Source: Sphingobacteriales bacterium JAD_PAG50586_3
GTDB lineage: Bacteria; Bacteroidota; Bacteroidia; CAMBQF01
Direction of reading: 5' to 3'
DNA length: 64,000 bases
Assembly: GCA_023213195.1 (NCBI GenBank)
Contig: CP096135.1
Coordinates: forward strand, 1,692,616 to 1,756,615
A model generated the notes under the pieces. The model saw only the letters and a program-made list of their open reading frames with translations. It did no database searches and was not told where the DNA came from. Both the position numbers and the translations under genes were made by a program. Positions 1 through 64,000 of the stretch are shown piece after piece (position 1 is the first letter of the stretch; each line of letters starts with the position of its first letter).

Positions 1-975
1 GTAGCCTGCGGACAAAAAGGCTCTACCGTTGCCGGTATTGTTCGTACGCTTGAAGAAAATGGCGCTATGCCATACACCGTAGTGGTTTGTGCAACAGCAT
101 CAGACCCTGCACCAATGCAGTTCTACGCTCCGTTTGCAGGCGCTGCTATTGGCGAGTACTTCCGCGATACCGGCCGCCCGGCCCTTATTGTATACGATGA
201 CTTGTCTAAACAAGCAGTTGCTTACCGCGAGGTATCTCTTTTACTTCGTCGCCCACCGGGCCGCGAGGCTTACCCTGGTGACGTATTCTACCTTCACAGC
301 AGATTGTTAGAGCGTGCCGCTAAGGTAAATGCTAACGATGATATTGCCCGTAACATGAACGACCTTCCAGACTCTATTAAGGGCTTGGTTAAAGGTGGCG
401 GATCGTTAACAGCACTACCTATTATTGAAACACAAGCAGGCGACGTTTCGGCATACATCCCAACCAACGTAATTTCTATTACCGATGGACAGATATTCCT
501 TGAGTCGAACTTATTCAACTCAGGTATCCGCCCGGCTATTAACGTAGGTATTTCGGTATCTCGTGTAGGTGGTAACGCCCAAATTAAATCAATGAAGAAA
601 ATTGCCGGTACGTTAAAGTTAGACCAGGCCCAGTTCCGCGAGTTAGAGGCGTTCTCTAAATTCGGTTCAGACCTTGATGCTGCAACAAAATCGGTACTTG
701 ATAAAGGTGCACGTAACGTTGAAATTCTAAAGCAAGCCCAGTTCTCTCCACTACGTGTAGAGCAGCAGGTAGCTATTATTTACTGCGGTACTAAAGGCTT
801 ATTGCGCGATGTGCCTGTAGAAAAGGTAAAAGAATTTGAAACTAACTTTTTAGGCTTGTTAGAGGCACAACACAAAAACGTGCTTGACGGTTTGAAAAAA
901 GGCCAGTTGACAGACGAAATTACCAATACATTAGAAAGTGTAGCCCGCGATTTGTCGAGCACATATAAAGCTTAA
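1..975 (+). CDS. atpA: ATP synthase F1 subunit alpha (3' part)
   Basis: C-terminal 324 residues of the F1 alpha subunit; the reading frame is open from base 1, so the gene begins before the window. The alpha subunit forms the non-catalytic nucleotide sites of the F1 head on the inner face of the membrane. The sequence shows the family stretches [20 protein letters not shown], the [13 protein letters not shown] block and the [16 protein letters not shown] arginine-finger region, followed by the helical C-terminal domain ending DLSSTYKA. It lies 11 bases before atpG in the usual atpA-atpG order, so the rest of the atp operon should lie to the left. No anomaly is visible. Confidence 0.98.
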
Positions 976-986
976 TAAAACAATAA

Positions 987-1874
987 ATGCCGAGTTTAAA
1001 AGAGGTTAAAACCCGCATAGTATCGGTAAGCTCTACCGTACAAATTACCAGCGCAATGAAGATGGTATCTGCCGCTAAATTAAAGCGTGCCCAAGATGCT
1101 ATTACCCAAATGCGCCCCTATGCAACCAAGCTCCGCGAGATTTTGGAAAACCTAAGCAGTACGCTTGATAATTCTGACAGTATTTTTTCTCAGGAGCGCG
1201 AGCCTAAAAAAGTGTTGCTTATTGTTATCACATCTAACCGCGGCCTTGCAGGTGCTTTTAATGCCAACGTACTTAAGCAGGCACGTATAGTGTTAAATAC
1301 TAAGTACGCAGCCCAATTAAAAGCAGGTAACGTATCTGTAGTTACATTAGGTAAAAAAGCATCAGACTTTTTTGCTAAAAATGGTTACAACGTTGCCTTG
1401 GCTGATAATGGTGTTTTTGATGGCCTTAGCTTTGCTAAAGCTGCACCCATTGCAGAGTTTGCAATGAATGGTTTTGCTAATGGTGATTTTGATGTAGTAG
1501 AACTTGTATACAACCGTTTTAAAAACGCGGCTGTGCAAGAACTGCAAACCGAGCAGTTTTTACCGGTAGTTAGCACCCCTGCGCCTATAGTGGCAGGTAA
1601 AAAAGCAGCGGCTAACGATTACATTTTTGAACCATCAAAAGAAGAGATAGTAAAAGACCTTATACCCCTATCGTTAAAAACGCAGGTATACAAGGCTTTA
1701 TTAGACTCTCACGCTGCAGAACATGGCGCACGTATGACAGCCATGCATAAAGCAACAGATAACGCAAAAGAGCTTATTAAAGAGCTGAAATTAACCTATA
1801 ACAAAGCCCGTCAGGCAGCAATTACCAACGATATTTTGGAGATTGTTGGTGGTGCCGAAGCATTGAACGGTTAG
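987..1874 (+). CDS. atpG: ATP synthase F1 subunit gamma
   Basis: Central rotor stalk of F1, coupling proton flow through Fo to ATP synthesis. The 295-residue product has the family N-terminus (MPSLKEVKTRIVSVSSTVQI then TSAMKMVSAAKLKRAQ), the ITSNRGLAGAFN block near residue 85, and the C-terminal coiled-coil half with RMTAMHKATDNAKELI and NKARQAAITNDILEIVGGAE. Length is normal for Bacteroidota gamma subunits. It is co-transcribed with atpA and is followed by a strong terminator, so it is the last gene of this transcription unit. Confidence 0.98.
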   Translation: MPSLKEVKTRIVSVSSTVQITSAMKMVSAAKLKRAQDAITQMRPYATKLREILENLSSTLDNSDSIFSQEREPKKVLLIVITSNRGLAGAFNANVLKQARIVLNTKYAAQLKAGNVSVVTLGKKASDFFAKNGYNVALADNGVFDGLSFAKAAPIAEFAMNGFANGDFDVVELVYNRFKNAAVQELQTEQFLPVVSTPAPIVAGKKAAANDYIFEPSKEEIVKDLIPLSLKTQVYKALLDSHAAEHGARMTAMHKATDNAKELIKELKLTYNKARQAAITNDILEIVGGAEALNG

Positions 1875-1895
1875 TGTTAATCTTAAATAAATTAT

Positions 1896-1924
1896 AAAGC
1901 CCTGTCTTCGGATGGGGCTTTTTG
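1896..1924 (+). terminator. Rho-independent terminator after atpG
   Basis: AGCCCTGTC and GATGGGGCT form a nine-pair stem (two G-U pairs) closed by a TTCG tetraloop and followed by TTTTT. It lies 22 bases after the atpG stop and ends the atp operon. Confidence 0.9.
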
Positions 1925-2003
1925 TTTCTATTAATCTACCATTGGTATTATACTTTCGATAATTAGTATAATTTCTACGATATATTTCTACAGTATACTG
2001 ATA

Positions 2004-2330
2004 ATGAACAAGATAGTAGTTTTTAGAGTTACTATTATAGTAATCCTAAAGATGAAAAAACTTATGTCGTTAACAGAAAAAGAACTGGAGATACTCTCCA
2101 GGACTGTAGAACAGGGGTTAGGACTAAGCAGGATTCAAATTAAGGTATACAACAACAACCCGTATACCATTAAGCTTACCGATACGCACAATGGCCATTA
2201 TTTTGTTGTGCAGCATTTAGGACGGTTTAACCTGCTTATTAAACCCCAAAAAAATGGTAGTAATAGCATTCTCGATAAATTTGAAGATGTTATTTTACAC
2301 CTAATCGATTGGCAGATACAAATAGCCTAA
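2004..2330 (+). CDS. Small hypothetical protein
   Basis: I do not recognise this 108-residue protein. The first 16 residues are hydrophobic and AT-rich in sequence; in-frame ATGs at 2052 and 2064 (MKKLMSLTEKELEILSRTVE) look like more natural starts and would give 92 or 88 residues. The body is a mixed alpha/beta domain with no cysteines and no signal peptide if the shorter start is right. It stands alone between two terminators, so it is a single-gene unit. A cytosolic role is likely, but the function is unknown. Confidence 0.6.
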   Translation: MNKIVVFRVTIIVILKMKKLMSLTEKELEILSRTVEQGLGLSRIQIKVYNNNPYTIKLTDTHNGHYFVVQHLGRFNLLIKPQKNGSNSILDKFEDVILHLIDWQIQIA

Positions 2331-2348
2331 ATAGTATTAACCTTTTAT

Positions 2349-2375
2349 AGCCCCGGTAGTAGCCGGGGCTTTTTT
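2349..2375 (+). terminator. Terminator after the small hypothetical gene
   Basis: AGCCCCGG and CCGGGGCT form an eight-pair stem around a short loop, followed by six T. It separates the small gene from rpsP. Confidence 0.9.
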
Positions 2376-2461
2376 AAAACTGCGACATAACGTTGTTATA
2401 GCACAATTTGTAAGAGTTTTGGCCTAAAGCGGAACAGTCACAGTAGTTTTATAGGTAAGTG

Positions 2462-2491
2462 TTGGAGATTTGAAACAAATTACTATCTTTG
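2462..2491 (+). promoter_or_regulatory. Bacteroidota-type promoter of rpsP
   Basis: TTG at 2462-2464, a 19-base spacer, then TATCTTTG at 2484-2491 match the -33/-7 promoter of this phylum. The likely start of transcription is near 2496, giving a leader of about 33 AT-rich bases with no Shine-Dalgarno sequence. Confidence 0.75.
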
Positions 2492-2528
2492 CACCCCTTA
2501 ATTAATTATTAATAAAAACAATTTAAAA

Positions 2529-3113
2529 ATGCCTGCAAAAATCAGATTACAACGTCATGGTAAAAAGTCTTACGCTTTCTACCATATCGTAATTGCTGAT
2601 GGTCGTGCACCACGTGACGGGAAGTTTATCGAAAAGATAGGCACTTACAACCCAAACACTAACCCTGCCACCATCGATTTAAATTTTGATAGTGCCCTTA
2701 ACTGGATACAAAACGGTGCGCAGCCTACTGATACCGTTCGCGCTATTCTATCTTACAAAGGTGTGCTTTACAAAAAACATCTTTTAGGTGGTGTTACTAA
2801 AGGCGCTTTAACTGAAGACCAAGCCAACGAAAAGTTTGCTAAATGGTTAGAAGGTAAAACTGCTGAAGTTGATGCTAAGAAAACCAAATTAGGTGATGCT
2901 AAAAAATCGGTTGAACAAAACCGTATGGCTGCCGAAGCTGCTGTTAAAGAAGCTAAAGCAAAAGCTATAGAGGCTAAAAACACTCCTCCGGTTGAAGAAG
3001 TAGCCGTAGAAGAAGAAGCTGCTCCTGTTGCTGACGAAGCTACCCCGGCAGTTGAAGAAGCTCCGGTTGCTGAAGCTCCTGCCGCTGAAGGCGAAGCTCC
3101 TGCTGCTGAGTAA
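2529..3113 (+). CDS. rpsP: 30S ribosomal protein S16 with long C-terminal tail
   Basis: Small-subunit ribosomal protein. The first 80 residues are the S16 fold ([20 protein letters not shown], then [20 protein letters not shown]). Classical S16 is about 80-90 residues; this one has 194. The extension begins with a lysine/alanine-rich predicted helix (residues ~100-150) and ends in an acidic Ala/Glu/Pro-rich tail with repeats such as [16 protein letters not shown]. Such tails are known in Bacteroidota S16 proteins and their role is not known. It is a single-gene unit, with a promoter at 2462 and a terminator right after it. Confidence 0.97.
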
Positions 3114-3135
3114 TTAGCACGGTACATAGAATTTG

Positions 3136-3175
3136 AAACAATCCTCTGCCTAACGGCAGGGGATTGTTTGCTTTT
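3136..3175 (+). terminator. Terminator after rpsP
   Basis: AAACAATCC and GGATTGTTT arms enclose an inner CTGCC/GGCAG stem, followed by a short T-rich stretch. It lies 23 bases after the rpsP stop. Confidence 0.85.
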
Positions 3176-3215
3176 AGGGTAGAAGGGTTTATTTTTAATG
3201 TTGCAACATTGTTTG

Positions 3216-3223
3216 TATATTTG
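3216..3223 (+). promoter_or_regulatory. -7 box upstream of the LigB-type dioxygenase
   Basis: TATATTTG lies 17 bases before the ATG at 3241. No clear TTG is seen at the -33 position, only a T-run. Confidence 0.5.
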
Positions 3224-3240
3224 TGTAAGATTACCGGCTT

Positions 3241-4134
3241 ATGAAACGTACCCATTTTATAAAATTATTAGCCGCCACCCCTTTAGCCGCAGCAGCTATG
3301 AATTTGAGTGACTTAAATAAACTATCGTCGGGCTTTGAAAAGACCAACCGCCTGCCTGTGCTTTTTGTAGGCCATGGCAACCCTATGAATGCCCTGCTGG
3401 ATAACCCTTTTACCCAAAGCCTGAGAAAGACCGGAGAATACCTGCGCAGCAACTACCGGATAAATGCCATATTGGTGGTATCGGCCCACTGGCTTACCAA
3501 GGGCAGCTTTGTACAGGCTAGCACAGCCCCCGAAACCATACACGATTTTGGCGGCTTCCCGCAGGAGTTATTTGATGCCCAATACAATGCCCCAGGCTCA
3601 CCCGAATACGCTATTGAAGTGCCCAAGCTTGCGCCCACGGTTAAAACCACCACCGACTGGGGCCTTGACCACGGCGCGTGGACTATTTTAATGCACCTTT
3701 TCCCCAAGGCTGATATCCCGGTATTTCAGTTAAGTATAGACTATTACGATAAGCCTATGGATTATCACTACAAACTGGCGCAACAGCTTAAAGCCCTCCG
3801 CGAGCGAGGAGTGCTTGTTATAGGCAGCGGCAATGTGGTACACAACCTCCGCATGAGCATGGAAGCCCTGCAAAAGGGCAATGATACCTTTGTATATGAC
3901 TGGGCTACAGAGTTTGATACGTGGGTAGGGGAGAAGCTTAGCAAAGGCGATTATGCATCGCTAACTGATTATGGTAAGGCGGGTAATGCAGGGCTACTAT
4001 CGGTCCCCACACCCGACCATTACATACCTATGCTGTATAGCTTAGGCATGACCAACCCCGGCGAGGAGTTTATAAACACCTACGAGGAATTAACCTTTGG
4101 TGGCATCTCAATGCGCACTTTCAAAATAGGGTAA
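3241..4134 (+). CDS. ygiD: 4,5-DOPA dioxygenase extradiol-like protein (LigB/YgiD family), exported
   Basis: Class III extradiol ring-cleavage dioxygenase family, which opens catechol-type rings with a metal-bound oxygen. Candidate metal-site histidines are visible in LFVGHGNPMNAL, VVSAHWL, GSGNVVHNL and PDHYIPML, as in YgiD/DODA proteins. The 297-residue product begins MKRTHFIKLLAATPLAAAAM, a basic and then hydrophobic stretch that looks like an export signal and is absent from E. coli YgiD, so it may act in the periplasm. It is a single-gene unit ending at a bidirectional terminator. The physiological substrate cannot be told from sequence. Confidence 0.85.
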   Translation: MKRTHFIKLLAATPLAAAAMNLSDLNKLSSGFEKTNRLPVLFVGHGNPMNALLDNPFTQSLRKTGEYLRSNYRINAILVVSAHWLTKGSFVQASTAPETIHDFGGFPQELFDAQYNAPGSPEYAIEVPKLAPTVKTTTDWGLDHGAWTILMHLFPKADIPVFQLSIDYYDKPMDYHYKLAQQLKALRERGVLVIGSGNVVHNLRMSMEALQKGNDTFVYDWATEFDTWVGEKLSKGDYASLTDYGKAGNAGLLSVPTPDHYIPMLYSLGMTNPGEEFINTYEELTFGGISMRTFKIG

Positions 4135-4146
4135 TACTAGCAAAAG

Positions 4147-4176
4147 AAAAGGGTATAAATTAACTTTATACCCTTT
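4147..4176. terminator. Bidirectional terminator between the dioxygenase gene and nfu
   Basis: AAAGGGTATAAA and TTTATACCCTTT form a perfect twelve-pair stem with A and T runs on both sides. It lies between convergent genes and can serve both. Confidence 0.85.
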
Positions 4177-4205
4177 GGATTATCTAAATAGAAAATTCCA
4201 CAAAA

Positions 4206-4236
4206 CTATCAGCTATCAGCTGCAAGCTATAAGCTA
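4206..4236. repeat. Heptad repeat, word CTATCAG/CTATAAG
   Basis: Four units of seven bases (CTATCAG twice, then CTGCAAG and CTATAAG) followed by CTA. The last CTA (4234-4236) is the complement of the TAG stop codon of nfu, so the array runs into the gene end. The word returns in a perfect ten-copy array at 21398. Confidence 0.85.
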
Positions 4237-4479
4237 GTCTATAGCCTCTACAGCTACCACCTGTGGCACGGCGCTCTTAATAGCCTGCTCAATGCCTGCT
4301 TTAAGTGTCATGGCACTCATGCTGCAACTGTGGCAAGAGCCATGCAATTGCATTTTAACAATGTTATCAGATGTAAGTTCAACAAAGGTCATATCGCCAC
4401 CATCAGCCTCTAAATAAGGGCGTATGCCATCAATTGCCTTTTCAATTTTTGCTATTATCTCGGGGTTGTTCTGTAACAT
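4234..4479 (-). CDS. NifU C-terminal domain (Nfu-type) Fe-S scaffold protein
   Basis: Small iron-sulfur carrier of the NfuA/NifU-C family. The 81-residue product carries the family core PYLEADGGDMTFVEL and the cluster-binding pair CHSC in HGSCHSCSMSAMTLKAGIE; two subunits normally hold one 4Fe-4S cluster between them. The ATG at 4479 is chosen because the upstream in-frame TTG at 4497 lies inside the TACCTTTG -7 box (4502 to 4495). It precedes mrp, another Fe-S cluster carrier, on the same strand, so the two probably act together in Fe-S protein maturation. Confidence 0.93.
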   Translation of the reverse strand: MLQNNPEIIAKIEKAIDGIRPYLEADGGDMTFVELTSDNIVKMQLHGSCHSCSMSAMTLKAGIEQAIKSAVPQVVAVEAID

Positions 4480-4525
4480 GCTCAAATATAAATACAAAGG
4501 TATACATTAAATGTTTAGCAAATAC

Positions 4526-5606
4526 TTAAGCTACCACAGCAGCAGCATTGGCATTTTTAATAGCTACCTGTTGCGCTACGTTTTTAGCCAGTTGCTCAAA
4601 AGCTTCGGCGGTAGGTGTGCCATCCTGCAACACTGCGGGGCGGCCTGCATCGCCAGCTTCGCGAATAGATTGTACTAATGGTATCTCGCCTAAAAGGGCA
4701 CATCCAGTTTGGTAGCTAAATCGCGCGCGCCGCCTTTACCAAAAATGTAGTATTTGTTATCAGGCAACTCATCGGGGGTAAAGTAAGCCATGTTTTCTAC
4801 AATGCCCAATACCGGTACATTAATGTTAGGCAACTGGAACATAGACACTCCTTTTTGCGCATCGGTCAGGGCCACACGCTGCGGAGTGCTTACTATAACA
4901 GCGCCTGTTACCGGAACAGCAGAAACCAACGTTAAATGGATATCGCCCGTGCCGGGAGGAAGGTCTACCAATAAGTAATCTAAATCGCCCCAATCAGCAT
5001 CGCCAAACATTTGGTTAAGCGCTTTGGTGGCCATAGGGCCACGCCATGCAATAGCCTGGCTGGTATCAGCAAAAAAGCCTATAGATAACAACTTAACCCC
5101 GTAACTTTCTATAGGCACAATAAGGTTGCGGCCGTTTACTTCACGTACAAAAGGCTTTTCGTGCTCCACATCAAACATAATGGGCACCGATGGGCCGTAG
5201 ATATCAGCATCTATCAAACCCACATTAGCGCCTTGTTTTGCAAGGGCTACGGCAAGGTTAGCGGCTACAGTGCTTTTGCCTACACCGCCTTTGCCCGATG
5301 CTACTGCAATAATATTACGCACACCCGGCAATAAAGGGTGTCGCCACCGCGCTTGCTGGTAACGCGCGATGTCATGTTAACTTCAACCTCAGCCTCTTGG
5401 CTTACAAAGTGTTTTATAGCATTTACACAGGCATTGTGTATTAACTCTTTCATTGGGCAGGCAGGCGTGGTTAACACCACGGTAAAAAACACTTTGTTGC
5501 CCTCTATCTTCACATCTTCAATCATGTTAAGGGTAACAAGGTCTTTGCCTAAATCGGGGTCTAGCACGTTGCTTAACGCGTCTATAACTTTCTCTTTGGT
5601 AATCAT
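4526..5606 (-). CDS. mrp: Mrp/NBP35-family Fe-S carrier ATPase (two frameshifts)
   Basis: Iron-sulfur cluster carrier with an N-terminal MIP18/DUF59 domain (residues ~1-90, DPDLGKDLV, TTPACPMKELI) and a ParA/MinD-type ATPase domain with the deviant Walker A SGKGGVGKSTVAANLA. The frame is broken twice: at the AAA run 5333-5335 and at the AAAA run 4692-4695 (plus-strand reading). Restoring one base in each gives a continuous protein that passes through FLGEIPLVQSIREAGD and ends NANAAAVVA at 4526, normal for the family. Both breaks are shortened homopolymers, so sequencing error is more likely than gene loss. It lies beside nfu, and its promoter box ends four bases before the ATG. Confidence 0.9.
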
Positions 5607-5610
5607 ACTG

Positions 5611-5618
5611 CAAAGATA
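5611..5618 (-). promoter_or_regulatory. -7 box of mrp, leaderless spacing
   Basis: Read on the minus strand, TATCTTTG ends four bases before the ATG at 5606. Transcription would start at or next to the start codon. Confidence 0.65.
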
Positions 5619-5630
5619 GGGTATAGTAGT

Positions 5631-5654
5631 CAGCAGTCAGGGGTCAGGGGGCAG
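5631..5654. repeat. Heptad repeat, word CAGNNGT
   Basis: Three seven-base units of the form CAGNNGK, with a fourth started, in the mrp-phnW gap. It is related to the CTGACNN array at 47381 read on the other strand. Confidence 0.75.
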
Positions 5655-5713
5655 AAAAATTCTGCAATGGCTGGTTTCCCTTTTATCTAAAAGGAACTAT
5701 AGTGTCGCCTTGC

Positions 5714-5741
5714 CATTATGCATTATGAACTCTGCATTTGA
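5714..5741. repeat. Heptad repeat, word CATTATG, overlapping the phnW 3' end
   Basis: Four seven-base units (CATTATG twice, AACTCTG, CATTTGA). The phnW stop (5723-5725) and its last codons (LQMQSS) are inside the array. Confidence 0.8.
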
Positions 5742-6841
5742 AGAAGGACATTTTCTTCGGCCAAAATCTCCTCAACAGCCTTTAATAAAGCCTCCACGTC
5801 AGCCGGGAAAATCTGGCCTATGTTACCAATACGGAACGCATCGGCTTTGCTAAGTTTACCGGGGTAAATAACAAATCCGCGCTCGCTAAGCTTGCTGTAA
5901 AAGCGCTCAAAGTTAAAGTTGGTATCGGTAGGATATAGGAACGATGTAATGATATGCCCCTGTATATCGTGCTTTAAGTAGAATTGAAAGCCCAGCTTTA
6001 ACATACCTGCATCAAGCACCTGTTTGTTTTGTTGGTAGCGGGCTTCGCGGGCTGCTATACCACCTTCTTGTTTCAACTCTTCCATTGCCTGGCGAAAAGC
6101 CATCAGGCTAAGGGTAGGAGGGGTAAAACGGAATTGCCCTGTAGTTTCCAATCCGTTCCATTGCTCGTATAAGTCAAGGGTAAGGCTGCGTGCCTGGCCT
6201 TTGCATTTCTCCAGTTCGCTGCGCTTAATAACGGCAAAGGCAAACCCCGGTACACCCTCTATACACTTGTTAGACGATGATACCATATAATCAATATTCC
6301 AACCTTTAATATCCATTTGCACACCGCCAAAGCTGCTCATGGCATCAACAATAAAAACCTTGTTAGCGGCTTTGCAAATAGCCCCTATTTCTTTTATAGG
6401 GTTGAATAAGCCGGTAGTTGTTTCGCTGTGTATGCAGGCTACGTGGGTAACCTCCGGGTGCTCAGCAATAAATGCTGCGGTAGCTTCCGGGTCAACTATT
6501 TGGTCTTCTTCAAACCTAAGCACCAGGTGATTGATTTTATGTATCTGGGCTATTTTAACAATACGCTCCCCGTAGGCACCGTTGGCTAATACCAAAAGTG
6601 TTTCATTAACCCCAACCGCGCTGCTTATTACGCTTTCTACACCAAAGGTACCACTGCCCTGGATAATGGTTGTTTCGTAGCCTTCTTCTTTGCTTACTCC
6701 GGCAAGTGTTAACATCTCGCTGCGAATGTATTTTACAGCCTCAATAAAGGCTTTATCGCGAGAGCCAACATCGTTCAACATGGCTTGTTTAACAGTATCA
6801 GATGTAGTTAACGGGCCGGGAGTAAAAAGCAGTTTTTTCAT
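5723..6841 (-). CDS. phnW: 2-aminoethylphosphonate--pyruvate transaminase
   Basis: PLP enzyme that moves the amino group of 2-aminoethylphosphonate to pyruvate, giving phosphonoacetaldehyde and alanine. The 372 residues follow PhnW closely: LLFTPGPLTTSDTVKQAML, IQGSGTFGVESVISSAVG, HSETTTGLFNPI, VDAMSSFGGVQMDI, the lysine motif SSSNKCIEGVPGFAF, and GFVIYPGKLSKADAFRIGNI. No phosphonatase (phnX), phnY/phnA or phosphonate transporter lies next to it, so the partner step must be elsewhere or the enzyme may work toward aminoethylphosphonate synthesis. The C-terminal LQMQSS is encoded by a heptad repeat. Confidence 0.93.
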   Translation of the reverse strand: MKKLLFTPGPLTTSDTVKQAMLNDVGSRDKAFIEAVKYIRSEMLTLAGVSKEEGYETTIIQGSGTFGVESVISSAVGVNETLLVLANGAYGERIVKIAQIHKINHLVLRFEEDQIVDPEATAAFIAEHPEVTHVACIHSETTTGLFNPIKEIGAICKAANKVFIVDAMSSFGGVQMDIKGWNIDYMVSSSNKCIEGVPGFAFAVIKRSELEKCKGQARSLTLDLYEQWNGLETTGQFRFTPPTLSLMAFRQAMEELKQEGGIAAREARYQQNKQVLDAGMLKLGFQFYLKHDIQGHIITSFLYPTDTNFNFERFYSKLSERGFVIYPGKLSKADAFRIGNIGQIFPADVEALLKAVEEILAEENVLLQMQSS

Positions 6842-6857
6842 GGGGCAAATATAGTTA

Positions 6858-6885
6858 CAGTTGCCAGTTCCCGGTTGCCTGTTGT
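6858..6885. repeat. Heptad repeat, word CAGTTGC
   Basis: Four seven-base units of the form CNGTTNC in the phnW-rlmN gap. Confidence 0.75.
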
Positions 6886-6900
6886 TAGATTTAGCGATTA

Positions 6901-6932
6901 TTTAATTCTTTATCTTTTTATCTATTAATTAA
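6901..6932. repeat. Octad repeat, word TTTATCTW
   Basis: Four eight-base units (TTTAATTC, TTTATCTT, TTTATCTA, TTAATTAA). The word is the complement of the octad array after recR at 24651. Confidence 0.65.
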
Positions 6933-6944
6933 CCTAGTCCCAAG

Positions 6945-6965
6945 CCTCTCGCCCCTCGCCCCTTC
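6945..6965. repeat. Heptad repeat, word CCCCTCG
   Basis: Three seven-base units (CCTCTCG, CCCCTCG, CCCCTTC) just before the rlmN promoter. Confidence 0.65.
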
Positions 6966-6977
6966 AGAAAAAATCAC

Positions 6978-6985
6978 TACCTTTG
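6978..6985 (+). promoter_or_regulatory. -7 box of rlmN, leaderless spacing
   Basis: TACCTTTG ends four bases before the GTG start codon at 6990; no ribosome-binding site can fit between. Confidence 0.65.
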
Positions 6986-6989
6986 TACT

Positions 6990-8072
<1,083 letters not shown>

Positions 8073-8134
8073 GCGTATCTAAAGCCTAAGTAATTCAATT
8101 TCATTATTTTAAATGGTCAGTGTTGCAACACGGC

Positions 8135-8165
8135 TTGAATTTTAATAAAATATTTCGTAACTTTG
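8135..8165 (+). promoter_or_regulatory. Promoter of the GT5-domain gene
   Basis: TTG at 8135-8137, 20 bases, then TAACTTTG at 8158-8165. The predicted leader is about 35 bases before the ATG at 8207. Confidence 0.7.
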
Positions 8166-8206
8166 TTACACATTACAGTTTAATCTTACACATACTCGAG
8201 ATAAAT

Positions 8207-9031
8207 ATGAAAAAAGCAAAGGTACTATTCGTGTCGCAAGAAATTACTCCATATCTAGACGAAACATATATCTCCAAAATATCACGCAAACTTCCACAAG
8301 GTATACAAGAGAAAGGACGCGAAATACGCACCTTTATGCCACGCTACGGTGTGGTTAATGAGCGCCGTAACCAGTTGCACGAAGTTATCCGCCTGTCTGG
8401 CATTAACATAATAATTAACGATACAGACCAACCCCTGATTATTAAAGTAGCTTCTATACAAGCTGCCCGTATGCAGGTATATTTTATTGATAACGAAGAG
8501 TACTTTAACCGTAAAGCCATACTTACTGATAAAGACGGTGCCTTATTTGCCGATAACGACGAGCGTAGCATCTTTTTTAACCGCGGTGTTTTAGAAACGG
8601 TTAAAAAACTAGGTTGGCAACCCGATGTTATCCATTGCCATGGCTGGTTTACTGCCCTAATGGCTGTTTACATTAAAAAAGCGTTTAAAGACGATCCGAT
8701 GTTTGCCGATACCAAAGTGGTTTATTCTATTTACAACGACCAGTTTGAAGGCAGCCTGAATAAAGATTTTGCTAAAAAACTTAAGCTTGAAGGTATTGCT
8801 GATAAGGATGTAACAGTTGCTAAAGACCCTACCCACCTGGCCCTTACCAAACTGGCTATAGACCACGCCGATGGTATTATACTTGGCGATGATAATATTG
8901 GCGCTGATGTTAAGAAATACCTTAAAGCATCGGGCAAGCCTATGTTAGACTATAAAAACGAAAGCGAATATATTGACGCTTACAACACTTTTTACGACGA
9001 AGTTTTGGTTGACGAGTCGGTCATGGCGTAA
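8207..9031 (+). CDS. Glycogen/starch synthase catalytic-domain protein (GT5 N-terminal half only)
   Basis: A 274-residue protein matching the N-terminal half of GT5 glycogen synthases: KAKVLFVSQEITPYLDETYI, IRTFMPRYGVVNERRN, QPDVIHCHGWFTALMAVYIK and a final DYKNESEYIDAYNTFYDEVL. Full glycogen synthases are about 480 residues; the C-terminal GT-B half is missing, and this short form is common in Bacteroidota, often beside DUF4270 and glmS as here. Whether it makes polymer or senses ADP-glucose is unknown. The ATG at 8207 is chosen because upstream codons overlap the promoter. Confidence 0.85.
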   Translation: MKKAKVLFVSQEITPYLDETYISKISRKLPQGIQEKGREIRTFMPRYGVVNERRNQLHEVIRLSGINIIINDTDQPLIIKVASIQAARMQVYFIDNEEYFNRKAILTDKDGALFADNDERSIFFNRGVLETVKKLGWQPDVIHCHGWFTALMAVYIKKAFKDDPMFADTKVVYSIYNDQFEGSLNKDFAKKLKLEGIADKDVTVAKDPTHLALTKLAIDHADGIILGDDNIGADVKKYLKASGKPMLDYKNESEYIDAYNTFYDEVLVDESVMA

Positions 9032-9081
9032 CGCGCCGGCTTAATTTAAAATAACTCTCACCATCTAACGTTATTAGGAAG

Positions 9082-10476
9082 ATGAAAACCCCTTCCCTTT
9101 ATTCTTTTGTGCTGCTATTTTTAGCGGTAATGCTATTTTCGTGTAAACCGGACGAGACAGATATTGGCTCTGATTTAATACCCGGCGAAGACCAGCTTAA
9201 TATGTTTACATACGAAGCAGAGGTTGGTGCCCAAACGGTGCGCGAAGATTCTTTATCTGTTTTTGCAAATGATGTTAGCCTTTCTACCTTTTTATTGGGT
9301 AGCTATGTAGACCCTTTGTTTGGTAAAGTGCAGGCTAATTTTGCCGCTGAATTTACACCCAGTACCAGCAATTTTACGTTTGGCACCAACCATGTAATAG
9401 ACTCGGTTGTATTATCGTTAGAGTATTTTACCACCAATACGTATTATGGTGATATAACTAAATACAGGGGTGCTCAACGCTTTAAAGTGTATCAACTGAA
9501 TGAAGATATTGTTTCTGATTCGCTTACCACTTATTTTTCTAACCACAACGTGCAGTACAAGCCTACATTATTGGGTGAAAAAACTACGGTGCCTAATATA
9601 ACAGCCGGCTTTACCTGGAAAGAAGATACTCTTAGCGTACCAGAAAAACCACAGCTGCGCATTACGCTTGATAAAAACGACATAGCTAAAAATATTTTTC
9701 AAAACGCTAATCCTGCCGATTTAGCTAGTGGCACTGCTTTTTATAACTATTTTAAAGGGCTGTACGTAGTGGCTGATAATGGATACCAAAAAAGTGGAGA
9801 AGGCGCCATACTGCGCTTTAATGCTGATGATAACTTTTGCCGTATACGTGTATTTTACCATAACGATGCCAGCACTGATACCAACCCATTTGATTATTAC
9901 GATTTTCAGGTAAAAAAGACCACACGTAAGCTTAATATCTATCAGCACAACTATAAAAACACCCAGCTATTGCAAGATATGCTTTACGGTGGTACCAATG
10001 CTAACAGGGTATATGCACAGGCAATGGGCGGTGTAAAAACCAAACTTACCCTACCCAATTTTCAGCAATTGCCTGAATTTAGCGATACCACAGCTACCTA
10101 TGTAATAAACAAGGCCGAGCTTATTGTTCCGGTAGATAATGATGCATACAGCTATTTTTACCCGTTACCAAACGGGCTTATTTTATATGCGGCTAATACC
10201 GATACTACATATAACAATTTAATAAATCCGCCCAATAAACTTATACGCGATTATCTTGAAGTTTCGCAGTATTTTTACGGCGGACAATACAACAAAGATA
10301 AACAGGAGTACATAATACGCCTGTCGCTGCAAATGAGTGACATCATAAACAGAAAGATAAAAGATAAGGGTATGTACCTGGGCGTTGAGTTGCCAAGTAT
10401 TACCGCAAACAGGGTAGTAATATCCAATTCACCCGAGCGTAAAATAAGGCTCAGGATTATTTACACTAAAATTTAA
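9082..10476 (+). CDS. DUF4270 family lipoprotein
   Basis: A 464-residue surface or periplasmic lipoprotein. The signal peptide ends in a lipobox (LAVMLFSC, Cys at residue 21), followed by KPDETDIGSDLIP, the typical DUF4270 start. The body is beta-rich with conserved VDPLFGKVQANFAAEF and ends in a strand-rich domain (VVISNSPERKIRLRIIYTKI). The function is unknown. It sits between the GT5 protein and glmS with five bases to glmS, an order seen in other Bacteroidota, which suggests a link to envelope sugar metabolism. Confidence 0.88.
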   Translation: MKTPSLYSFVLLFLAVMLFSCKPDETDIGSDLIPGEDQLNMFTYEAEVGAQTVREDSLSVFANDVSLSTFLLGSYVDPLFGKVQANFAAEFTPSTSNFTFGTNHVIDSVVLSLEYFTTNTYYGDITKYRGAQRFKVYQLNEDIVSDSLTTYFSNHNVQYKPTLLGEKTTVPNITAGFTWKEDTLSVPEKPQLRITLDKNDIAKNIFQNANPADLASGTAFYNYFKGLYVVADNGYQKSGEGAILRFNADDNFCRIRVFYHNDASTDTNPFDYYDFQVKKTTRKLNIYQHNYKNTQLLQDMLYGGTNANRVYAQAMGGVKTKLTLPNFQQLPEFSDTTATYVINKAELIVPVDNDAYSYFYPLPNGLILYAANTDTTYNNLINPPNKLIRDYLEVSQYFYGGQYNKDKQEYIIRLSLQMSDIINRKIKDKGMYLGVELPSITANRVVISNSPERKIRLRIIYTKI

Positions 10477-10481
10477 CCATT

Positions 10482-12326
10482 ATGTGTGGCATAGTTGCTT
10501 ACATCGGACCCAAACAAGCCTCGCCAATATTAATTAAAGGCCTTCAGCGCTTAGAATACAGGGGCTACGATAGCTCTGGTATTTCTCTTATTACAGATGC
10601 CGGCGAGCTTAATTTATATAAGAAAAAAGGCAAGGTTGCCGAGTTGCAAGAGTATATTGGCGATAAAGACACAACAGGTACTATAGGCATTGGCCATACC
10701 CGTTGGGCTACCCACGGTGTGCCCAGCGATATTAATGCCCACCCCCATACTTCAGAGTCAAAATCTAAAGTAATAATACACAATGGTATTATTGAGAATT
10801 ACGGCCCTTTAAAAGAAGAGCTTATTAAGCGTGGCCATACCTTTGAAAGCGATACCGATACCGAAGTGTTAATACACCTTATAGAAGATGTGCAGGATAA
10901 AACCGGGGCATCGTTAGTAGAGTCGGTGCGTATTGCATTAACACAGGCTATTGGGGCTTATGCCATTGTTATTATGGCAAAAGAAAACCCTAACCAACTG
11001 GTAGCTGCTAAAAAAGGCAGCCCGCTTGTTGTAGGTATTGGTAAGGGAGAATTTTACCTTGCATCAGATGCTACGCCAATTGTAGAATACACAAAGAATG
11101 TGGTGTATTTGGAAGATGAGCAAATTGCTATACTTGACCGTAGCGAGGAACTGAAAATTATAACCGTAGGCAACGTAGCTATTACCCCCTATATCCACGA
11201 GTTGGAGTTAAATCTGGAGGCGATAGAAAAAGGCGGCTACGAACACTTTATGATTAAGGAGATACACGAGCAGCCTAAGTCTATTTTAGACAGCTTGCGC
11301 GGACGTATTAATCTTGAAGATGGTATTGTTACCATGGGTGGCCTGCAAGAGTATGATGCCCGCTTTAACAAAGCCAAGCGTATTATTATTGTTGCCTGTG
11401 GTACATCGTGGCACGCCGGTTTAGTTGCCGAATATTTAATTGAAGACTTGGCGCGTATACCTGTAGAGGTTGAGTATGCATCGGAGTTTCGTTACCGCAA
11501 CCCTATACTAAGCGAGAAAGATATTGTTATGGCTATTTCGCAATCTGGCGAAACGGCAGATACACTTGCAGCTATTGAATTAGCTAAGAGCAAAGGCGCC
11601 TTAATTTATGGTGTATGTAACGTAGTAGGTTCAAGCATTGCGCGTGCTACACATGCAGGTTCTTATACCCACGCCGGGCCAGAAATTGGTGTAGCATCTA
11701 CCAAAGCATTTACCGCGCAGGTAACGGTGCTTACCCTTATTGCTTTATCGCTTGCGCACAAACGCGGCACCATGGGCGAAACAGAGTACCGTACTCTTAT
11801 TGCCGACTTACTTTCTATCCCTGAAAAGGTAGAGAAAGCCCTTAAAACAGACGAGCAAATCCGATACCTGGCTGAGGAGTTTAAAAACTCGCCTAACTTC
11901 TTGTATTTAGGCCGTGGTTACAACTTCCCGGTGGCGTTAGAGGGTGCTTTAAAATTAAAAGAGATATCGTATATACATGCCGAAGGTTACCCTGCTGCTG
12001 AAATGAAGCACGGCCCTATTGCTCTTATTGACGAGCAAATGCCTGTTGTGGTAATAGCCACCAAAAAAGGCAACTACGAGAAAATCATTAGCAATATACA
12101 AGAGGTTAAAGCCCGTAAAGGGATTATTATAGCTGTTGTTACCGAGGGTGATACTGAAGTACGCAAAATGGCCGACCACGTTATTGAAGTACCGGAAACC
12201 GAAGAGGCAACATCGCCATTGGTAACGGTAGTACCATTGCAGTTACTGTCGTACCACATTGCGGTACTGCGCGGCTGTAATGTAGACCAGCCACGTAACC
12301 TGGCAAAATCGGTAACGGTAGAATAA
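10482..12326 (+). CDS. glmS: Glutamine--fructose-6-phosphate aminotransferase (isomerizing)
   Basis: First committed step of UDP-GlcNAc synthesis for peptidoglycan and LPS: fructose-6-P plus glutamine gives glucosamine-6-P. The 614 residues hold the N-terminal glutaminase domain (catalytic Cys2 in MCGIVAYIG, HTRWATHG, SDTDTEVLIHLIED) and two SIS domains (SQSGETADTLAA, ASTKAFTAQV), ending with the diagnostic DQPRNLAKSVTVE. It lies five bases after the DUF4270 gene, so it is probably translated from the same transcript, and is followed by a palindrome and a terminator. Confidence 0.98.
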   Translation: MCGIVAYIGPKQASPILIKGLQRLEYRGYDSSGISLITDAGELNLYKKKGKVAELQEYIGDKDTTGTIGIGHTRWATHGVPSDINAHPHTSESKSKVIIHNGIIENYGPLKEELIKRGHTFESDTDTEVLIHLIEDVQDKTGASLVESVRIALTQAIGAYAIVIMAKENPNQLVAAKKGSPLVVGIGKGEFYLASDATPIVEYTKNVVYLEDEQIAILDRSEELKIITVGNVAITPYIHELELNLEAIEKGGYEHFMIKEIHEQPKSILDSLRGRINLEDGIVTMGGLQEYDARFNKAKRIIIVACGTSWHAGLVAEYLIEDLARIPVEVEYASEFRYRNPILSEKDIVMAISQSGETADTLAAIELAKSKGALIYGVCNVVGSSIARATHAGSYTHAGPEIGVASTKAFTAQVTVLTLIALSLAHKRGTMGETEYRTLIADLLSIPEKVEKALKTDEQIRYLAEEFKNSPNFLYLGRGYNFPVALEGALKLKEISYIHAEGYPAAEMKHGPIALIDEQMPVVVIATKKGNYEKIISNIQEVKARKGIIIAVVTEGDTEVRKMADHVIEVPETEEATSPLVTVVPLQLLSYHIAVLRGCNVDQPRNLAKSVTVE

Positions 12327-12338
12327 ATTTGATTGTCA

Positions 12339-12357
12339 TTCCCGCGCAGGCGGGAAT
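12339..12357. repeat. Short palindrome TTCCCGC-GCGGGAA
   Basis: TTCCCGC and GCGGGAA form a seven-pair stem in a GTCATTCCCGC...GCGGGAATCT context, just after glmS. Similar short palindromes are dispersed in many bacterial genomes. It has no T-run and is separate from the terminator that follows. Confidence 0.6.
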
Positions 12358-12363
12358 CTCACC

Positions 12364-12392
12364 AAAAGGCGATAGGTAACTATCGCCTTTTT
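12364..12392 (+). terminator. Terminator after glmS
   Basis: AAAGGCGATAG and CTATCGCCTTT form an eleven-pair stem with a four-base loop and a T-rich tail. Confidence 0.9.
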
Positions 12393-12444
12393 ATTTAATT
12401 ACTAATAAATAGTACTTTTTAGTTCTTGTAAAAAACCTGTTACA

Positions 12445-12777
12445 ATGGAAAATAGCCAGCCTACTACCGAAACACAATCACATTATTACCTGTTAGCTGA
12501 AAAGCTTTTGAAGGAGCATGGTAAAGATACCGATGAGGTACGCTCTATGTTGGTAGATAAAGGCGTAAGCTATGAAGAAGCCAGCAAGATAGTAGATTCG
12601 TTTGCCTACCAATCTGCAGAAAAGAAAAGCGGTAACAGGGATATGCTATTCGGTGCTTTGTGGTGTATAGGCGGAACTATCCTTACTGTATCAGATACAG
12701 GCTATATATTTTGGGGCGCTATAGTATTTGGCGGCATCCAATTCTTTAAAGGTGTAGCCGCCAATATGAATGATTAG
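12445..12777 (+). CDS. Small membrane protein of unknown function
   Basis: A 110-residue protein. Residues 1-60 are soluble and helical (YLLAEKLLKEHGKDTDEVRS, YEEASKIVDSFAYQ); residues ~66-104 form two short hydrophobic segments (MLFGALWCIGGTILTV and IFWGAIVFGGIQFF), so it is probably anchored in the inner membrane with the helical part in the cytoplasm. I do not recognise a named family. Its stop overlaps the stop of the convergent M1 peptidase gene by three or four bases, with no terminator between them. Confidence 0.75.
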   Translation: MENSQPTTETQSHYYLLAEKLLKEHGKDTDEVRSMLVDKGVSYEEASKIVDSFAYQSAEKKSGNRDMLFGALWCIGGTILTVSDTGYIFWGAIVFGGIQFFKGVAANMND

Positions 12778-14738
12778 TCTTTTACAATCAACCTCTTTGC
12801 AGAACCTGCTATATCGTTAAACGATACCTCAATTATATAGGCACCTGCACTAAGGGTGCTTATATCAATAGTAGTGCTTTCACCTGTTCCGGCATAGCTT
12901 TCAATTGCACGCCCTGTCATATCAAACAGGCGTATGGTATTAATTGCTTTTGCAGCATTAACAGTTAATTGATTGGTTGCAGGTACAGGATACACATTCA
13001 GTTTAGTATCAACCTCATTAGCTTGCAAGCCTACTAAGTTTGGATTAGGGGTTACACCGCCCACAGCATTTAAAATCCACTGGTTAGGGTCTATATCTAT
13101 GCTCTGCAAAGGCTTGTTCCAGTTAAAGGTAAATTGCTGGTTATTTTGGTCAACATAAACGCGCACAATGGTATCGCCCTGTGCCGAGTTCAATTTTAAC
13201 TCCAACGGTGTTTTAAAAAATGGTGTAACATTGGGTACTGATGTTGTTTCGCTAACCACAACAATAGTTTGGTTGTTGCTTTGGTTGTATTGCAGGCTTA
13301 TGGTAGGGTAGCCTTCGCCATAATACCATTGGTTAAAAAAGTCGGTAAGGTCTAGCCCTGTTACATTCTCAAACACACTCTTTACGTCGTTACCAATGGC
13401 GTTACTGTCAGCGTATGTATGCTGGTACTGCCTAAGGGCGGCAAAAAACAGCGAGTCGTTATTAACCTCAAACCGCAGCGAGTGGATTATAGCACCGCCT
13501 TTTAAATAGGTTAAACGTGTGCTGAATATCCTGTTCTCGTTAGTAGTATCGGTACAAAAAACGCTACCGCCGGGGTTAAACATGGCATAGGCATGCGCAT
13601 AATTCATCCAGTTGCGTGCATCAGATGGTACACGGAAATGTTCTAAAGACAAGTATTCGGTATAGGATGCAAACCCTTCGTTTACCCAAATATCGCCCCA
13701 GGTGCCACAGGTAACATTGTCGCCAAACCACTGGTGGCCCAGTTCGTGTGCTACAAGGGTAAAATCAAAGCCATAAAGGGTAGTCATGGTTTGGTGTTCC
13801 ATGCCGCCACCTATAGGTGTTTGGCAATGCCCATACTTCTCATCATAAAATGGGTATAAACCATAAATGTCAGAAAGGTATTCCACCAGTTGGTTTGTAC
13901 TATCCATACCCTCTTGGTAATCGTTAAACACCGCAGGGGTATTGTATATGTAATTTTGAATAAGGATAGAGTCGCCCTGCAAAGCCGCAGGGTGGGCATA
14001 AGTATTATACTCCTGATAGTTAGCTACCGCAACCGATATAAGGTAGTAAGCAATAGGGTGTCGCGATTTCCACTCGTAGCGTTTTTTATTACCGGGTAGC
14101 GATGTAACATTAGTTAACACACCATTAGAACCCGCTTTAAGGTTACTGTTTACGGTAATCCAAACATCGGATGAGTCAATCTTATCGGTAAGCAGTTGTT
14201 TACAAGGCCACCATTCGTATGCGTGGTACGATTCGCTCAATGTCCACGTAGCATTAAAATTATAATCGTTGTCGGTTTCCGTAGTAATGCCTGAGAAGAA
14301 ACCGTTGTTTACATCGCCCTGCCCATGGTAAAATATTTCAGCAGTAAATAAACTGCCTACACTTAATGCAGAACTTAAGCTTACGGTGCGTACGCTTCCG
14401 TTACTAGTTACAGGCCTAATGCTACCGTTTATCTTAACCGAATCAAGGCTAAGGTCGCTAAGTAGTTCAAATACAAAAATGGTAAAGGGCGTAGCGGTAA
14501 CCTGCGCTAGGGTGGTTACTTTGCCATCAGTTATGTAGGTAGATGTGTTGTCAAGGCCCAGTTCAATCTTATGGTATTTTACATCATACTTCAACTCCTC
14601 AACTGATGCTATATCTGTAGATTTTTCAGGGTTAGCGTTACTCAACGATTTTACGTTGGCACACTTTTCAAAACCGTAAACTTGGGCGTTTAACCATAAA
14701 GGTAAAACAGCTACTAAAAGGACTATTAATCGTAACAT
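12774..14738 (-). CDS. Secreted M1-family metallopeptidase with type IX sorting tail
   Basis: Zinc aminopeptidase of the gluzincin M1 family. After a signal peptide (MLRLIVLLVAVLPLWLNAQ) comes the N-terminal beta domain, the substrate motif GGGMEHQTM (GxMEN variant) and the zinc site HELGHQWFGD with the third ligand Glu in WVNEGFASY. The last ~75 residues (LNVYPVPATNQLTVNAA, then LFDMTGRAIESY and LIVKD) are a type IX secretion sorting domain, so the enzyme is exported to the surface or medium. At 654 residues it is complete. It probably supports peptide scavenging. Confidence 0.93.
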   Translation of the reverse strand: MLRLIVLLVAVLPLWLNAQVYGFEKCANVKSLSNANPEKSTDIASVEELKYDVKYHKIELGLDNTSTYITDGKVTTLAQVTATPFTIFVFELLSDLSLDSVKINGSIRPVTSNGSVRTVSLSSALSVGSLFTAEIFYHGQGDVNNGFFSGITTETDNDYNFNATWTLSESYHAYEWWPCKQLLTDKIDSSDVWITVNSNLKAGSNGVLTNVTSLPGNKKRYEWKSRHPIAYYLISVAVANYQEYNTYAHPAALQGDSILIQNYIYNTPAVFNDYQEGMDSTNQLVEYLSDIYGLYPFYDEKYGHCQTPIGGGMEHQTMTTLYGFDFTLVAHELGHQWFGDNVTCGTWGDIWVNEGFASYTEYLSLEHFRVPSDARNWMNYAHAYAMFNPGGSVFCTDTTNENRIFSTRLTYLKGGAIIHSLRFEVNNDSLFFAALRQYQHTYADSNAIGNDVKSVFENVTGLDLTDFFNQWYYGEGYPTISLQYNQSNNQTIVVVSETTSVPNVTPFFKTPLELKLNSAQGDTIVRVYVDQNNQQFTFNWNKPLQSIDIDPNQWILNAVGGVTPNPNLVGLQANEVDTKLNVYPVPATNQLTVNAAKAINTIRLFDMTGRAIESYAGTGESTTIDISTLSAGAYIIEVSFNDIAGSAKRLIVKD

Positions 14739-14786
14739 TAAAACTATATTTTTATCAAATATAGCGATTTAATTCTCCATTGAAAA

Positions 14787-16323
14787 TTAGCCGGCCCATC
14801 CTTCGCGGTCGAGGCTGCGATATTGAATAGCCTCGGCTAAATGGTCGGGTTGAATGTTTTCTGTGCCTTCAAGGTCGGCAATGGTGCGCGATACTTTTAA
14901 GATACGGTCGTATGCACGGGCCGATAGTCCTAAACGTTCCATAGCAGCATTTAACAGTTGCTTGCCTGTTTCATCTATCTGGCAATGGGTGCGGAGTTGC
15001 TTGGCACTCATTTGGGCATTGCAATAAGTGCCTTCTTCTTGTTCAAAGCGTGTTTTTTGTACTTCGCGGGCTGTCATTACCCGTTTGCGTATGTCTACGC
15101 TGGTTTCTGATACCCGGGTAGAGCTAAGCTCTTTAAACGGAACAGGTGTTACTTCTATATGCAGGTCTATACGGTCTAATAAAGGGCCGCTAATGCGGCT
15201 TAAGTATTTGGCTACAATACCGGGGCTGCATGTGCAGTCTTTCTCGGGGTGGTTATAATACCCGCAAGGGCAGGGATTCATTGATGCAACAAGCTGAAAA
15301 CTGGCTTGGTATTCTACTGAGAATTTGGCCCGCGATATGCTGACCACACGGTCTTCCAGCGGCTGGCGCAACACTTCTAATGCTGTACGCTTATACTCGG
15401 GTAATTCATCTAAAAACAAAACCCCGTTATGCGCTAACGATATTTCGCCCGGCTGCGGCACAGCGCCACCGCCCACAAGGGCAACATCGCTAACTGTATG
15501 GTGTGGAGAGCGGAACGGCCTTTGCGCCACCAACGATGCCTTGTTACCCATTTTACCGGCAACGGAATATATTTTGGTGGTTTCCAATGCTTCGTGCAGG
15601 CTCATGGGGGCAATATAGTTGGCAAGCGTTTGGCCAACATGGTTTTACCCGCACCCGGCGGGCCAATCATAATTACATTATGCCCACCCGCCGCGGCAAT
15701 TTCCATTGCCCTTTTTATATTCTCCTGGCCCTTAACATCGGCAAAGTCAAACTCATATTTGCCTTCGGCTTTAAAAAACTCATCGCGGGTATTTACTACT
15801 GTTGGCGCAATGGTTATATCGCCATTAAGGTATTCAACAACATCTTTTAAATTTTCAACCCCAATAACCTCAATCTCTCCAACTATAGCGGCCTCCCGTG
15901 CATTGGCTACCGGCACTATAAGGCCTTTAAAACCCTCTTTCCGGGCCTGTATTGCAATGGGCAATATGCCTTTAATGGGCTGCAAGGTGCCGTCTAACGA
16001 CAGTTCGCCCATCATAATATACTTCTCTAAATCATCGGCCTTAATTTGGCCTGTTGCAGATAGTATGCCTATGGCAATGGTTAAATCGTATGCAGAGCCC
16101 TCTTTCCTAATATCGGCAGGGGCCATGTTTACTACTATATTTTTTCCGGGAATACGGTATCCGCTTTGCGTAACCGCTGTGTTTATGCGCTGTTGACTTT
16201 CTTTAACAGCATTATCGGGCAGGCCTACTAAAAAAATCGTGCCCCGTTTGTTGCACTTACTTCAACAGTTATTGTAGTAGCACTTATGCCATAAACGGCA
16301 CTTCCGTAGGTTTTTACCAGCAT
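14787..16323 (-). CDS. YifB family Mg chelatase-like AAA+ ATPase / ComM homologue (two frameshifts)
   Basis: AAA+ protein related to ComM, a branch-migration helicase in natural transformation. Starting at the ATG at 16323 ([20 protein letters not shown]), it has the Lon-like N-terminal domain ([16 protein letters not shown]), Walker [36 protein letters not shown], a cysteine set ([15 protein letters not shown]) and a C-terminal domain ([20 protein letters not shown]). Frames break at the A7 run 16230-16236 and the G5 run 15606-15610; one base restored in each gives about 512 residues, normal for YifB. Read error is likely. It is divergent from the M24 peptidase gene. Confidence 0.9.
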
Positions 16324-16367
16324 CGTATGTGTCTTATCTCTGTAATTATATAATGTATCTGTAACTA

Positions 16368-16375
16368 CAAATGTA
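16368..16375 (-). promoter_or_regulatory. -7 box of yifB
   Basis: TACATTTG read on the minus strand, 44 bases before the ATG at 16323, in the divergent gap with the M24 peptidase gene. Confidence 0.5.
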
Positions 16376-16458
16376 TTTAAATGGATAATACTATTGTAAT
16401 AGTGCCCCTTTTTCTTTGCCTCTTGTAAATTGTAGTAAAATATAGTTGCGCTATTTGC

Positions 16459-16466
16459 TACCTTCG
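16459..16466 (+). promoter_or_regulatory. -7 box (TACCTTCG variant) of the M24 peptidase gene
   Basis: TACCTTCG ends four bases before the ATG at 16471, the same leaderless spacing as mrp and rlmN. The TTCG ending also appears before polA (43475-43482) and the RND gene (61603-61610). Confidence 0.55.
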
Positions 16467-16470
16467 TTTT

Positions 16471-17154
16471 ATGGCAGGCATGGGCACATTAGAGCAGCTT
16501 TTAGAAGCTGAAACAAAGGCATGGCAACTATTTGAGGTTGCTGAAGAACGCAACTATTTTACAGCGGGGCAAACAGAGAAAGACCTTAGCAACCGCCTGT
16601 ACGATTTGGCTTTTGAACTATTCGCGATAAAGAAATACTGGCACAAACGCATAGTGCGCTCGGGTAGAAATACATTGTTGCCCTATTCAGAAAATCCGCC
16701 CGATTTAGCCCTGCAACCTGATGATATTCTTTTTGTTGATTTTGGCCCTGTGTTTGAAAAATGGGAAGCCGATATTGGCAAAACCTATGTTATTGGTGAT
16801 GATGCCCGCAAGCTGAAATTAAGCAGGGATGTAGAAAGCGTTTGGGATGAGGTGCGCGATTATTACATAGTTAACAAAGAGACCATTACAGGTGCTGAGC
16901 TATACGCATTTGCTAAGAAGATAGCGCAAGAATATGGCTGGGCTTTTGGCAATACCATGGCGGGGCATTTGGTTGGGCGCTTTCCGCACGAGGTAATACC
17001 CGGCGATAAAATAATTAACTACATACACCCCGATAACAGGGAGCGCATGTCGCTTATGTACCCCAATGGTACCGAGCGTTTTTGGATATTGGAAATACAC
17101 ATGGTTGATGCGGCTAACCAAATGGGCGGCTTTTACGAAAAGGTGCTACGCTAA
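16471..17154 (+). CDS. M24 family metallopeptidase (creatinase/aminopeptidase P fold)
   Basis: A 227-residue pita-bread fold protein. The likely metal ligands are present in order: Asp in FVDFGPVFEKWEADIGKT (both Asp), His in AGHLVGRFPHE, Glu in ILEIHMVD and Glu in GGFYEKVL. It has no N-terminal creatinase domain, so it is a minimal M24 enzyme; Xaa-Pro aminopeptidase activity is a guess. No signal peptide is seen, so it is cytosolic. The next gene is 35 bases downstream on the same strand. Confidence 0.85.
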   Translation: MAGMGTLEQLLEAETKAWQLFEVAEERNYFTAGQTEKDLSNRLYDLAFELFAIKKYWHKRIVRSGRNTLLPYSENPPDLALQPDDILFVDFGPVFEKWEADIGKTYVIGDDARKLKLSRDVESVWDEVRDYYIVNKETITGAELYAFAKKIAQEYGWAFGNTMAGHLVGRFPHEVIPGDKIINYIHPDNRERMSLMYPNGTERFWILEIHMVDAANQMGGFYEKVLR

Positions 17155-17189
17155 ACAAACAGGCAGGATTTTTGTATAGTAATAGGACA

Positions 17190-17675
17190 ATGAAAAAAGC
17201 GCTTACCATACTCCTGTTATCATTTTCAGCCTTTGCATTTGCTCAACAACCTGCTACAGTTAAGGTTATAACTACAGGTCAGTTATTGGCAGAGGTTGAC
17301 AGGCCTGAAGATAACACCCTGTATGTAGTTAATTTTTGGGCTACATGGTGTGTGCCTTGCGTAAAAGAGATTCCTTATTTTGAAGAGGTAACTAAAAAGT
17401 ACGGTGGCAAAGAGGTAAAGGTATTATTAGTTAGTCTTGATTTTATAAGCGATACCGCAAAGGTTAAAAAGTTTGCGGCAGCTAAAAAATTGCAAAGCGA
17501 AGTGTATCAACTTAACGCCGGAAACCCCAACGAATGGATAGATAATTTTGAAACTACCTGGGATGGTGGTATACCAGCTACTATCTTTTATAAAGCCGGT
17601 AAAAAGGTATATTTCCGCTAGGGCGATTTTGAACAAACTGAATTAAATTCATTAATAGAAACACATAAAAAATAA
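17190..17675 (+). CDS. TlpA-like thioredoxin, exported (in-frame TAG near the C-terminus)
   Basis: Periplasmic thiol-disulfide protein: a signal peptide (MKKALTILLLSFSAFAFAQ) and the active site WATWCVPC, with the cis-Pro loop GGIPATIF. ATG 17190 is chosen over an upstream in-frame TTG. A TAG at 17619-17621 interrupts the frame after KAGKKVYFR; the same frame continues GDFEQTELNSLIETHKK to a TAA at 17673, a natural end for this fold. The stop lies in CTAGG (17618-17622), which would be CCAGG with Gln. This is one of four such stops in the window, so it is most likely a base-call error. It is followed three bases later by another thioredoxin-fold gene. Confidence 0.87.
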
Positions 17676-17678
17676 AGC

Positions 17679-18281
17679 ATGAAAAAGTTAAGCTTACTGT
17701 TAGTTATTGTATTCGCTGCCTTAGGCGCATCGGCACAAGGCTATAAGCCCGGCGATAAAGCCATGAACATTAAATTGAAAAACCAAAGGGGTGGTACAAC
17801 TTCTTTCGATGATTTTAAAAACGCCAAAGGTTTTATTGTTGTGTTTACCTGCAACCATTGCCCTTTTGCCGTTAAATATGAAGACCGTATAAACGACCTT
17901 GCCAAGAAATACGATAAAGAGAGCTACCCTGTAATTGCTGTTAACCCTAACGATTCTGTTGCTTACCCTGATGATTCGTACTCTAAAATGCAGGTGCGTG
18001 CAAAAGACAAAGGCTTTGTTTTTCCTTATTTGTTAGACGATACACAGGTTGTTGCTAAAACCTACGGAGCTACCAAAACACCACACGTATATTTATTGCA
18101 AAAAGAAGGCAGCGACTATGTTGTTAAATATGTAGGGGCTATTGACGATAATACTGATAATCCATCTGCCGTTAAAGTTAAATACGTAGAGCAAGCCATT
18201 GACGAGCTTAATGCCGGTAAACCTGTAAGCGTGCCTACTACCAAAGCCATTGGCTGCGGCATTAAATGGAAAAAAGCGTAA
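17679..18281 (+). CDS. Thioredoxin-family / redoxin domain protein, exported
   Basis: A 200-residue AhpC/TSA-type redoxin with a signal peptide (MKKLSLLLVIVFAALGASAQ) and the active-site motif FTCNHCPFAVKYEDRI. The typical TKTPHVYLL cis-Pro strand and GAIDDNTDNP segment match the Bacteroidota peroxiredoxin-like thioredoxins. It lies three bases after the TlpA-like gene, so the two form a redox pair in one operon for periplasmic thiol chemistry. A terminator follows. Confidence 0.9.
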   Translation: MKKLSLLLVIVFAALGASAQGYKPGDKAMNIKLKNQRGGTTSFDDFKNAKGFIVVFTCNHCPFAVKYEDRINDLAKKYDKESYPVIAVNPNDSVAYPDDSYSKMQVRAKDKGFVFPYLLDDTQVVAKTYGATKTPHVYLLQKEGSDYVVKYVGAIDDNTDNPSAVKVKYVEQAIDELNAGKPVSVPTTKAIGCGIKWKKA

Positions 18282-18304
18282 CGCTTTTATTTGACATCAT
18301 ATTT

Positions 18305-18335
18305 AAATCCCCAAGCACTTTGTTTGGGGATTTTT
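18305..18335. terminator. Terminator between convergent genes
   Basis: AAATCCCCA and TGGGGATTT form a nine-pair stem followed by a T-rich tail, just after the redoxin gene and before the convergent small gene. Confidence 0.85.
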
Positions 18336-18337
18336 AT

Positions 18338-18547
18338 TTATACTAACTCTTCGCATTCAAAGCCCTGCTTATGCAGCTCGGTAGCAACAATGCGGGTTAT
18401 GTTAAGCGGACTTTCTACCCGCAGTATTTTGTCTTTGTCTTCCAAATCAAAATTCCAAGTCGATTTTACAAGCCGATTGTCAAACAAAGGCTTTAGCTTT
18501 TTAACCTGTGCTTTGGTGGTTACCGTGGTTTTAAATACATAAATCAT
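18338..18547 (-). CDS. Small HMA-like (ferredoxin-fold) protein
   Basis: A 69-residue protein, MIYVFKTTVTTKAQVKKLKP at the start. The beta-alpha-beta-beta-alpha-beta pattern and length recall heavy-metal-associated domains, but the metal-binding CxxC is absent, so it is unlikely to carry copper. It is the last gene of a three-gene set that lies under a TetR-type operator at 19362. The function is unknown. Confidence 0.7.
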   Translation of the reverse strand: MIYVFKTTVTTKAQVKKLKPLFDNRLVKSTWNFDLEDKDKILRVESPLNITRIVATELHKQGFECEELV

Positions 18548-18549
18548 AG

Positions 18550-18864
18550 CTATGCATTTTCTTTTATTTTACTCAGAATTGAATAGTCAATGTAGAAAGT
18601 ACCTAAAGGAATTAAACACGCCAGCAATACTTTCCATGTGGTCTGCTTAAAGTTCCACTTTTGTTCTACACCAACACTTAGCGTGTTAAACACAAACAGC
18701 AGGAATAGCGCCCCGTGTATTGGTCCCATAAGCTTAGTGCCTGCGGGGTTATTAAAATAGTATTTCATAGGTACGGCTATCATTATTAATATCAATAACG
18801 ATATGCCTTCTAAAAAGCCGATAATGCGCAACCGGCCTACATTGGTTTTTACTAATGCTATCAT
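18550..18864 (-). CDS. DUF3817 family membrane protein
   Basis: A 104-residue inner-membrane protein with three hydrophobic segments. The motifs GRLRIIGFLEGISLLILI, MKYYFNNPAGTKLMGPIHGA and PLGTFYIDYSIL are typical of DUF3817 (YdzA-like). The function is unknown. It lies two bases from each neighbour, so the three genes are one operon under the TetR operator. Confidence 0.88.
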   Translation of the reverse strand: MIALVKTNVGRLRIIGFLEGISLLILIMIAVPMKYYFNNPAGTKLMGPIHGALFLLFVFNTLSVGVEQKWNFKQTTWKVLLACLIPLGTFYIDYSILSKIKENA

Positions 18865-18866
18865 AT

Positions 18867-19331
18867 TTAAAATGGTCTTATGTACGGGCGCTGTGCAAGT
18901 GGTGAAAACGGCCAGGGTATGGCTATAAATATTATTAGCAATGCTGTGCCAAAGTATACCAGCATGGTTTTGAATTTCTCATTATCTACAGCTTTACGCT
19001 TTGCCAAAGCTGAACCTATGGTTATAAGCACTACAGACGTTATCATTAGCGTGATATGTATCAAGCCAAAGAATAGCGTGTCTATATTCTTTACAGCCTC
19101 GCTAAAATTCAACCTGAAATATTTTATCACCGGGCTGTACATGTATACAATCAAACCGATGGTTAATTGTATATGGCTTATAGTGGCTGTCCAATGCCTG
19201 ATAGAATTATCTGCTTTGGTAAAAGTTGATTTTTTTATGTACCCATTGTATGCCCTATATATAGAATATAGCAGGCTTGCCAGCACCAGCCAGCGCATAA
19301 AGGAGTGTATTGAAAGTAATGTTGCGAACAT
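18867..19331 (-). CDS. Four-helix membrane protein, first gene of the TetR-controlled operon
   Basis: A 154-residue protein with four predicted membrane helices, beginning MFATLLSIHSFMRWLVLASL. Histidines in IHSFMRW, SIRHWTATISHIQL and LIHITL could hold heme, and similar proteins are often called cytochrome b-like, but this is not shown. The ATG at 19331 is preferred to the in-frame TTG at 19352, which lies inside the TACATTTG -7 box. A perfect 26-base operator sits just upstream of that box. Confidence 0.75.
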   Translation of the reverse strand: MFATLLSIHSFMRWLVLASLLYSIYRAYNGYIKKSTFTKADNSIRHWTATISHIQLTIGLIVYMYSPVIKYFRLNFSEAVKNIDTLFFGLIHITLMITSVVLITIGSALAKRKAVDNEKFKTMLVYFGTALLIIFIAIPWPFSPLAQRPYIRPF

Positions 19332-19349
19332 TATAGCAGTTTTATGCTG

Positions 19350-19387
19350 CAAATGTAAATCAAAAACATACTAAGTAGTATGTTTTT
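19350..19387 (-). promoter_or_regulatory. Promoter and TetR-type operator of the small membrane-protein operon
   Basis: The -7 box TACATTTG reads from 19357 to 19350. Directly upstream is a perfect inverted repeat at 19362-19387: arms AAAAACATACTA and TAGTATGTTTTT around AG. The same core, ATACTA-AG-TAGTAT, lies at the start site of the adjacent tetR gene, so the TetR protein probably represses both units. The operator fills the -33 to -7 spacer, where a bound repressor would block polymerase. Confidence 0.8.
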
Positions 19388-19397
19388 AGATAAAAAA

Positions 19398-19988
19398 TTA
19401 TTGCAAACTATTCAGGTAGCTTTTTAATTCTTTCAAGTAGGTAACATAGCAGTCTGTACTATTATATACCTTCCCTAAAATACGAATGCCCCCGTAGCCC
19501 GACATAACAAAGTATGCTACCTGTTTTGGGTTTACATCTTTGCGTATTTGTCCCAGTGCCTTTCCTCTTTTAATACACTGTTCAATCATATTATGCCACT
19601 CAGTTACCATATTTATAAACGCAATGTTAAAGGCATCGTTCAATGGGGCCATTTCTTGCATAAAATTATTAGCCGGGCAGCCATATTTTACCTGCATATA
19701 AGGGTTAAGCAGCAGTAACTCTTTAAATAAGTTATAAATGTCTTTTAGGGGATTTTTAGAATCGGCAATTGACTGGGTCATGTTTTTATACATACCCTCG
19801 TACATAATCTCTTTAATAACCGCCAGCCCCATTTCTTCCTTGTTTTTAAAGTGATAGAAAAAGGCCCCTTTGGTTACTTTGGTTGTGGCAATAATCTCGT
19901 CTATGCTGGTGGCCTGGTAGCCCTGCATGTAAATCAAATCAAACGCTTTTTCTAAAATGGTGCGGCGGGTAGCCTCTGCCTTTTTCAT
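19398..19988 (-). CDS. TetR/AcrR family transcriptional regulator
   Basis: A 196-residue one-component repressor. Residues ~5-50 are the TetR helix-turn-helix (RRTILEKAFDLIYMQGYQAT, then SIDEIIATTKVTKGAFFYHFKNKEEMG); the rest is a helical ligand domain with a conserved GCPANNFMQEM segment that recalls AcuR/TetR_C regulators. It is on the same strand as, and upstream of, the three-gene membrane set, and near-identical palindromes lie at both promoters, which points to autorepression plus control of that operon. The inducer is unknown. Confidence 0.93.
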   Translation of the reverse strand: MKKAEATRRTILEKAFDLIYMQGYQATSIDEIIATTKVTKGAFFYHFKNKEEMGLAVIKEIMYEGMYKNMTQSIADSKNPLKDIYNLFKELLLLNPYMQVKYGCPANNFMQEMAPLNDAFNIAFINMVTEWHNMIEQCIKRGKALGQIRKDVNPKQVAYFVMSGYGGIRILGKVYNSTDCYVTYLKELKSYLNSLQ

Positions 19989-19992
19989 AAAA

Positions 19993-20021
19993 AATACTAA
20001 GTAGTATTATTTACAAAGGTA
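19993..20021 (-). promoter_or_regulatory. Promoter and operator of tetR
   Basis: The -7 box TACCTTTG reads from 20021 to 20014. The palindrome AATACTA-AG-TAGTATT at 19993-20008 covers the expected transcription start, which fits autorepression. Confidence 0.78.
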
Positions 20022-20057
20022 TGAAGATTTTGTTCTATAGATATCTATAGAAATAAC

Positions 20058-20092
20058 CATTTTGCATTCTGAATTATGCATTTTGAATTACA
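20058..20092. repeat. Heptad repeat, word CATTTTG/AATTATG
   Basis: Five seven-base units (CATTTTG, CATTCTG, AATTATG, CATTTTG, AATTACA). The gmhA stop (TTA at 20088-20090) is inside the last unit. Confidence 0.82.
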
Positions 20093-20657
20093 CCAACCCT
20101 TCAATACTATCAATCAATGAGTGGATTACCTTAATATGTATTTCCTGCACACGGTCGGCGTAGGGGCTGTGTGGCGCACGAATTTCTACATCGGCCAGGG
20201 CGGCTAGTTTACCGCCATCTTTTCCGGTTAGGGCAACAACCTTCATTCCGTGGGCTTTGGCTACTTCGGCAGCTTTTATAACGTTGGCAGAGTTGCCGCT
20301 GGTGCTAATGGCTAATAACACATCGCCGGGCTTTCCAAGGGCTTCTATGTAACGAGAGAATATCTGCTCATAACCATAATCATTAGCAGTGCACGATATA
20401 TGGGTTGGGTCGGCAATAGAAATGGCAGCTATTGGCTTACGGTCGCCCCTAAAGCGTCCGGTAAGCTCTTCGGCAAAGTGCATAGCATCGGCCATAGAGC
20501 CTCCGTTTCCGCACGACAGTATCTTTCCGCCCCCTTTTACCGATGTAGCCATAATTCCTGCTGCATCTGCAATCAGTTGATAGTTATGGCTATCGGCCAT
20601 AAATTTTTGCAGCACGGCGGCGGCTTCTTCAAAATGGGTACGAATTTTGTCTGTCAT
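20088..20657 (-). CDS. gmhA: D-sedoheptulose-7-phosphate isomerase
   Basis: First step of ADP-heptose synthesis for the LPS inner core: sedoheptulose-7-P to D-glycero-D-manno-heptose-7-P. A SIS-domain protein of 189 residues with the family motifs [53 protein letters not shown] and [21 protein letters not shown] 20657 (MTDKIRTHF) is chosen because an upstream in-frame TTG lies inside the -7 box TATTTTTG (20674 to 20667). No other heptose genes are adjacent. Confidence 0.94.
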
Positions 20658-20687
20658 AGCTATCTGCAAAAATACCTTAAATGTTGA

Positions 20688-20718
20688 TTTGCGATTGAGC
20701 TAAGTATTGCTATTTTTG
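20688..20718 (+). promoter_or_regulatory. Promoter of the secreted 147-residue protein
   Basis: TTTG at 20688-20691, 19 bases, then TATTTTTG at 20711-20718: a full match to the phylum promoter. It overlaps the divergent gmhA promoter region. Confidence 0.72.
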
Positions 20719-20747
20719 CTCTTTCTGCACAAAGTTTACATAAACAA

Positions 20748-21191
20748 ATGAAATTAAAACACTTTTTCGCGGCTTCGTTAACCCTTTTGGGCGTTTCGGC
20801 ATTTGCTCAACCCCCTGCCGAAAAGGAAGACAACTGCTACCAAACATACGCTAAATTGTTTGAAGACCGTGGTGCAAACCCTGCTGTTGATGGCTGGGCC
20901 GACAATGTAATTATTACCATGCGCCGCGGTACAGACGCCGACTGTTATATTGGGAAGGTGAGGATATTGAAAGACACCATTGCCGATATTTTTGTCAAAT
21001 TTTCTGACGATGATACAGAGCGCCTGCAAAAAAAGTGGAAGAAGTTTGATAAGCAGCCAACAACCGTTATAAATGGTATATCAACCACCATGGTTACTAT
21101 TGATGATGAGTTAATCAATATCATCTTCCCCGATTTGCTAAAGCCTAAAAAGAAAGAATATAAACGCGCCCCGCTTCCTAAGCTTGATTAA
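20748..21191 (+). CDS. Exported hypothetical protein
   Basis: 147 residues with a clear signal peptide (MKLKHFFAASLTLLGVSAFA, then Q). The mature part has two cysteines (DNCYQTYAKLF and DADCYIGKV) that could form a disulfide, and a basic C-terminal tail (LLKPKKKEYKRAPLPKLD). I do not recognise a family. It is a single-gene unit, probably periplasmic. Confidence 0.75.
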   Translation: MKLKHFFAASLTLLGVSAFAQPPAEKEDNCYQTYAKLFEDRGANPAVDGWADNVIITMRRGTDADCYIGKVRILKDTIADIFVKFSDDDTERLQKKWKKFDKQPTTVINGISTTMVTIDDELINIIFPDLLKPKKKEYKRAPLPKLD

Positions 21192-21193
21192 TT

Positions 21194-21221
21194 AGCTTAT
21201 AGCTTGTAGCGCATAGCTTAC
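21194..21221. repeat. Heptad repeat, word AGCTTAT
   Basis: Four seven-base units of the form AGCNNAY directly after the stop of the 147-residue protein gene. It is the complement-type word of the CTATAAG array 180 bases away. Confidence 0.8.
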
Positions 21222-21240
21222 AGACCCTTTAATAGTATTA

Positions 21241-21270
21241 CAGCCCCGGTTATTTTACCGGGGCTTTTTT
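21241..21270 (+). terminator. Terminator after the exported hypothetical gene
   Basis: AGCCCCGGT and ACCGGGGCT form a nine-pair stem followed by six T. Confidence 0.9.
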
Positions 21271-21365
21271 ATGCCCCATTGCTATTTAATTTAAGCAGTA
21301 ATGTTAAGCTTAGCTAATAAGAAACCCTGCCAACTTATATCTCATAATTCAATAGTATAAAACAA

Positions 21366-21397
21366 AAAAATCCCGCCCTGTTAAGGAGCGGGATTTT
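21366..21397 (-). terminator. Terminator of the OmpA-family gene
   Basis: AAATCCCGC and GCGGGATTT arms; on the minus strand the hairpin is followed by a long T-run. It lies about 80 bases after the stop codon, with the ten-copy heptad array in between, so the array is transcribed. Confidence 0.87.
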
Positions 21398-21467
21398 CTA
21401 TAAGCTATAAGCTATAAGCTATAAGCTATAAGCTATAAGCTATAAGCTATAAGCTATAAGCTATAAG
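21398..21467. repeat. Perfect tandem array, ten copies of CTATAAG
   Basis: Ten identical seven-base units followed by a partial CTA. It lies between the OmpA-family stop codon (21475) and its terminator, in the 3' untranslated part of that mRNA. A perfect array suggests recent slippage expansion and probably differs in length between strains. Confidence 0.97.
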
Positions 21468-21474
21468 CTAAAGA

Positions 21475-23842
21475 CTATTCAAATACCACTTTCATTTCTA
21501 CACGGCGGTTGCGTTGGCGGCCGGCAGGGGTATCGTTGCTATCAATAGGTTTAGTTTCGCCAAACCATTCAGGTAACAGGTTATCGCCTTTCACGCCTTT
21601 GTCTTGCAAATATTTTTTAACCGCGTTAGCACGGTTTTTAGATAAGGTCATGTTAGAGGCATCGTTACCTACGTTATCGGTATGGCCCGATATTTTAAGT
21701 TTATACGTTGGCTTGCTAACCAATAAGTCAGCTAAACGGTTAAGCGACTCGAAAGAGGTGGTGCGGATAATGGCTTTGCCTGTTTCAAACTCTAGGTTTT
21801 GGAAAGCATAGTCAAGAATATCCTGCTCCCTTTTCTCAATTTTAGGACAGCCACGGTTTTCTAGTACACCAGGGGTTTTAGGGCAGTCGTCGTCTTTATC
21901 AAATACACCGTCGCCGTCAATATCGCTCCATGGGCAACCTTTGTTCTCAAATGGGCCGGGGGTTTCAGGACATGCGTCTTCGGTGTCTTTTATTCCGTCG
22001 CCGTCTTTATCAGCATAAGGGCAGCCCCTGTTTTCAACTAAACCTTTCACATCAATACAGGCATCTTCGTTATCGTAAATACCATCGCCATCGCTATCTG
22101 GGCAACCGCTGTGCGCTTTGTCTCCCGGTTTATCAGGGCATAAGTCGTCAAGGTCAGCTATGCCATCCACATCACGGTCTGGGCAGCCTTGTAAATCAAG
22201 TACACCGGCAATATCAGGACAACGGTCTTCACTATCACGGGTTCCGTCATCGTCACGGTCTGGGCAGCCACGTAAGTCTTTTTTACCGGCAACATCTGGG
22301 CAGTCGTCATCTTTATCAAACGTACCGTCAGCATCGCGGTCTGGGTATGGACAACCTTTGTTGTCAACCGGTCCGGCAATATCGGGGCAGGCATCGTCTG
22401 TGTCATTTAAGCCATCACCATCGCGGTCAACAATAGCTACTTTTTTCTCTATTTTCTGATAAGCATACAAAATAGGTATGCGTACCCCGGCATGAATGTC
22501 TAACCCGTAGGTTGGGTCTTTTTGTATAAGTTGGCTTACAACAGTGTTAGAGCCTACTACAAATGGCCCTAAGCGTAGGGTAATGCCTGAGTAATATTTA
22601 CCAAAGGCGTTAACTGTTTGTGGCAGGTAAATGCCCCATAGCTTACCCTCGTAACGTGGCGATAATGAAAACTGAGAAACGCCATTTATAAAGGCGCGGT
22701 TTTTAACCGGGTTTAAAGCTATAAGGCCGTTAAAGTTAATATACAGGCGGTCTACAGCATGGTAATCTAACTGTAGGCCAAAGCTGGTAGGCAGGCTTAC
22801 TTTATAATCTGTAGCCTCTGGCTGAAAACCAAAGCGCTGCTCTAGAGTATCGTCAAGCGCATCTATGCTTTCAACCTCAAAAATATCAATAGGTATGTTA
22901 TTGCCATTTGCAATAAAGTCGTTAGAGCCAAACTTGTCGTAACGTAAGCGGCCAATATCAAGAATAGAAATACCTGCACGTAGTTTATATTTATGCGGGT
23001 TAGATGGGTCTGTGTACTCATCATCAGGTGCATCGGGGCGCCACTCATATACCGCGCCTAAATCAAACCCAATAGATGGTTTAGCAATAAAGTCGAAGCT
23101 GATGTTTGGGTTGTCCCAATCAAAGGTTTCGGCGTGGCCGTAACCAAATTGGGCGTTGAAGAATGATAAGGTATCTTTATTCTTAAAGCTATACGTTACA
23201 TCATCAGCATACACATAAGCCGAAGAAAAACCTTGCAACAGCTTTACGGTAGCACCCACTTTAGCAAAATGCTTGCCTTTGGCTTTAATTACCTTAGCCC
23301 CATGTTATACCATACTCTGCCCAGCTATGGGTGCTTATACGGGCGTTTTTTTCATTAAGCTGTACGTTAAACAGGCTTTGCTCATCAAAACCATTGCGGG
23401 CCATGTCTACAATTTCTTTACTAAGGTTGTTAAACGATACACCCGTGCGGAAACGAGAACTTACACCAAGGGCCATAGTCTGGTTTAACGTAGCCATAAA
23501 GCTAGGGCCATATATGTTTAACGCTATAGAGCCGCGGTTTTTATCTTGCAGGTTGTAGGTTAGGTACTTATCTTCAAACCCACTCTCATTAAAGGTGCTT
23601 GGGCGCCTAAGAGTGTATGGGTCTATGCCAACAACGTTGTTGTAGACATTAAAGCCACCCGATAATAGGTTAATATCAACAAGGTAACGGCTATCGGCAA
23701 TAGATGCCGGCTGGTAGAACATACCTTGCGCGCCAGAATACTGGCTGTTGATATAACCTGTAAAGTCTTGTGCTGTAATACGCCCTGATATGCTCAAAAG
23801 CACTACCAATAAGCATATAAATCGAGTAAATGTTTTCATCAT
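21475..23842 (-). CDS. DUF5723 beta-barrel protein with calcium-type repeats and OmpA domain (one frameshift)
   Basis: A ~788-residue outer-membrane protein. A signal peptide (MMKTFTRFICLLVVLLSISG) leads to a DUF5723-like barrel region (residues ~25-460), then about seven thrombospondin type-3-like repeats (DRDGDGLNDTDDACPDIAG and variants, each DxDxDG..D..D with paired Cys), then an OmpA domain (LKISGHTDNVGNDASN, NRRVEMKVVFE) for peptidoglycan binding. The frame breaks at the C4 run 23298-23301; removing one base gives EYGITWAKVIKAKGKHF and one open frame. It probably anchors the outer membrane; the repeats should bind calcium. The promoter is TTG (23898-23900), 18 bases, TAAATTTG (23879 to 23872). 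Confidence 0.9.
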
Positions 23843-24013
23843 AGATAATGGTTTTAACGGTTAGCCTTATACAAATTTAGCAATATGTGAATGGTAACAA
23901 CACGGCACTTTAGTTTATTTATTATGAATAGATTGTTGATAGGTAATAACGTTTTTAAAATGATTGTTTAGTTATAATGAAGATATGGTAGATTAGAGAG
24001 GGCCTAAATTATC

Positions 24014-24021
24014 TACCTTTG
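24014..24021 (+). promoter_or_regulatory. -7 box of recR, leaderless spacing
   Basis: TACCTTTG ends six bases before the ATG at 24028. Confidence 0.6.
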
Positions 24022-24027
24022 CAGGTA

Positions 24028-24648
24028 ATGGACCAATACCCATCAAAACTTATAGAAGACGCGGTAAACGCAATGTCATCATTACCCGGTGTGGGTAAGC
24101 GCACAGCGTTACGTTTGGTGCTTAACCTGCTTAAACGCGAACCCGGCGAGGTAGAGAATTTTGCTACCGCTTTTACCCGCATGCGTAACGAGATTAAGTA
24201 TTGTACCCAGTGCCATAATATTGCTGATGTTGACCTTTGCGCCGTGTGCGCCGATACCCGCCGCGATACTACCGTTATATGTGTGGTAGAAAACCTGCGC
24301 GATGTTATGGCTATTGAAAATACCCTTACCTACCGCGGCGTATACCATTTGCTGGGCGGCATTATATCGCCTATGGATGGTATTGGCCCCGCCGATTTAA
24401 ATATAGACAGCTTGGTAAGCCGTGTGGGCACAGGCCATGTAAACGAGGTTATACTAGCGCTTTCTGCAACTATGGAGGGCGATACCACCAACTTTTACAT
24501 ATTTAAAAAACTAAGTGGTATTGATGTTAAAATAACTACCATTGCCCGAGGTGTTCCTGTAGGCGATGAGTTGGAATACACCGATGAGGTTACGCTTGGC
24601 CGTTCTATTGCCAACCGTATTATGTACGAGAATAACCTGGCCCGTTAA
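24028..24648 (+). CDS. recR: Recombination mediator protein RecR
   Basis: Works with RecO (and RecF) to load RecA at gaps. The 206 residues show the N-terminal helix-hairpin-helix ([20 protein letters not shown]), the zinc finger [16 protein letters not shown], the Toprim domain ([34 protein letters not shown]) and the C-terminal [23 protein letters not shown] 24028 is chosen; the in-frame TTG at 24019 is part of the -7 box. It is a single-gene unit followed by repeats. Confidence 0.97.
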
Positions 24649-24650
24649 TC

Positions 24651-24682
24651 AATTAAAGAATTAAAGAGATAAAAAGATAAAG
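24651..24682. repeat. Octad repeat, word AATTAAAG/AGATAAAG
   Basis: Four eight-base units (AATTAAAG twice, AGATAAAA, AGATAAAG) starting two bases after the recR stop. It is the complement-type word of the octad array at 6901. Confidence 0.75.
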
Positions 24683-24737
24683 AATGTCCCAGGGTTAATC
24701 CATAGGATTACTTTGTCATAATGCCATTAAAATAAAG

Positions 24738-24779
24738 TCCCCCTACTCCTTTAGGAGAGGGGGATTTAGGGGTGAGGGG
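24738..24779. repeat. REP-like stem-loop with GGGGTGAGG tail, simple form
   Basis: A C-rich arm, CCTTTAGG-type loop region and G-rich arm form an imperfect stem, followed directly by GATTTAGGGGTGAGGGG. It lies between recR and the dnaB stop and is the undisturbed form of the element that is split by other palindromes in the 43.6-45.1 kb island. Confidence 0.8.
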
Positions 24780-24788
24780 AATATTCCG

Positions 24789-26375
24789 CTAAAACGGAGC
24801 GTCATCGCCCGGTATTGGAGAGCTAAATGGTGGCTCACCACCGGGGTTATTCATTTTAGATTGAAACACAACTGTTGGCGGGCCGTCAAAGCCTGTATTA
24901 GCGCTCATGCTGCTAAAGTTGGTATCGCCGGTAACACCCATAGTACCGTATTCGCCTTGGGCAAGGTCGGTAAACTTAGATAGCTTGCCGTTAAACTGTA
25001 GCTTAATATCCTCCAGCGCGCCGTTACGGTGCTTTGCAATAATAATCTCGGTAAGGCCCTGTGGGTAAGGCTGCCCTTCTTCATCAGCTGTAAAGCCGTA
25101 ATAATCGGGGCGGTAAATAAAGCATACCATGTCGGCATCCTGCTCAATAGCGCCCGATTCACGTAAGTCAGATAGTTGCGGGCGTTTAGTACCCCCGCGG
25201 GTTTCTACCGCACGGCTTAGCTGAGAAAGGGCTATAATAGGTACGTTAAGTTCTTTTGCAATGGTTTTTAGCGACCGCGATATGGTACTAATCTCCTGCT
25301 CTCGGTTGCCGGTTTTATTATCGCCACCTACTGTCATAAGCTGCAAGTAGTCAATAATAATCATTTGAATATCGTACTGCGCTTTTAAACGGCGGGCCTT
25401 TGCACGTAGCTGGAATACAGATAAACCAGGTGTGTCGTCAATGTATAAAGGCGCCTCAGCAAGCTTACCGCTTAGTGCGTTTAGCTGTTCAAACTCGTGG
25501 TCTTCCAGCGTACCTTTTTTCATTTTTTCTACTGATATGCCTGTTTCACTGGATACCAAACGGTTTACCAATTGCAGCGATGCCATCTCTAAAGAGAAAA
25601 GGGCTATAGGGCGTTGAAACTCTACCGCGGCATTGCGCGCCATAGAAAGTACAAACGCTGTTTTACCCATACCGGGGCGGGCAGCCAGTACAATAAGGTC
25701 GCTGCGTTGCCAGCCCGATGTTACACGGTCTAAACTGGTAAAGCCCGACTCTATACCTGTAATACCGGTACCGTGGTTTTTAGCGGCTTCAACCTCTTTT
25801 ATAGATTGGCTTACCAGCAGCTTCATTGGCACAATTTCTTTACCAATTAAACCTTCCGATACCTTAAAAATGCTGCTTTCGGCAGTATCAAGCAGGTCAA
25901 AAACATCGGTAGTATCTTCATAGGCTTCTTTAATAATAATATCAGAAACCTGTATTAGCGAGCGTTGTATATGCTTTTGCAGCAATATACGCGCATGGTA
26001 CTCTACGTTGGCTGATGAGCCTACGCGGTTGGTTAACGATGCTACGTAGTAGGGGCCACCGGCATATTCAAGGTCGCCGGCTTTGCGCAGTTCTGCCGTA
26101 ACAGTTAAAATATCTACCGGCTGCGATGCTTGGAAAAGCCTTTGTATTGAAGAAAATATTTTGGTGTGCTGTGGCTGGTAAAATGTTTCGGGGGTAAGTA
26201 TATCAATTACCTCTGATAGTGCATTTTTCTCCAGCATAATGGCGCCCAACACCACTTTTTCAAGCTCTACGTCTTGCGGTGGTGTTTTGCCATGTAAATC
26301 TCCAACCTGTTGAATGGTCAATGGTTTTTTGCGTAAACGGGTATTAGCTTTATCTGAGCCTCCTCTTTCTTCCAT
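24789..26375 (-). CDS. dnaB: Replicative DNA helicase DnaB
   Basis: Hexameric 5'-3' helicase of the replication fork. The N-terminal domain (residues ~30-130, PQDVELEKVVLGAIMLEKNA) binds primase; the RecA-like domain has Walker A ARPGMGKTAFVLSMARN, SLEMASLQLVNRLVSSETG, Walker B MIIIDYLQLM, LSQLSRAVETRGG and QDADMVCFIYRPDYYG. At 528 residues it is complete. ATG 26375 (MEERGG) fits better than the codons within the TATTTTTG box (26390 to 26383), which ends seven bases upstream. The last ~50 residues are Gly/Pro-rich and low-complexity. Confidence 0.97.
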   Translation of the reverse strand: MEERGGSDKANTRLRKKPLTIQQVGDLHGKTPPQDVELEKVVLGAIMLEKNALSEVIDILTPETFYQPQHTKIFSSIQRLFQASQPVDILTVTAELRKAGDLEYAGGPYYVASLTNRVGSSANVEYHARILLQKHIQRSLIQVSDIIIKEAYEDTTDVFDLLDTAESSIFKVSEGLIGKEIVPMKLLVSQSIKEVEAAKNHGTGITGIESGFTSLDRVTSGWQRSDLIVLAARPGMGKTAFVLSMARNAAVEFQRPIALFSLEMASLQLVNRLVSSETGISVEKMKKGTLEDHEFEQLNALSGKLAEAPLYIDDTPGLSVFQLRAKARRLKAQYDIQMIIIDYLQLMTVGGDNKTGNREQEISTISRSLKTIAKELNVPIIALSQLSRAVETRGGTKRPQLSDLRESGAIEQDADMVCFIYRPDYYGFTADEEGQPYPQGLTEIIIAKHRNGALEDIKLQFNGKLSKFTDLAQGEYGTMGVTGDTNFSSMSANTGFDGPPTVVFQSKMNNPGGEPPFSSPIPGDDAPF

Positions 26376-26500
26376 AAGAATACAAAAATATAGCAAAAAA
26401 ATGGTTATGTGCCGCTTTGTTTAGTAATTGTTAGCAGTTTCTTTTTGTGGTTATACGAAATTTTAGGAGGCAAAGATTTTAACAAACTATGAGCACGGTA

Positions 26501-26541
26501 TTAACAAAAAAACCTGCCATGTGGCAGGGTTTTTTTGTTAA
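26501..26541. terminator. Terminator downstream of the collagen-like gene
   Basis: AACAAAAAAACCTGCC and GGCAGGGTTTTTTTGTT make a long stem with T-runs on both strands; on the minus strand it follows the collagen-like gene and can end its transcription. Confidence 0.85.
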
Positions 26542-26557
26542 TAAATCATTAGGTTAA

Positions 26558-29083
26558 TTATCTGCTGCCTGCAGATTTTGTAGTGCCTGACGTCTTTTTA
26601 ACGGCAGGTTTAACAACATCGTCAGAAGTTGATTGAGGGCCGCTTATCTGAGGAACAACATGCTTAGGTGCGTTTGCAGCAGCAATACGTGCCTGCTCGC
26701 CTTTGTACATGTTCTCAACTTTGGTTTTGCCTTCGCCAGTTAAAGAAGTAAACCAGGCAGTGTCCCATGTAGATATATCATGGTTAAGAACCCAATCGGC
26801 ACGGTATTGTGCAGGAACATCGTTAATGTCATGATACAAGTAAGTATCAGACCATGCCGCATCATTAGTCCTTAAACGAAGGTCTTCATAACCTTTGCGT
26901 TTAGCAACAACGCGGAAGTCGAATTTAGCACCGTTAACAGCATTTGGAGCGTGTAAAGTGAACGTGTTGCCTGATTTTTTAATATACCAGTTGCCTAAAT
27001 CATCGTTAGGGGTAACAAATACTTTCATCTCATGGTTATCATTAATAGTAACGGTTTGCATAAAATCGGCAGCTAAAGTAACTGTAGCTATACCGCCGTT
27101 AACTGCTGCCGAACCAAAATCTTCAAACCAAAGCTCTGGAGATTCCTGAGCGTAAACTTCTTTAGGGCCATTAACTGTGCGAACGGTAGCAGCTTTAGTA
27201 CCTGTGCAGGTAAAGTTACCAGCGGCGTACATTGCGTAGTTTGTACCACCACTTGCTGAACCATATACACCATAACGTGTGCCGGCATTACCGGATGCAG
27301 TACCATATACACCAAATACGCTACCCGTATAAGCTCCACCGTTGGCAGTTGCGTAGGCTGCCCTGTATTTACCGCTAAAATATCCACCATAACCATAACC
27401 ATCGGCAGTATTAACTGCGGTGCCTAACACACCAATACCGTCGAAAGTGCCAGATGCACCAAATTCTCCATTAACACCTATAGAGCTTGAACTGGCAAAT
27501 GAGTTAATACCATGTATAGCGGTAGAAATAGTTGAAACGTTAGCAGAGCTATAAATTTTATCGGTTGCAGGTGCATCAGCACCTACACCTAAGTTACCTG
27601 TACCATCGGCAACTGTTATACGGCTAAGGCCAACACCTAATTCAAAAAGTTCAAAATAATTATCGCCCGGGCGGTTACGTAAGTTCCATTGGTTTACACC
27701 ATTTGCAGCAAAACGCAGGGCAGCATCGCCGGTAAAACCATCAATATCTACAAGGGTGAAAGAACTGGTTGATTTTGATAGGATGCCTGTTGAACCACCA
27801 TGAACAACTGCTAATTTGTAGTTAGGTGTGCCAGTGCCAATACCTACGTAGTTAGAGCCTTGCTGTATTGTAAAAGATTCGTTGTTATCGGCACCTGCAG
27901 TCCAGTCAATTATCCTAAAATCACTATTAGAGCTGGTGCCTCCTGTATATTGGCCGACAATCCAGTTGTCAAGACCATTAACGCGGTAAGCCATAAAGTT
28001 ATATAAAGTAGACCCTGCTGCCCTGTCCATAATTAAGTATGCATCTCCTGCTGTAGCCTTAATTTGTGCTGTTGACTGGCCTGTTGCACGAAGTATCTGT
28101 AAACTATGGATTGGGAAAGTTGATCCGATACCTACATTGCCGTTGCTTGGATCTATAACTAATGGAGTTGTTGCAGTCCCAGTAACATCAATAAATTGTA
28201 AAAGACCAGTGGTAGATACATTCATGTTCCATTCTTGGACCGCAGCGGAGTTGTTTAAACTCAATGACGCGCCATACGCGCCCGTTCCGGTAATACCTAA
28301 ACGACCTGTAGTTGATGTTGTGCTACCTATGGTAACCTTGCTTCCATCGTCAAATATTTGAGAGTTTCCTGCTGTTGTGCCATTAGGAGTAAACTTAGCT
28401 ACATAGTTAATAGTACCACTAACAGAGCCAGCTCCCGGAGCGCCTGTTGCTCCTGTTGGGCCGGCAGGACCTTGTAAGCCTGTAGTGCCAACACCTGTTG
28501 GGCCCGTAGGGCCTTGAGCACCTGTATTACTAGGAGCTCCTGTTGGGCCGGTTGCGCCGCCGCCGGGGCCTGTAGGGCCGGTTGCACCTTGCACACCTGC
28601 ACCGGTAGCACCTGTAGGTCCGGCCGGACCTACACCGCCTGTTGGACCTGTTGGGCCTTGAGAGCCACTGGTAGCTTGGTTAGCATACAAAGCATAAGGT
28701 ACACTTAGTAACTGGCTGTTGCCTGCTACAGTGTAGTTAGCACCACCCGTAGGGTCAATTTCAGTTTTAATGTATTTGCTGCCGCTGCCCCATGCAATAG
28801 ATGCAAAGTTGCCACTAACAACAGAGCCACCGCCTACTTCAAGGTTAAATAAACCGAAAGTGTTGGTGGTTTTTGTATGTGTTTCCTAGTATACAAGGGT
28901 GCCGCTTGGGCCACCGTCTAAAATACTTACGCGTATACCAACGGCTTGGTTGGTTAATTCAACTCCCGTATTATTGCGCGCTATAGCTTGATAGTTAAAT
29001 TTTTGCGGCGCTTGGGCATTTACTGCTAATGCAAATAGCATAAGCACCGTAAAAGCTTTTAACGTTTTTGTAATCGTGTTCAT
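26558..29083 (-). CDS. Exported collagen-like repeat protein (in-frame TAG)
   Basis: About 840 residues. It starts MNTITKTLKAFTVLMLFALA (signal) and APQKFNYQAIARNNTG, the opening of many Bacteroidota tail-fibre-like surface proteins. Residues ~135-215 are Gly-X-Thr/Ala/Pro collagen-like repeats (GPTGPTG, GATGAGVQGATG), then a long beta-structured body with GNVGIG and NVGIGTGTPNYKLAV phrases, and a Lys/Ser-rich end. A TAG at 28886-28888 (minus) interrupts VY-ETHTKTTNTFGLFN in the same frame; Gln is expected and the site reads CCTAG instead of CCTGG. It is probably a surface adhesin or fibre; no partner phage genes are present. Confidence 0.82.
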
Positions 29084-29132
29084 GGTTAAATGATGTTTGG
29101 TTAGAATAGATGTGGTTTGGACTGGTTTAATT

Positions 29133-29651
29133 TTACTTGATTACCTCAATGCGTTTTACAATACTAAACGATTTGGTTTTGTCATCGGCATCAAATATAA
29201 TATTGAGCATGTAAAGCCCCTGGCTAACATTATCAAGGTTTATAACCTCTGTTTGTTGTCCGCTTTGGGTGGCTTTTGCATAACCGTTAAGCTCTCGCCC
29301 AGCCATATCAAATAGGCGGAAAGCTAATTTACCGGCATTAGGAAGGTTAAAAGCAATGTTTACCTCATTGCTTGCAGGGTTAGGATAGAGGTTTATGCTT
29401 GGAGCGTTGGCAGGCAAACTAATTATGCCAACACCTTTAAAATTAGGTTGCTCAAAGCCCTAGGTAAAAACTGAGTTACCGCTGCTAATGGTTTCAATAA
29501 CCGGTTCGCCTGCAATGTTTACTTGCAACGAACCCCAACTGCCGCTATAAAATTCGCCGGCATTTGAAATGGCATGGTTCTCAACGTTTACTTGGGCTTT
29601 TGCTCCCGCAGCACCTACTATCAATAGAAAAGGCAGTAGAATCTTTGTCAT
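29133..29651 (-). CDS. Small type IX secretion cargo protein (in-frame TAG)
   Basis: A 172-residue protein with a signal peptide (MTKILLPFLLIVGAAGAKAQ), a short strand-rich domain and a type IX sorting tail (INLYPNPASNEVNIAFNLPN, FRLFDMAGREL, IVKRIEVIK). The ATG at 29651 is preferred to an upstream non-ATG start. A TAG (29460-29462 on the minus strand) falls in FT-GFEQPNF, where related cargo proteins have TQGFEQP; the site reads CCTAG instead of CCTGG, so Gln was probably miscalled. It lies 49 bases upstream of the collagen-like gene on the same strand and may be co-transcribed as its surface partner. Confidence 0.82.
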
Positions 29652-29767
29652 GATGGATAAATTATTTAACTGCAAGTTTCGCATAGTTTAAATAGCAAAC
29701 AAATGATTTACGTCATGCGCTTGTAAGCAATTTGTGGTCAACTAATTATATTTATTGTTTATACAAT

Positions 29768-29800
29768 AAAAAAGGGCGATTTATATAAACCACCCTTTTT
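29768..29800 (-). terminator. Terminator of the type IX protease gene
   Basis: AAAAAAGGG and CCCTTTTT arms, with an AT-rich loop, 20 bases after the protease stop. Confidence 0.65.
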
Positions 29801-29819
29801 ATAATAAAAATAGTTTGTA

Positions 29820-32714
29820 TTAATTTCTAATAAGTACTGTTAGTGATGCAGCCTTGGTTTTTTGTCCGTATAAGCGTACTAAATAAATACCTGCGGCTAC
29901 ATTGCCAACACTCATTTTAGCTAATGGTGCATTTTGTAAATGGGCTGTTTGTACTATTTGGCCTTGTGCATTTATCAGGTCTATAGTTAAATCATCATTA
30001 ATGGTATTACCCATCATAATGAACAACTCGCCGGCTGCCGGGTTAGGGTACACGCTAAATTTAGGGGCATCGTTTTCTGCAATGCCAACCAGTGGTAAAC
30101 AGAAGTCAATAGTATCAGAGTCGGTAAACTGACCGCCTGTGCCAATCGTTTCAGTTTCGGGCCCTGTTAGTGTAAACTGTCCATCGCCAAAGCCGCAGCA
30201 TATACCATCACCTTCGCTGTCTGTTATAAGAAAACTGTAGCAACCATCAGGTAAGCAGAATTGCAAATCGTATGATGTTTCGGGGACATAACCGTTAGGG
30301 TCTGCACTTTGGTATAGAACAGTGCCTCCGCTATTGCTTAATGTCCATGTTGTTTCGTCAGGGTACTGGTCAGTTATCAATGTAAGTGTAACCTTAGAAC
30401 CAACTGTGTAAGTAAATGCAGAGGTTAGCGTATCGTTTTGTGGCAACTCATCAGCAACACCATTAGGCAATATGCTGTATACCAGAAAAACATGGTTGCC
30501 CGCGGTTACTGTAATTTGGGGCAAGGTAATAACCGTAGACTGACCGGCAGCTAAAGTACCTGTCCAAGCATAGGTTTGCAATGTGCCGTTATCTACTTTA
30601 TACTTAATAGTAAGTTGTGTTATCGGCGCAGTACCTTGGTTTTCTACAGTAAATGTTGGGTCAATTTTATTGCTGCAATATTCGCCAATAGGTTCTGCAA
30701 GGCTAACTAAAGCAGCATTGTTAACTGCAGGTGTAGTGCAGAAATAATAAGACTCTGTAAGCCCAAACTGGCCACCGGCTGTAATAACAGCGCTAAGCGG
30801 GTTTAATAATTCGTAAGAACCTTCGCCATATTCACAGCACATACCATCGCCATAAACATCATTAACTACAAGTTTATAACAGCCATCGGGTAAGCAGGCG
30901 CTAAAGTTTACAGTGGCGTTGCTTTCTACCATGCCGGTATCAACAGCAAGCAAGGTATCGCCGGTTTGCAGTGATATGATGTATAGCGATGTTTCTTCGG
31001 CATAATCATCGCCTGTAATGTTTACAGTATAGGTATTGCCTGTGTTAGATGTAAATGCACCTGTAGAGCTATTATTTGTATTATTAGCATCAACCCCACC
31101 ATTTACAGTTGCTATAACTGTAGAGTAGGTGTGCGCGCCCGATGCAAATGTAATTTGAGGCAAGAAAATAGTATCGGTAGCACCCGATGCAATACTAAGG
31201 TTATTTGCTGGGAAGTTTTGTTGTGCACCACCATCAAATGTCCAGTTAATAAATAGCGATGTAATAGCATTTGTACCACCATTTTGTACTATTAAAGCAG
31301 GTATGGCAGTAGTAGCACAAGTATTATTAGCAGGTAAAAGTAAAGCAACAGAAACAGCTTCTACCGCAGGTAAGCCTACTACGTTAGGGTCGTACCCGTC
31401 AATAGTAATAGCCCCTGAATTGTTTGGGTCTAGCCATGGTTTAAGGCGTTGGTTGGCATTGCTGCCTTGTTTATCCCAAGAGTAAAAGAATTTGCCATAC
31501 TCATCATTCAACGAGTTTGTAGGTGCACCGCAATAAGATGCTCCGCCATGCAACTGGCCCACAACACGTTTGTTTTGGTCGTATAATGGTGAACCCGATG
31601 AGCCACCCTCTGTAACACCGCTGCTCCATTGTACAAACCAATGGTTTTCTACACCGTTACCAGTCCATTGTGTAGAATCAAATGTTTGGGTTATGAATGA
31701 TATTTTTTAACATCGCCACTGGGGTGGTGTATGCTCGCGCCCGATGTTGGGGCAATATTAGAGCGGTTCCAGCCGGCGTAGTAAACACCATAGTTAGCCG
31801 GAGGAGTAGAGCTTAACTCAAATAACGTAAAGTCTGATGCCGATGCACCTGCACGGTACGTAGCGCCTGATACTGATTGGGTGGTTATGCCTCCCACATC
31901 GTTAGCGCAGTTGGTGCTATTGTAGTTAAAACGGAACACCCAGTTATTGGCATTGGTGCCGCAATGGTAAGCCGATAGAAAATATGGTTTCCCATCATTC
32001 AAGGTATTGTTTAATAAAGAGCCTGTGCAAAAGCCGCTACCGTTAACAACCATAATAGCTACAGAGCGTATTTGATCGGCCCAAGCGCAAACCAACAGGG
32101 CAAATTACGTTGTTGTGGCAGTTGCCAGAGCCTGTAAGGTCTTTAGCAATTTTAAAAGCATCGCGGTAGGCATGTGTAACACGGAAAATGCTAAGCTCAC
32201 CTTTAAAGGCAGGTTTAGCAGGTTCGTAGTATTCAACAATTATTTCCTGTCCCGGCACTAAGTCAATACCCAATTCGCCATGTGGTTGCACGTTAGCTTC
32301 TGTAAAAGAGCCTAAAACATAACTTCTGTCGGCACTGTAAACAAATAACTGCGCACCTGCGGGTATATTAAACTTATCAAGAGCAATATTTATTGAATAT
32401 GCATCGGTACACTTAATGCCCAAGCGCCAAATTTTATCGCCTTTTTTAAGTGTTGTCCACTCGCCCGAGTTTTGGGGCGTTAGGTTAACCATGTGGTTAA
32501 ACCCAAAACGGTAGGGTATATCTTTACCTTCATTCAGGTTATCTTCCTGTAAAAGAGCATCTACATTTACCAATGGCATTTCTACAAAAGAAACATTTTT
32601 ACTTAACTGGTTTGCGTAAGTAAAACTAGGTGGCGTACCTCCATGGCTAATTTGAGCACTGGCCCAAAAACCAATGGCTGCAAATAGCAGCGTAAGAGTC
32701 ATTTTAATTTTCAT
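29820..32714 (-). CDS. Secreted trypsin-like serine protease with type IX sorting tail (two frameshifts)
   Basis: About 965 residues. Signal peptide (MKIKMTLTLLFAAIGFWASA), a propeptide region, then a chymotrypsin-fold domain related to lysyl endopeptidase: His in YFLSAYHCG, Asp in ASDFTLFEL, Ser in TEGGSSGSPLYDQNKRVVG. After it come two copies of a CLPDGCYxFxxxDxxGDGxCC domain and a sorting tail (FSVYPNPAAGELFIMMGN). Frames break near 32085-32095 (CPV / CAWADQIRSVA) and at the T6 run 31703-31708; single-base corrections join all parts. It is probably an extracellular nutrient or virulence-type protease; the lipoprotein gene two bases upstream is in its operon. Confidence 0.9.
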
Positions 32715-32716
32715 GG

Positions 32717-33174
32717 TTAATCGATGCTTATAAATGGAAAATAATTAAACTCAATGTTTTTACCGTCGTTCAATACCAACACCACCTTGCTTTGGCCGTT
32801 AACACGCAAAGGGTTTATGTTGAAAGGGATAATTTCTGTTACCTTTTTTTGCCACCACAATTTGCTGTGCCACCGGCAGCATATAGTAGGTTGGTATTTA
32901 TTTGCGGGGGCATGCTTTTGGCCATTTTGCCGTCGGCAACCAAATCAAATCCTTTAGGGGCGCAGCCTGCAGGGTAGGTAACATTAAGATACAATATGCT
33001 GTCTTTTACCTCGGCAGAATTAACCAGGTAATTTGTTGTGGCAGTAAGGTGCGTAAACGTAGCCGAGCGACTGGCCTCTTTAAGGGGCTGTTCTTTCAAC
33101 TGTTTTGTTTTACAGGCACTTAAGCCAAAAAACAATACTGTTGTTACGACCAATAACTTTACAATACCATGCAT
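32717..33174 (-). CDS. Small lipoprotein (frameshift near the C-terminus)
   Basis: About 152 residues once one base is restored in the T7 run at 32844-32850. It has a lipobox signal (LVVTTVLFFGLSAC, Cys at residue 21) and a compact beta domain with ADGKMAKSMPPQINTNLLY and a conserved C-terminal stretch (IIPFNINPLRVNGQ, then VVLVLNDGKNIEF). The family is not recognised. It ends two bases before the start of the type IX protease, which suggests co-expression and perhaps a chaperone or inhibitor role; that is inference. Confidence 0.75.
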
Positions 33175-33265
33175 AAAATAGCGAGCAATTGCAAAGTTGG
33201 CGAATTAATGTGTATGAACCAACAATTTTTGTTCTTTAATGAAGAACAGAATGTAAGTGTTTGAT

Positions 33266-34012
33266 TTACAACGATTCAAATATTTTTAGCAGGATATTCT
33301 TTTTACGTAGCGATACAGGCACCTGGCTTTGGTCTTTTAGTATTAAAACACCCCCGTTTTTCTTGTCGTATTTGCTTATAAAGTCAACATTAACAAGGTG
33401 GCTGTGGTGTATACGGAAGAACCCATAATCAGACAACATATCTTCATATTCGCCCAGGTTTTTAGATACCATAAGCCTACTACCATCGGCCATAGAAAAT
33501 ATGGTGTAGTTTTTATCAGATATGCACTGCACTATGTCTTTTACATCAATAATCTGTATTTGGTCGAAGGTTTTTAGTACCAGCTTTTTCTTGTCTTTTT
33601 CAACATGGTAAAGGTTGTGTAGTAATGTGTCTAAGCGTTTGGTAATATCTTCTTTGTCAACGGCAACCATTGCCTTTTCTATAGCGGCTTTTAACTCATC
33701 GGGGTCTACAGGCTTTAGCAAAAAATCTAATGCGCTACTACGTATGGCTTGCAAGCTGTACTTTTCGTGCGCGGTAACAAAAATTACTTTAAACGGTGGT
33801 ATGTTTGGCTTTTGTAGTAACGAAAAGCCTTTTTCACTACCCAATTCAACATCTAAAAAAATAAGGTCGGGTTTGTGCTCCAGGCAAAGTTCATAAGCAG
33901 TTTCTATATTGTCGGCTTCCGCTTCCACTTTAATTTCAGGCGCTATATCGGCCAGCATTCTTTTTAAGGTGTTACGGGCGGCAGCTTCATCGTCAATTAA
34001 TAATATTCTCAT
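33266..34012 (-). CDS. LytTR family response regulator
   Basis: A 248-residue DNA-binding response regulator. The receiver domain (residues 1-120) has the acidic pair in LIDDEAA, phospho-acceptor Asp in PDLIFLDVELG and Lys in LLKPVDPDEL; the LytTR domain (residues ~145-248) has the features IVQCISDKNYTIFSMADGSR, FFRIHHSHLVNVDFISKYD and LKDQSQVPVSLRKK. It lies 13 bases after a LytS-like sensor kinase, its probable partner. A second related kinase at 37471-39376 has no regulator of its own. Confidence 0.93.
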   Translation of the reverse strand: MRILLIDDEAAARNTLKRMLADIAPEIKVEAEADNIETAYELCLEHKPDLIFLDVELGSEKGFSLLQKPNIPPFKVIFVTAHEKYSLQAIRSSALDFLLKPVDPDELKAAIEKAMVAVDKEDITKRLDTLLHNLYHVEKDKKKLVLKTFDQIQIIDVKDIVQCISDKNYTIFSMADGSRLMVSKNLGEYEDMLSDYGFFRIHHSHLVNVDFISKYDKKNGGVLILKDQSQVPVSLRKKNILLKIFESL

Positions 34013-34025
34013 GGTTATGTCAGGC

Positions 34026-35947
34026 TTAAACTTCTATAGGTAATTTAATTTCTATTTGGGTACCGCTGGTTTGGGTTTTGCCCAAGTTGGTTATTATAAG
34101 CTGAGGTTTTTGTTTTTTCTTTTTGCCAAACAGCTCTAAACGCTCACTTATTATTTGCATAGATAGCGATTGGTGCTCGCCGCTAACATCATCCTTTTTA
34201 ACAAACCCCGGACCGTTATCAATAATTTTGATTATCAATATATCGCCTTCCATATTAAAGTCAACATTTACTTTACCAGCCCCATCTTTCATTTTTATAC
34301 CATGCTCTACAGCATTTTCTACAAAGGGCTGTATAAGCATGGGGGCACTTCTGTAAAGGTGGGGTCTATATTATCGCTAACCGTAATAGCGTATTCAAGC
34401 TTATTGCCCAAACGCAGTTTTTGTAGTGATAGGTAATTGTCTAAACTTTCAATTTCCTTTTTTAGCAATATGTTTTCTTGCCTACTGTTTTCTAATGTAA
34501 GCCTCATCAACCTTGCAAACTTAGACAGGTACTGCGATGCCTCTTTCTGGTTATTGGTATAAATATAATCTTGTATAGCCTGTAAAGAATTGAATATAAA
34601 ATGTGGGTTTAACTGCATTTGCAGTAGTTTTTGCTCTAATAGTTTTTCACGTTGTTGGGTAATTATACGGCGTTGGCGGTAGAAATAAAATCCTCCAATA
34701 ATAATTATAATTAATACTATGGCTAAGCCTATAATAATAATGTATTGTTGGTTTATACGAAGGTCTTTTAACTCCCCATCTTGGGTTAGTATTTTGTTTT
34801 CCTCCTCTTTTTTATCGGTCTCGTAGCCAATTTTAAGGTCGCTAATGCTGCGGTCTTTTTCTTCGGTAAATACAGAGTCGCGGTAGCTATAGGCATTGTT
34901 AAGATTTTCGTAAGCGGCAGTGTAATTCTTCTTCATGTGTTCACTCTGCGCCAACCCATAGTAAGCAGAAAAAATGCCATCGTAATTTTTTATAGGCAGA
35001 GAAACAGACAGCGCCTTGTTGTAGTAGAATATCGCACTGTCGGGATTTTTTCTTTAAAATAAATCTCGCCAAAGTTATAGTACAATATATTGTTTGTATA
35101 AAGGTCTTGTTGATCTAAAATGCCTGTAGCCATAAGTTCTCTAAAGGTAGCTTTGGCTTTTGTTAACTCCCCTTTTTCCATATACACCGTGCCAAGGTTA
35201 GTTAACGCGTTTGAGTAGCTAACCATGTCGCGTGTTTTTATGGCTATGTTGCGGGCCTTAATAAAGCAGTCTTCGGCAAGGTCGTTCTTTTTTAAACCTA
35301 GGTAAGCCGCCCCTAAGTTTATGTAGCTAGACATGGTACTGTTTTCAAAATTATTATCCAGCGATAGTTTTAAAGCCTTTTCGGCATAAACAAGCCCCTC
35401 GTTATACCGGTGCATTTTTACCAGCACTATGCCTATAGCGTTATTAGAGTTTATAACACCGTGGGCATCGCCTTTTTTCTCCCGTATTTTAAGTAAGTCA
35501 ATATTTATTTTTAGTGCCTTATCGTAAAGGTTAAGTGTAAGGTAAACGTAAGAGAGGTTGTACAGCGACGCGGCCTCATCTTCAGGCCGTTTCAATACTT
35601 TGGCAATTCTTATAGCCTCATTAAGGTACGTAATGGCAGAGTCTAAATGCTCCCCTTTCATAACGTGGAATACCCCCGCTGTATTATTAGCCAAGGTATA
35701 AAGACTTTGCACTGCCCGACCGTTTAGCTACAGTTAAGCACTTATGGGAATAATGCTGTACACTATCAAAATTGCTTTTGCTATACTCCCGGGCTAAATT
35801 ATTGTAAATATTAACCAATTGAGTATCGCTAACAGAGGCTTGCGCGCGTTGTTTTAGGCGCACAATTTCTGCGGGCTCCTGCGCTTTTATGGCAATTGCA
35901 AAAACTACCAAAAATAATATCGTTACTACGTTTTTAATCATTGTCAT
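34026..35947 (-). CDS. TPR-containing LytS-like sensor histidine kinase (three frameshifts)
   Basis: About 640 residues. Signal peptide (IKNVVTILFLVVFAIAIKAQ), TPR repeats in the periplasmic part (residues ~60-330), one membrane helix (IIIIGLAIVLIIIIIGGFYF), then the PF06580 kinase core with phospho-His in LQLNPHFIFNSLQAIQDYI and an HATPase domain (LIQPFVENAVEHGIKM, IKIIDNGPGF). Breaks: near 35712 (extra G), T6 run 35046-35051, G5 run 34341-34345; each is a one-base change. It probably phosphorylates the LytTR regulator encoded 13 bases downstream. Confidence 0.9.
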
Positions 35948-36207
35948 TTATCCGTGCAAAATAATCATATTTGACGGTAGTTTAAACATTTATATATTAC
36001 TTTTTTATTAGAATTTTCAAGGCTTTGCAGTTGTTTTATAAACCCAAACACTTATTGGTTTAATATGCTCACTTACGTGTTTTATATTTACACTGTTCAG
36101 ATTTTATTCGGCCTTTTGCACCTGTACATCTAAATACAGCAGTTGTTTAAAATGCCAATAAATCTTAACGACACGTATTAAATTAGCCTTAAAATACATA
36201 TCTAACT

Positions 36208-37413
36208 ATGAAACACCTTGTATGCGTGGCTTTAGCCGCACTAACATTTACAACAGTAAATGCACAAATTGGTGGTGGCTTGCTTAACAAAGCTAAAAAT
36301 GCTGTTACCAAAGATAAAAAAGATAAGGCAGATGAGCCCGCTAAAACTTCTTCCGGCGGCAGTTCTTCGGACAAAGGAAATGATGCAGCTCCGGTTAAAG
36401 ACTACAAGAAGGTTAACAACGACCTGATAAAAGTTATAGGCGATGAAGATTTGTATTACAGCTCTCTTATAATACAGGGCAAAGAGTCTAAATACATTGT
36501 GCCTAAAATCCAAAATTCATCATCGTATATGGAAGACCAGTTTGTGCCTAAGCTGGTTAATTTTCATGATAAAGAAGGCAAGATATTTTATTGCTACTTT
36601 GCTATTTACGAGAGTATGGCTAAGCCATTAGCATCGTTTTCTGTTACCAGCGATAACTGGGACAGATATACCTACCAAAAATGGGATTGGGATAAAAGTA
36701 GCTATACCACCAGCGGCAATTTGCAGTATAATGCGTGGGGCTCTTCTACCAAACACAAAGGCTTTACAGGCATAATTAAACAAGCCGATGGTTCTATTAT
36801 AACGTACGTGGTTCCTAAGTTTCCTGACGCGGCTGATAAAGAATATAATGATTATGTTAGCTACGTATCTTTAGGCTATAACCCTAAGGCGGCAGAGTTT
36901 GATTTGAATAATACTGAGGTTGAGATACTAACCCGCACAGAAGCGGGAGCCAAAACAGCAGATTTTGCAACTGCTAAAACCATGGCAATTGACCTTACTA
37001 AAAAGATTTTAGACGAAATGGATGCTAAAAGCAAAGCAGATGCCGATGCTAAAACCAATGCCAATACCCGTTCTACAAAAGGTATGACAAATGCTGCCTA
37101 CGAAAAAACGATGCTAACATATTTAACAGCTAACTTTAAAAGCCAATTTAGAAAACCTGAGTATTGGCAAGATGCTACCATTGGCGGTTTAATTATTACA
37201 TCTACAGACTGGAATATTAGCAAAAACAAATATGGCCTTATACTAAACCGTTACATATCGTGCGAGGTGGTGATTAAAAACAAAGGCAAATGTTACGTAA
37301 AATCGTTCCAGTTTGCACAAGATTATTCGGGTGGCGGGGTGTACAGCACAAACCTATATTACAACGGTTTTTCTAGTGATTTAGAACTTATTAAATGCGA
37401 AAAAGCTAAATAA
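36208..37413 (+). CDS. Exported protein of unknown function
   Basis: 401 residues. Signal peptide MKHLVCVALAALTFTTVNA, then a charged low-complexity linker (KNAVTKDKKDKADEPAKTSS). Two strand-rich parts follow: residues ~75-250 with DEDLYYSSLIIQGKESKYIV, and ~300-401 with a TIGGLIITSTDWNISKNKYG segment, joined by an Ala/Asp/Lys-rich helix. Aromatic residues are frequent (WDRYTYQKWDWDKSSY). I do not recognise a family. It is flanked by two paralogous LytS-like kinases on the other strand, which may hint at control by them. About 260 AT-rich bases lie upstream without other features. Confidence 0.78.
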   Translation: MKHLVCVALAALTFTTVNAQIGGGLLNKAKNAVTKDKKDKADEPAKTSSGGSSSDKGNDAAPVKDYKKVNNDLIKVIGDEDLYYSSLIIQGKESKYIVPKIQNSSSYMEDQFVPKLVNFHDKEGKIFYCYFAIYESMAKPLASFSVTSDNWDRYTYQKWDWDKSSYTTSGNLQYNAWGSSTKHKGFTGIIKQADGSIITYVVPKFPDAADKEYNDYVSYVSLGYNPKAAEFDLNNTEVEILTRTEAGAKTADFATAKTMAIDLTKKILDEMDAKSKADADAKTNANTRSTKGMTNAAYEKTMLTYLTANFKSQFRKPEYWQDATIGGLIITSTDWNISKNKYGLILNRYISCEVVIKNKGKCYVKSFQFAQDYSGGGVYSTNLYYNGFSSDLELIKCEKAK

Positions 37414-37441
37414 ACTACTACACTAACCTATTTTTTTACAA

Positions 37442-37472
37442 CCACCCGGCTTAGCAATAGGCCGGGTTTTTT
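37442..37472. terminator. Terminator between convergent genes
   Basis: ACCCGGC and GCCGGGT arms followed by six T; it ends the unknown exported gene and overlaps the stop region of the convergent kinase. Confidence 0.85.
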
Positions 37473-39376
37473 ATGCTACAGGAAAAGAAAGTTCAACCAA
37501 CGTACCCAGTTTTTCTTTGCTGTGTATGGTTATTGCAGGCTCGTTGTTTTTGCGTTTGGCAAGCAGTTCAAGCCGTTCGTTTATTATTTGTATAGATAAA
37601 GAATTGTGGCTGCTGTTTGCTTTAGTCTTCTCACTCATACCGGGGCCATCATCTTTTATGCTAATGTTAAGCAGGGTGTTTTTAAGTTCAAAGCTAACGG
37701 TTACCAGCCCTTTTCCCTCTTTCATTTGCACACCATGCTCTACCGCATTTTCTACAAATGGTTGTATAAGCATGGGGGTATTTCGGTAGTAAATAAGTCT
37801 ACACTATCGCTAACAATAACCTCGTAGTGCAGCTTGTTACCCATGCGTAGCTTTTGCAGTGCAAGGTAGTTTTCTAGCCCTTCAATCTCTTTAAATAAAG
37901 GAATAACCTCAGCACGCGAATTCTCTAACGTAGAGCGCATAAGCTTGGCAAACTTAGATAAATAGCTGCCTGCCTGTGTGGTGTTATTGTTATAAATATA
38001 ATCTTGTATGGCTATTAACGAATTGAAAATAAAGTGTGGATTTAGTTGCATTTGCAGCAATTTTTGTTCCAGTATTTTTTCGCGCTGTTTGGCTATAAAC
38101 CTGCGCTGTCGGTAAAAATAAACACCTCCAAATACAATAAACAACAATGCGAATGCCATTGCGCCAATAGCAATATATTGCTGGGTTATTTGCAGGTCTT
38201 TAATTTGGGCAATCTGCACTAGCCGTTTATTTTCCTCTTCTTTCTTATCTACTTCGTACAAGGTACTTACTTCTGCCACAGCCTTAGCTTTGTCGGCATT
38301 GGTTACAGTATCGTTATATGCATAAGCCAACTGCTGAAACTCAAAAGCTTTGGCATAATCACCTCTTTCTGATGATAGTGTAGCTAATGATAAAGCTGCA
38401 TCCCTAATATCTATTGGCGAGTTTTGTTCTTTTGATATCGATAAGCTCATTAAAAAATATTTTTCGGCATTAGTTTTGTCGTTTTTTTGCAGGTATATAT
38501 GGGCTATATTATTGGTAACTATGCCTGTTTGCCTGTCATTGCCCATTTTTAACAAATGGTTGTATGCTTTAAGATAAACCGTTAGTGCTTTATCATCCCT
38601 GTTTGTTTCATCATACAACAACCCAAGGTTAGTTAGTGCCGCATAGTAAGTGCTTGGCGCCCCGGTAGAGTCATTTAGCAGCAGCGATTTAGTAAGGGCA
38701 TCTTCTGCCAACGCGTATTTTTTAGCTGTATATAACCTATGCCTAATCCGCTATAGCACCTTGCTGCGTTTGCAGAATCTTTATGGGGCAAAAAGTAAGA
38801 GAGGCCGGCTTTACTGTGGTAAACAACCTCGGGCCACATTTCCATTTCGTTGTAAGGCGATATTAACGATTTATGCGTTTTAGCAAGGCTTTCCCCGTTC
38901 TTTATCTTCTCGGCCAACGATAGCGCTTTAAAACCGCAAGCAACACTTTTGTCGAATTTGCCAACGTCGCAATATACATTCGACATGTTATTATAACCCG
39001 ATATTACCCTGCGCCAGTTACCCAATTTCTCGGCCTTTTTGCGCGCCTCATTATAATAATACAATGCTGAGTCATACACGCTTTCAGACCGGTAGTACGC
39101 TGCAATAGCATTGTAAGCATACATGCCGCTATAATCATTCTTGTCTTTTTTGAAAACAGCCAGGCTTTTATATGCGTAGGTTTTAAGGCTGTCGGTATTG
39201 CCGTTAGAGTACATACGCGCCAGTTCAGAATAAAGGCGGGCTTTGGCAGTATCGGTTTTAGCAATGTCCAACTCACCATGCAGCCGTGCTTCCAGCTGTT
39301 GCTGCGCCTTGCCCAATAGCGCGCTAACTATTAAAATAAAAGTGTATAAATAGGGGCGCACGGTATTCAAGGGCAT
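37471..39376 (-). CDS. Second TPR-containing LytS-like sensor histidine kinase (two frameshifts)
   Basis: About 635 residues, a paralogue of the kinase at 34026-35947: signal peptide (LNTVRPYLYTFILIVSALLG), TPR repeats, a membrane helix (YIAIGAMAFALLFIVFGGVY), phospho-His in MQLNPHFIFNSLIAIQDYI, and HATPase (MLIQPFVENAVEHGVQMKEG). Breaks are at the T6 run 38718-38723 and the G5 run 37774-37778. The upstream in-frame extension to 39553 crosses the divergent methyltransferase gene, so ATG 39376 is chosen. It has no adjacent response regulator and may share the LytTR protein at 33266 or an unlinked one. Confidence 0.88.
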
Positions 39377-39460
39377 GGTTGTAGGCTGTAAAAATAAAGT
39401 AATTATACCTAATCTGATATTATTTACCACCGTATTAATGCAAATGCCGATATTTGCACT

Positions 39461-40183
39461 ATGACTTGGTTTGAAGATTGGTTCAATTCGCCCTACTACC
39501 ACATCCTTTATAAAAACAGGGATGAGAAAGAGGCTTGCTATTTTATTGACCACCTAATTGAAAAGCTGCAACTAAGCAAGGGCAATAAGGTGCTAGACCT
39601 TGCCTGTGGCCGAGGCCGCCACTCTGTATACCTTAACAAACTTGGGTTTGAGGTTACGGGGGTAGACTTATCTGATGCCAGTATTGAGCATGCACGCCAG
39701 TTTGAGAATGACACCCTAAGCTTTTTTGTGCACGATATGCGCCATGAGCTTTACATCAACTATTTCGACCAAATATTTAACCTCTTTACCAGCTTTGGCT
39801 ATTTTGATAAAGAGAGCGAGAACCACGATGTGCTTGCTGCCGCTTATGCAGGGCTAAAACCGGGTGGCTTATTCATTATCGATTATTTAAACAGCAAAAA
39901 GGTAATAGACCACATGCTGCGTCGCGAAACCAAGGTTATTGATGGTATTACCTTTGATATGCGCCGCGCCTTATCAAACGGGTTTATCACCAAGCAAATC
40001 AACTTTAGCGATAAAGGCCAGGACTATGTTTTCCACGAGAAAGTGCGTGCCATAAAACACGACCAACTGGTTGATATGCTACAAAAAGCAGGCTTTACCG
40101 TTATCCACCAATTCGGCGATTATTACCTGAACCCCTTTATAGAAGGCCAATCAGACAGGGTTATTCTTGTTGGGCAGAAGTAG
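39461..40183 (+). CDS. Class I SAM-dependent methyltransferase
   Basis: 240 residues with the SAM motif KVLDLACGRGRHSVYLNKLG, acidic loop EVTGVDLSDASIEHA, and FFVHDMRHELYINYFDQIFN. It resembles the small Bacteroidota methyltransferases of unknown substrate. A box GATATTTG ends four bases before the ATG, the leaderless spacing seen elsewhere here. The stop abuts the stop of the convergent RraB-like gene. Confidence 0.88.
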   Translation: MTWFEDWFNSPYYHILYKNRDEKEACYFIDHLIEKLQLSKGNKVLDLACGRGRHSVYLNKLGFEVTGVDLSDASIEHARQFENDTLSFFVHDMRHELYINYFDQIFNLFTSFGYFDKESENHDVLAAAYAGLKPGGLFIIDYLNSKKVIDHMLRRETKVIDGITFDMRRALSNGFITKQINFSDKGQDYVFHEKVRAIKHDQLVDMLQKAGFTVIHQFGDYYLNPFIEGQSDRVILVGQK

Positions 40184-40639
40184 TTAGTTAAATTCTTCGC
40201 TTTCTGGAGATGTTCCCCAACCGTCAAACTCTGCATGATTTTTATCACCTATTTCCCACATTTCCTTTGTCCACTTAATCATTGCATCATCTGTCATGAT
40301 TAATTTGGTTGTAAGCCCTGTTACTACATATTCAATTGTTGTAGTATCTGCGCCTAATCTATAATCCACATCATAATTCAGCTTTTTTAAATCTTCAGAT
40401 AGATTACGAGCATCTTCAATTTTAGGAGTATAAAAGAAAAATTCAACTTTTAATAGTTTATCCTCTGTAACTCCAATTTTTCTTAATTCCTGCATTGTCT
40501 TTGGTGTCATTTCAAGTTGATGCTTTAGGTCTTCATTTATAGGCTTCTCAGTAAGAGATTTAGGTGATGTATTATTGCACGAAACAATTACCATTAGGCA
40601 TAAGACTCCAAATAGTATTTTTAGTTTTTCACTTTTCAT
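40184..40639 (-). CDS. RraB-like domain lipoprotein
   Basis: 151 residues: a lipobox signal (FGVLCLMVIVSC, Cys at residue 21) followed by a domain with the pattern of the ribonuclease E inhibitor RraB family (KVEFFFYTPKIEDARNLSED, YDVDYRL, and final AEFDGWGTSPE). As a lipoprotein it cannot meet RNase E, so only the fold is implied. Codon use is more AT-rich than that of its neighbours, which may mean transfer. Its start codon and first codons (MKSEKLK) lie inside a heptad repeat that fills the gap to polA. Confidence 0.65.
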   Translation of the reverse strand: MKSEKLKILFGVLCLMVIVSCNNTSPKSLTEKPINEDLKHQLEMTPKTMQELRKIGVTEDKLLKVEFFFYTPKIEDARNLSEDLKKLNYDVDYRLGADTTTIEYVVTGLTTKLIMTDDAMIKWTKEMWEIGDKNHAEFDGWGTSPESEEFN

Positions 40640-40653
40640 TTTTAGTTTTTTAA
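40619..40653. repeat. Heptad repeat, word TTTTNNN, over a start and a stop codon
   Basis: Five seven-base units of the form TTTTNNN (TTTTAGT, TTTTCAC, TTTTCAT, TTTTAGT, TTTTTAA). It contains the polA stop (40650-40652) and the ATG plus six codons of the RraB-like gene. Confidence 0.82.
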
Positions 40654-43454
40654 TGCGCCTCCAACCAATTGCTGCCCGCGCCTACTTCTACCTCTAAGGG
40701 TACAGACAGTTGCACAGCATTCATCATCAGGTCTTTTATCAACGGTTTCAACATTTCCAACTCATCGTTGTGAACGTCAAACACTAACTCGTCATGCACC
40801 TGCAGCACCATCCGCGATTTGGTATTCAGCTTCCGCATTTCCCTGTGTATGTTAATCATCGCCAGCTTAATAATATCAGCAGCAGTGCCTTGTATCGGCG
40901 CGTTAATGGCATTTCGTTCGGCATACCCGCGCACGGTTGCGTTGGTAGAGTTAATGTCTGGCAACACACGCCTGCGGCCCAGTATGGTTTCTGTATAGCC
41001 TGTTTCGCGGGCCCTTTCAATGCTGTTATCCATATACTCCTTTAGCTGGGGGTAAGAGATAAAGTATTGCTTAATAATTTCACCCGCTTCGCCGCGCGGA
41101 ATCTGCAATTGCTCTGATAAGCCAAAAGCCGATATACCGTAGATTATACCAAAGTTTACCGCTTTGGCATTACGGCGCATTTCGCTGGTTACATCAGCCA
41201 GTTCTACCCCGTTTATTTTGGCAGCCGTAGCAGCGTGAATGTCTACCCCGTTCTTAAAGGCATCAATCATACCCACATCGCCGCTAAGGTGGGCTATAAT
41301 GCGTAGTTCCACCTGCGAGTAGTCGGCCGATACCATTGTGTACCCCTCGCCCCGCGGAACAAAAGCCTTGCGCAGTTCTCGGCCTTTTTCGGTTTTAATA
41401 GGTATGTTTTGCAGGTTAGGGTTGTTGCTGCTTAAGCGGCCCGTAGCTGCTACCGTTTGGTTGAACGATGTATGTATACGGCCCGTCTTGGGGTTTATCA
41501 GTTGCGGTAACGAATCGGCGTAGGTCGATTTTAACTTTTGCACCGTGCGGTAGTCTAGTATTTTTTGCACTATAGGGTGCTTGTTTATCAGCTTTACCAA
41601 CACCTCTTCACCGGTAGCAAACTGTTTGGTAGCAGTCTTTTTAGCCTTGTCGTCTATTCCTAGTTTAACAAATAATATGTCGCCCAGTTGCTTAGGCGAG
41701 TTCAGGTTAAAACGCTCGCCTGCCAACTCGTAAATCTCCCCTTCAAAAGTGGTAATATCCGTTTGCAGCATGGCCGAAAAATCGCTCATTACCTTAACAT
41801 CCATATTCACGCCTTCGCGCTCCATATCAGCCAATACAGGCACTAATGGCATCTCCACCTCGTCAAAAAGTTTACGTGTAGTGGTATCTTGCAATTGCGG
41901 TTCAAGTATGTTACGCAGTTGTAGGGTTATATCGGCATCTTCAGCGGCATACTCCTTTATCTTCTCCACTTCCACATCGCGCATGCTGCCTTGGTTCTTG
42001 CCTTTTTTGCCAATCAGCTCCTCAATTTTAACGGGAGTATAACCCAAAAAATGCTGAGCTAACGCGTCCATGCTACGCTGGCGGTTATCAGGCTGAATAA
42101 GGTAATGGGCAATCATGGTATCAAACAACGGGCCTTTAACATGCACACCATAGTTAGCCAAAACAGCCAAATCATATTTAATATTCTGACCGGTTTTTTC
42201 TATGGCTTCATCCTCTAAAACACCTTTAAATTCAGCTATTACAGCATTCGCTTCTGCTTGGTCTGCCGGTACGGGAACATAATATCCCTCGTGCTCTTTT
42301 AAGCTGAAGGATAAGCCCACAATCTCGGCACTTAGCTCATCAAGGCTGGTAGTTTCACTATCAAAGCAAAACTGTTGTGCAGCGCTAAGTTCCGCTATTA
42401 AAGCCGCACGCTTTTCAGGCGTGTCAGCCAGTATGTAGTTATGCTCAACATCATTAATCGTCTTAAAGTTGCTAACCACAGCAGCCTCGGTAGTAGCTTC
42501 GCCGCCACCGCCAAACAAGTCCATTTGGTTGGTGTCCTTAGGTTTTGCGGCTTTAACAACCGGTGGTAACGTTTCGCCCAATACCCTTTGCATCAGCGTA
42601 CGGAACTCCAATTCACCAAACACTTCCCGCACCAAATCTTCTTTAGGCTTACTTATCCTAAGTGCTTCTTCGTTAAGCTCCACAGGCGCGTCAATCCAAA
42701 TGGTAGCAAGGCGTTTAGAAAGGATGGCCTTTTCACCATGCTCCCTTACACGCTCCTGTAGTTTGCCTTTCAGCTTGTCAGTATTCTCCAATACACCCTC
42801 AACACTGCCAAATTGCTTAATCAGTTCTTTAGCGGTTTTCTCGCCCACGCCCGGTATACCCGGAATGTTATCGGCACTATCGCCCCAAAGGCCAAGGATA
42901 TCGCGCACCTGGTCTGGGTTTTGCACCTCAAACTTGGCGCATACCTCTTTCACACCCAGTATCTCCGCACCATTACCCAAACGGGCTGGTTTATATATCA
43001 ATATACACTCTTCAACCAACTGCCCAAAGTCTTTGTCGGGCGTCATCATATACGTAACAAAACCCTCTTTACAGGCTTTCTTGGCAAGGGTTCCAATAAC
43101 ATCATCAGCTTCATACCCGTCACTCATTATTACCGGAATATCAAATGCCTCTATAATCTTAATGATATAAGGGATAGACAGCGACAGGTCTTCGGGCATT
43201 TCTTCGCGGTGGGCTTTATATTCCACATATTCCTCGTGGCGGGCCGTTTGTGCAGGCGTATCAAACACTACCGCAATATGCGTAGGCTTTTCCTTATTAA
43301 GCACCTCTAGCAGCGTATTGGTAAAACCAAACATAGCCGATGTATTTAGGCCCTTAGAGTTATAGCGGTGGTTATTTGCAAAAGCAAAATAAGCACGGTA
43401 TATAAGCGCGTACGCATCAAGCAAAAATAGTTTCTTATCGTGTTGGGGAGTCAT
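40650..43454 (-). CDS. polA: DNA polymerase I
   Basis: Repair and Okazaki-fragment polymerase, 934 residues, complete. The 5'-3' exonuclease domain (residues 1-290: KKLFLLDAYALIYRAYFAFA, MTPDKDFGQLV, DNIPGIPGVGEKTA), the 3'-5' exonuclease domain (FDSETTSLDEL, QNIKYDLAVL, YAAEDADITLQL), which keeps its acidic residues and so is probably active in proofreading, and the polymerase domain (MVSADYSQVELRIIAHLSGD, RRNAKAVNFGIIYGIS, VLQVHDELVFDV). A TATTTTCG box lies at 43475-43482 (minus). Confidence 0.98.
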   Translation of the reverse strand: MTPQHDKKLFLLDAYALIYRAYFAFANNHRYNSKGLNTSAMFGFTNTLLEVLNKEKPTHIAVVFDTPAQTARHEEYVEYKAHREEMPEDLSLSIPYIIKIIEAFDIPVIMSDGYEADDVIGTLAKKACKEGFVTYMMTPDKDFGQLVEECILIYKPARLGNGAEILGVKEVCAKFEVQNPDQVRDILGLWGDSADNIPGIPGVGEKTAKELIKQFGSVEGVLENTDKLKGKLQERVREHGEKAILSKRLATIWIDAPVELNEEALRISKPKEDLVREVFGELEFRTLMQRVLGETLPPVVKAAKPKDTNQMDLFGGGGEATTEAAVVSNFKTINDVEHNYILADTPEKRAALIAELSAAQQFCFDSETTSLDELSAEIVGLSFSLKEHEGYYVPVPADQAEANAVIAEFKGVLEDEAIEKTGQNIKYDLAVLANYGVHVKGPLFDTMIAHYLIQPDNRQRSMDALAQHFLGYTPVKIEELIGKKGKNQGSMRDVEVEKIKEYAAEDADITLQLRNILEPQLQDTTTRKLFDEVEMPLVPVLADMEREGVNMDVKVMSDFSAMLQTDITTFEGEIYELAGERFNLNSPKQLGDILFVKLGIDDKAKKTATKQFATGEEVLVKLINKHPIVQKILDYRTVQKLKSTYADSLPQLINPKTGRIHTSFNQTVAATGRLSSNNPNLQNIPIKTEKGRELRKAFVPRGEGYTMVSADYSQVELRIIAHLSGDVGMIDAFKNGVDIHAATAAKINGVELADVTSEMRRNAKAVNFGIIYGISAFGLSEQLQIPRGEAGEIIKQYFISYPQLKEYMDNSIERARETGYTETILGRRRVLPDINSTNATVRGYAERNAINAPIQGTAADIIKLAMINIHREMRKLNTKSRMVLQVHDELVFDVHNDELEMLKPLIKDLMMNAVQLSVPLEVEVGAGSNWLEAH

Positions 43455-43483
43455 TATCGTATTTCTTAAGAAGAGCGAAAATA

Positions 43484-43517
43484 ACTAAAAACAAAAAGTG
43501 AAAACTTAAAAGTTAAC
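43484..43517. repeat. Heptad repeat, word NNNAAAA
   Basis: Five seven-base units of the form NNNAAAA upstream of polA, between the polA promoter box and the repeat island. Confidence 0.75.
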
Positions 43518-43528
43518 AACATCTCCTG

Positions 43529-43567
43529 AAACCCATACAGTATGTAGCTAATACTGCTTTTTCGCGG
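43529..43567. repeat. Island repeat copy R1
   Basis: First copy of a ~40-base direct repeat with core CATACAGTATGTAGCTAAT and end TTTTTCGCGG. Compare R2-R5 at 43677, 43847, 44005 and 44112. Confidence 0.7.
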
Positions 43568-43620
43568 TTATGTTTTATATTACATAATCCTGACTCAGCC
43601 ATACCTAATTCACGAACAAC

Positions 43621-43668
43621 TCTCCCTTTTAAAGGGAGTACCTCTGACCTTGTGTCAGAGGGGAGGGA
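43621..43668. repeat. REP-like stem-loop split by a palindrome
   Basis: CTCCCTTTTAAAGGGAG is a hairpin; a second hairpin CCTCTGAC..GTCAGAGG follows, then the GGGAGGG tail. The second hairpin sits at the junction of stem and tail. Confidence 0.75.
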
Positions 43669-43676
43669 TTATTTTA

Positions 43677-43738
43677 AAACCCCTACAGCATGTCCCAAAG
43701 GGATGCCTTTGGCATAGTCCGATAACACATTTTCGCGC
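43677..43738. repeat. Island repeat copy R2, carrying an inserted palindrome
   Basis: Starts AACCCCTACAGCA and ends CGATAACACATTTTCGCG. A ~24-base inverted repeat (CCCAAAGG..CCTTTGG arms) interrupts it after CTACAGCATG; without it the copy matches R5. Confidence 0.72.
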
Positions 43739-43750
43739 CCCTTTTTAAAG

Positions 43751-43837
43751 TCCCCTCACTCCCTGCCTGCCGGCAGGCAAGGCTTTAGGAGAGGGGGATT
43801 TATGCCTGTGCTGACCGTAGCGTCAGTGGGGTGAGGG
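43751..43837. repeat. REP-like element with two inserted palindromes
   Basis: The parts CCCCTCACTCC..GGCTTTAGGAGAGGGGGATTTA..GGGGTGAGGG match the simple element at 24738. Two palindromes break it: CTGCCTGCCGGCAGG in the 5' arm, and GCTGACCGTAGCGTCAGT between stem and tail. Confidence 0.8.
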
Positions 43838-43846
43838 AAACAAGCC

Positions 43847-43890
43847 AAATCCCTACAGGCAGTAACTAATAACATCTTTTTCGCGGGTGC
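43847..43890. repeat. Island repeat copy R3
   Basis: AAATCCCTACAGGCAGTAA at the start and TTTTTCGCGGGTGC at the end; it matches R4 at most positions over 44 bases. Confidence 0.8.
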
Positions 43891-43894
43891 TTTA

Positions 43895-43994
43895 TCTCCT
43901 CTCGAGAGGAGTCCCCCGATTCTGTCGGTGTGTGTGTTCTTCCTCACTTTACACACCCCGCCTTCGCTTCGCTCGGCACCCCTCTCAAGAGGGG
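43895..43994. repeat. Composite REP-like element
   Basis: Two strong hairpins, CTCCTCTCGAGAGGAG at the left and CCCCTCTCAAGAGGGG at the right, separated by a GT-rich stretch and an imperfect palindrome (GCCTTCGCTTCGCTCGGC). Confidence 0.7.
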
Positions 43995-44004
43995 AAACAG
44001 CGCC

Positions 44005-44048
44005 AAATCCCTACAGGCAGTAGTTAATGCACTCGTTTTCGCGGGTGC
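44005..44048. repeat. Island repeat copy R4
   Basis: AAATCCCTACAGGCAGTAG at the start and CGTTTTCGCGGGTGC at the end; the best-preserved copy together with R3. Confidence 0.8.
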
Positions 44049-44050
44049 AA

Positions 44051-44112
44051 CCTCCCCCTTCCCCTCCTAAATTTAGGAGGGGGTGTCGCGACGATAGTCG
44101 TGACGGGGGTGG
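44051..44112. repeat. REP-like element with inserted palindrome
   Basis: CCCCTCCTAAATTTAGGAGG hairpin, then the inserted GTCGCGACGATAGTCGTGAC, then the GGGGGTGGT tail. The tail runs straight into island repeat R5. Confidence 0.8.
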
Positions 44113-44152
44113 TAGCCTACAGCACGTAGCCCGATAACTCGTTTTCGTAAGC
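44112..44152. repeat. Island repeat copy R5
   Basis: CCTACAGCACGTAGCCCGAT, then AACTCGTTTTCGTAAGC; the most diverged 3' end of the five copies. Confidence 0.7.
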
Positions 44153-44163
44153 TTATTTTAAAG

Positions 44164-44243
44164 GTCCCTCTCATTGAGAGCCTCTGCTGACATTAATCGT
44201 CAGTAGGTGGATGTCGCCAACGGCGACAGACGGGAGAGGGTGA
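44164..44243. repeat. REP-like element with two inserted palindromes
   Basis: A small CTCTCATTGAGAG hairpin and a GGGAGAGGGTGA tail enclose CTGACATTAATCGTCAG and TGTCGCCAACGGCGACA. Confidence 0.75.
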
Positions 44244-44244
44244 T

Positions 44245-44272
44245 TTTTCATTTTTAGTTTATCATTTTTCAT
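44245..44272. repeat. Heptad repeat, word TTTTCAT
   Basis: Four seven-base units (TTTTCAT, TTTTAGT, TTATCAT, TTTTCAT). The word is shared with the array at 40619. Confidence 0.78.
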
Positions 44273-44427
44273 TTAAAATAAACACCTCAACCCCAATCCC
44301 GTTTTAAGGAGATCAGGGTTAAGGAGTGTAAAAATAGTCGCGTTGGTTCCTACTTACAGAGCTTTATTCAAAGATGATTTCGGTATGTACTTAACTATCT
44401 TTTTAAATGCACTATTACTCTTTTTAA

Positions 44428-44465
44428 GCCCCTCTCCCTTTGGGGGAGGGGTTTGGGGTGGGGTG
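44428..44465. repeat. REP-like stem-loop, simple form
   Basis: CCCCTCTCCC and GGGGGAGGGG arms followed by TTTGGGGTGGGGT, with nothing inserted. Confidence 0.8.
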
Positions 44466-44526
44466 CTGTACAGCGGTTAGTTTGTTTTTTTACTGATAAC
44501 CCACAGTAATAAGGGTGCCAAGACTT

Positions 44527-44575
44527 GTTATTCGAATAACAGTACAAAGGTACAATAATTAAAAAGATAAGTCAA
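44527..44575 (-). promoter_or_regulatory. Orphan leftward promoter with palindrome at the start site
   Basis: On the minus strand, TTG, 20 bases and TACCTTTG (44552 to 44545) match the phylum promoter. The 14-base perfect palindrome GTTATTCGAATAAC (44527-44540) covers the expected start, like an operator. No open reading frame of note lies downstream for about 1 kb, only the repeat island. Confidence 0.5.
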
Positions 44576-44702
44576 GTATAAAAATATATTAAATATTTAC
44601 TATGTTGATTTGCTGGAAGTTAATTTTTTACTGCATACCTAACATCCATTAAATGTATTGTTTTCTGTTTTTTCTATCTCTTTAATTAGATAATTTTTAT
44701 TT

Positions 44703-44945
44703 GACCGGCCTATATTTCGCAGTGGGCACCTGTAAAGAAAGTTAGCGGTGCCGCCATGGTGGGACAAAGCGCACGCTGTTTGAAGTCAGCCTTTGGCTAA
44801 CAAGTTTGCGCGGTTTAGCTCACAACCTGTAGCAGGTCGCTAAGAAATATTAGCCGTTGATTTTTTGCTTCCTTTTTGATCAAGCAAACGAAGTTCATTC
44901 GTACAAATTGAAATACAATTAACTAACGGATAAAAAGGAAGTACC
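44703..44945. ncRNA. Candidate structured RNA element
   Basis: About 240 bases without coding potential but with several base-paired parts. GGCACC (44725-44730) pairs with GGTGCC (44747-44752). GTGGG (44759), AAA (44766) and GCGC (44769) pair in order with CTCAC (44819), TTT (44814) and GCGC (44808), leaving a two-base internal loop and a GG bulge; AGCC-TTT-GGCT caps it inside. CTTCCTTTTT pairs with AAAAAGGAAG (44931). Its left edge, GACCGGCCTATATTTCGCAG, recurs at 45590 with two changes. Strand and function are unknown; a decayed mobile element is the main alternative. Confidence 0.45.
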
Positions 44946-45005
44946 CTCCGCACAGGAGAATCTATTTAAATTAGTAGTACTATTAGTAAAGTTAGATTGA
45001 TTAAA

Positions 45006-45053
45006 GTCCCCTCCTTTTTAAGGAGGGTGCCCGCCTTAGGCGGGCGGGGTGGT
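45006..45053. repeat. REP-like element with inserted palindrome
   Basis: CCCTCCTTTTTAAGGAGGG hairpin, inserted GCCCGCCTTAGGCGGGC, then GGGGTGGT. Confidence 0.82.
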
Positions 45054-45059
45054 TACTTT

Positions 45060-45562
45060 TTAGCCCCTCCCTTCAAGGGGAGGGGTTGGGGAGGGGTCTA
45101 TTTCTTTCAAAAACACATCCGTTGCCTCATCCAGCATATCAAACACCCGCTGAAATTGCATAGGCCCGCCAAAATAAGGGTCGGGTACCGACTCGTTTTC
45201 ATGCCCTGCAACCAGGTCCATAATCATACGCACACGGCTGCGCTCTTCATCATCGCGCGCTAGCGACAGTATATCTTCGTAGTTAGAACTATCCATAGCG
45301 AAAATGTAGTCAAACTCCTTAAGTCGGTATGGTGGAATGGCCTTGCCCTAAGGTCGGCAATATCAATGCCCCGCTCGTGCAGGTTTTGCACCGCGCGGCG
45401 GTCGGGAGCTTCGCCCTCGTGCCATTGCGATGTGCCCGCCGAATCGGTTTCAATAGGTAATCCCTGTTCTTTCGCCTTGTGGCGTAATATACCCTCGGCC
45501 ATTGGGCTGCGGCAAATGTTGCCTAAACAAACCATTAATACCTTTATTTTTTGCTGTGCCAT
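45060..45562 (-). CDS. Low-molecular-weight protein-tyrosine phosphatase (one frameshift; REP-encoded tail)
   Basis: LMW-PTP family enzyme with the P-loop VCLGNICRSPMAEGIL (Cys-X5-Arg) and the acid loop Asp in ESVPDPYFGG. The frame breaks at TT 45319-45320; one more base gives ADLRARPFHHTDLKEFDYIF AMDSSNYED in one frame. After VFLKEI the protein continues DPSPTPPLEGRG, which is encoded by the REP-like element at 45063, so the natural end was extended by the repeat. The -7 box TATCTTTG (45574 to 45567) ends four bases before the ATG. It may act on tyrosine-phosphorylated polysaccharide kinases; that is inference. Confidence 0.9.
45063..45098. repeat. REP-like stem-loop, simple form, inside a coding end
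   Basis: CCCCTCCCTTCAAGGGGAGG hairpin followed by GGTTGGGGAGGGGT. On the minus strand it supplies the last twelve codons of the phosphatase gene. Confidence 0.82.
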
Positions 45563-45566
45563 TCAG

Positions 45567-45574
45567 CAAAGATA
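45567..45574 (-). promoter_or_regulatory. -7 box of the phosphatase gene, leaderless spacing
   Basis: TATCTTTG on the minus strand ends four bases before the ATG at 45562. Confidence 0.62.
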
Positions 45575-45589
45575 ATTGGGATTTTTTAA

Positions 45590-45629
45590 GACCAGCCTAT
45601 ATTTCGTAGCGTCCCGATAGCTATCGGGA
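45590..45629. repeat. Edge copy of the structured element joined to a perfect palindrome
   Basis: 45590-45609 matches 44703-44722 at 18 of 20 positions. It is followed by the 18-base perfect palindrome TCCCGATAGCTATCGGGA (45612-45629), found again at 55800. Confidence 0.75.
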
Positions 45630-45647
45630 TAGGATGAGGTAAAGGGC

Positions 45648-45675
45648 TTTCAAATTTCAAATTTCATCTTTCAGA
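45648..45675. repeat. Heptad repeat, word TTTCAAA
   Basis: Four seven-base units (TTTCAAA twice, TTTCATC, TTTCAGA), ending five bases before the antiporter stop. Confidence 0.8.
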
Positions 45676-45680
45676 TAAAA

Positions 45681-47282
45681 TTACCCACTATACATATCAA
45701 GCTGCAAACGTGTTTCTTCCAAATCAAGCTCGCGCTCAATCTTGCGCAATATTTCCTCGCTAGCCTCGCCCTTGCGGTGAAGGTTATTAATAACGTCGCG
45801 CTCCACATTTATCAGGTCCATTTGCAACTTGGTATACTCATTAAAAATATTGCCTGCCAGCGTTTTGCCTTTGCCAAAGTAGTTAGCGGGTAGGTCGGTC
45901 TTTTGCAGGCGGTTATACTTAACCTCGTACTTGCTTTTAATGTTATGCAGCAACTCATCTTGCACAAGCGACAGGTTATCTTCAATATGCCCAATGGTAT
46001 GCGTTACAATTTGCGTACGCACCTGGTACTCTTCCAAGGCAATAGAGTGGGGCTTCATCTTCATAAAGCGGATAATCCATGGCAGGGTAAAGCCCAGTAA
46101 TACCAAGGTAGAAAGTATCACACAAAAGCAAATGTAAATAATCAGGTTCCGGTGGGGGAATGGGCTGCCATTGGGCAAGGTAAGGGGTAACGCTAAAGCC
46201 GCAGCCATAGATACTACACCGCGCATACCGGCCCAACCAAATATTACCATATTCCGTGGGTCAAAGCTTTCTTTAGTACGTATTCTTTTACTTAGCGCAC
46301 GTGGTAACAACGCCGCCGGAACAACCCACACAAAGCGCACGGCTATAACTACAAGGCTGGTAATAACGCCGTATATAATCAGTTCGCTAAGTGGGTAATC
46401 GGTAATACCATCCATAACACTGCGCAATTGCAGGCCTATCAAAATAAATATAAGTCCGTTAAGTATAAATATTACCACCTCCCATACAGAGTAAGCCATA
46501 ATGCGGCTTTGGTTGGTAAATATTTGCCCTGATTGGAATGATAGGTACAAGCCCGTGGTTACCACTGCCAACACTCCTGAAAAGTGAAAATGCTCTGCCA
46601 GCAGGTACGATGCAAAAGGCGTTAAAAAGGTAAAGGTAACTTCAAGTATAGGGTCGGACACAAATTTTTTGTGTACCAAATACATCAGGTACCCAATACC
46701 CAGGCCAATAGCTATGCCTGCTGCGGCAATAATTAAAAAGTTAAGGCCTGCTTCCCACAACACAAAGTTACCGGCCGTAATAGCTATTAAAGCGTATTTG
46801 TAGGCCACCAGTCCGCTGGCATCGTTAACAAGGCTTTCGCCCTCCAGTATAGTTATTATACGCGGTTGTATTCCCAGGCCTTTGGTAATAGATGTTGCTG
46901 CAACAGCATCGGGCGGCGATACTATAGCCCCTATTAAAAACGATGCTTCCCAACTGATGGCGGGTATTAAGTAGTGTACTGTAACCGCCACTAAGGCGGT
47001 AGTAAATATAACCAGCCCAATGGCTGCAAGGCTTATGGGGCGTATGTTGGCTTTAAAGTCGTGCCAACTGGTGTTCCATGCCGCGCCATAGAGTAGGGGT
47101 GGCAGAAAGATAATAAACACCACATTAGGGTTTAGTGTAATAATAGGCAGGCTGGGCACCATGCTTATGCACACGCCGCATAGCACCAACGCTATGGGTA
47201 GCGGAAAGCGGTACTTGCTGCTTAGTATGCTTATAAACGTAATGCCGAAGAGTAGTAATATGATAATGGTAATATTCTCCAT
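45681..47282 (-). CDS. Na+/H+ antiporter, CPA1 (NhaP-type) family
   Basis: 533 residues: about twelve membrane helices (residues 1-410) and a cytosolic helical tail of ~120 residues. Family motifs are visible: FIIFLPPLLYGAAWNTSWHD, FLIGAIVSPPDAVAATSI with the ion-binding Asp, LEGESLVNDASGLVAYKYAL, and WAGMRGVVSMAAALALPL. It exchanges cytosolic Na+ (or K+) for protons in pH and salt control. It is a single-gene unit. Confidence 0.95.
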   Translation of the reverse strand: MENITIIILLLFGITFISILSSKYRFPLPIALVLCGVCISMVPSLPIITLNPNVVFIIFLPPLLYGAAWNTSWHDFKANIRPISLAAIGLVIFTTALVAVTVHYLIPAISWEASFLIGAIVSPPDAVAATSITKGLGIQPRIITILEGESLVNDASGLVAYKYALIAITAGNFVLWEAGLNFLIIAAAGIAIGLGIGYLMYLVHKKFVSDPILEVTFTFLTPFASYLLAEHFHFSGVLAVVTTGLYLSFQSGQIFTNQSRIMAYSVWEVVIFILNGLIFILIGLQLRSVMDGITDYPLSELIIYGVITSLVVIAVRFVWVVPAALLPRALSKRIRTKESFDPRNMVIFGWAGMRGVVSMAAALALPLTLPNGSPFPHRNLIIYICFCVILSTLVLLGFTLPWIIRFMKMKPHSIALEEYQVRTQIVTHTIGHIEDNLSLVQDELLHNIKSKYEVKYNRLQKTDLPANYFGKGKTLAGNIFNEYTKLQMDLINVERDVINNLHRKGEASEEILRKIERELDLEETRLQLDMYSG

Positions 47283-47365
47283 AAAGCAAAATTAGCCAAA
47301 TATAATTTAGGGTTGTGTTGGTATAATTGGGGTGATAAATACAATCGATAACATAGAATGTTTTA

Positions 47366-47373
47366 TACATTTG
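47366..47373 (+). promoter_or_regulatory. -7 box upstream of the alkyltransferase-like gene
   Basis: TACATTTG, 32 bases before the ATG at 47406; the leader is filled by a heptad array. Confidence 0.55.
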
Positions 47374-47380
47374 CCTGTAC

Positions 47381-47408
47381 CCTGACTACTGACATCTGAC
47401 CCCTGATG
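47381..47408. repeat. Heptad repeat, word NCTGACN, running into a start codon
   Basis: Four seven-base units of the form NCTGAYN. The ATG at 47406-47408 is the end of the last unit. Confidence 0.82.
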
Positions 47409-47758
47409 ACGCGCAGCAAATCTAACCATACCGATTTTTTTAAAGACGTATACGAGGTAGCTAAACTAGTGCCCCACGGCCGCGTAACCAGCTACGGTGC
47501 TATTGCCGAGTACCTAGGCATAAAAAGCGGCGCACGCATGGTGGGCTGGGCTATGAATGGGGTAAACACACAACAAGACAAAGAAGTGCCTGCACACCGC
47601 GTGGTAAACAGCAAAGGGTTGCTTACCGGCAAGGTGCATTTTGGTGGCAACCGCATGCAGGAACTATTGGAAGCCGAAGGTATAACCATAAAAAACGACC
47701 ATAGGTGCAAAACTTCTCTGAGGTGTTTTGGGACCCACGTAAAGAACTAGAATTATAA
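47406..47758 (+). CDS. Alkyltransferase-like (ATL) DNA-binding protein, no catalytic Cys (one frameshift)
   Basis: About 117 residues of the O6-alkylguanine-DNA alkyltransferase fold. It has the helix-turn-helix and arginine-finger part (VPHGRVTSYGAIAEYLGIK, SGARMVGWAMN), but the active motif PCHRV is PAHRV: the acceptor Cys is Ala. ATL proteins bind alkylated guanine and hand it to nucleotide excision repair instead of repairing it. A G is missing at 47704-47705; restoring it gives KNDHRVQNFSEVFWDPRKEL and a stop at 47756. The racemase gene starts one base later. Confidence 0.88.
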
Positions 47759-47759
47759 T

Positions 47760-48449
47760 ATGAAAAAATTAGGCTTGTTGGGCGGTATTAGCTGGGTATC
47801 TACCATAGATTATTACCGCGCCATAAACCAGGGCATTAACAAACAGTTGGGCGATTTAAACTTTGCCGAGTGCATTATCTACTCCCTGAACTACCAGGAG
47901 ATAAAAGAGAACAACGACAAGAACGATTGGGACGCTAATTTTGAATTAGCCTTAGATGCCTGCCTGCACCTTAAAATTAGCGGTGCCGAAGCCTTGGTGT
48001 TATGCGCCAACACCATGCACCTGTTAGCCGATAGGATTGAAGATGCCGTGGGCCTACCAGTAATACACATTGCTACCGCCACAGCTGAAGCCATTGCCCG
48101 CAAGGGCTTGAGGAAAGTCGCACTACTAGGCACTAAAGTAACTATGGAGCGTGGCTTTTACCAGCAAAAACTAGATGGGTTTAACATAGAGGCTATTATT
48201 CCTAATGATGATGACAGGGCCTTTATACACTACACCATTTTTGAAGAGTTGGGCCGCGATGTTATACTGGAAAGCAGCAAACAGCGCTACCTGCGCATAA
48301 TTGAAGATATGATTGCCCAAGGTGCAGAAGGTATTATACTGGGATGTACAGAAATACCTTTACTTATAAAGCCGGAAGATGTAAGCGTGCCTGTTTTCGA
48401 CACCGCTCTTATCCACTCCGATGCAGCCGTTAAATTCGCGTTGAGCTAA
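47760..48449 (+). CDS. Aspartate/glutamate racemase family protein
   Basis: A 229-residue cofactor-independent amino-acid racemase (YgeA/RacX-like): GLLGGISWVSTIDYYRAINQ, catalytic Cys in EALVLCANTMHLLAD, second catalytic Cys in EGIILGCTEIPLLI. Both thiols are present, so it should be active; the substrate (Asp, Glu or a broader set) is not clear. It starts one base after the ATL gene and so is co-transcribed. Confidence 0.9.
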   Translation: MKKLGLLGGISWVSTIDYYRAINQGINKQLGDLNFAECIIYSLNYQEIKENNDKNDWDANFELALDACLHLKISGAEALVLCANTMHLLADRIEDAVGLPVIHIATATAEAIARKGLRKVALLGTKVTMERGFYQQKLDGFNIEAIIPNDDDRAFIHYTIFEELGRDVILESSKQRYLRIIEDMIAQGAEGIILGCTEIPLLIKPEDVSVPVFDTALIHSDAAVKFALS

Positions 48450-48454
48450 AAAAA

Positions 48455-48498
48455 TCCCCCTCTAAGAGGGGTACCCCGCTTTGCGGGGTGGGGTAGTC
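48455..48498. repeat. REP-like element with inserted palindrome
   Basis: CCCCCTCTAAGAGGGG hairpin, inserted ACCCCGCTTTGCGGGGT, then GGGGTAG. It follows the racemase stop and may also end transcription. Confidence 0.8.
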
Positions 48499-48503
48499 CT
48501 TTT

Positions 48504-48524
48504 CCTGAAACCTAACACCTAGAA
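48504..48524. repeat. Heptad repeat, word CCTGAAA
   Basis: Three seven-base units of the form CCTNNNA (CCTGAAA, CCTAACA, CCTAGAA) between the REP-like element and the fahA stop. Confidence 0.7.
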
Positions 48525-48532
48525 GCTATACC

Positions 48533-49777
48533 CTACTTCGCCGGCAAAATGGTTGTAACTACCTCGCCAAAGCCTACGCGTATGCCATTCTTTTCAGAGT
48601 AAGCACGCATGGTAACGGTATCGTTATCTTCTATAAATTTACGCTCAACACCGCCGTTTAGGTGCAGCGTGTTTTTGCCGCCCCAACTAAGTTCCAGCAT
48701 AGAGCCAAACGATGTTTCTTCGGGTCCGCTAATAGTACCCGATGCCATCATATCGCCCACACGCACATTACAGCCGTTTACTGTATGGTGCGCCAGTTGC
48801 TGCTCCATAGTCCAGTACATGTACTTGTAGTTAGAGCGGCTTATGGTACTCTCCTCTGCGCTGGGTGGAGTAAGCAGTACTTCAAGGTTTATGTCTATGT
48901 TCTTTTCGCCTTGGTACTCCAAGTAAGGCAGTACCTTAGGGTCTTGCTCGGCTCCCTTGGTGCGGAAGGGTTCTAAAGCCTCTAACGTAACCACCCATGG
49001 CGATATAGACGAGCCAAAGTTCTTAGCCAAAAATGGCCCCAGCGGAACGTATTCCCACTTCTGTATATCGCGGGCGCTCCAATCGTTAAATATCACCATA
49101 CCAAAAATGTGGTCATCGGCGTGGGCTGTGGTAATGCTGTCGCCCAGTTGGGTTTCTTTACCAATAATAAAAGCCATCTCCAGCTCAAAGTCTAGGCGTT
49201 TAGATGGGCCAAAGGTTGGTACTTCTTCAGTATCTAATTTGGTCTGACCTTTAGGCCGGTGTATGGGTGTGCCCGATATTACAATAGACGATGAACGGCC
49301 ATGGTAACCCACAGGCAGGTGTTTCCAGTTAGGCAACAGAGCGTTTGCAGGGTCTCGGAACATTTTACCTACGTTGGTAGCGTGGTCTTCGCTCGAGTAA
49401 AAGTCGGTATAGTCGCCAATGTGTACAGGCAACATCATTTCTACTCCATTAATTGGCAACATGGCTGCATTACGCAGCGCTTCGTTTTCTTTCAGTTCGG
49501 TGTTGCCCTCGCTAAAAAGCTCTTGTAGCCTGTTACGTACCCCATTGGTCATTACCTTTCCCAGCGATATAAAATCGTTAAGGTAGGCGCTTTTAAACAC
49601 CTCGCTAGGTATGTTAAAATGTCCCAGCAAACCGGCGGCGTTTATCTGAAACAGGTCTACAACATAGCCACCTATAGCAGTAGCTACGCGCGGGCCATGG
49701 GCACTTTTATAAACCCCAAACGGAATGTTATGTATACTAAAATCGCTATTGGCGGGTATTTCAATCCAACTTTTCAT
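48533..49777 (-). CDS. fahA: Fumarylacetoacetase
   Basis: Last enzyme of tyrosine breakdown: fumarylacetoacetate to fumarate and acetoacetate. 414 residues, full length. Motifs: an N-terminal SH3-like domain (IHNIPFGVYKSAHGPRVATA), DYTDFYSSEDHATNVGKMFR with metal ligands, YHGRSSSIVISGTPIHRPKG, DFELEMAFIIGKE, and FGMVIFNDWSARDIQKWEY. No other tyrosine-pathway genes adjoin. The ATG overlaps the TGA of the toxin gene (ATGA), so translation is probably coupled to an unrelated locus. Confidence 0.96.
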   Translation of the reverse strand: MKSWIEIPANSDFSIHNIPFGVYKSAHGPRVATAIGGYVVDLFQINAAGLLGHFNIPSEVFKSAYLNDFISLGKVMTNGVRNRLQELFSEGNTELKENEALRNAAMLPINGVEMMLPVHIGDYTDFYSSEDHATNVGKMFRDPANALLPNWKHLPVGYHGRSSSIVISGTPIHRPKGQTKLDTEEVPTFGPSKRLDFELEMAFIIGKETQLGDSITTAHADDHIFGMVIFNDWSARDIQKWEYVPLGPFLAKNFGSSISPWVVTLEALEPFRTKGAEQDPKVLPYLEYQGEKNIDINLEVLLTPPSAEESTISRSNYKYMYWTMEQQLAHHTVNGCNVRVGDMMASGTISGPEETSFGSMLELSWGGKNTLHLNGGVERKFIEDNDTVTMRAYSEKNGIRVGFGEVVTTILPAK

Positions 49778-50394
49778 AATTTATATTTTTCAATAAATTG
49801 ATTGTAAGTTCCTATATGTGTTTTGTTAAATTTATTTAATGCTAATAATTCTGCATCGCCAGTCATCAAAAAATCAGCTTTGCCCTCTGATGCTAGGTCA
49901 AGTAAGAAATTGTCTTTTGGGTCAGCACATTCATTTGCTATAGCTTGGGGATAATAAACCTCTCCAAGTTGCACTATTTTAATTAAAATAGTCAAAGCAT
50001 CCTCTTCGCTAAAATATTTCCTCATTTTAGGACGTTGGATTACTTCGTGCAGTTCGTCAATTAATTCTTTGCTAAATAATATTGAAATATTATCAGCTAG
50101 AAAAATCTTGTCTAAATTTATCAGCCTTTTAGAGATTAAATAACTGATTAGAATATTGGTGTCAATTATAATTCTAATCTTTCTTTTTGCATAGCGCTTA
50201 GTTCTCACAGCATCTACCTCTTTTGCTACATCATCAAAGCTAATCTCCGGTTTAACCTTACGTTTAGACTCCAGAAATCTTAATAAATCTTTCTTTGCAT
50301 CATTACTATTAATGCGGATTAACTGCAAATCAGCAAGGTCGTTTAAAAGTTTCTGTGCCTTCGGATTTAATATTTCAATATTGATTGTGCTCAT
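49774..50394 (-). CDS. PIN-domain toxin with fused upstream antitoxin (probably two overlapping genes)
   Basis: The open frame encodes an antitoxin-like N-terminus (MSTINIEILNPKAQKLLNDL, residues ~1-65) and a PIN RNase domain (IRIIIDTNILISYLISKRL, then DPKDNFLLDLASEGKADFLM with acidic catalytic residues). Families of this type are normally two overlapping genes. Adding one A to the run at 50184-50188 ends the antitoxin at 50174 and opens a toxin ATG at 50192, a 19-base overlap, so the fusion is probably one more homopolymer error. A promoter with leaderless spacing lies at 50401. AT-rich codon use suggests transfer. The TGA overlaps the fahA ATG. Confidence 0.85.
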   Translation of the reverse strand: MSTINIEILNPKAQKLLNDLADLQLIRINSNDAKKDLLRFLESKRKVKPEISFDDVAKEVDAVRTKRYAKRKIRIIIDTNILISYLISKRLINLDKIFLADNISILFSKELIDELHEVIQRPKMRKYFSEEDALTILIKIVQLGEVYYPQAIANECADPKDNFLLDLASEGKADFLMTGDAELLALNKFNKTHIGTYNQFIEKYKL

Positions 50395-50400
50395 ACATCT

Positions 50401-50430
50401 CAAAGTTAATCAAAATTACTTCAATCCCAA
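50401..50430 (-). promoter_or_regulatory. Promoter of the toxin-antitoxin locus, leaderless spacing
   Basis: On the minus strand, TTG at 50430 to 50428, 19 bases, TAACTTTG (50408 to 50401), six bases before the ATG at 50394. The TTG lies in the 3' end of the upstream peptidase gene. Confidence 0.68.
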
Positions 50431-52076
50431 CACTTTCATGCCTTGTTCAAACACAATATCTACCGGTATTTTCTTGGCTTTTAAGCGGTCTAAATCGCCT
50501 TGTAGCTGAGGTAGTATTTTGCCTTTATCGGCCATTAGTTTCTTCACACCATCATAGTCGCCATTGCCTTGCAGTTCCAGTATCAGGGCAGATAATGATG
50601 TCATGGCATCTTTCATCTTCACCAGGTCTACTTTGTACTTGCCTTCGGCAGTGCGGGTAAACGCGCCTTTGTCGGCAAAATAATTAAAGCGTAGCATATT
50701 GGCTTTGCCATGCGCGCTGGCAGCGCCAAAACGCACAGAGCGGAAAATGCCTGCCATAAAAGTTATGTAGCAATCGTCAAGCTCTTTTTGCTAAACTCGC
50801 CTTTCTCGTGCAGCTTGGTAATCATGTATAGGCCAAGAATATCAGCCTTTCCTTCTTCCAGGGCAGAACCCTCGTCTTTCAACGCTTCGCGTACGGTGCC
50901 TTTACCGTTAATGGTGTTTTTAATGCCCAAGCCGTGCGCCACCTCGTGGAACATAATGGTGCTAAAGAAGGCGTCAAACGTAATGTTGGCACGCTGCGAT
51001 GGGTCTATTAACTCATCAGAAATTGGAATCATAATTTTATCAAACTTTGCACGCATAGCGTTTTTAAGTTGCAGGCGGCGGGTACCTTTCTTTAGCTGAA
51101 CTTCCTCATCGTTAGGCAAATTTACCGCAATGGTTTTGCTGCCTGCGTTACAATCGCCGGCGTAGTATACAACATCGTAAGCACCCAAGTCGCTGTCCGA
51201 TCCTGCTTTCTCTGCTTTGTATTTACCATCAACCGGAAGGCCTGCCTGTAGTTCGGGCAACATGGCTGCGTATTTAGCCAGCTTATCGCTCCACTTTTTA
51301 TCTTTAATTAAGATGTATGCCTCGTGCGCGGCACGGTAGCCAAACATCTTGTCTTCGTAGCTTTCAATTGGCCCTATTACAAAGTCAATATTGTTGTTTT
51401 TCATGTCCAGCCAAGCCATATCACTCGCTTGGTATTCGTCGGTACGCAGGGCTTTGGCACGCAGGGTAAGGTAGTTTTTAAGGCCTTTATCGTCGGCATA
51501 TTTAGCGGCGCTGTCTATTAATGCTGCGGCACGGTCAATTTTATCGCCAAAATATTCGTGGTAGGGTATGGTTTGTAAAAAGCCACCATCATCGCGGCGC
51601 ACCATGCTGTATAAGCCTTTTTTGCGGGGAGACGTCCACTTGTCAAAATCTTCCTTGGTCATATCCTTTGGGTAGAAATTAGCACCCTCGGGCTTTTTGC
51701 CAACCCCTTTAACAAAAGGCTTATCATCATTTAGGCGCTCCCACGGGCCGTAGTTAATCATGGCGTAGCGGCGAATGTTAGGGTCTTTAATGGTATCTAA
51801 AAAAGCCTTTTTATCGCCAACGCTTTCTTCCCAAAACAGCTCGTCCATAATATCTGCCGCGGCAAACATAAAGGGTAGCATTTTGCGCTCGTTTTCGCTA
51901 AGGCCGCTAAGGTCTGCAGTAAGCTCAACGGTTGCCAGTTGGCCTATCTTGGCTTCTATAGAAGTATCAGAACCCGCCGCATCGGTAGTGTTATTTTCAT
52001 CGGCACCTTTAGGTCCGCAGGCTGCAAGCGTAGCAACTGCCGCGCACAAAAAAGTTACTTTGTATATGCTTTTCAT
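50416..52076 (-). CDS. Dipeptidyl-peptidase III-like (M49) lipoprotein metallopeptidase (one frameshift)
   Basis: About 553 residues. Lipobox signal (VTFLCAAVATLAAC, Cys at residue 20), an all-helical N-terminal half, then a zinc site: HEVAHGLG near residue 380 and EEGKADILGLY, which corresponds to the EECRAE motif of M49. Classical M49 has the longer HEXXGH; this protein reads HExxH, so the assignment is to the superfamily. The frame breaks at the T5 run 50785-50789; one base restores SKKELDDCYITFMAGIFRSV. It is probably on the periplasmic side of the membrane. Confidence 0.8.
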
Positions 52077-52160
52077 CGTATCGCTTTATTAAGACATCAA
52101 AACTACTAAGTTTTATGCATTGGCGGTTATATTTTTTACATATTTGCTGCAGGTGTAAAC

Positions 52161-55112
52161 ATGGGCTCTTTTCTAAAATATACGGTGCTGGTTGTTACCT
52201 GCTTATGCTGTGTGGTTAGCCATGCGCAGCTTACCTTTAACAACCCGCAGGTTTATACCACCAACAATGGCCTATCGCAAAGCTCGGTATATGGTATATT
52301 ACAAAGCAGGCAGGGCTATATGTGGTTTGCCACCGGTGATGGTATTTGCCGTTTTGATGGCCGCGAGTGGAAAACCTATCGAAACAATTTCACCTACAAG
52401 GGCAAGCCTGCCAGCAACCTTTATAATACAGCCTTGTATACTGATAGTGCAGGCTCGTTATGGTTTTCAAACTCATCGGGGGCGTATTACATAAAGCCCG
52501 AAAGTAATGCGGTAACCTACTTTTGCCCCAATGCCGATACTGCAAAGTTTTTCAACCATATTATACATTTAATAGGTATTCAAAATGGCAATACAGCGTG
52601 GATAGGAGGCAATGGCTACCTCTATAAAACCAATACTTTAACAAATAAAACAACGGCATATAACTTCAGCAAGTATGTTTATAAGCAGTCAACGTCCATA
52701 TCCGCATCGTTGTTTACTAATGATAAAATATACCTGGGGCTGGTTAACAGGGTTGTGGTTTTTGATATTAAAACCGGCACCTTTAAGTCGATAAAAATTG
52801 AGGGGAATGAAATGTTTACCCCGTTAGATTTGGAGTACTGCAATGGCAAGGTATACCTGTCTTCTGTTTATGGTTTGCATGTTGTTAATGAAGATGGGAT
52901 TGAAAAAATAAGCGAGGTTGATTTTCCGGTAATGCGGTTTTTTAAAAGGAATAATACCCAGCTTTTTTCTCGTCGGCTGAAAATAACCTTAAGCAACAGT
53001 GTTTGATACTAAAACAAAAAAGGTTACCCAATACCCACTGCCTGCAACCATTGCCCAAAACACTATTAATATAAACTGCTATTATTACGATAGGAATAAT
53101 AATTTATGGATAGGTACAGAGGGTAGTGGCGTTGTAAAAACCGACCAAAAAAATTATGCGTTTAGGGTAATTAACCGTGAGAATAATGGCATAAGTTCTA
53201 ATTTTATTAAAGGCCTTTTAAGGTATAATAAAGATGTTGTGCTTATTGGCACAGCCAATGGGGGTTAAATATTTATAACCGAAAAACTGGGCTAAATAAT
53301 GTTGTTTTAAATGGACGTAATATTAATTTCCTATATCGCGATAGCAAACAACGCATTTGGGTTGGGGCCGATGATGGCATATATGTGGCTAATAACAACC
53401 TCGATTTTAAAAAGCAAAAGCTAAATGCACTTGATAAACTGGTACTGGGTGGCAACTTTGTTTTCTGGATTAACGAGTCGCCCGATGGAACAATCTATTT
53501 TGGAACAACATCGGGCTTATATTATTACAATGAAGATGAAAAAACAGTAAAATATATTTTTGGCGAATCGTATAACTTATCGTTTCATTTTATTGATAAT
53601 AATAATGTTATTATTTCGCAATACGATGGTACATTAAAGCGCAGTACAATAAGCACCGATAAAACTACAAGGCAGGGCAAACCATTAAATATAAATGCCC
53701 GAAACCCGCGTGCAATGCTGCCCGAAGGTAAGGATGTTATTTGGATGGCAACTGAAAATGGGTTGCTTAAATACAATACTAAAACGCTTGAAACTAAAAT
53801 TTATAACGATAAAAACGGGCTAAATAATTTGTACCTCTACGGTGTTTTGCAGGGCGGCAATAATACACTATGGGTTAGCACTAATGCCGGGCTTAGTGTG
53901 TTTAATAAATCAACAGAAACCTTTCGTAATTTTGATGTTAGCTACAACCTGCAATCTAACGAGTTTAATACAGGCTCTTTGTTCCGCGCTGATGATGGCG
54001 AGTTATTTTTTGGCGGAATTAACGGGTTAAATTATTTTTATCCTGATAGTGTTACTATTGATACTATACAGCCGCTGCAAGCCCTTACCGCTATCAAAAT
54101 ATATGAACGTACTATTAATGCCGATTCGCTGCTAAGTATAACAGATAAGCTAAGCCTTGCCTACAACCAAAACTCTATTTATCTGCAATTTGCATCGTTA
54201 GATTTTACTGAGCCAGATAAAAATCAATTTGCCTATAGGCTAGAGGGGCAAGACACCGGCTATACCAACATTGGCAATAGCAACTTTGTACGCTTTTCTG
54301 CACTAAGGCCGGGCACATATAATTTCTGGTTAAAATCGGCCAACAGGGATGGTACCTGATGCGCCCCGCAAAAAATGCTTAGCATAATTATCCACCCGCC
54401 TTTTTGGCAAACATGGTGGTTTATTACCATTATTATTTTATTGGTAATTACGGCAGTGTCGCTTATTGTGTATAGCATAACACGCGCACGCTACCGCAGG
54501 CGGTTAGTTATATTGGAAAAGGAAAAAGCATTGCAAAAAATACGCCTGCAACTATCGCAAGATATTCACGATGATATTGGCGGAAACCTAAGCATGATAG
54601 CCCTGCTGTCTGACAAAATAAAAGACAACCCCAACGCCGGTAAAATTGCCGATATGGCCCGCAATGCACAAAAGGGTTTCAGGGAGTTAATATGGTCTGT
54701 AAACCCCGTACATGATGATTTGGCGAACTTTGTATACTACCTGCGCAACCACGCTAACACGTTTTTTGAAAATACTGCTATTGAAACCGTATTTGATTTA
54801 CCGGCTGATATACCCACAATAACCCTGCTGCCCAACGTTAGGCGCAACCTTTTTCTTACCTATAAAGAAGCGTTGAATAATGTGCTAAAACACTCGGGCG
54901 CAACACAGGTGTTTATAACAGTAAAAATTGAAAATAACCAAAGTGTAACCATTACCGTGCAAGATAATGGCAGGGGTTTAACGGCTGATATTACTAATGG
55001 CAATGGGCTTATCAATTTTAAGCACCGTATGGATGCTATTGGTGGTAACTTTCAGTTGGTGAATAATGCCCCAGCCGGACTTTGTATTATATTTAGTGCA
55101 CCTATAATTTAG
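52161..55112 (+). CDS. Two-component sensor with propeller repeats, NarL-type kinase (frameshifts and an in-frame TGA)
   Basis: About 985 residues. Signal peptide (FLKYTVLVVTCLCCVVSHAQ), about a dozen Reg_prop blades (YGILQSRQGYMWFATGDGIC, NNLWIGTEGSGVVKTD, ENGLLKYNTKTLETKIY), a Y_Y_Y domain ending TYNFWLKSANRDGT, a membrane helix (TIIILLVITAVSLIVYSITR), HisKA_3 with phospho-His in LSQDIHDDIGGNLSMIALL, and HATPase. Breaks: 52960-53000 (one extra base or two compensating indels) and the G5 run 53260-53264. TGA 54357-54359 replaces Trp in GT-W-CAPQKML; the site reads CCTGA instead of CCTGG. The LuxR-type regulator follows with no gap. Confidence 0.9.
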
Positions 55113-55742
55113 ATGGAAAGCATAAGCGTTGTAATTGTAGAAGACCAGGATTTTTTTGCTGATGAATATTCGGCCCGGGTTAAGTCAGACTCCAAACTGA
55201 GCCTTATCAACGCCTATAAAAATGCCAATAGCGTTTTGGCTGTTGCCAATGCTATAAACCCCAACATAGCCATTATAGATATTGGCCTGCCCGATATGCC
55301 GGGCTATGAGTTGATAAAGCAACTCCGCTTGTTTTGGCCAAACTGCCAGTTTTTGGTTTGTAGCATACATGCCGAAGACGATTTGGTGTTTAACGCTATT
55401 TGCAACGGTGCTACCGGCTACCTGCTTAAAACAGCTACCGAAGAAGAATTTTTGCAGGCTATACAAGACCTGCACAACGGAGGTTCGCCGATGAGTTTTC
55501 AAATAGCCCGCAAGGTTATGGAGTTTGTGCAAACAAAATCATTGGCAACGCAAGAGGTTGATAAGCTTACCCAGCGCGAACTGCAAATTGTAGAATTGCT
55601 TTCTAAAGGCCTGCGCTATAAAGAAATTGCCGCAGACCTAAGCCTTAGCCATGAAACTGTGCGTAAACACATCAATAATATTTACCGTAAACTGGAGGTG
55701 CAATCTCGCACCGAAGCCATCAATAAACTCTACCCACGGTAA
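55113..55742 (+). CDS. LuxR/NarL-family response regulator
   Basis: 209 residues. Receiver domain with VIVEDQDFFADE, phospho-acceptor Asp in PNIAIIDIGLPDMPG and Lys in GYLLKTATEEEF; C-terminal LuxR helix-turn-helix TQRELQIVELLSKGLRYKEI followed by SHETVRKHINNIYRKLEVQS. It starts directly after the stop of the propeller sensor, which is its partner kinase. Confidence 0.95.
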   Translation: MESISVVIVEDQDFFADEYSARVKSDSKLSLINAYKNANSVLAVANAINPNIAIIDIGLPDMPGYELIKQLRLFWPNCQFLVCSIHAEDDLVFNAICNGATGYLLKTATEEEFLQAIQDLHNGGSPMSFQIARKVMEFVQTKSLATQEVDKLTQRELQIVELLSKGLRYKEIAADLSLSHETVRKHINNIYRKLEVQSRTEAINKLYPR

Positions 55743-55797
55743 GTTTTTTTAATCCTCCTTCGGAGCAGTTTCATCACACAAAAAGAATACCCCCTCC

Positions 55798-55819
55798 CGT
55801 CCCGATAGCTATCGGGACG
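55798..55819. repeat. Perfect 22-base palindrome with core TCCCGATAGCTATCGGGA
   Basis: Same 18-base core as at 45612. It sits between CCCTCC and TACTCCCC stretches, again as an insert in a C-rich element. Confidence 0.8.
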
Positions 55820-55898
55820 TACTCCCCTAAAATACCACTAAAGTAGTATTTACATAACGCTTTAATAAGTAGACTTTTGTATAAAAAACCAACCATTT

Positions 55899-56830
55899 AT
55901 GCGAAAGCTCCTGCTTATATTTTCATTGCTGTTTACCGGCATGGTTGGTAGCGCCCAAACAGTAACCTACACTGTAGATAATTATATAGAAAAGCTAAGC
56001 CCTTTTAAACCATCGCTTACCCTATTGGCTTTAGAAGGGTTAACTCCCCAATTTGGTTTTACTATTGAAGGGGCCATAGGCAAACGCCTGGGCTATAATA
56101 CCGCTTTCAGGCACGATTATGTACGCAATTTTTTTGTTCCTAAAGATGAAGTGGGCAATATTGATGATGAGCGCCGCAGCAATTATTTTGAGGCTAGCGT
56201 AGACTTCTTTTTACCAATAAAGTTAAAGAAGGCAGCTCGCCTTTAAAGGTGGTAACCAGTTCTGAAAGTTATGGAAGCTACACCTACTCGCGCTACTTTA
56301 CCGCTTATATAGATAAGCGCACGCAGTTTGGTGTGCATGGGGGTGTTTATTATTTTAACAAAGGCATTTATACTCCCGGCAGTGGAGAGGATTCTACCTT
56401 TACATTTACCACCAAAAACAGCAATACCCTGCCCGATGACCGTACCTACATTATACGGTCGGCTAACTCGGCATTTTTTGCCGGTTTAATATTTAAGAAA
56501 ACACGCAAAGCTACTATCCATTCTGATGGGTGGAAGTATTACCGCCACTACGGCAGGCGCATTTATTTAGATGCCATTATTGGCGGGGCTAACCTTAAAG
56601 ATGTTGTTGCCGCAGGGCAAACATATCAGGTTGAGGCTGTAAAATCATCGCCCATAGGCTATCGCATAGGTTTTGAGTGGGACCAAATGGGTGTGGTAAC
56701 AGGCTTTGAGTTTGGCTTGCGCCCCGGTCCGCAAGTTGGCATTATTCCCGGGCTTAATTATTTCAACTTAAACTTTTCTTACAACTTATTTAATGGCGAT
56801 AAACGCTATGCTATGCGTACAAAAAAGTAA
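55899..56830 (+). CDS. Exported beta-rich protein, possible outer-membrane barrel (one frameshift)
   Basis: About 310 residues. Signal peptide (MRKLLLIFSLLFTGMVGSAQ), then alternating aromatic strands (PQFGFTIEGAIGKRLGYNTA, RTQFGVHGGVYYFNKGIY, IGYRIGFEWDQMGVVTGFEF) as in outer-membrane barrels, ending NLFNGDKRYAMRTKK. The frame breaks at the AAA run 56225-56227; one base restores IKLKEGSSPLKVVTSSESYG. The family is not recognised. The next small exported gene is 24 bases away and may be a partner. Confidence 0.72.
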
Positions 56831-56854
56831 CAACAATTAATAAAAACTAAAACA

Positions 56855-57305
56855 ATGAAAAATGCACTCTTAATTTTATTTTTAATGGCCTGTTGGGGGT
56901 TAAATGCACAAACAGTGGGTGTAGGCTTACCTGAAACGGGCAAAGAAGGCGAGTATGGCGAATGGCAAAAAGTAACCGATAAATTACCTGATGGTACCGA
57001 TGTTACTTTTGAATACCGCCTGCAGCCTTACCAAGAAAAATGCCTTTGCCTGCAATTACGATGTGGAGATAAAAAACACATCAGCCTCTAAATTTGGCGC
57101 AGTAGTGGTTTTTAGCTACAAAGACCGTTTAGCAAATGGCACTTTTGGCGGCGAAGAAAAGACCAAAGTAAAGCCCGGCGATACATCATCTGTACGTTTG
57201 CTGGTACAAGGCTGCAAACGCGCCAAAGACGAACCTAAAGATATGAGCGATTATGCCATTTGCCGCTCTTGCGGTATTGAATATTCTATTAAGCTGATTA
57301 AGTAA
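56855..57305 (+). CDS. Exported hypothetical protein (one frameshift)
   Basis: About 149 residues. Signal peptide (MKNALLILFLMACWGLNAQ), then a beta-sandwich-like domain with four Cys in the second half (FACNYDV, LLVQGCKRAK, YAICRSCGIEY). An extra A in the run 57036-57040 splits the frame; removal gives QPYQENAFACNYDVEIKNTS. The function is unknown. It is probably co-transcribed with the preceding barrel-like gene. Confidence 0.72.
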
Positions 57306-57329
57306 GTATATAATAGGTTTGTTTACAAC

Positions 57330-57357
57330 AAAGGCCCTGTATATACAGGGCCTTTTT
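57330..57357. terminator. Bidirectional terminator between convergent genes
   Basis: AAAGGCCCTGTA and TACAGGGCCTTT form a twelve-pair stem around a four-base loop, with T after it. Confidence 0.9.
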
Positions 57358-57381
57358 AATTAGATAAAGCAGCATAACCAG

Positions 57382-58233
57382 CTACAATGCCTGGTTTATA
57401 TGGTACAGCGTAAGCGCCGCTATAGGTGCTTCTATAATTTTACCTACGGTAACACCATGCTTTTCAGCAACAGCCTTTAGAATGTTACTATGGAAGTGCG
57501 CTACAGAACCCACAAAACCCACTGGGTGTTGCTTATGTTTCTCGTAGCGGCAAATATGGTGTACAAAATAATCGTCTAGCGCTTTGGTAAGGATACCCTC
57601 TACATGAGGATGGCTTTGGTGGCGGGTGCAAAAGCGCGCAAACTGCGCCAAAAAACGGTTAGGTAGTGGCTTGCTGTATACAGCAGCAAAAATATCGTCT
57701 TTGCTTAGGCCATAATCTGCGGTAAACTGCTCGTGCAAATCTGCCGGAAGGGTTTCATAAATATACTCGCGGATGAGCATTCGGCCTATGTAGGCACCAC
57801 TGCCTTCATCGCCCAAAATAAAGCCAAGGGCGGGTATATTATCTATAATATCAACCCCATCATAATAGCAAGAGTTAGAACCTGTGCCTAAAATGGCAGC
57901 AAAGCCGGGCTCGTTACCACACAAGGCACGCGCTGCAGCCAGCATATCGTGGTCTACCATAACATGGCTGCCTGCAAACAACTGCTGCAAGCCATTGGCA
58001 ACAACACCCTTACGCTCTGTACTAGAGCACGATGCACCGTAAAAATAAACGTTAGTAATAGAGGCATCGCCAAGCGCCGGAACCAGGGTTTTACTTAGTT
58101 CGGCAACTATGCCCTCTGTAGTAATAAACAAAGGGTTTAAGCCAATGGTGCTGGCTTGCTTTACAATATTTCCTTTATCATCAACCAAGTTCCAATCGGC
58201 CTTGGTTGATCCGCTGTCGGCTACAAGTATCAA
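57382..58233 (-). CDS. N-acetylglucosamine kinase-like protein (BadF/BadG/BcrA/BcrD ATPase family)
   Basis: 283 residues of the ASKHA fold: phosphate-1 motif ILVADSGSTKADWNLVDDKG, AILGTGSNSCYYDG, and FILGDEGSGAYIGRMLIREY. Bacteroidota proteins of this type are annotated as GlcNAc kinase for amino-sugar recycling, which would feed the same pool as glmS; activity is inferred. It starts 13 bases after ferritin and is probably in the same operon. Confidence 0.88.
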   Translation of the reverse strand: MILVADSGSTKADWNLVDDKGNIVKQASTIGLNPLFITTEGIVAELSKTLVPALGDASITNVYFYGASCSSTERKGVVANGLQQLFAGSHVMVDHDMLAAARALCGNEPGFAAILGTGSNSCYYDGVDIIDNIPALGFILGDEGSGAYIGRMLIREYIYETLPADLHEQFTADYGLSKDDIFAAVYSKPLPNRFLAQFARFCTRHQSHPHVEGILTKALDDYFVHHICRYEKHKQHPVGFVGSVAHFHSNILKAVAEKHGVTVGKIIEAPIAALTLYHINQAL

Positions 58234-58246
58234 CTATCGTTCGGTT

Positions 58247-58771
58247 TTATCGTCCGTGGCCGCCACCTTGCGATGCGCCGCCAACTTGTATCATGCCTAT
58301 TTCTTTATCAAGGGTATAAATACCTTTAAAATCGGTACCTATAAGTTTGATTTTATCAAGTATGCGGCGGAAAAGGACTTCCTCTTCGTGCTGCTCGGCA
58401 ACAAACCACTGCATAAAGTTTAGGGTAGCATAGTCTTTTTCTTCGTAGCACATAGATACTATGTTGTTTACCGATTGTGTAACGGCAAGCTCACTTTCCA
58501 GTATCAGGTTAAAAACCTCTTCAATAGACTTGTAATCGTTACGTACGTTTTTAATTTCCGGTACCAAGGCATGGCCACCGGTTTCGTTTATGTAATTGAA
58601 GATTTTATGCATGTGCATATTCTCTTCATTGCTGTGGCCATACAAAAAGCTTGCAGTACCATCAAGCGCCTGAGATTGTGCCCACGATGCCATGGCTAAG
58701 TAATAAAACGTAGCATTTGCCTCTTTAGTAATTTGCGCGTTTAATGCGTCTTCTATTTTCTTTGATAACAT
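58247..58771 (-). CDS. Ferritin
   Basis: A 174-residue iron-storage protein of the non-heme bacterial ferritin (FtnA) type. Di-iron ligands are visible in LNAQITKEANATFYYLAMAS, GHSNEENMHMHKIFNYI and FMQWFVAEQHEEEVLFRRIL. The C-terminal tail is Gly/Gln/His-rich (GGASQGGGHGR). It lies upstream of the GlcNAc kinase, and the next gene up is a hemerythrin-type protein, so this stretch handles iron and oxidative damage. Confidence 0.96.
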   Translation of the reverse strand: MLSKKIEDALNAQITKEANATFYYLAMASWAQSQALDGTASFLYGHSNEENMHMHKIFNYINETGGHALVPEIKNVRNDYKSIEEVFNLILESELAVTQSVNNIVSMCYEEKDYATLNFMQWFVAEQHEEEVLFRRILDKIKLIGTDFKGIYTLDKEIGMIQVGGASQGGGHGR

Positions 58772-58864
58772 GGTTCGGTAGTTTTAATTGTTAAACAATT
58801 TAACCCTATAATTTGATTAGCCTAAATTACTTGCTCTTAGGTATTGGGTTTGGTGTGGTGCCGG

Positions 58865-59614
58865 TTAATTATTAACACACAATAGTTGCAATTTGGCCTT
58901 AGCAGCCTCTTGCAGTTCAAGGGCGCGGGGCAATAGTATTTCGTCTTCTAAACGGCCGTGCATGGCAAGGTCGCTCTCAAACTGCCTAAGTTCTTCCAAT
59001 ATTAATGATACCTGTGCCGGGTGGGTATTTATTGCAGAAAAGTTGCGCAAACGGCGACCCAGTTCTTCCAACTCACTATCAGCATGGTCGTGGTCTTTGG
59101 CAAACTGCTCCAAAGAGTATTTCTCCAATATAACATACAGGCTGTGGGGCATAGTAACATGGTCTACACCGTTTATCAGCTTAAGTATGTATGGGAAAAG
59201 ATTAACCTCTTCTTTTTGAATATGGGCTATTAGGTTGCGCTTATACTCCACAAAAAAGTCTTTAACCTTAAAAAGCATAAGCTCAGAGTTGCCGTAGTTG
59301 GTAATAAGGGCATCCAACAACTTCTCAAGCTTGGGCATTTTTTGGTTAATATAGTATACGTGGGTTTTAATAAGGTACTCTATAATAGTACGCAGCGGAA
59401 AAGCCTGTAGCTCTTGCTTGGGGAAGTAATTTTCGCACTCAAAAGCCTTGTAAATAGCCATTACAAACTGCGCATCAACATTAGATTGGTTGCAGGCCTT
59501 AACCAGCGGTAGGTTATAATGCTCAAATTTTATCCCAAAGCGGTCTATTACCGATGCGAAACGCACATCGGCCCTGATTAGCTCTATTAAAGGGGTTCCG
59601 CTATTTGCTGACAT
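58865..59614 (-). CDS. Hemerythrin-domain protein, RIC/ScdA-like with altered N-terminus
   Basis: 249 residues. The C-terminal part (residues ~85-240) is a hemerythrin HHE di-iron domain with ligands in IKTHVYYINQ, LIAHIQKEEVNLFPYI, AKDHDHADSELEEL and LAMHGRLEDEILLPRA. The N-terminal ~75 residues follow the ScdA_N pattern (IDRFGIKFEHYNLPLVKACN), but the usual paired cysteines are replaced by EHYN. RIC proteins repair Fe-S clusters after nitrosative stress; the missing Cys suggest a changed role. Promoter: TTG (59647-59649), 19 bases, TAAATTTG, five bases before the ATG. Confidence 0.85.
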   Translation of the reverse strand: MSANSGTPLIELIRADVRFASVIDRFGIKFEHYNLPLVKACNQSNVDAQFVMAIYKAFECENYFPKQELQAFPLRTIIEYLIKTHVYYINQKMPKLEKLLDALITNYGNSELMLFKVKDFFVEYKRNLIAHIQKEEVNLFPYILKLINGVDHVTMPHSLYVILEKYSLEQFAKDHDHADSELEELGRRLRNFSAINTHPAQVSLILEELRQFESDLAMHGRLEDEILLPRALELQEAAKAKLQLLCVNN

Positions 59615-59619
59615 AGGCC

Positions 59620-59649
59620 CAAATTTAGGTAAATATTGCCTAAATACAA
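59620..59649 (-). promoter_or_regulatory. Promoter of the hemerythrin-type gene, leaderless spacing
   Basis: On the minus strand, TTG (59649 to 59647), exactly 19 bases, TAAATTTG (59627 to 59620), then five bases to the ATG at 59614. This is the clearest promoter match in the window. Confidence 0.75.
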
Positions 59650-59678
59650 GCCTATGTGTAATATAGAATGGTTCTTTT

Positions 59679-61259
59679 TTAGGCCGCGGCCATGGCTACC
59701 ATTTTGGGCAGGCTAAAGTAGAAGGTAGAGCCTTGTCCTAAACCAGACTCAAGCCATACTCTGCCACCGGCATCTTCTATAATCTTTTTAACAATAGCAA
59801 GGCCTACACCGGTGCTTTCTATCTTATCGCGCGCTTGCAGCGTTTGGAAGATTACAAATACCTTTTCGTGGTACTCAGGGTCTATGCCGGGGCCATTATC
59901 GGCTACATAAAATACGTGCTGGTCTAACTCTTCGGTATAGCCTATACGCAGGGTAGGGTTTGGGTTGCTGTTGTATTTTATGGCGTTGCTTATAAAGTTG
60001 CTAAACACCTGCTCTACCTTAATACGGTCGGCAGTAATTTCGGGCATATCCTGCTGAATTTCTACTGCAAAATTAGCCGGTGGTGCAAGGTCGTTAACGG
60101 TTTCGCTAACCATGGTAGTAATATTAAACTGCGATGGGTTGCTTTGCATACGGCCCGCACGCGAGTACTCTAAAATACCGTTTATAAGCTGCTCCATGCG
60201 TACTACGCGGCTGCGCATTAGGTTAAAATTGGTGCGAGAGTCTTCGGTAATTTTATCTTCCAGGTCTTCTTCAATCCAAATAGACAGGTTGCTAATGGCA
60301 CGCAGGGGTGCTTTTAAATCGTGCGATACAATGTAGGCAAACTGGTCTAGTTCTTTATTTGTCTTTTCCAGGGTTTCGTAATAATCGGTAAGGCGGTTCT
60401 GGCTTTGTTTACCTTCGGTAATGTCCATAGCAAAACCTATAAGGGTGCGTTCGCCGGCTAATTCATCGGTAAACAGGAAATGTTCAAAAAACATTTCTTC
60501 GCCTTTATAGTGGTTTTTATTGATAAAGTTTACAATCTCGCCAGAATATGCCTTGGCAACCTCTTCGCCTTTATCTTTAAAATGGTCGTATAGCGATACG
60601 CCAATAAAATCTTTTTCTTCTTTGCCAATACGGTTTAGGGCGTTTCCGCTTATGCTGGTACAAATACCCTCTTTATTGGCCTTGTATAGCAAAACAGGCA
60701 TGCTGCGTATAATAGTTTCCAATAAATGGTTTTGAGCGGTTAATTGCCTTTCCATGCGCACACGCTCTGTAGCGTTGCGTGTGTTTAATACAAAGCCGCT
60801 AAGCTCACCATTCTCAAATAGGGGGCTTGCTTTGGCTTCAAAATAAAGGTAATCGCCATTTTTAGCCCTAAAGCGGTAGCTTTGGGTTAATTCAACATTA
60901 GCACCATTTACACCTTCTTTAAAACGGTTTATGCAAGCCTGTAAATCATCAGGATGTAGGTTGTCAAAACAATGTGTACCAACGGTTTCCTCATTTGTGT
61001 AGCCGGTAATGGGCACTGCGCTGGGGCTTTCGTAGGTAATGCGGCCATTAGTGTCTATTATACACATAATATCCAGTGCGCTATCCATTATTGCTTTAAA
61101 CGATGCCTGTTTGTCGGTATATGTAGTATTAACCGCCTCTAAAAAGGGCATAAGCTTATCCAGCTCTATACCGCTATTTAATAATAGATCGTTTATTTGG
61201 GTTTGCAAAAGGTTGTCAAACTTTTCCATTCCGTTGGTTGACTGTACTGGTTGGTTCAT
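59679..61259 (-). CDS. PAS-domain sensor histidine kinase
   Basis: 526 residues, cytosolic (no membrane helix). Two PAS domains (residues ~55-170, IMDSALDIMCIIDTNGRITY; ~185-290, SMPVLLYKANKEGICTSISG), a linker coiled coil, HisKA with phospho-His in QFAYIVSHDLKAPLRAISNL, and HATPase (VEQVFSNFISNAIKYNSNPN, FYVADNGPGID, STGVGLAIVKKIIEDAGG). No response regulator adjoins. It resembles phytochrome-type orphan kinases of Bacteroidota. Confidence 0.93.
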   Translation of the reverse strand: MNQPVQSTNGMEKFDNLLQTQINDLLLNSGIELDKLMPFLEAVNTTYTDKQASFKAIMDSALDIMCIIDTNGRITYESPSAVPITGYTNEETVGTHCFDNLHPDDLQACINRFKEGVNGANVELTQSYRFRAKNGDYLYFEAKASPLFENGELSGFVLNTRNATERVRMERQLTAQNHLLETIIRSMPVLLYKANKEGICTSISGNALNRIGKEEKDFIGVSLYDHFKDKGEEVAKAYSGEIVNFINKNHYKGEEMFFEHFLFTDELAGERTLIGFAMDITEGKQSQNRLTDYYETLEKTNKELDQFAYIVSHDLKAPLRAISNLSIWIEEDLEDKITEDSRTNFNLMRSRVVRMEQLINGILEYSRAGRMQSNPSQFNITTMVSETVNDLAPPANFAVEIQQDMPEITADRIKVEQVFSNFISNAIKYNSNPNPTLRIGYTEELDQHVFYVADNGPGIDPEYHEKVFVIFQTLQARDKIESTGVGLAIVKKIIEDAGGRVWLESGLGQGSTFYFSLPKMVAMAAA

Positions 61260-61625
61260 ACTTTAAAAACTAATGTGGTGGTTGAATAAAACTATAACTA
61301 TAATAACATTGCAATATTGGGCGTATTAATATGATACTGAAATACATTGCACCTAAAAACATAGCAGATGTAAGAAATTTTACAACCTTACACCGTAGTT
61401 TTATTTACACACTCCTGTAATAAAGCGTTTTAGCGCTAAACTAATTGGCCGTTAAGGGTGTTTGCAATGTAAGTGCTGCCCAAAAATTTGATTATTGAGC
61501 GCTTATAGGGCCTAAAAAACCGTATATTATTATAATTGAGCATGCCCAAGGGTAAAATTAATGTTGTGCGTACAACAATTTAAGCCCTATAAAATTATGT
61601 TGTAACTTCGCCCCCTCTATACATT
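61260..61625. other. Intergenic gap between divergent genes
   Basis: 366 AT-rich bases between the PAS kinase and the RND gene. I see only a TAACTTCG box (61603-61610), 15 bases before the RND start; no repeats, RNA or small gene can be supported. Confidence 0.6.
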
Positions 61626-64000
61626 ATGTGGACAGTTTTTGCTAGGATAATATTACGCAACCGCTTAGCTATACTCATTGTTACGGGTATTATAACGGTT
61701 TTCATGGCCTACCTTGCTTTTAAGGTAGAGCTAACGTACAACGGCACCCGCATTTTACCCGAAGACGACAGCACCAATATTGAGTACGAAGCCTTTAAAA
61801 CCCAGTTTGGCGAAGACGGCTCTGTTATGGCGGTGGGCATACAGTCTGATAAGCTTTTTCAGAAAGATGTTTTTAATGCCTGAGTATGATTTAGGGGTAA
61901 ATGTTAGCAAGATAAAAGGGGTACAAAGCATGCTATCTATTACCCAGTTGCAAAACCTGGTTAAAGATACTACAGAGGGGGTATTCAAGTTTCAAAAGAT
62001 AATGAACAGGCGCCCCGGCACCCAGGCCGAGGTGGATAGCATAAAGGGCGAAATTTACAATATGCCTTTTTATGATGAGTTGCTGCTTAACCGCAAATCT
62101 AATGTTACGGTAATGCTGCTAACGCTAGACCGTAAAATAGTAGACTCTAAAAACCGCCTGGCTCTGGTTACCCAAATTACCGACCTGGGCGATAAGTTTA
62201 CCCAAACCACTAATATAGAAACCCACTACTCTGGCCTGCCCTATATACGTACTATAAATACCAAGCGCCTAAGTAGCGAGCTTATCCTGTTCTCCCTTCT
62301 ATCTATATTAATTACCGCCATAGTACTGTTTGTTATCTTCCGCTCGTTTAAGGCCATACTTATACCCATGGTGGTGGTTTTTTTAAGCCTTATATGGAGT
62401 ATTGGCACTGTAGTGCTGTTTGGCTACAAGCTTAGTGCGTTAACAGGGCTTATTCCACCCCTCATTATTATTATAGGCATACCCAACTGCATATTTATTA
62501 CCAACATATTCCACCGAGAGTTTGTAAACCACGGCAACAAAATAAAAGCCATAGCCCGCGTTATTGTGCGCATGGGCATGGCCTTGTTCCTTACCAACTT
62601 TAATACCGCCGTGGGCTTTGCCACCTTTACTTTTACAGAGAGTAAAATACTTAGCGAGTTTGGCGTGGTATCGTCTATCAACGTAATGTTGGTATTCATC
62701 TTCTCTATTGTACACGTACCTATTTTATTTAGCTATGTAGATGCGCCACCACCAAAGCATACCAAGCACTTAGATTATAAGTGGATGGCCAACCTGGTAA
62801 AACGCATTATGTGGCTTATTACCCACCATCGTATTGCCATTTATGCGGTAACGGTTGTGCTGTTAGGTATTTCTGTTTGGGGTATGACTAAAATGCGCAC
62901 CACCGGAGCGTTAACAGATGATATACCTAAAAGGGATAAGGTGTATACCGATTTGGTATTCTTAGAAGATAACTTCCATGGGGTAATGCCTTTTGAAATT
63001 GTTGTTGAAACAGAGCAGAAAAAGGGCATTGTTAAGTATACCACCATAAAGAAGATAGACGAGGTACAAAAGATTTTGGCTGAGTACCCCGAATTCTCTC
63101 GCCCGGTTTCTATTGTAGAGATTATTAAATATGCCAAACAGGCTTATTACAATGGCAACCCCGACCAGTATGGCCTGCCCGACCGTGACGAGCTTAACTT
63201 TATTTACGACTATATACCCAAAGGCAAAGACGGTAAGCGCGATGAGCTTACCAAGCCGTTTATAGACAGCCTACAACAAAAAACCCGCATAAGCGTGCAG
63301 GTGGCTGATATTGGCTCTGCCGAAATGAAAGACCTGCTTAAAAGTGTAAGGCCGCGAATTGATTCTATCTTTCCTAAAGATAAGTACAAGGTAACCATTA
63401 CAGGCTCTAGTTTGGTGTTTGTAAAAGGTACAGACTATCTGGTTGATAACCTGCTGTGGAGTTTACTGGCAGCCATTATCCTTATTTCGGGCCTAATGGC
63501 GTTTATGTTCTCGTCGTTCCGCATGGTGCTAATATCTATTGTACCCAACCTTATACCGTTGGTGCTAACGGCGGGAATTATGGGTTTTGCCGATATTTCG
63601 CTCCGCATATCAACCATACTGGTGTTTAACATAGCTTACGGCATAGCCATAGACAGTGCCATACACTTCTTCTCTGTTTACGGGCACGAGCTTAAAAAGA
63701 ACACCCAAGATATTAAACAATCGGTAGAAGCCAGCTTAAAAGAAACAGGCTTCTCTATTATGTATACCTCTATTATCCTACTGTTTGGTTTTAGCATATT
63801 TATGCTATCAAAATTTGGAGGCACACAGGCGCTGGGTATGTTAATTTGTATTACCCTGTTTACGTCAATCTTCACCAACCTGTTGGTATTACCATCGCTA
63901 CTAATGAGCCTTGATAAGGTAATAATGATTAAATCGCTACGCGAGCCCTACGCCGAACTATACGACGAAGAAATTGACATTGATTTGGATAGTTTGGAAA
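61626..64000 (+). CDS. RND-superfamily (MMPL-like) transporter, 3' end outside the window (one frameshift)
   Basis: First ~790 residues of a large exporter with two six-helix halves. An N-terminal helix (LAILIVTGIITVFMAYLAF), a periplasmic loop, a sterol-sensing-like helix bundle (LIPPLIIIIGIPNCIFITN, FLTNFNTAVGFATFTFTES), a second loop and a second bundle (LVFNIAYGIAIDSAIHFFSV). The frame breaks at CCTGAG 61879-61884; CCTGG restores VFNAWYDLGVNVSKIKGVQS. It probably exports lipids or hopanoid-like molecules; the substrate is unknown. No membrane-fusion or TolC partner is seen within the window. Confidence 0.9.

Follow-up and report, generated by a model that had tools for sequence, protein, structure and literature searches.

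Repeat mosaics between bacterial genes tend to be taken for parasites or for debris of recombination. In the neisserial intergenic mosaic elements (NIME), composed of dRS3 and RS repeats, a short constant repeat and families of 30-160 bp elements make up intergenic arrays of 200-2700 bp (PMC3898611). Pneumococcal BOX elements are modular, intergenic and multi-copy, with variable internal modules and predicted RNA structure, and can affect neighbouring genes (PMC3049150). REPs, in those parts of the sources on which we draw, are palindromes with a GTAG tag that alternate in BIMEs and go with RAYT genes (PMC2817692, PMC3733652). TAACTGA direct repeats lie in intergenic DNA near genes in some Bacteroidetes, and a post-transcriptional role has been suggested for them (PMC4679880).

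The mosaic analysed here, from Sphingobacteriales bacterium JAD_PAG50586_3, lies in a window of 64,000 nt (the whole stretch of DNA that was analysed) and bears gene-like marks: its own promoter, a direction, a covarying folded head and positions kept across species. We put at about 0.7 the probability that the array forms the main part of a minus-strand, non-coding transcription unit, and that at least 44 units of this kind make up a family specific to the genus; the repeat arrays are probably long, modular, untranslated, structured RNAs read from the strand opposite the repeat (R). Architecture, promoter match, compensatory changes and orthologous positions are established at the level of sequence, and it is from the sequence that we infer RNA production from the unit.

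The array beside polA

In the window the unit is read leftward: it starts with a promoter at 44575-44545 and extends to a point 75 bp short of polA, whose start codon lies 75 bp beyond R copy 1. Along the minus strand we propose first a promoter, then a palindrome at the 5′ end, the folded 5′ domain and a series of hairpin-R units, with an end 75 bp before polA. The features are listed in this order.

44545..44575, minus strand: element promoter, TTGAC ... TACCTTTG (-33 / -7, Bacteroidota type), by consensus match; motif in 34 of 36 arrays
44526..44541, minus strand: perfect palindrome TGTTATTCGAATAACA, where the transcript is predicted to start
44280..44398, minus strand: folded 5′ domain, type S1; covariance model R2, 110.3 bits, E 1.3e-19, a high score being expected since this domain is among the 12 sequences of the model
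44148..44245, minus strand: module B, into which an extra hairpin is inserted; it is the first to follow the 5′ domain
44116-44147, plus strand: R copy 5, 25.9 bits; 3′ part truncated
44047..44115, unstranded: module A, a three-way junction; 50 bits; family consensus fold z = -7.5
44005-44046, plus strand: R copy 4, 42.3 bits
43889..44004, unstranded: module related to O, the match to that family being weak (17 bits)
43847-43888, plus strand: R copy 3, 32.2 bits
43739..43846, unstranded: module without close relative, a singleton when the compared array spacers were clustered
43677-43738, plus strand: R copy 2, 24.9 bits; interrupted by a 22-nt hairpin
43569..43676, unstranded: module F, 46 bits; also at sister-species locus L258
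43529-43568, plus strand: R copy 1, 28.7 bits; copy nearest polA
40650..43454, minus strand: polA, DNA polymerase I (TIGR00593/NF004397), the next gene downstream in the direction of the inferred RNA

With a profile made from copies across the genome, the window yields exactly five R copies, each of them on the plus strand, with scores of about 25-42 bits; the next-best match in the window scores 6.8 bits, and the top score of the same profile in 30 Markov-shuffled windows is 10.8 bits. The five direct copies reported in the first-pass annotation are thus real and lie where it had placed them. The closeness it saw between copies 3 and 4 holds (85% identity across 47 nt), as does its statement that no coding sequence is associated, no convincing one being found inside the array. 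Each interval contains one hairpin module, and several of these modules recur at other sites in the genome. One REP-like element per interval had been proposed; the number stands, but the modules come from about 16 families and keep a fixed orientation. The insertion that splits copy 2 is the 22-nt hairpin CCCAAAGGGATGCCTTTGGCAT. Hairpins of this type, 22-24 nt long, sit at the identical point within R in the window (43688-43709) and at two other loci (L068 and L074).

A genome-wide family and its relatives

The genome is a single 4.16-Mb contig. A search of it places the repeat in a family whose intergenic arrays number at least 44, with about 150 copies of R counted and ~180 by extrapolation, so that the placement next to polA, correct for the window, is one case among many. 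A strict pattern search found 36 places, a profile search found 121 copies within the cluster regions first examined, and a systematic sample of 40 x 20 kb (800 kb) together with the window held 40 copies, which extrapolates to ~180. Arrays hold 1 to 12 copies of R at a median spacing of 147 bp and reach 1.9 kb, with modules of roughly 45-200 nt. Orientation of R is mixed in none of the 27 multi-copy clusters. A second subfamily, R2 (CTACAAGCAGTAGCAAACCA..ATTTCTGCTCA), occurs at about 19 places. Membership in this family of at least 44 arrays, the opposite-strand promoter, the palindrome and the 5′ domain are what the first-pass annotation lacked.

The R consensus is 43 nt long, has no terminal inverted repeats and folds no better than its shuffles (z 0.3). 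It holds a small internal stem of 4-5 bp (a CTACA-N3-TGTAG hairpin) that is conserved without covariation, and R as an RNA hairpin was rejected on these two counts. The modules between R copies fold strongly: six families that were folded gave z of -3.3 to -7.5, some as three-way junctions. About 16 recurring module families were distinguished, and R alternates with them in arrays across the genome, which bears out the earlier view that the unit is repeat plus hairpin. Orientation relative to R is uniform in 139 of 146 hairpin modules. Module B is the promoter-nearest module in 11 of 33 arrays, a count reached in 0 of 5000 shuffles. Hairpin modules also occur singly elsewhere in the genome. 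In 8 of the 36 first-listed arrays, the first module is separated from the 5′ domain by an AT-rich conserved element (TTAATCCTTTAATCATATAAATC..CTGCGGTTCAGACAATTTAA), its sites including G000:C1:3181690, 3381180, 3699230, 3783003 and 1982490.

Stepwise growth, proposed at first from the wear of the copies, is upheld in part. R core identity is 84.5% between adjacent copies, 81.5% between non-adjacent copies of the same array and 77.6% between arrays, and some arrays contain near-identical tandem units; growth therefore proceeds partly by local duplication.

That no nameable family fits the array agrees with the Rfam searches. Rfam gave no match at the gathering threshold in the window, a tRNA was the sole match above gathering score at four other element loci, and permissive thresholds added sub-threshold chance matches. 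One such sub-threshold match, to anti-hemB RNA at window positions 45007-45105 (26.6 bits; gathering 49.5), is probably to a generic hairpin. The exact R pattern has seven scattered single matches in the GTDB genome collection, in unrelated phyla and consistent with chance, and a search of phages and plasmids for the family gave no match. Tandem repeats with a collagen-like DNA motif (G000:C1:2788100-2789400, L129) adjoin the array at 2789868.

The family is present in 3 of 295 genomes of the class, all of one genus: the 5′ domains occur in two sister species besides this genome and in no other of the 295. R in its present form has no close copies in the sister species, and a sister-type R pattern gives only five matches across the genus, but related linkers alternate there with hairpins, family F included. 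Sister elements lie beside orthologous genes, namely polA, the impB/mucB-type polymerase and the DEAD helicase, and at four other places; the one at polA shares the form of the promoter, has a related head and what resembles a palindrome at the 5′ end, and contains no present-type R. At two orthologous boundaries the head is S1 in this genome (G000:C1:3268786 and 3588452) and S2 in the sister species (L260 and L263), a difference that suggests head exchange between loci. Fast turnover of R between sister species beside a stable head amounts to a natural experiment on modular RNA growth. Sister-species loci L259, L260, L261 and L262 (G002 contigs 142, 175, 41 and 71) lie at or near contig ends. 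Short-read assemblies of the genus probably break at these repeats.

Promoter, palindrome, folded 5′ domain and next gene

Following R orientation past the last copy, one enters in most arrays a conserved stretch of roughly 300-500 nt, which on the opposite strand starts with TTGAC-N16-20-TANCTTTG. Within 1200 bp, this motif is found on the strand opposite R in 34 of 36 arrays, with two lacking it, and on the control strand in 0 of 36; its background is 0.013 per 1200 bp. The element promoters match the Bacteroidota -33/-7 promoter consensus, TTTG/TANNTTTG (PMC6847099, PMC2483708). A palindrome with an arm of at least 5 follows in 30 of 36 elements, vs 2.2% in shuffles, and its centre is invariably 11-13 nt downstream of the -7 motif while its sequence varies among copies (GTTATTGCGCAATAAC, GTTATTCGAATAAC, GTATTTGCAAATAC, TGTTTCGAAACA and others). 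Of 17 consensus promoters in the 800-kb sample, 8 are those of array elements, and a palindrome follows a consensus promoter only at array elements. If transcribed, the units would on this sampled count represent about half of the consensus promoters of the genome and a major investment in RNA.

After the palindrome and before the hairpin-R units comes the 5′ domain, of type S1 (with a variant, S3) or S2, recognisable in 36 of the 44 arrays and absent as such from the other eight. In alignments that were fitted to the models and whose rows are mostly paralogues of one genome, 17 of 36 pairs in S2 and 11 of 27 in S1 are changed on both sides, and in each case 0 of 500 shuffles reach that. Slid-structure controls pair at 27-49% vs 94% for the 5′ domain structures. 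Cells with G-U exceed those with A-C in these alignments (88 vs 6 and 133 vs 6), an excess that favours the inferred RNA strand, on which the structures were themselves predicted. Covariance models of the 5′ domain alone located eight elements new to the R searches, and at all eight loci an R array is present, with side and orientation as predicted.

Genes around the elements were called by a simple codon-usage method. A sense gene comes next after 16 of 20 S1 units and 6 of 16 S2 units (Fisher p 0.016), and in 14 of the 36 (10 of 16 for S2 units) the gene that follows is convergent; a leader role is therefore not general. The next genes include polA, a DEAD helicase, an impB/mucB-type polymerase, an ArsR regulator, an ECF-type sigma factor, a PTPS enzyme and a glycosyltransferase. 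When the neighbouring genes were compared no function in common was found, and a leader role for a specific pathway is therefore unlikely. The elements possibly have a general role, or none.

Possible origins and comparison with known systems

On the proposed account, R is a conserved linker that does not itself fold, set between hairpin modules that fold strongly. The units would multiply through local tandem duplication, and recombination between loci would swap modules and 5′ domains. Because R is conserved in sequence yet unfolded between folded modules, each copy is, more speculatively, a putative binding site for an RNA-binding factor, with copy number setting the dose. Equally speculative is that the palindromic 5′ hairpin may protect the RNA from 5′-end-dependent decay; S1-type units may also serve as long leaders for the next gene, here polA. 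The larger claim, that these are a new class of bacterial RNA (multi-locus and promoter-driven, with a covarying 5′ domain, folded modules, unfolded linkers as binding sites, and shuffled modules and heads), we advance tentatively from the sequence, at rather less than even odds.

The elements might instead exist to control the next gene as long regulatory 5′ leaders, acting by attenuation or on mRNA stability. A sense gene follows 16 of 20 S1 units, polA begins 75 bp past the last R with no clear promoter in its own upstream stretch, and an element upstream of polA is kept in the sister species; however, most S2 units (10 of 16) have a convergent gene ahead of them, the targets lack a common function, and the gene-proximal end has no obvious conserved terminator/antiterminator pair, so that we hold this account doubtful, if worth keeping in mind. 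Rather unlikely, in our estimate, is a non-functional intergenic mosaic, in which MITE-like repeats and hairpins accumulate side by side and are transcribed by chance, recombination at R being the only mechanism. It would suit the single hairpin modules elsewhere in the genome, the unrelated functions of the neighbouring genes, the tandem duplication of units, and an R that varies from 1 to 12 copies and evolves fast enough to leave no close copies in sister species. It would not lead one to expect a fixed orientation of R and modules, a promoter in 34 of 36 arrays, a covarying 5′ domain, a palindromic start, or retention at identical gene boundaries in sister species. Terminal inverted repeats, which together with a target-site duplication mark MITEs and insertion-sequence ends, were not seen for the element as a whole in a comparison of occupied sites.

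Three readings assign the array to a known kind of machinery or error, and all fare poorly. An integron-like cassette array, with R as the site-specific recombination site, would share the constant site, the exchangeable modules of fixed orientation and one end with a preferred module; it is very unlikely given that no integron integrase exceeds its cut-off (TIGR02249 best 80.5 bits vs 265), that the modules are non-coding, that R has no attC core GTTRRRY and that there are more than 40 loci rather than a single platform. Mobilisation of R as a REP/BIME-type repeat by a RAYT (Y1_Tnp) transposase is disfavoured as highly improbable: R is intergenic, in high copy and has its small CTACA-N3-TGTAG hairpin, and the genome has three Y1_Tnp genes, but no R lies within 1.5 kb of any of them, each has its own unrelated palindromic repeats, R orientation never alternates and R folds no better than shuffles. 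The RAYT-like genes are L093 (G000:C1:1165340), L094 (506454) and L095 (1099007), with palindromes such as GGTCCGGAGGACCGAAATGTCAATAG and TTAACCCCGCACTTTAGTGTGGGG. Assemblies are often confused by repeats, and the first-pass annotation named a read-assembly artefact or the end of a known insertion sequence as what would overturn it. Both are refuted for practical purposes by a single 4.16-Mb contig with at least 44 loci in differing unit orders, by independent sister genomes that share the architecture in orthologous elements, by the lack of a match in phages or plasmids and by the failure to find any insertion-sequence end. A CRISPR array was also rejected, since its spacers would be unique and the intervals here belong to recurring hairpin families that vary in length.

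Like REPs in BIMEs, R is a high-copy intergenic repeat that forms mosaics, but it is not palindromic, does not alternate (0 of 27 clusters mixed) and does not flank a RAYT gene. The TAACTGA repeats are likewise intergenic direct repeats near genes, but are tandem heptamers with neither hairpin modules nor a 5′ domain. In sequence architecture the closest systems are NIME and BOX. With BOX the arrays share modular, intergenic, multi-copy elements, a variable number of internal modules and predicted RNA structure; whereas BOX has boxA and boxC ends around boxB, here there is one special, promoter-bearing end and about 16 module families split by R. Only the promoter-side end of the arrays is conserved; the gene-side flanks, compared by eye, vary. 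The likeness to NIME is that R, of 43 nt, alternates with several longer module families in intergenic arrays. The dRS3 repeat, however, is 20 bp long with 6-bp terminal inverted repeats (ATTCCC-N8-GGGAAT) and is a phage-integrase target, whereas R has no terminal inverted repeats; the part of the NIME description on which we draw (PMC3898611) makes no mention of a promoter, of a folded 5′ domain or of a fixed direction. Since the array misses one defining feature of each of NIME and BOX, it is a variant intergenic mosaic rather than a member of either.
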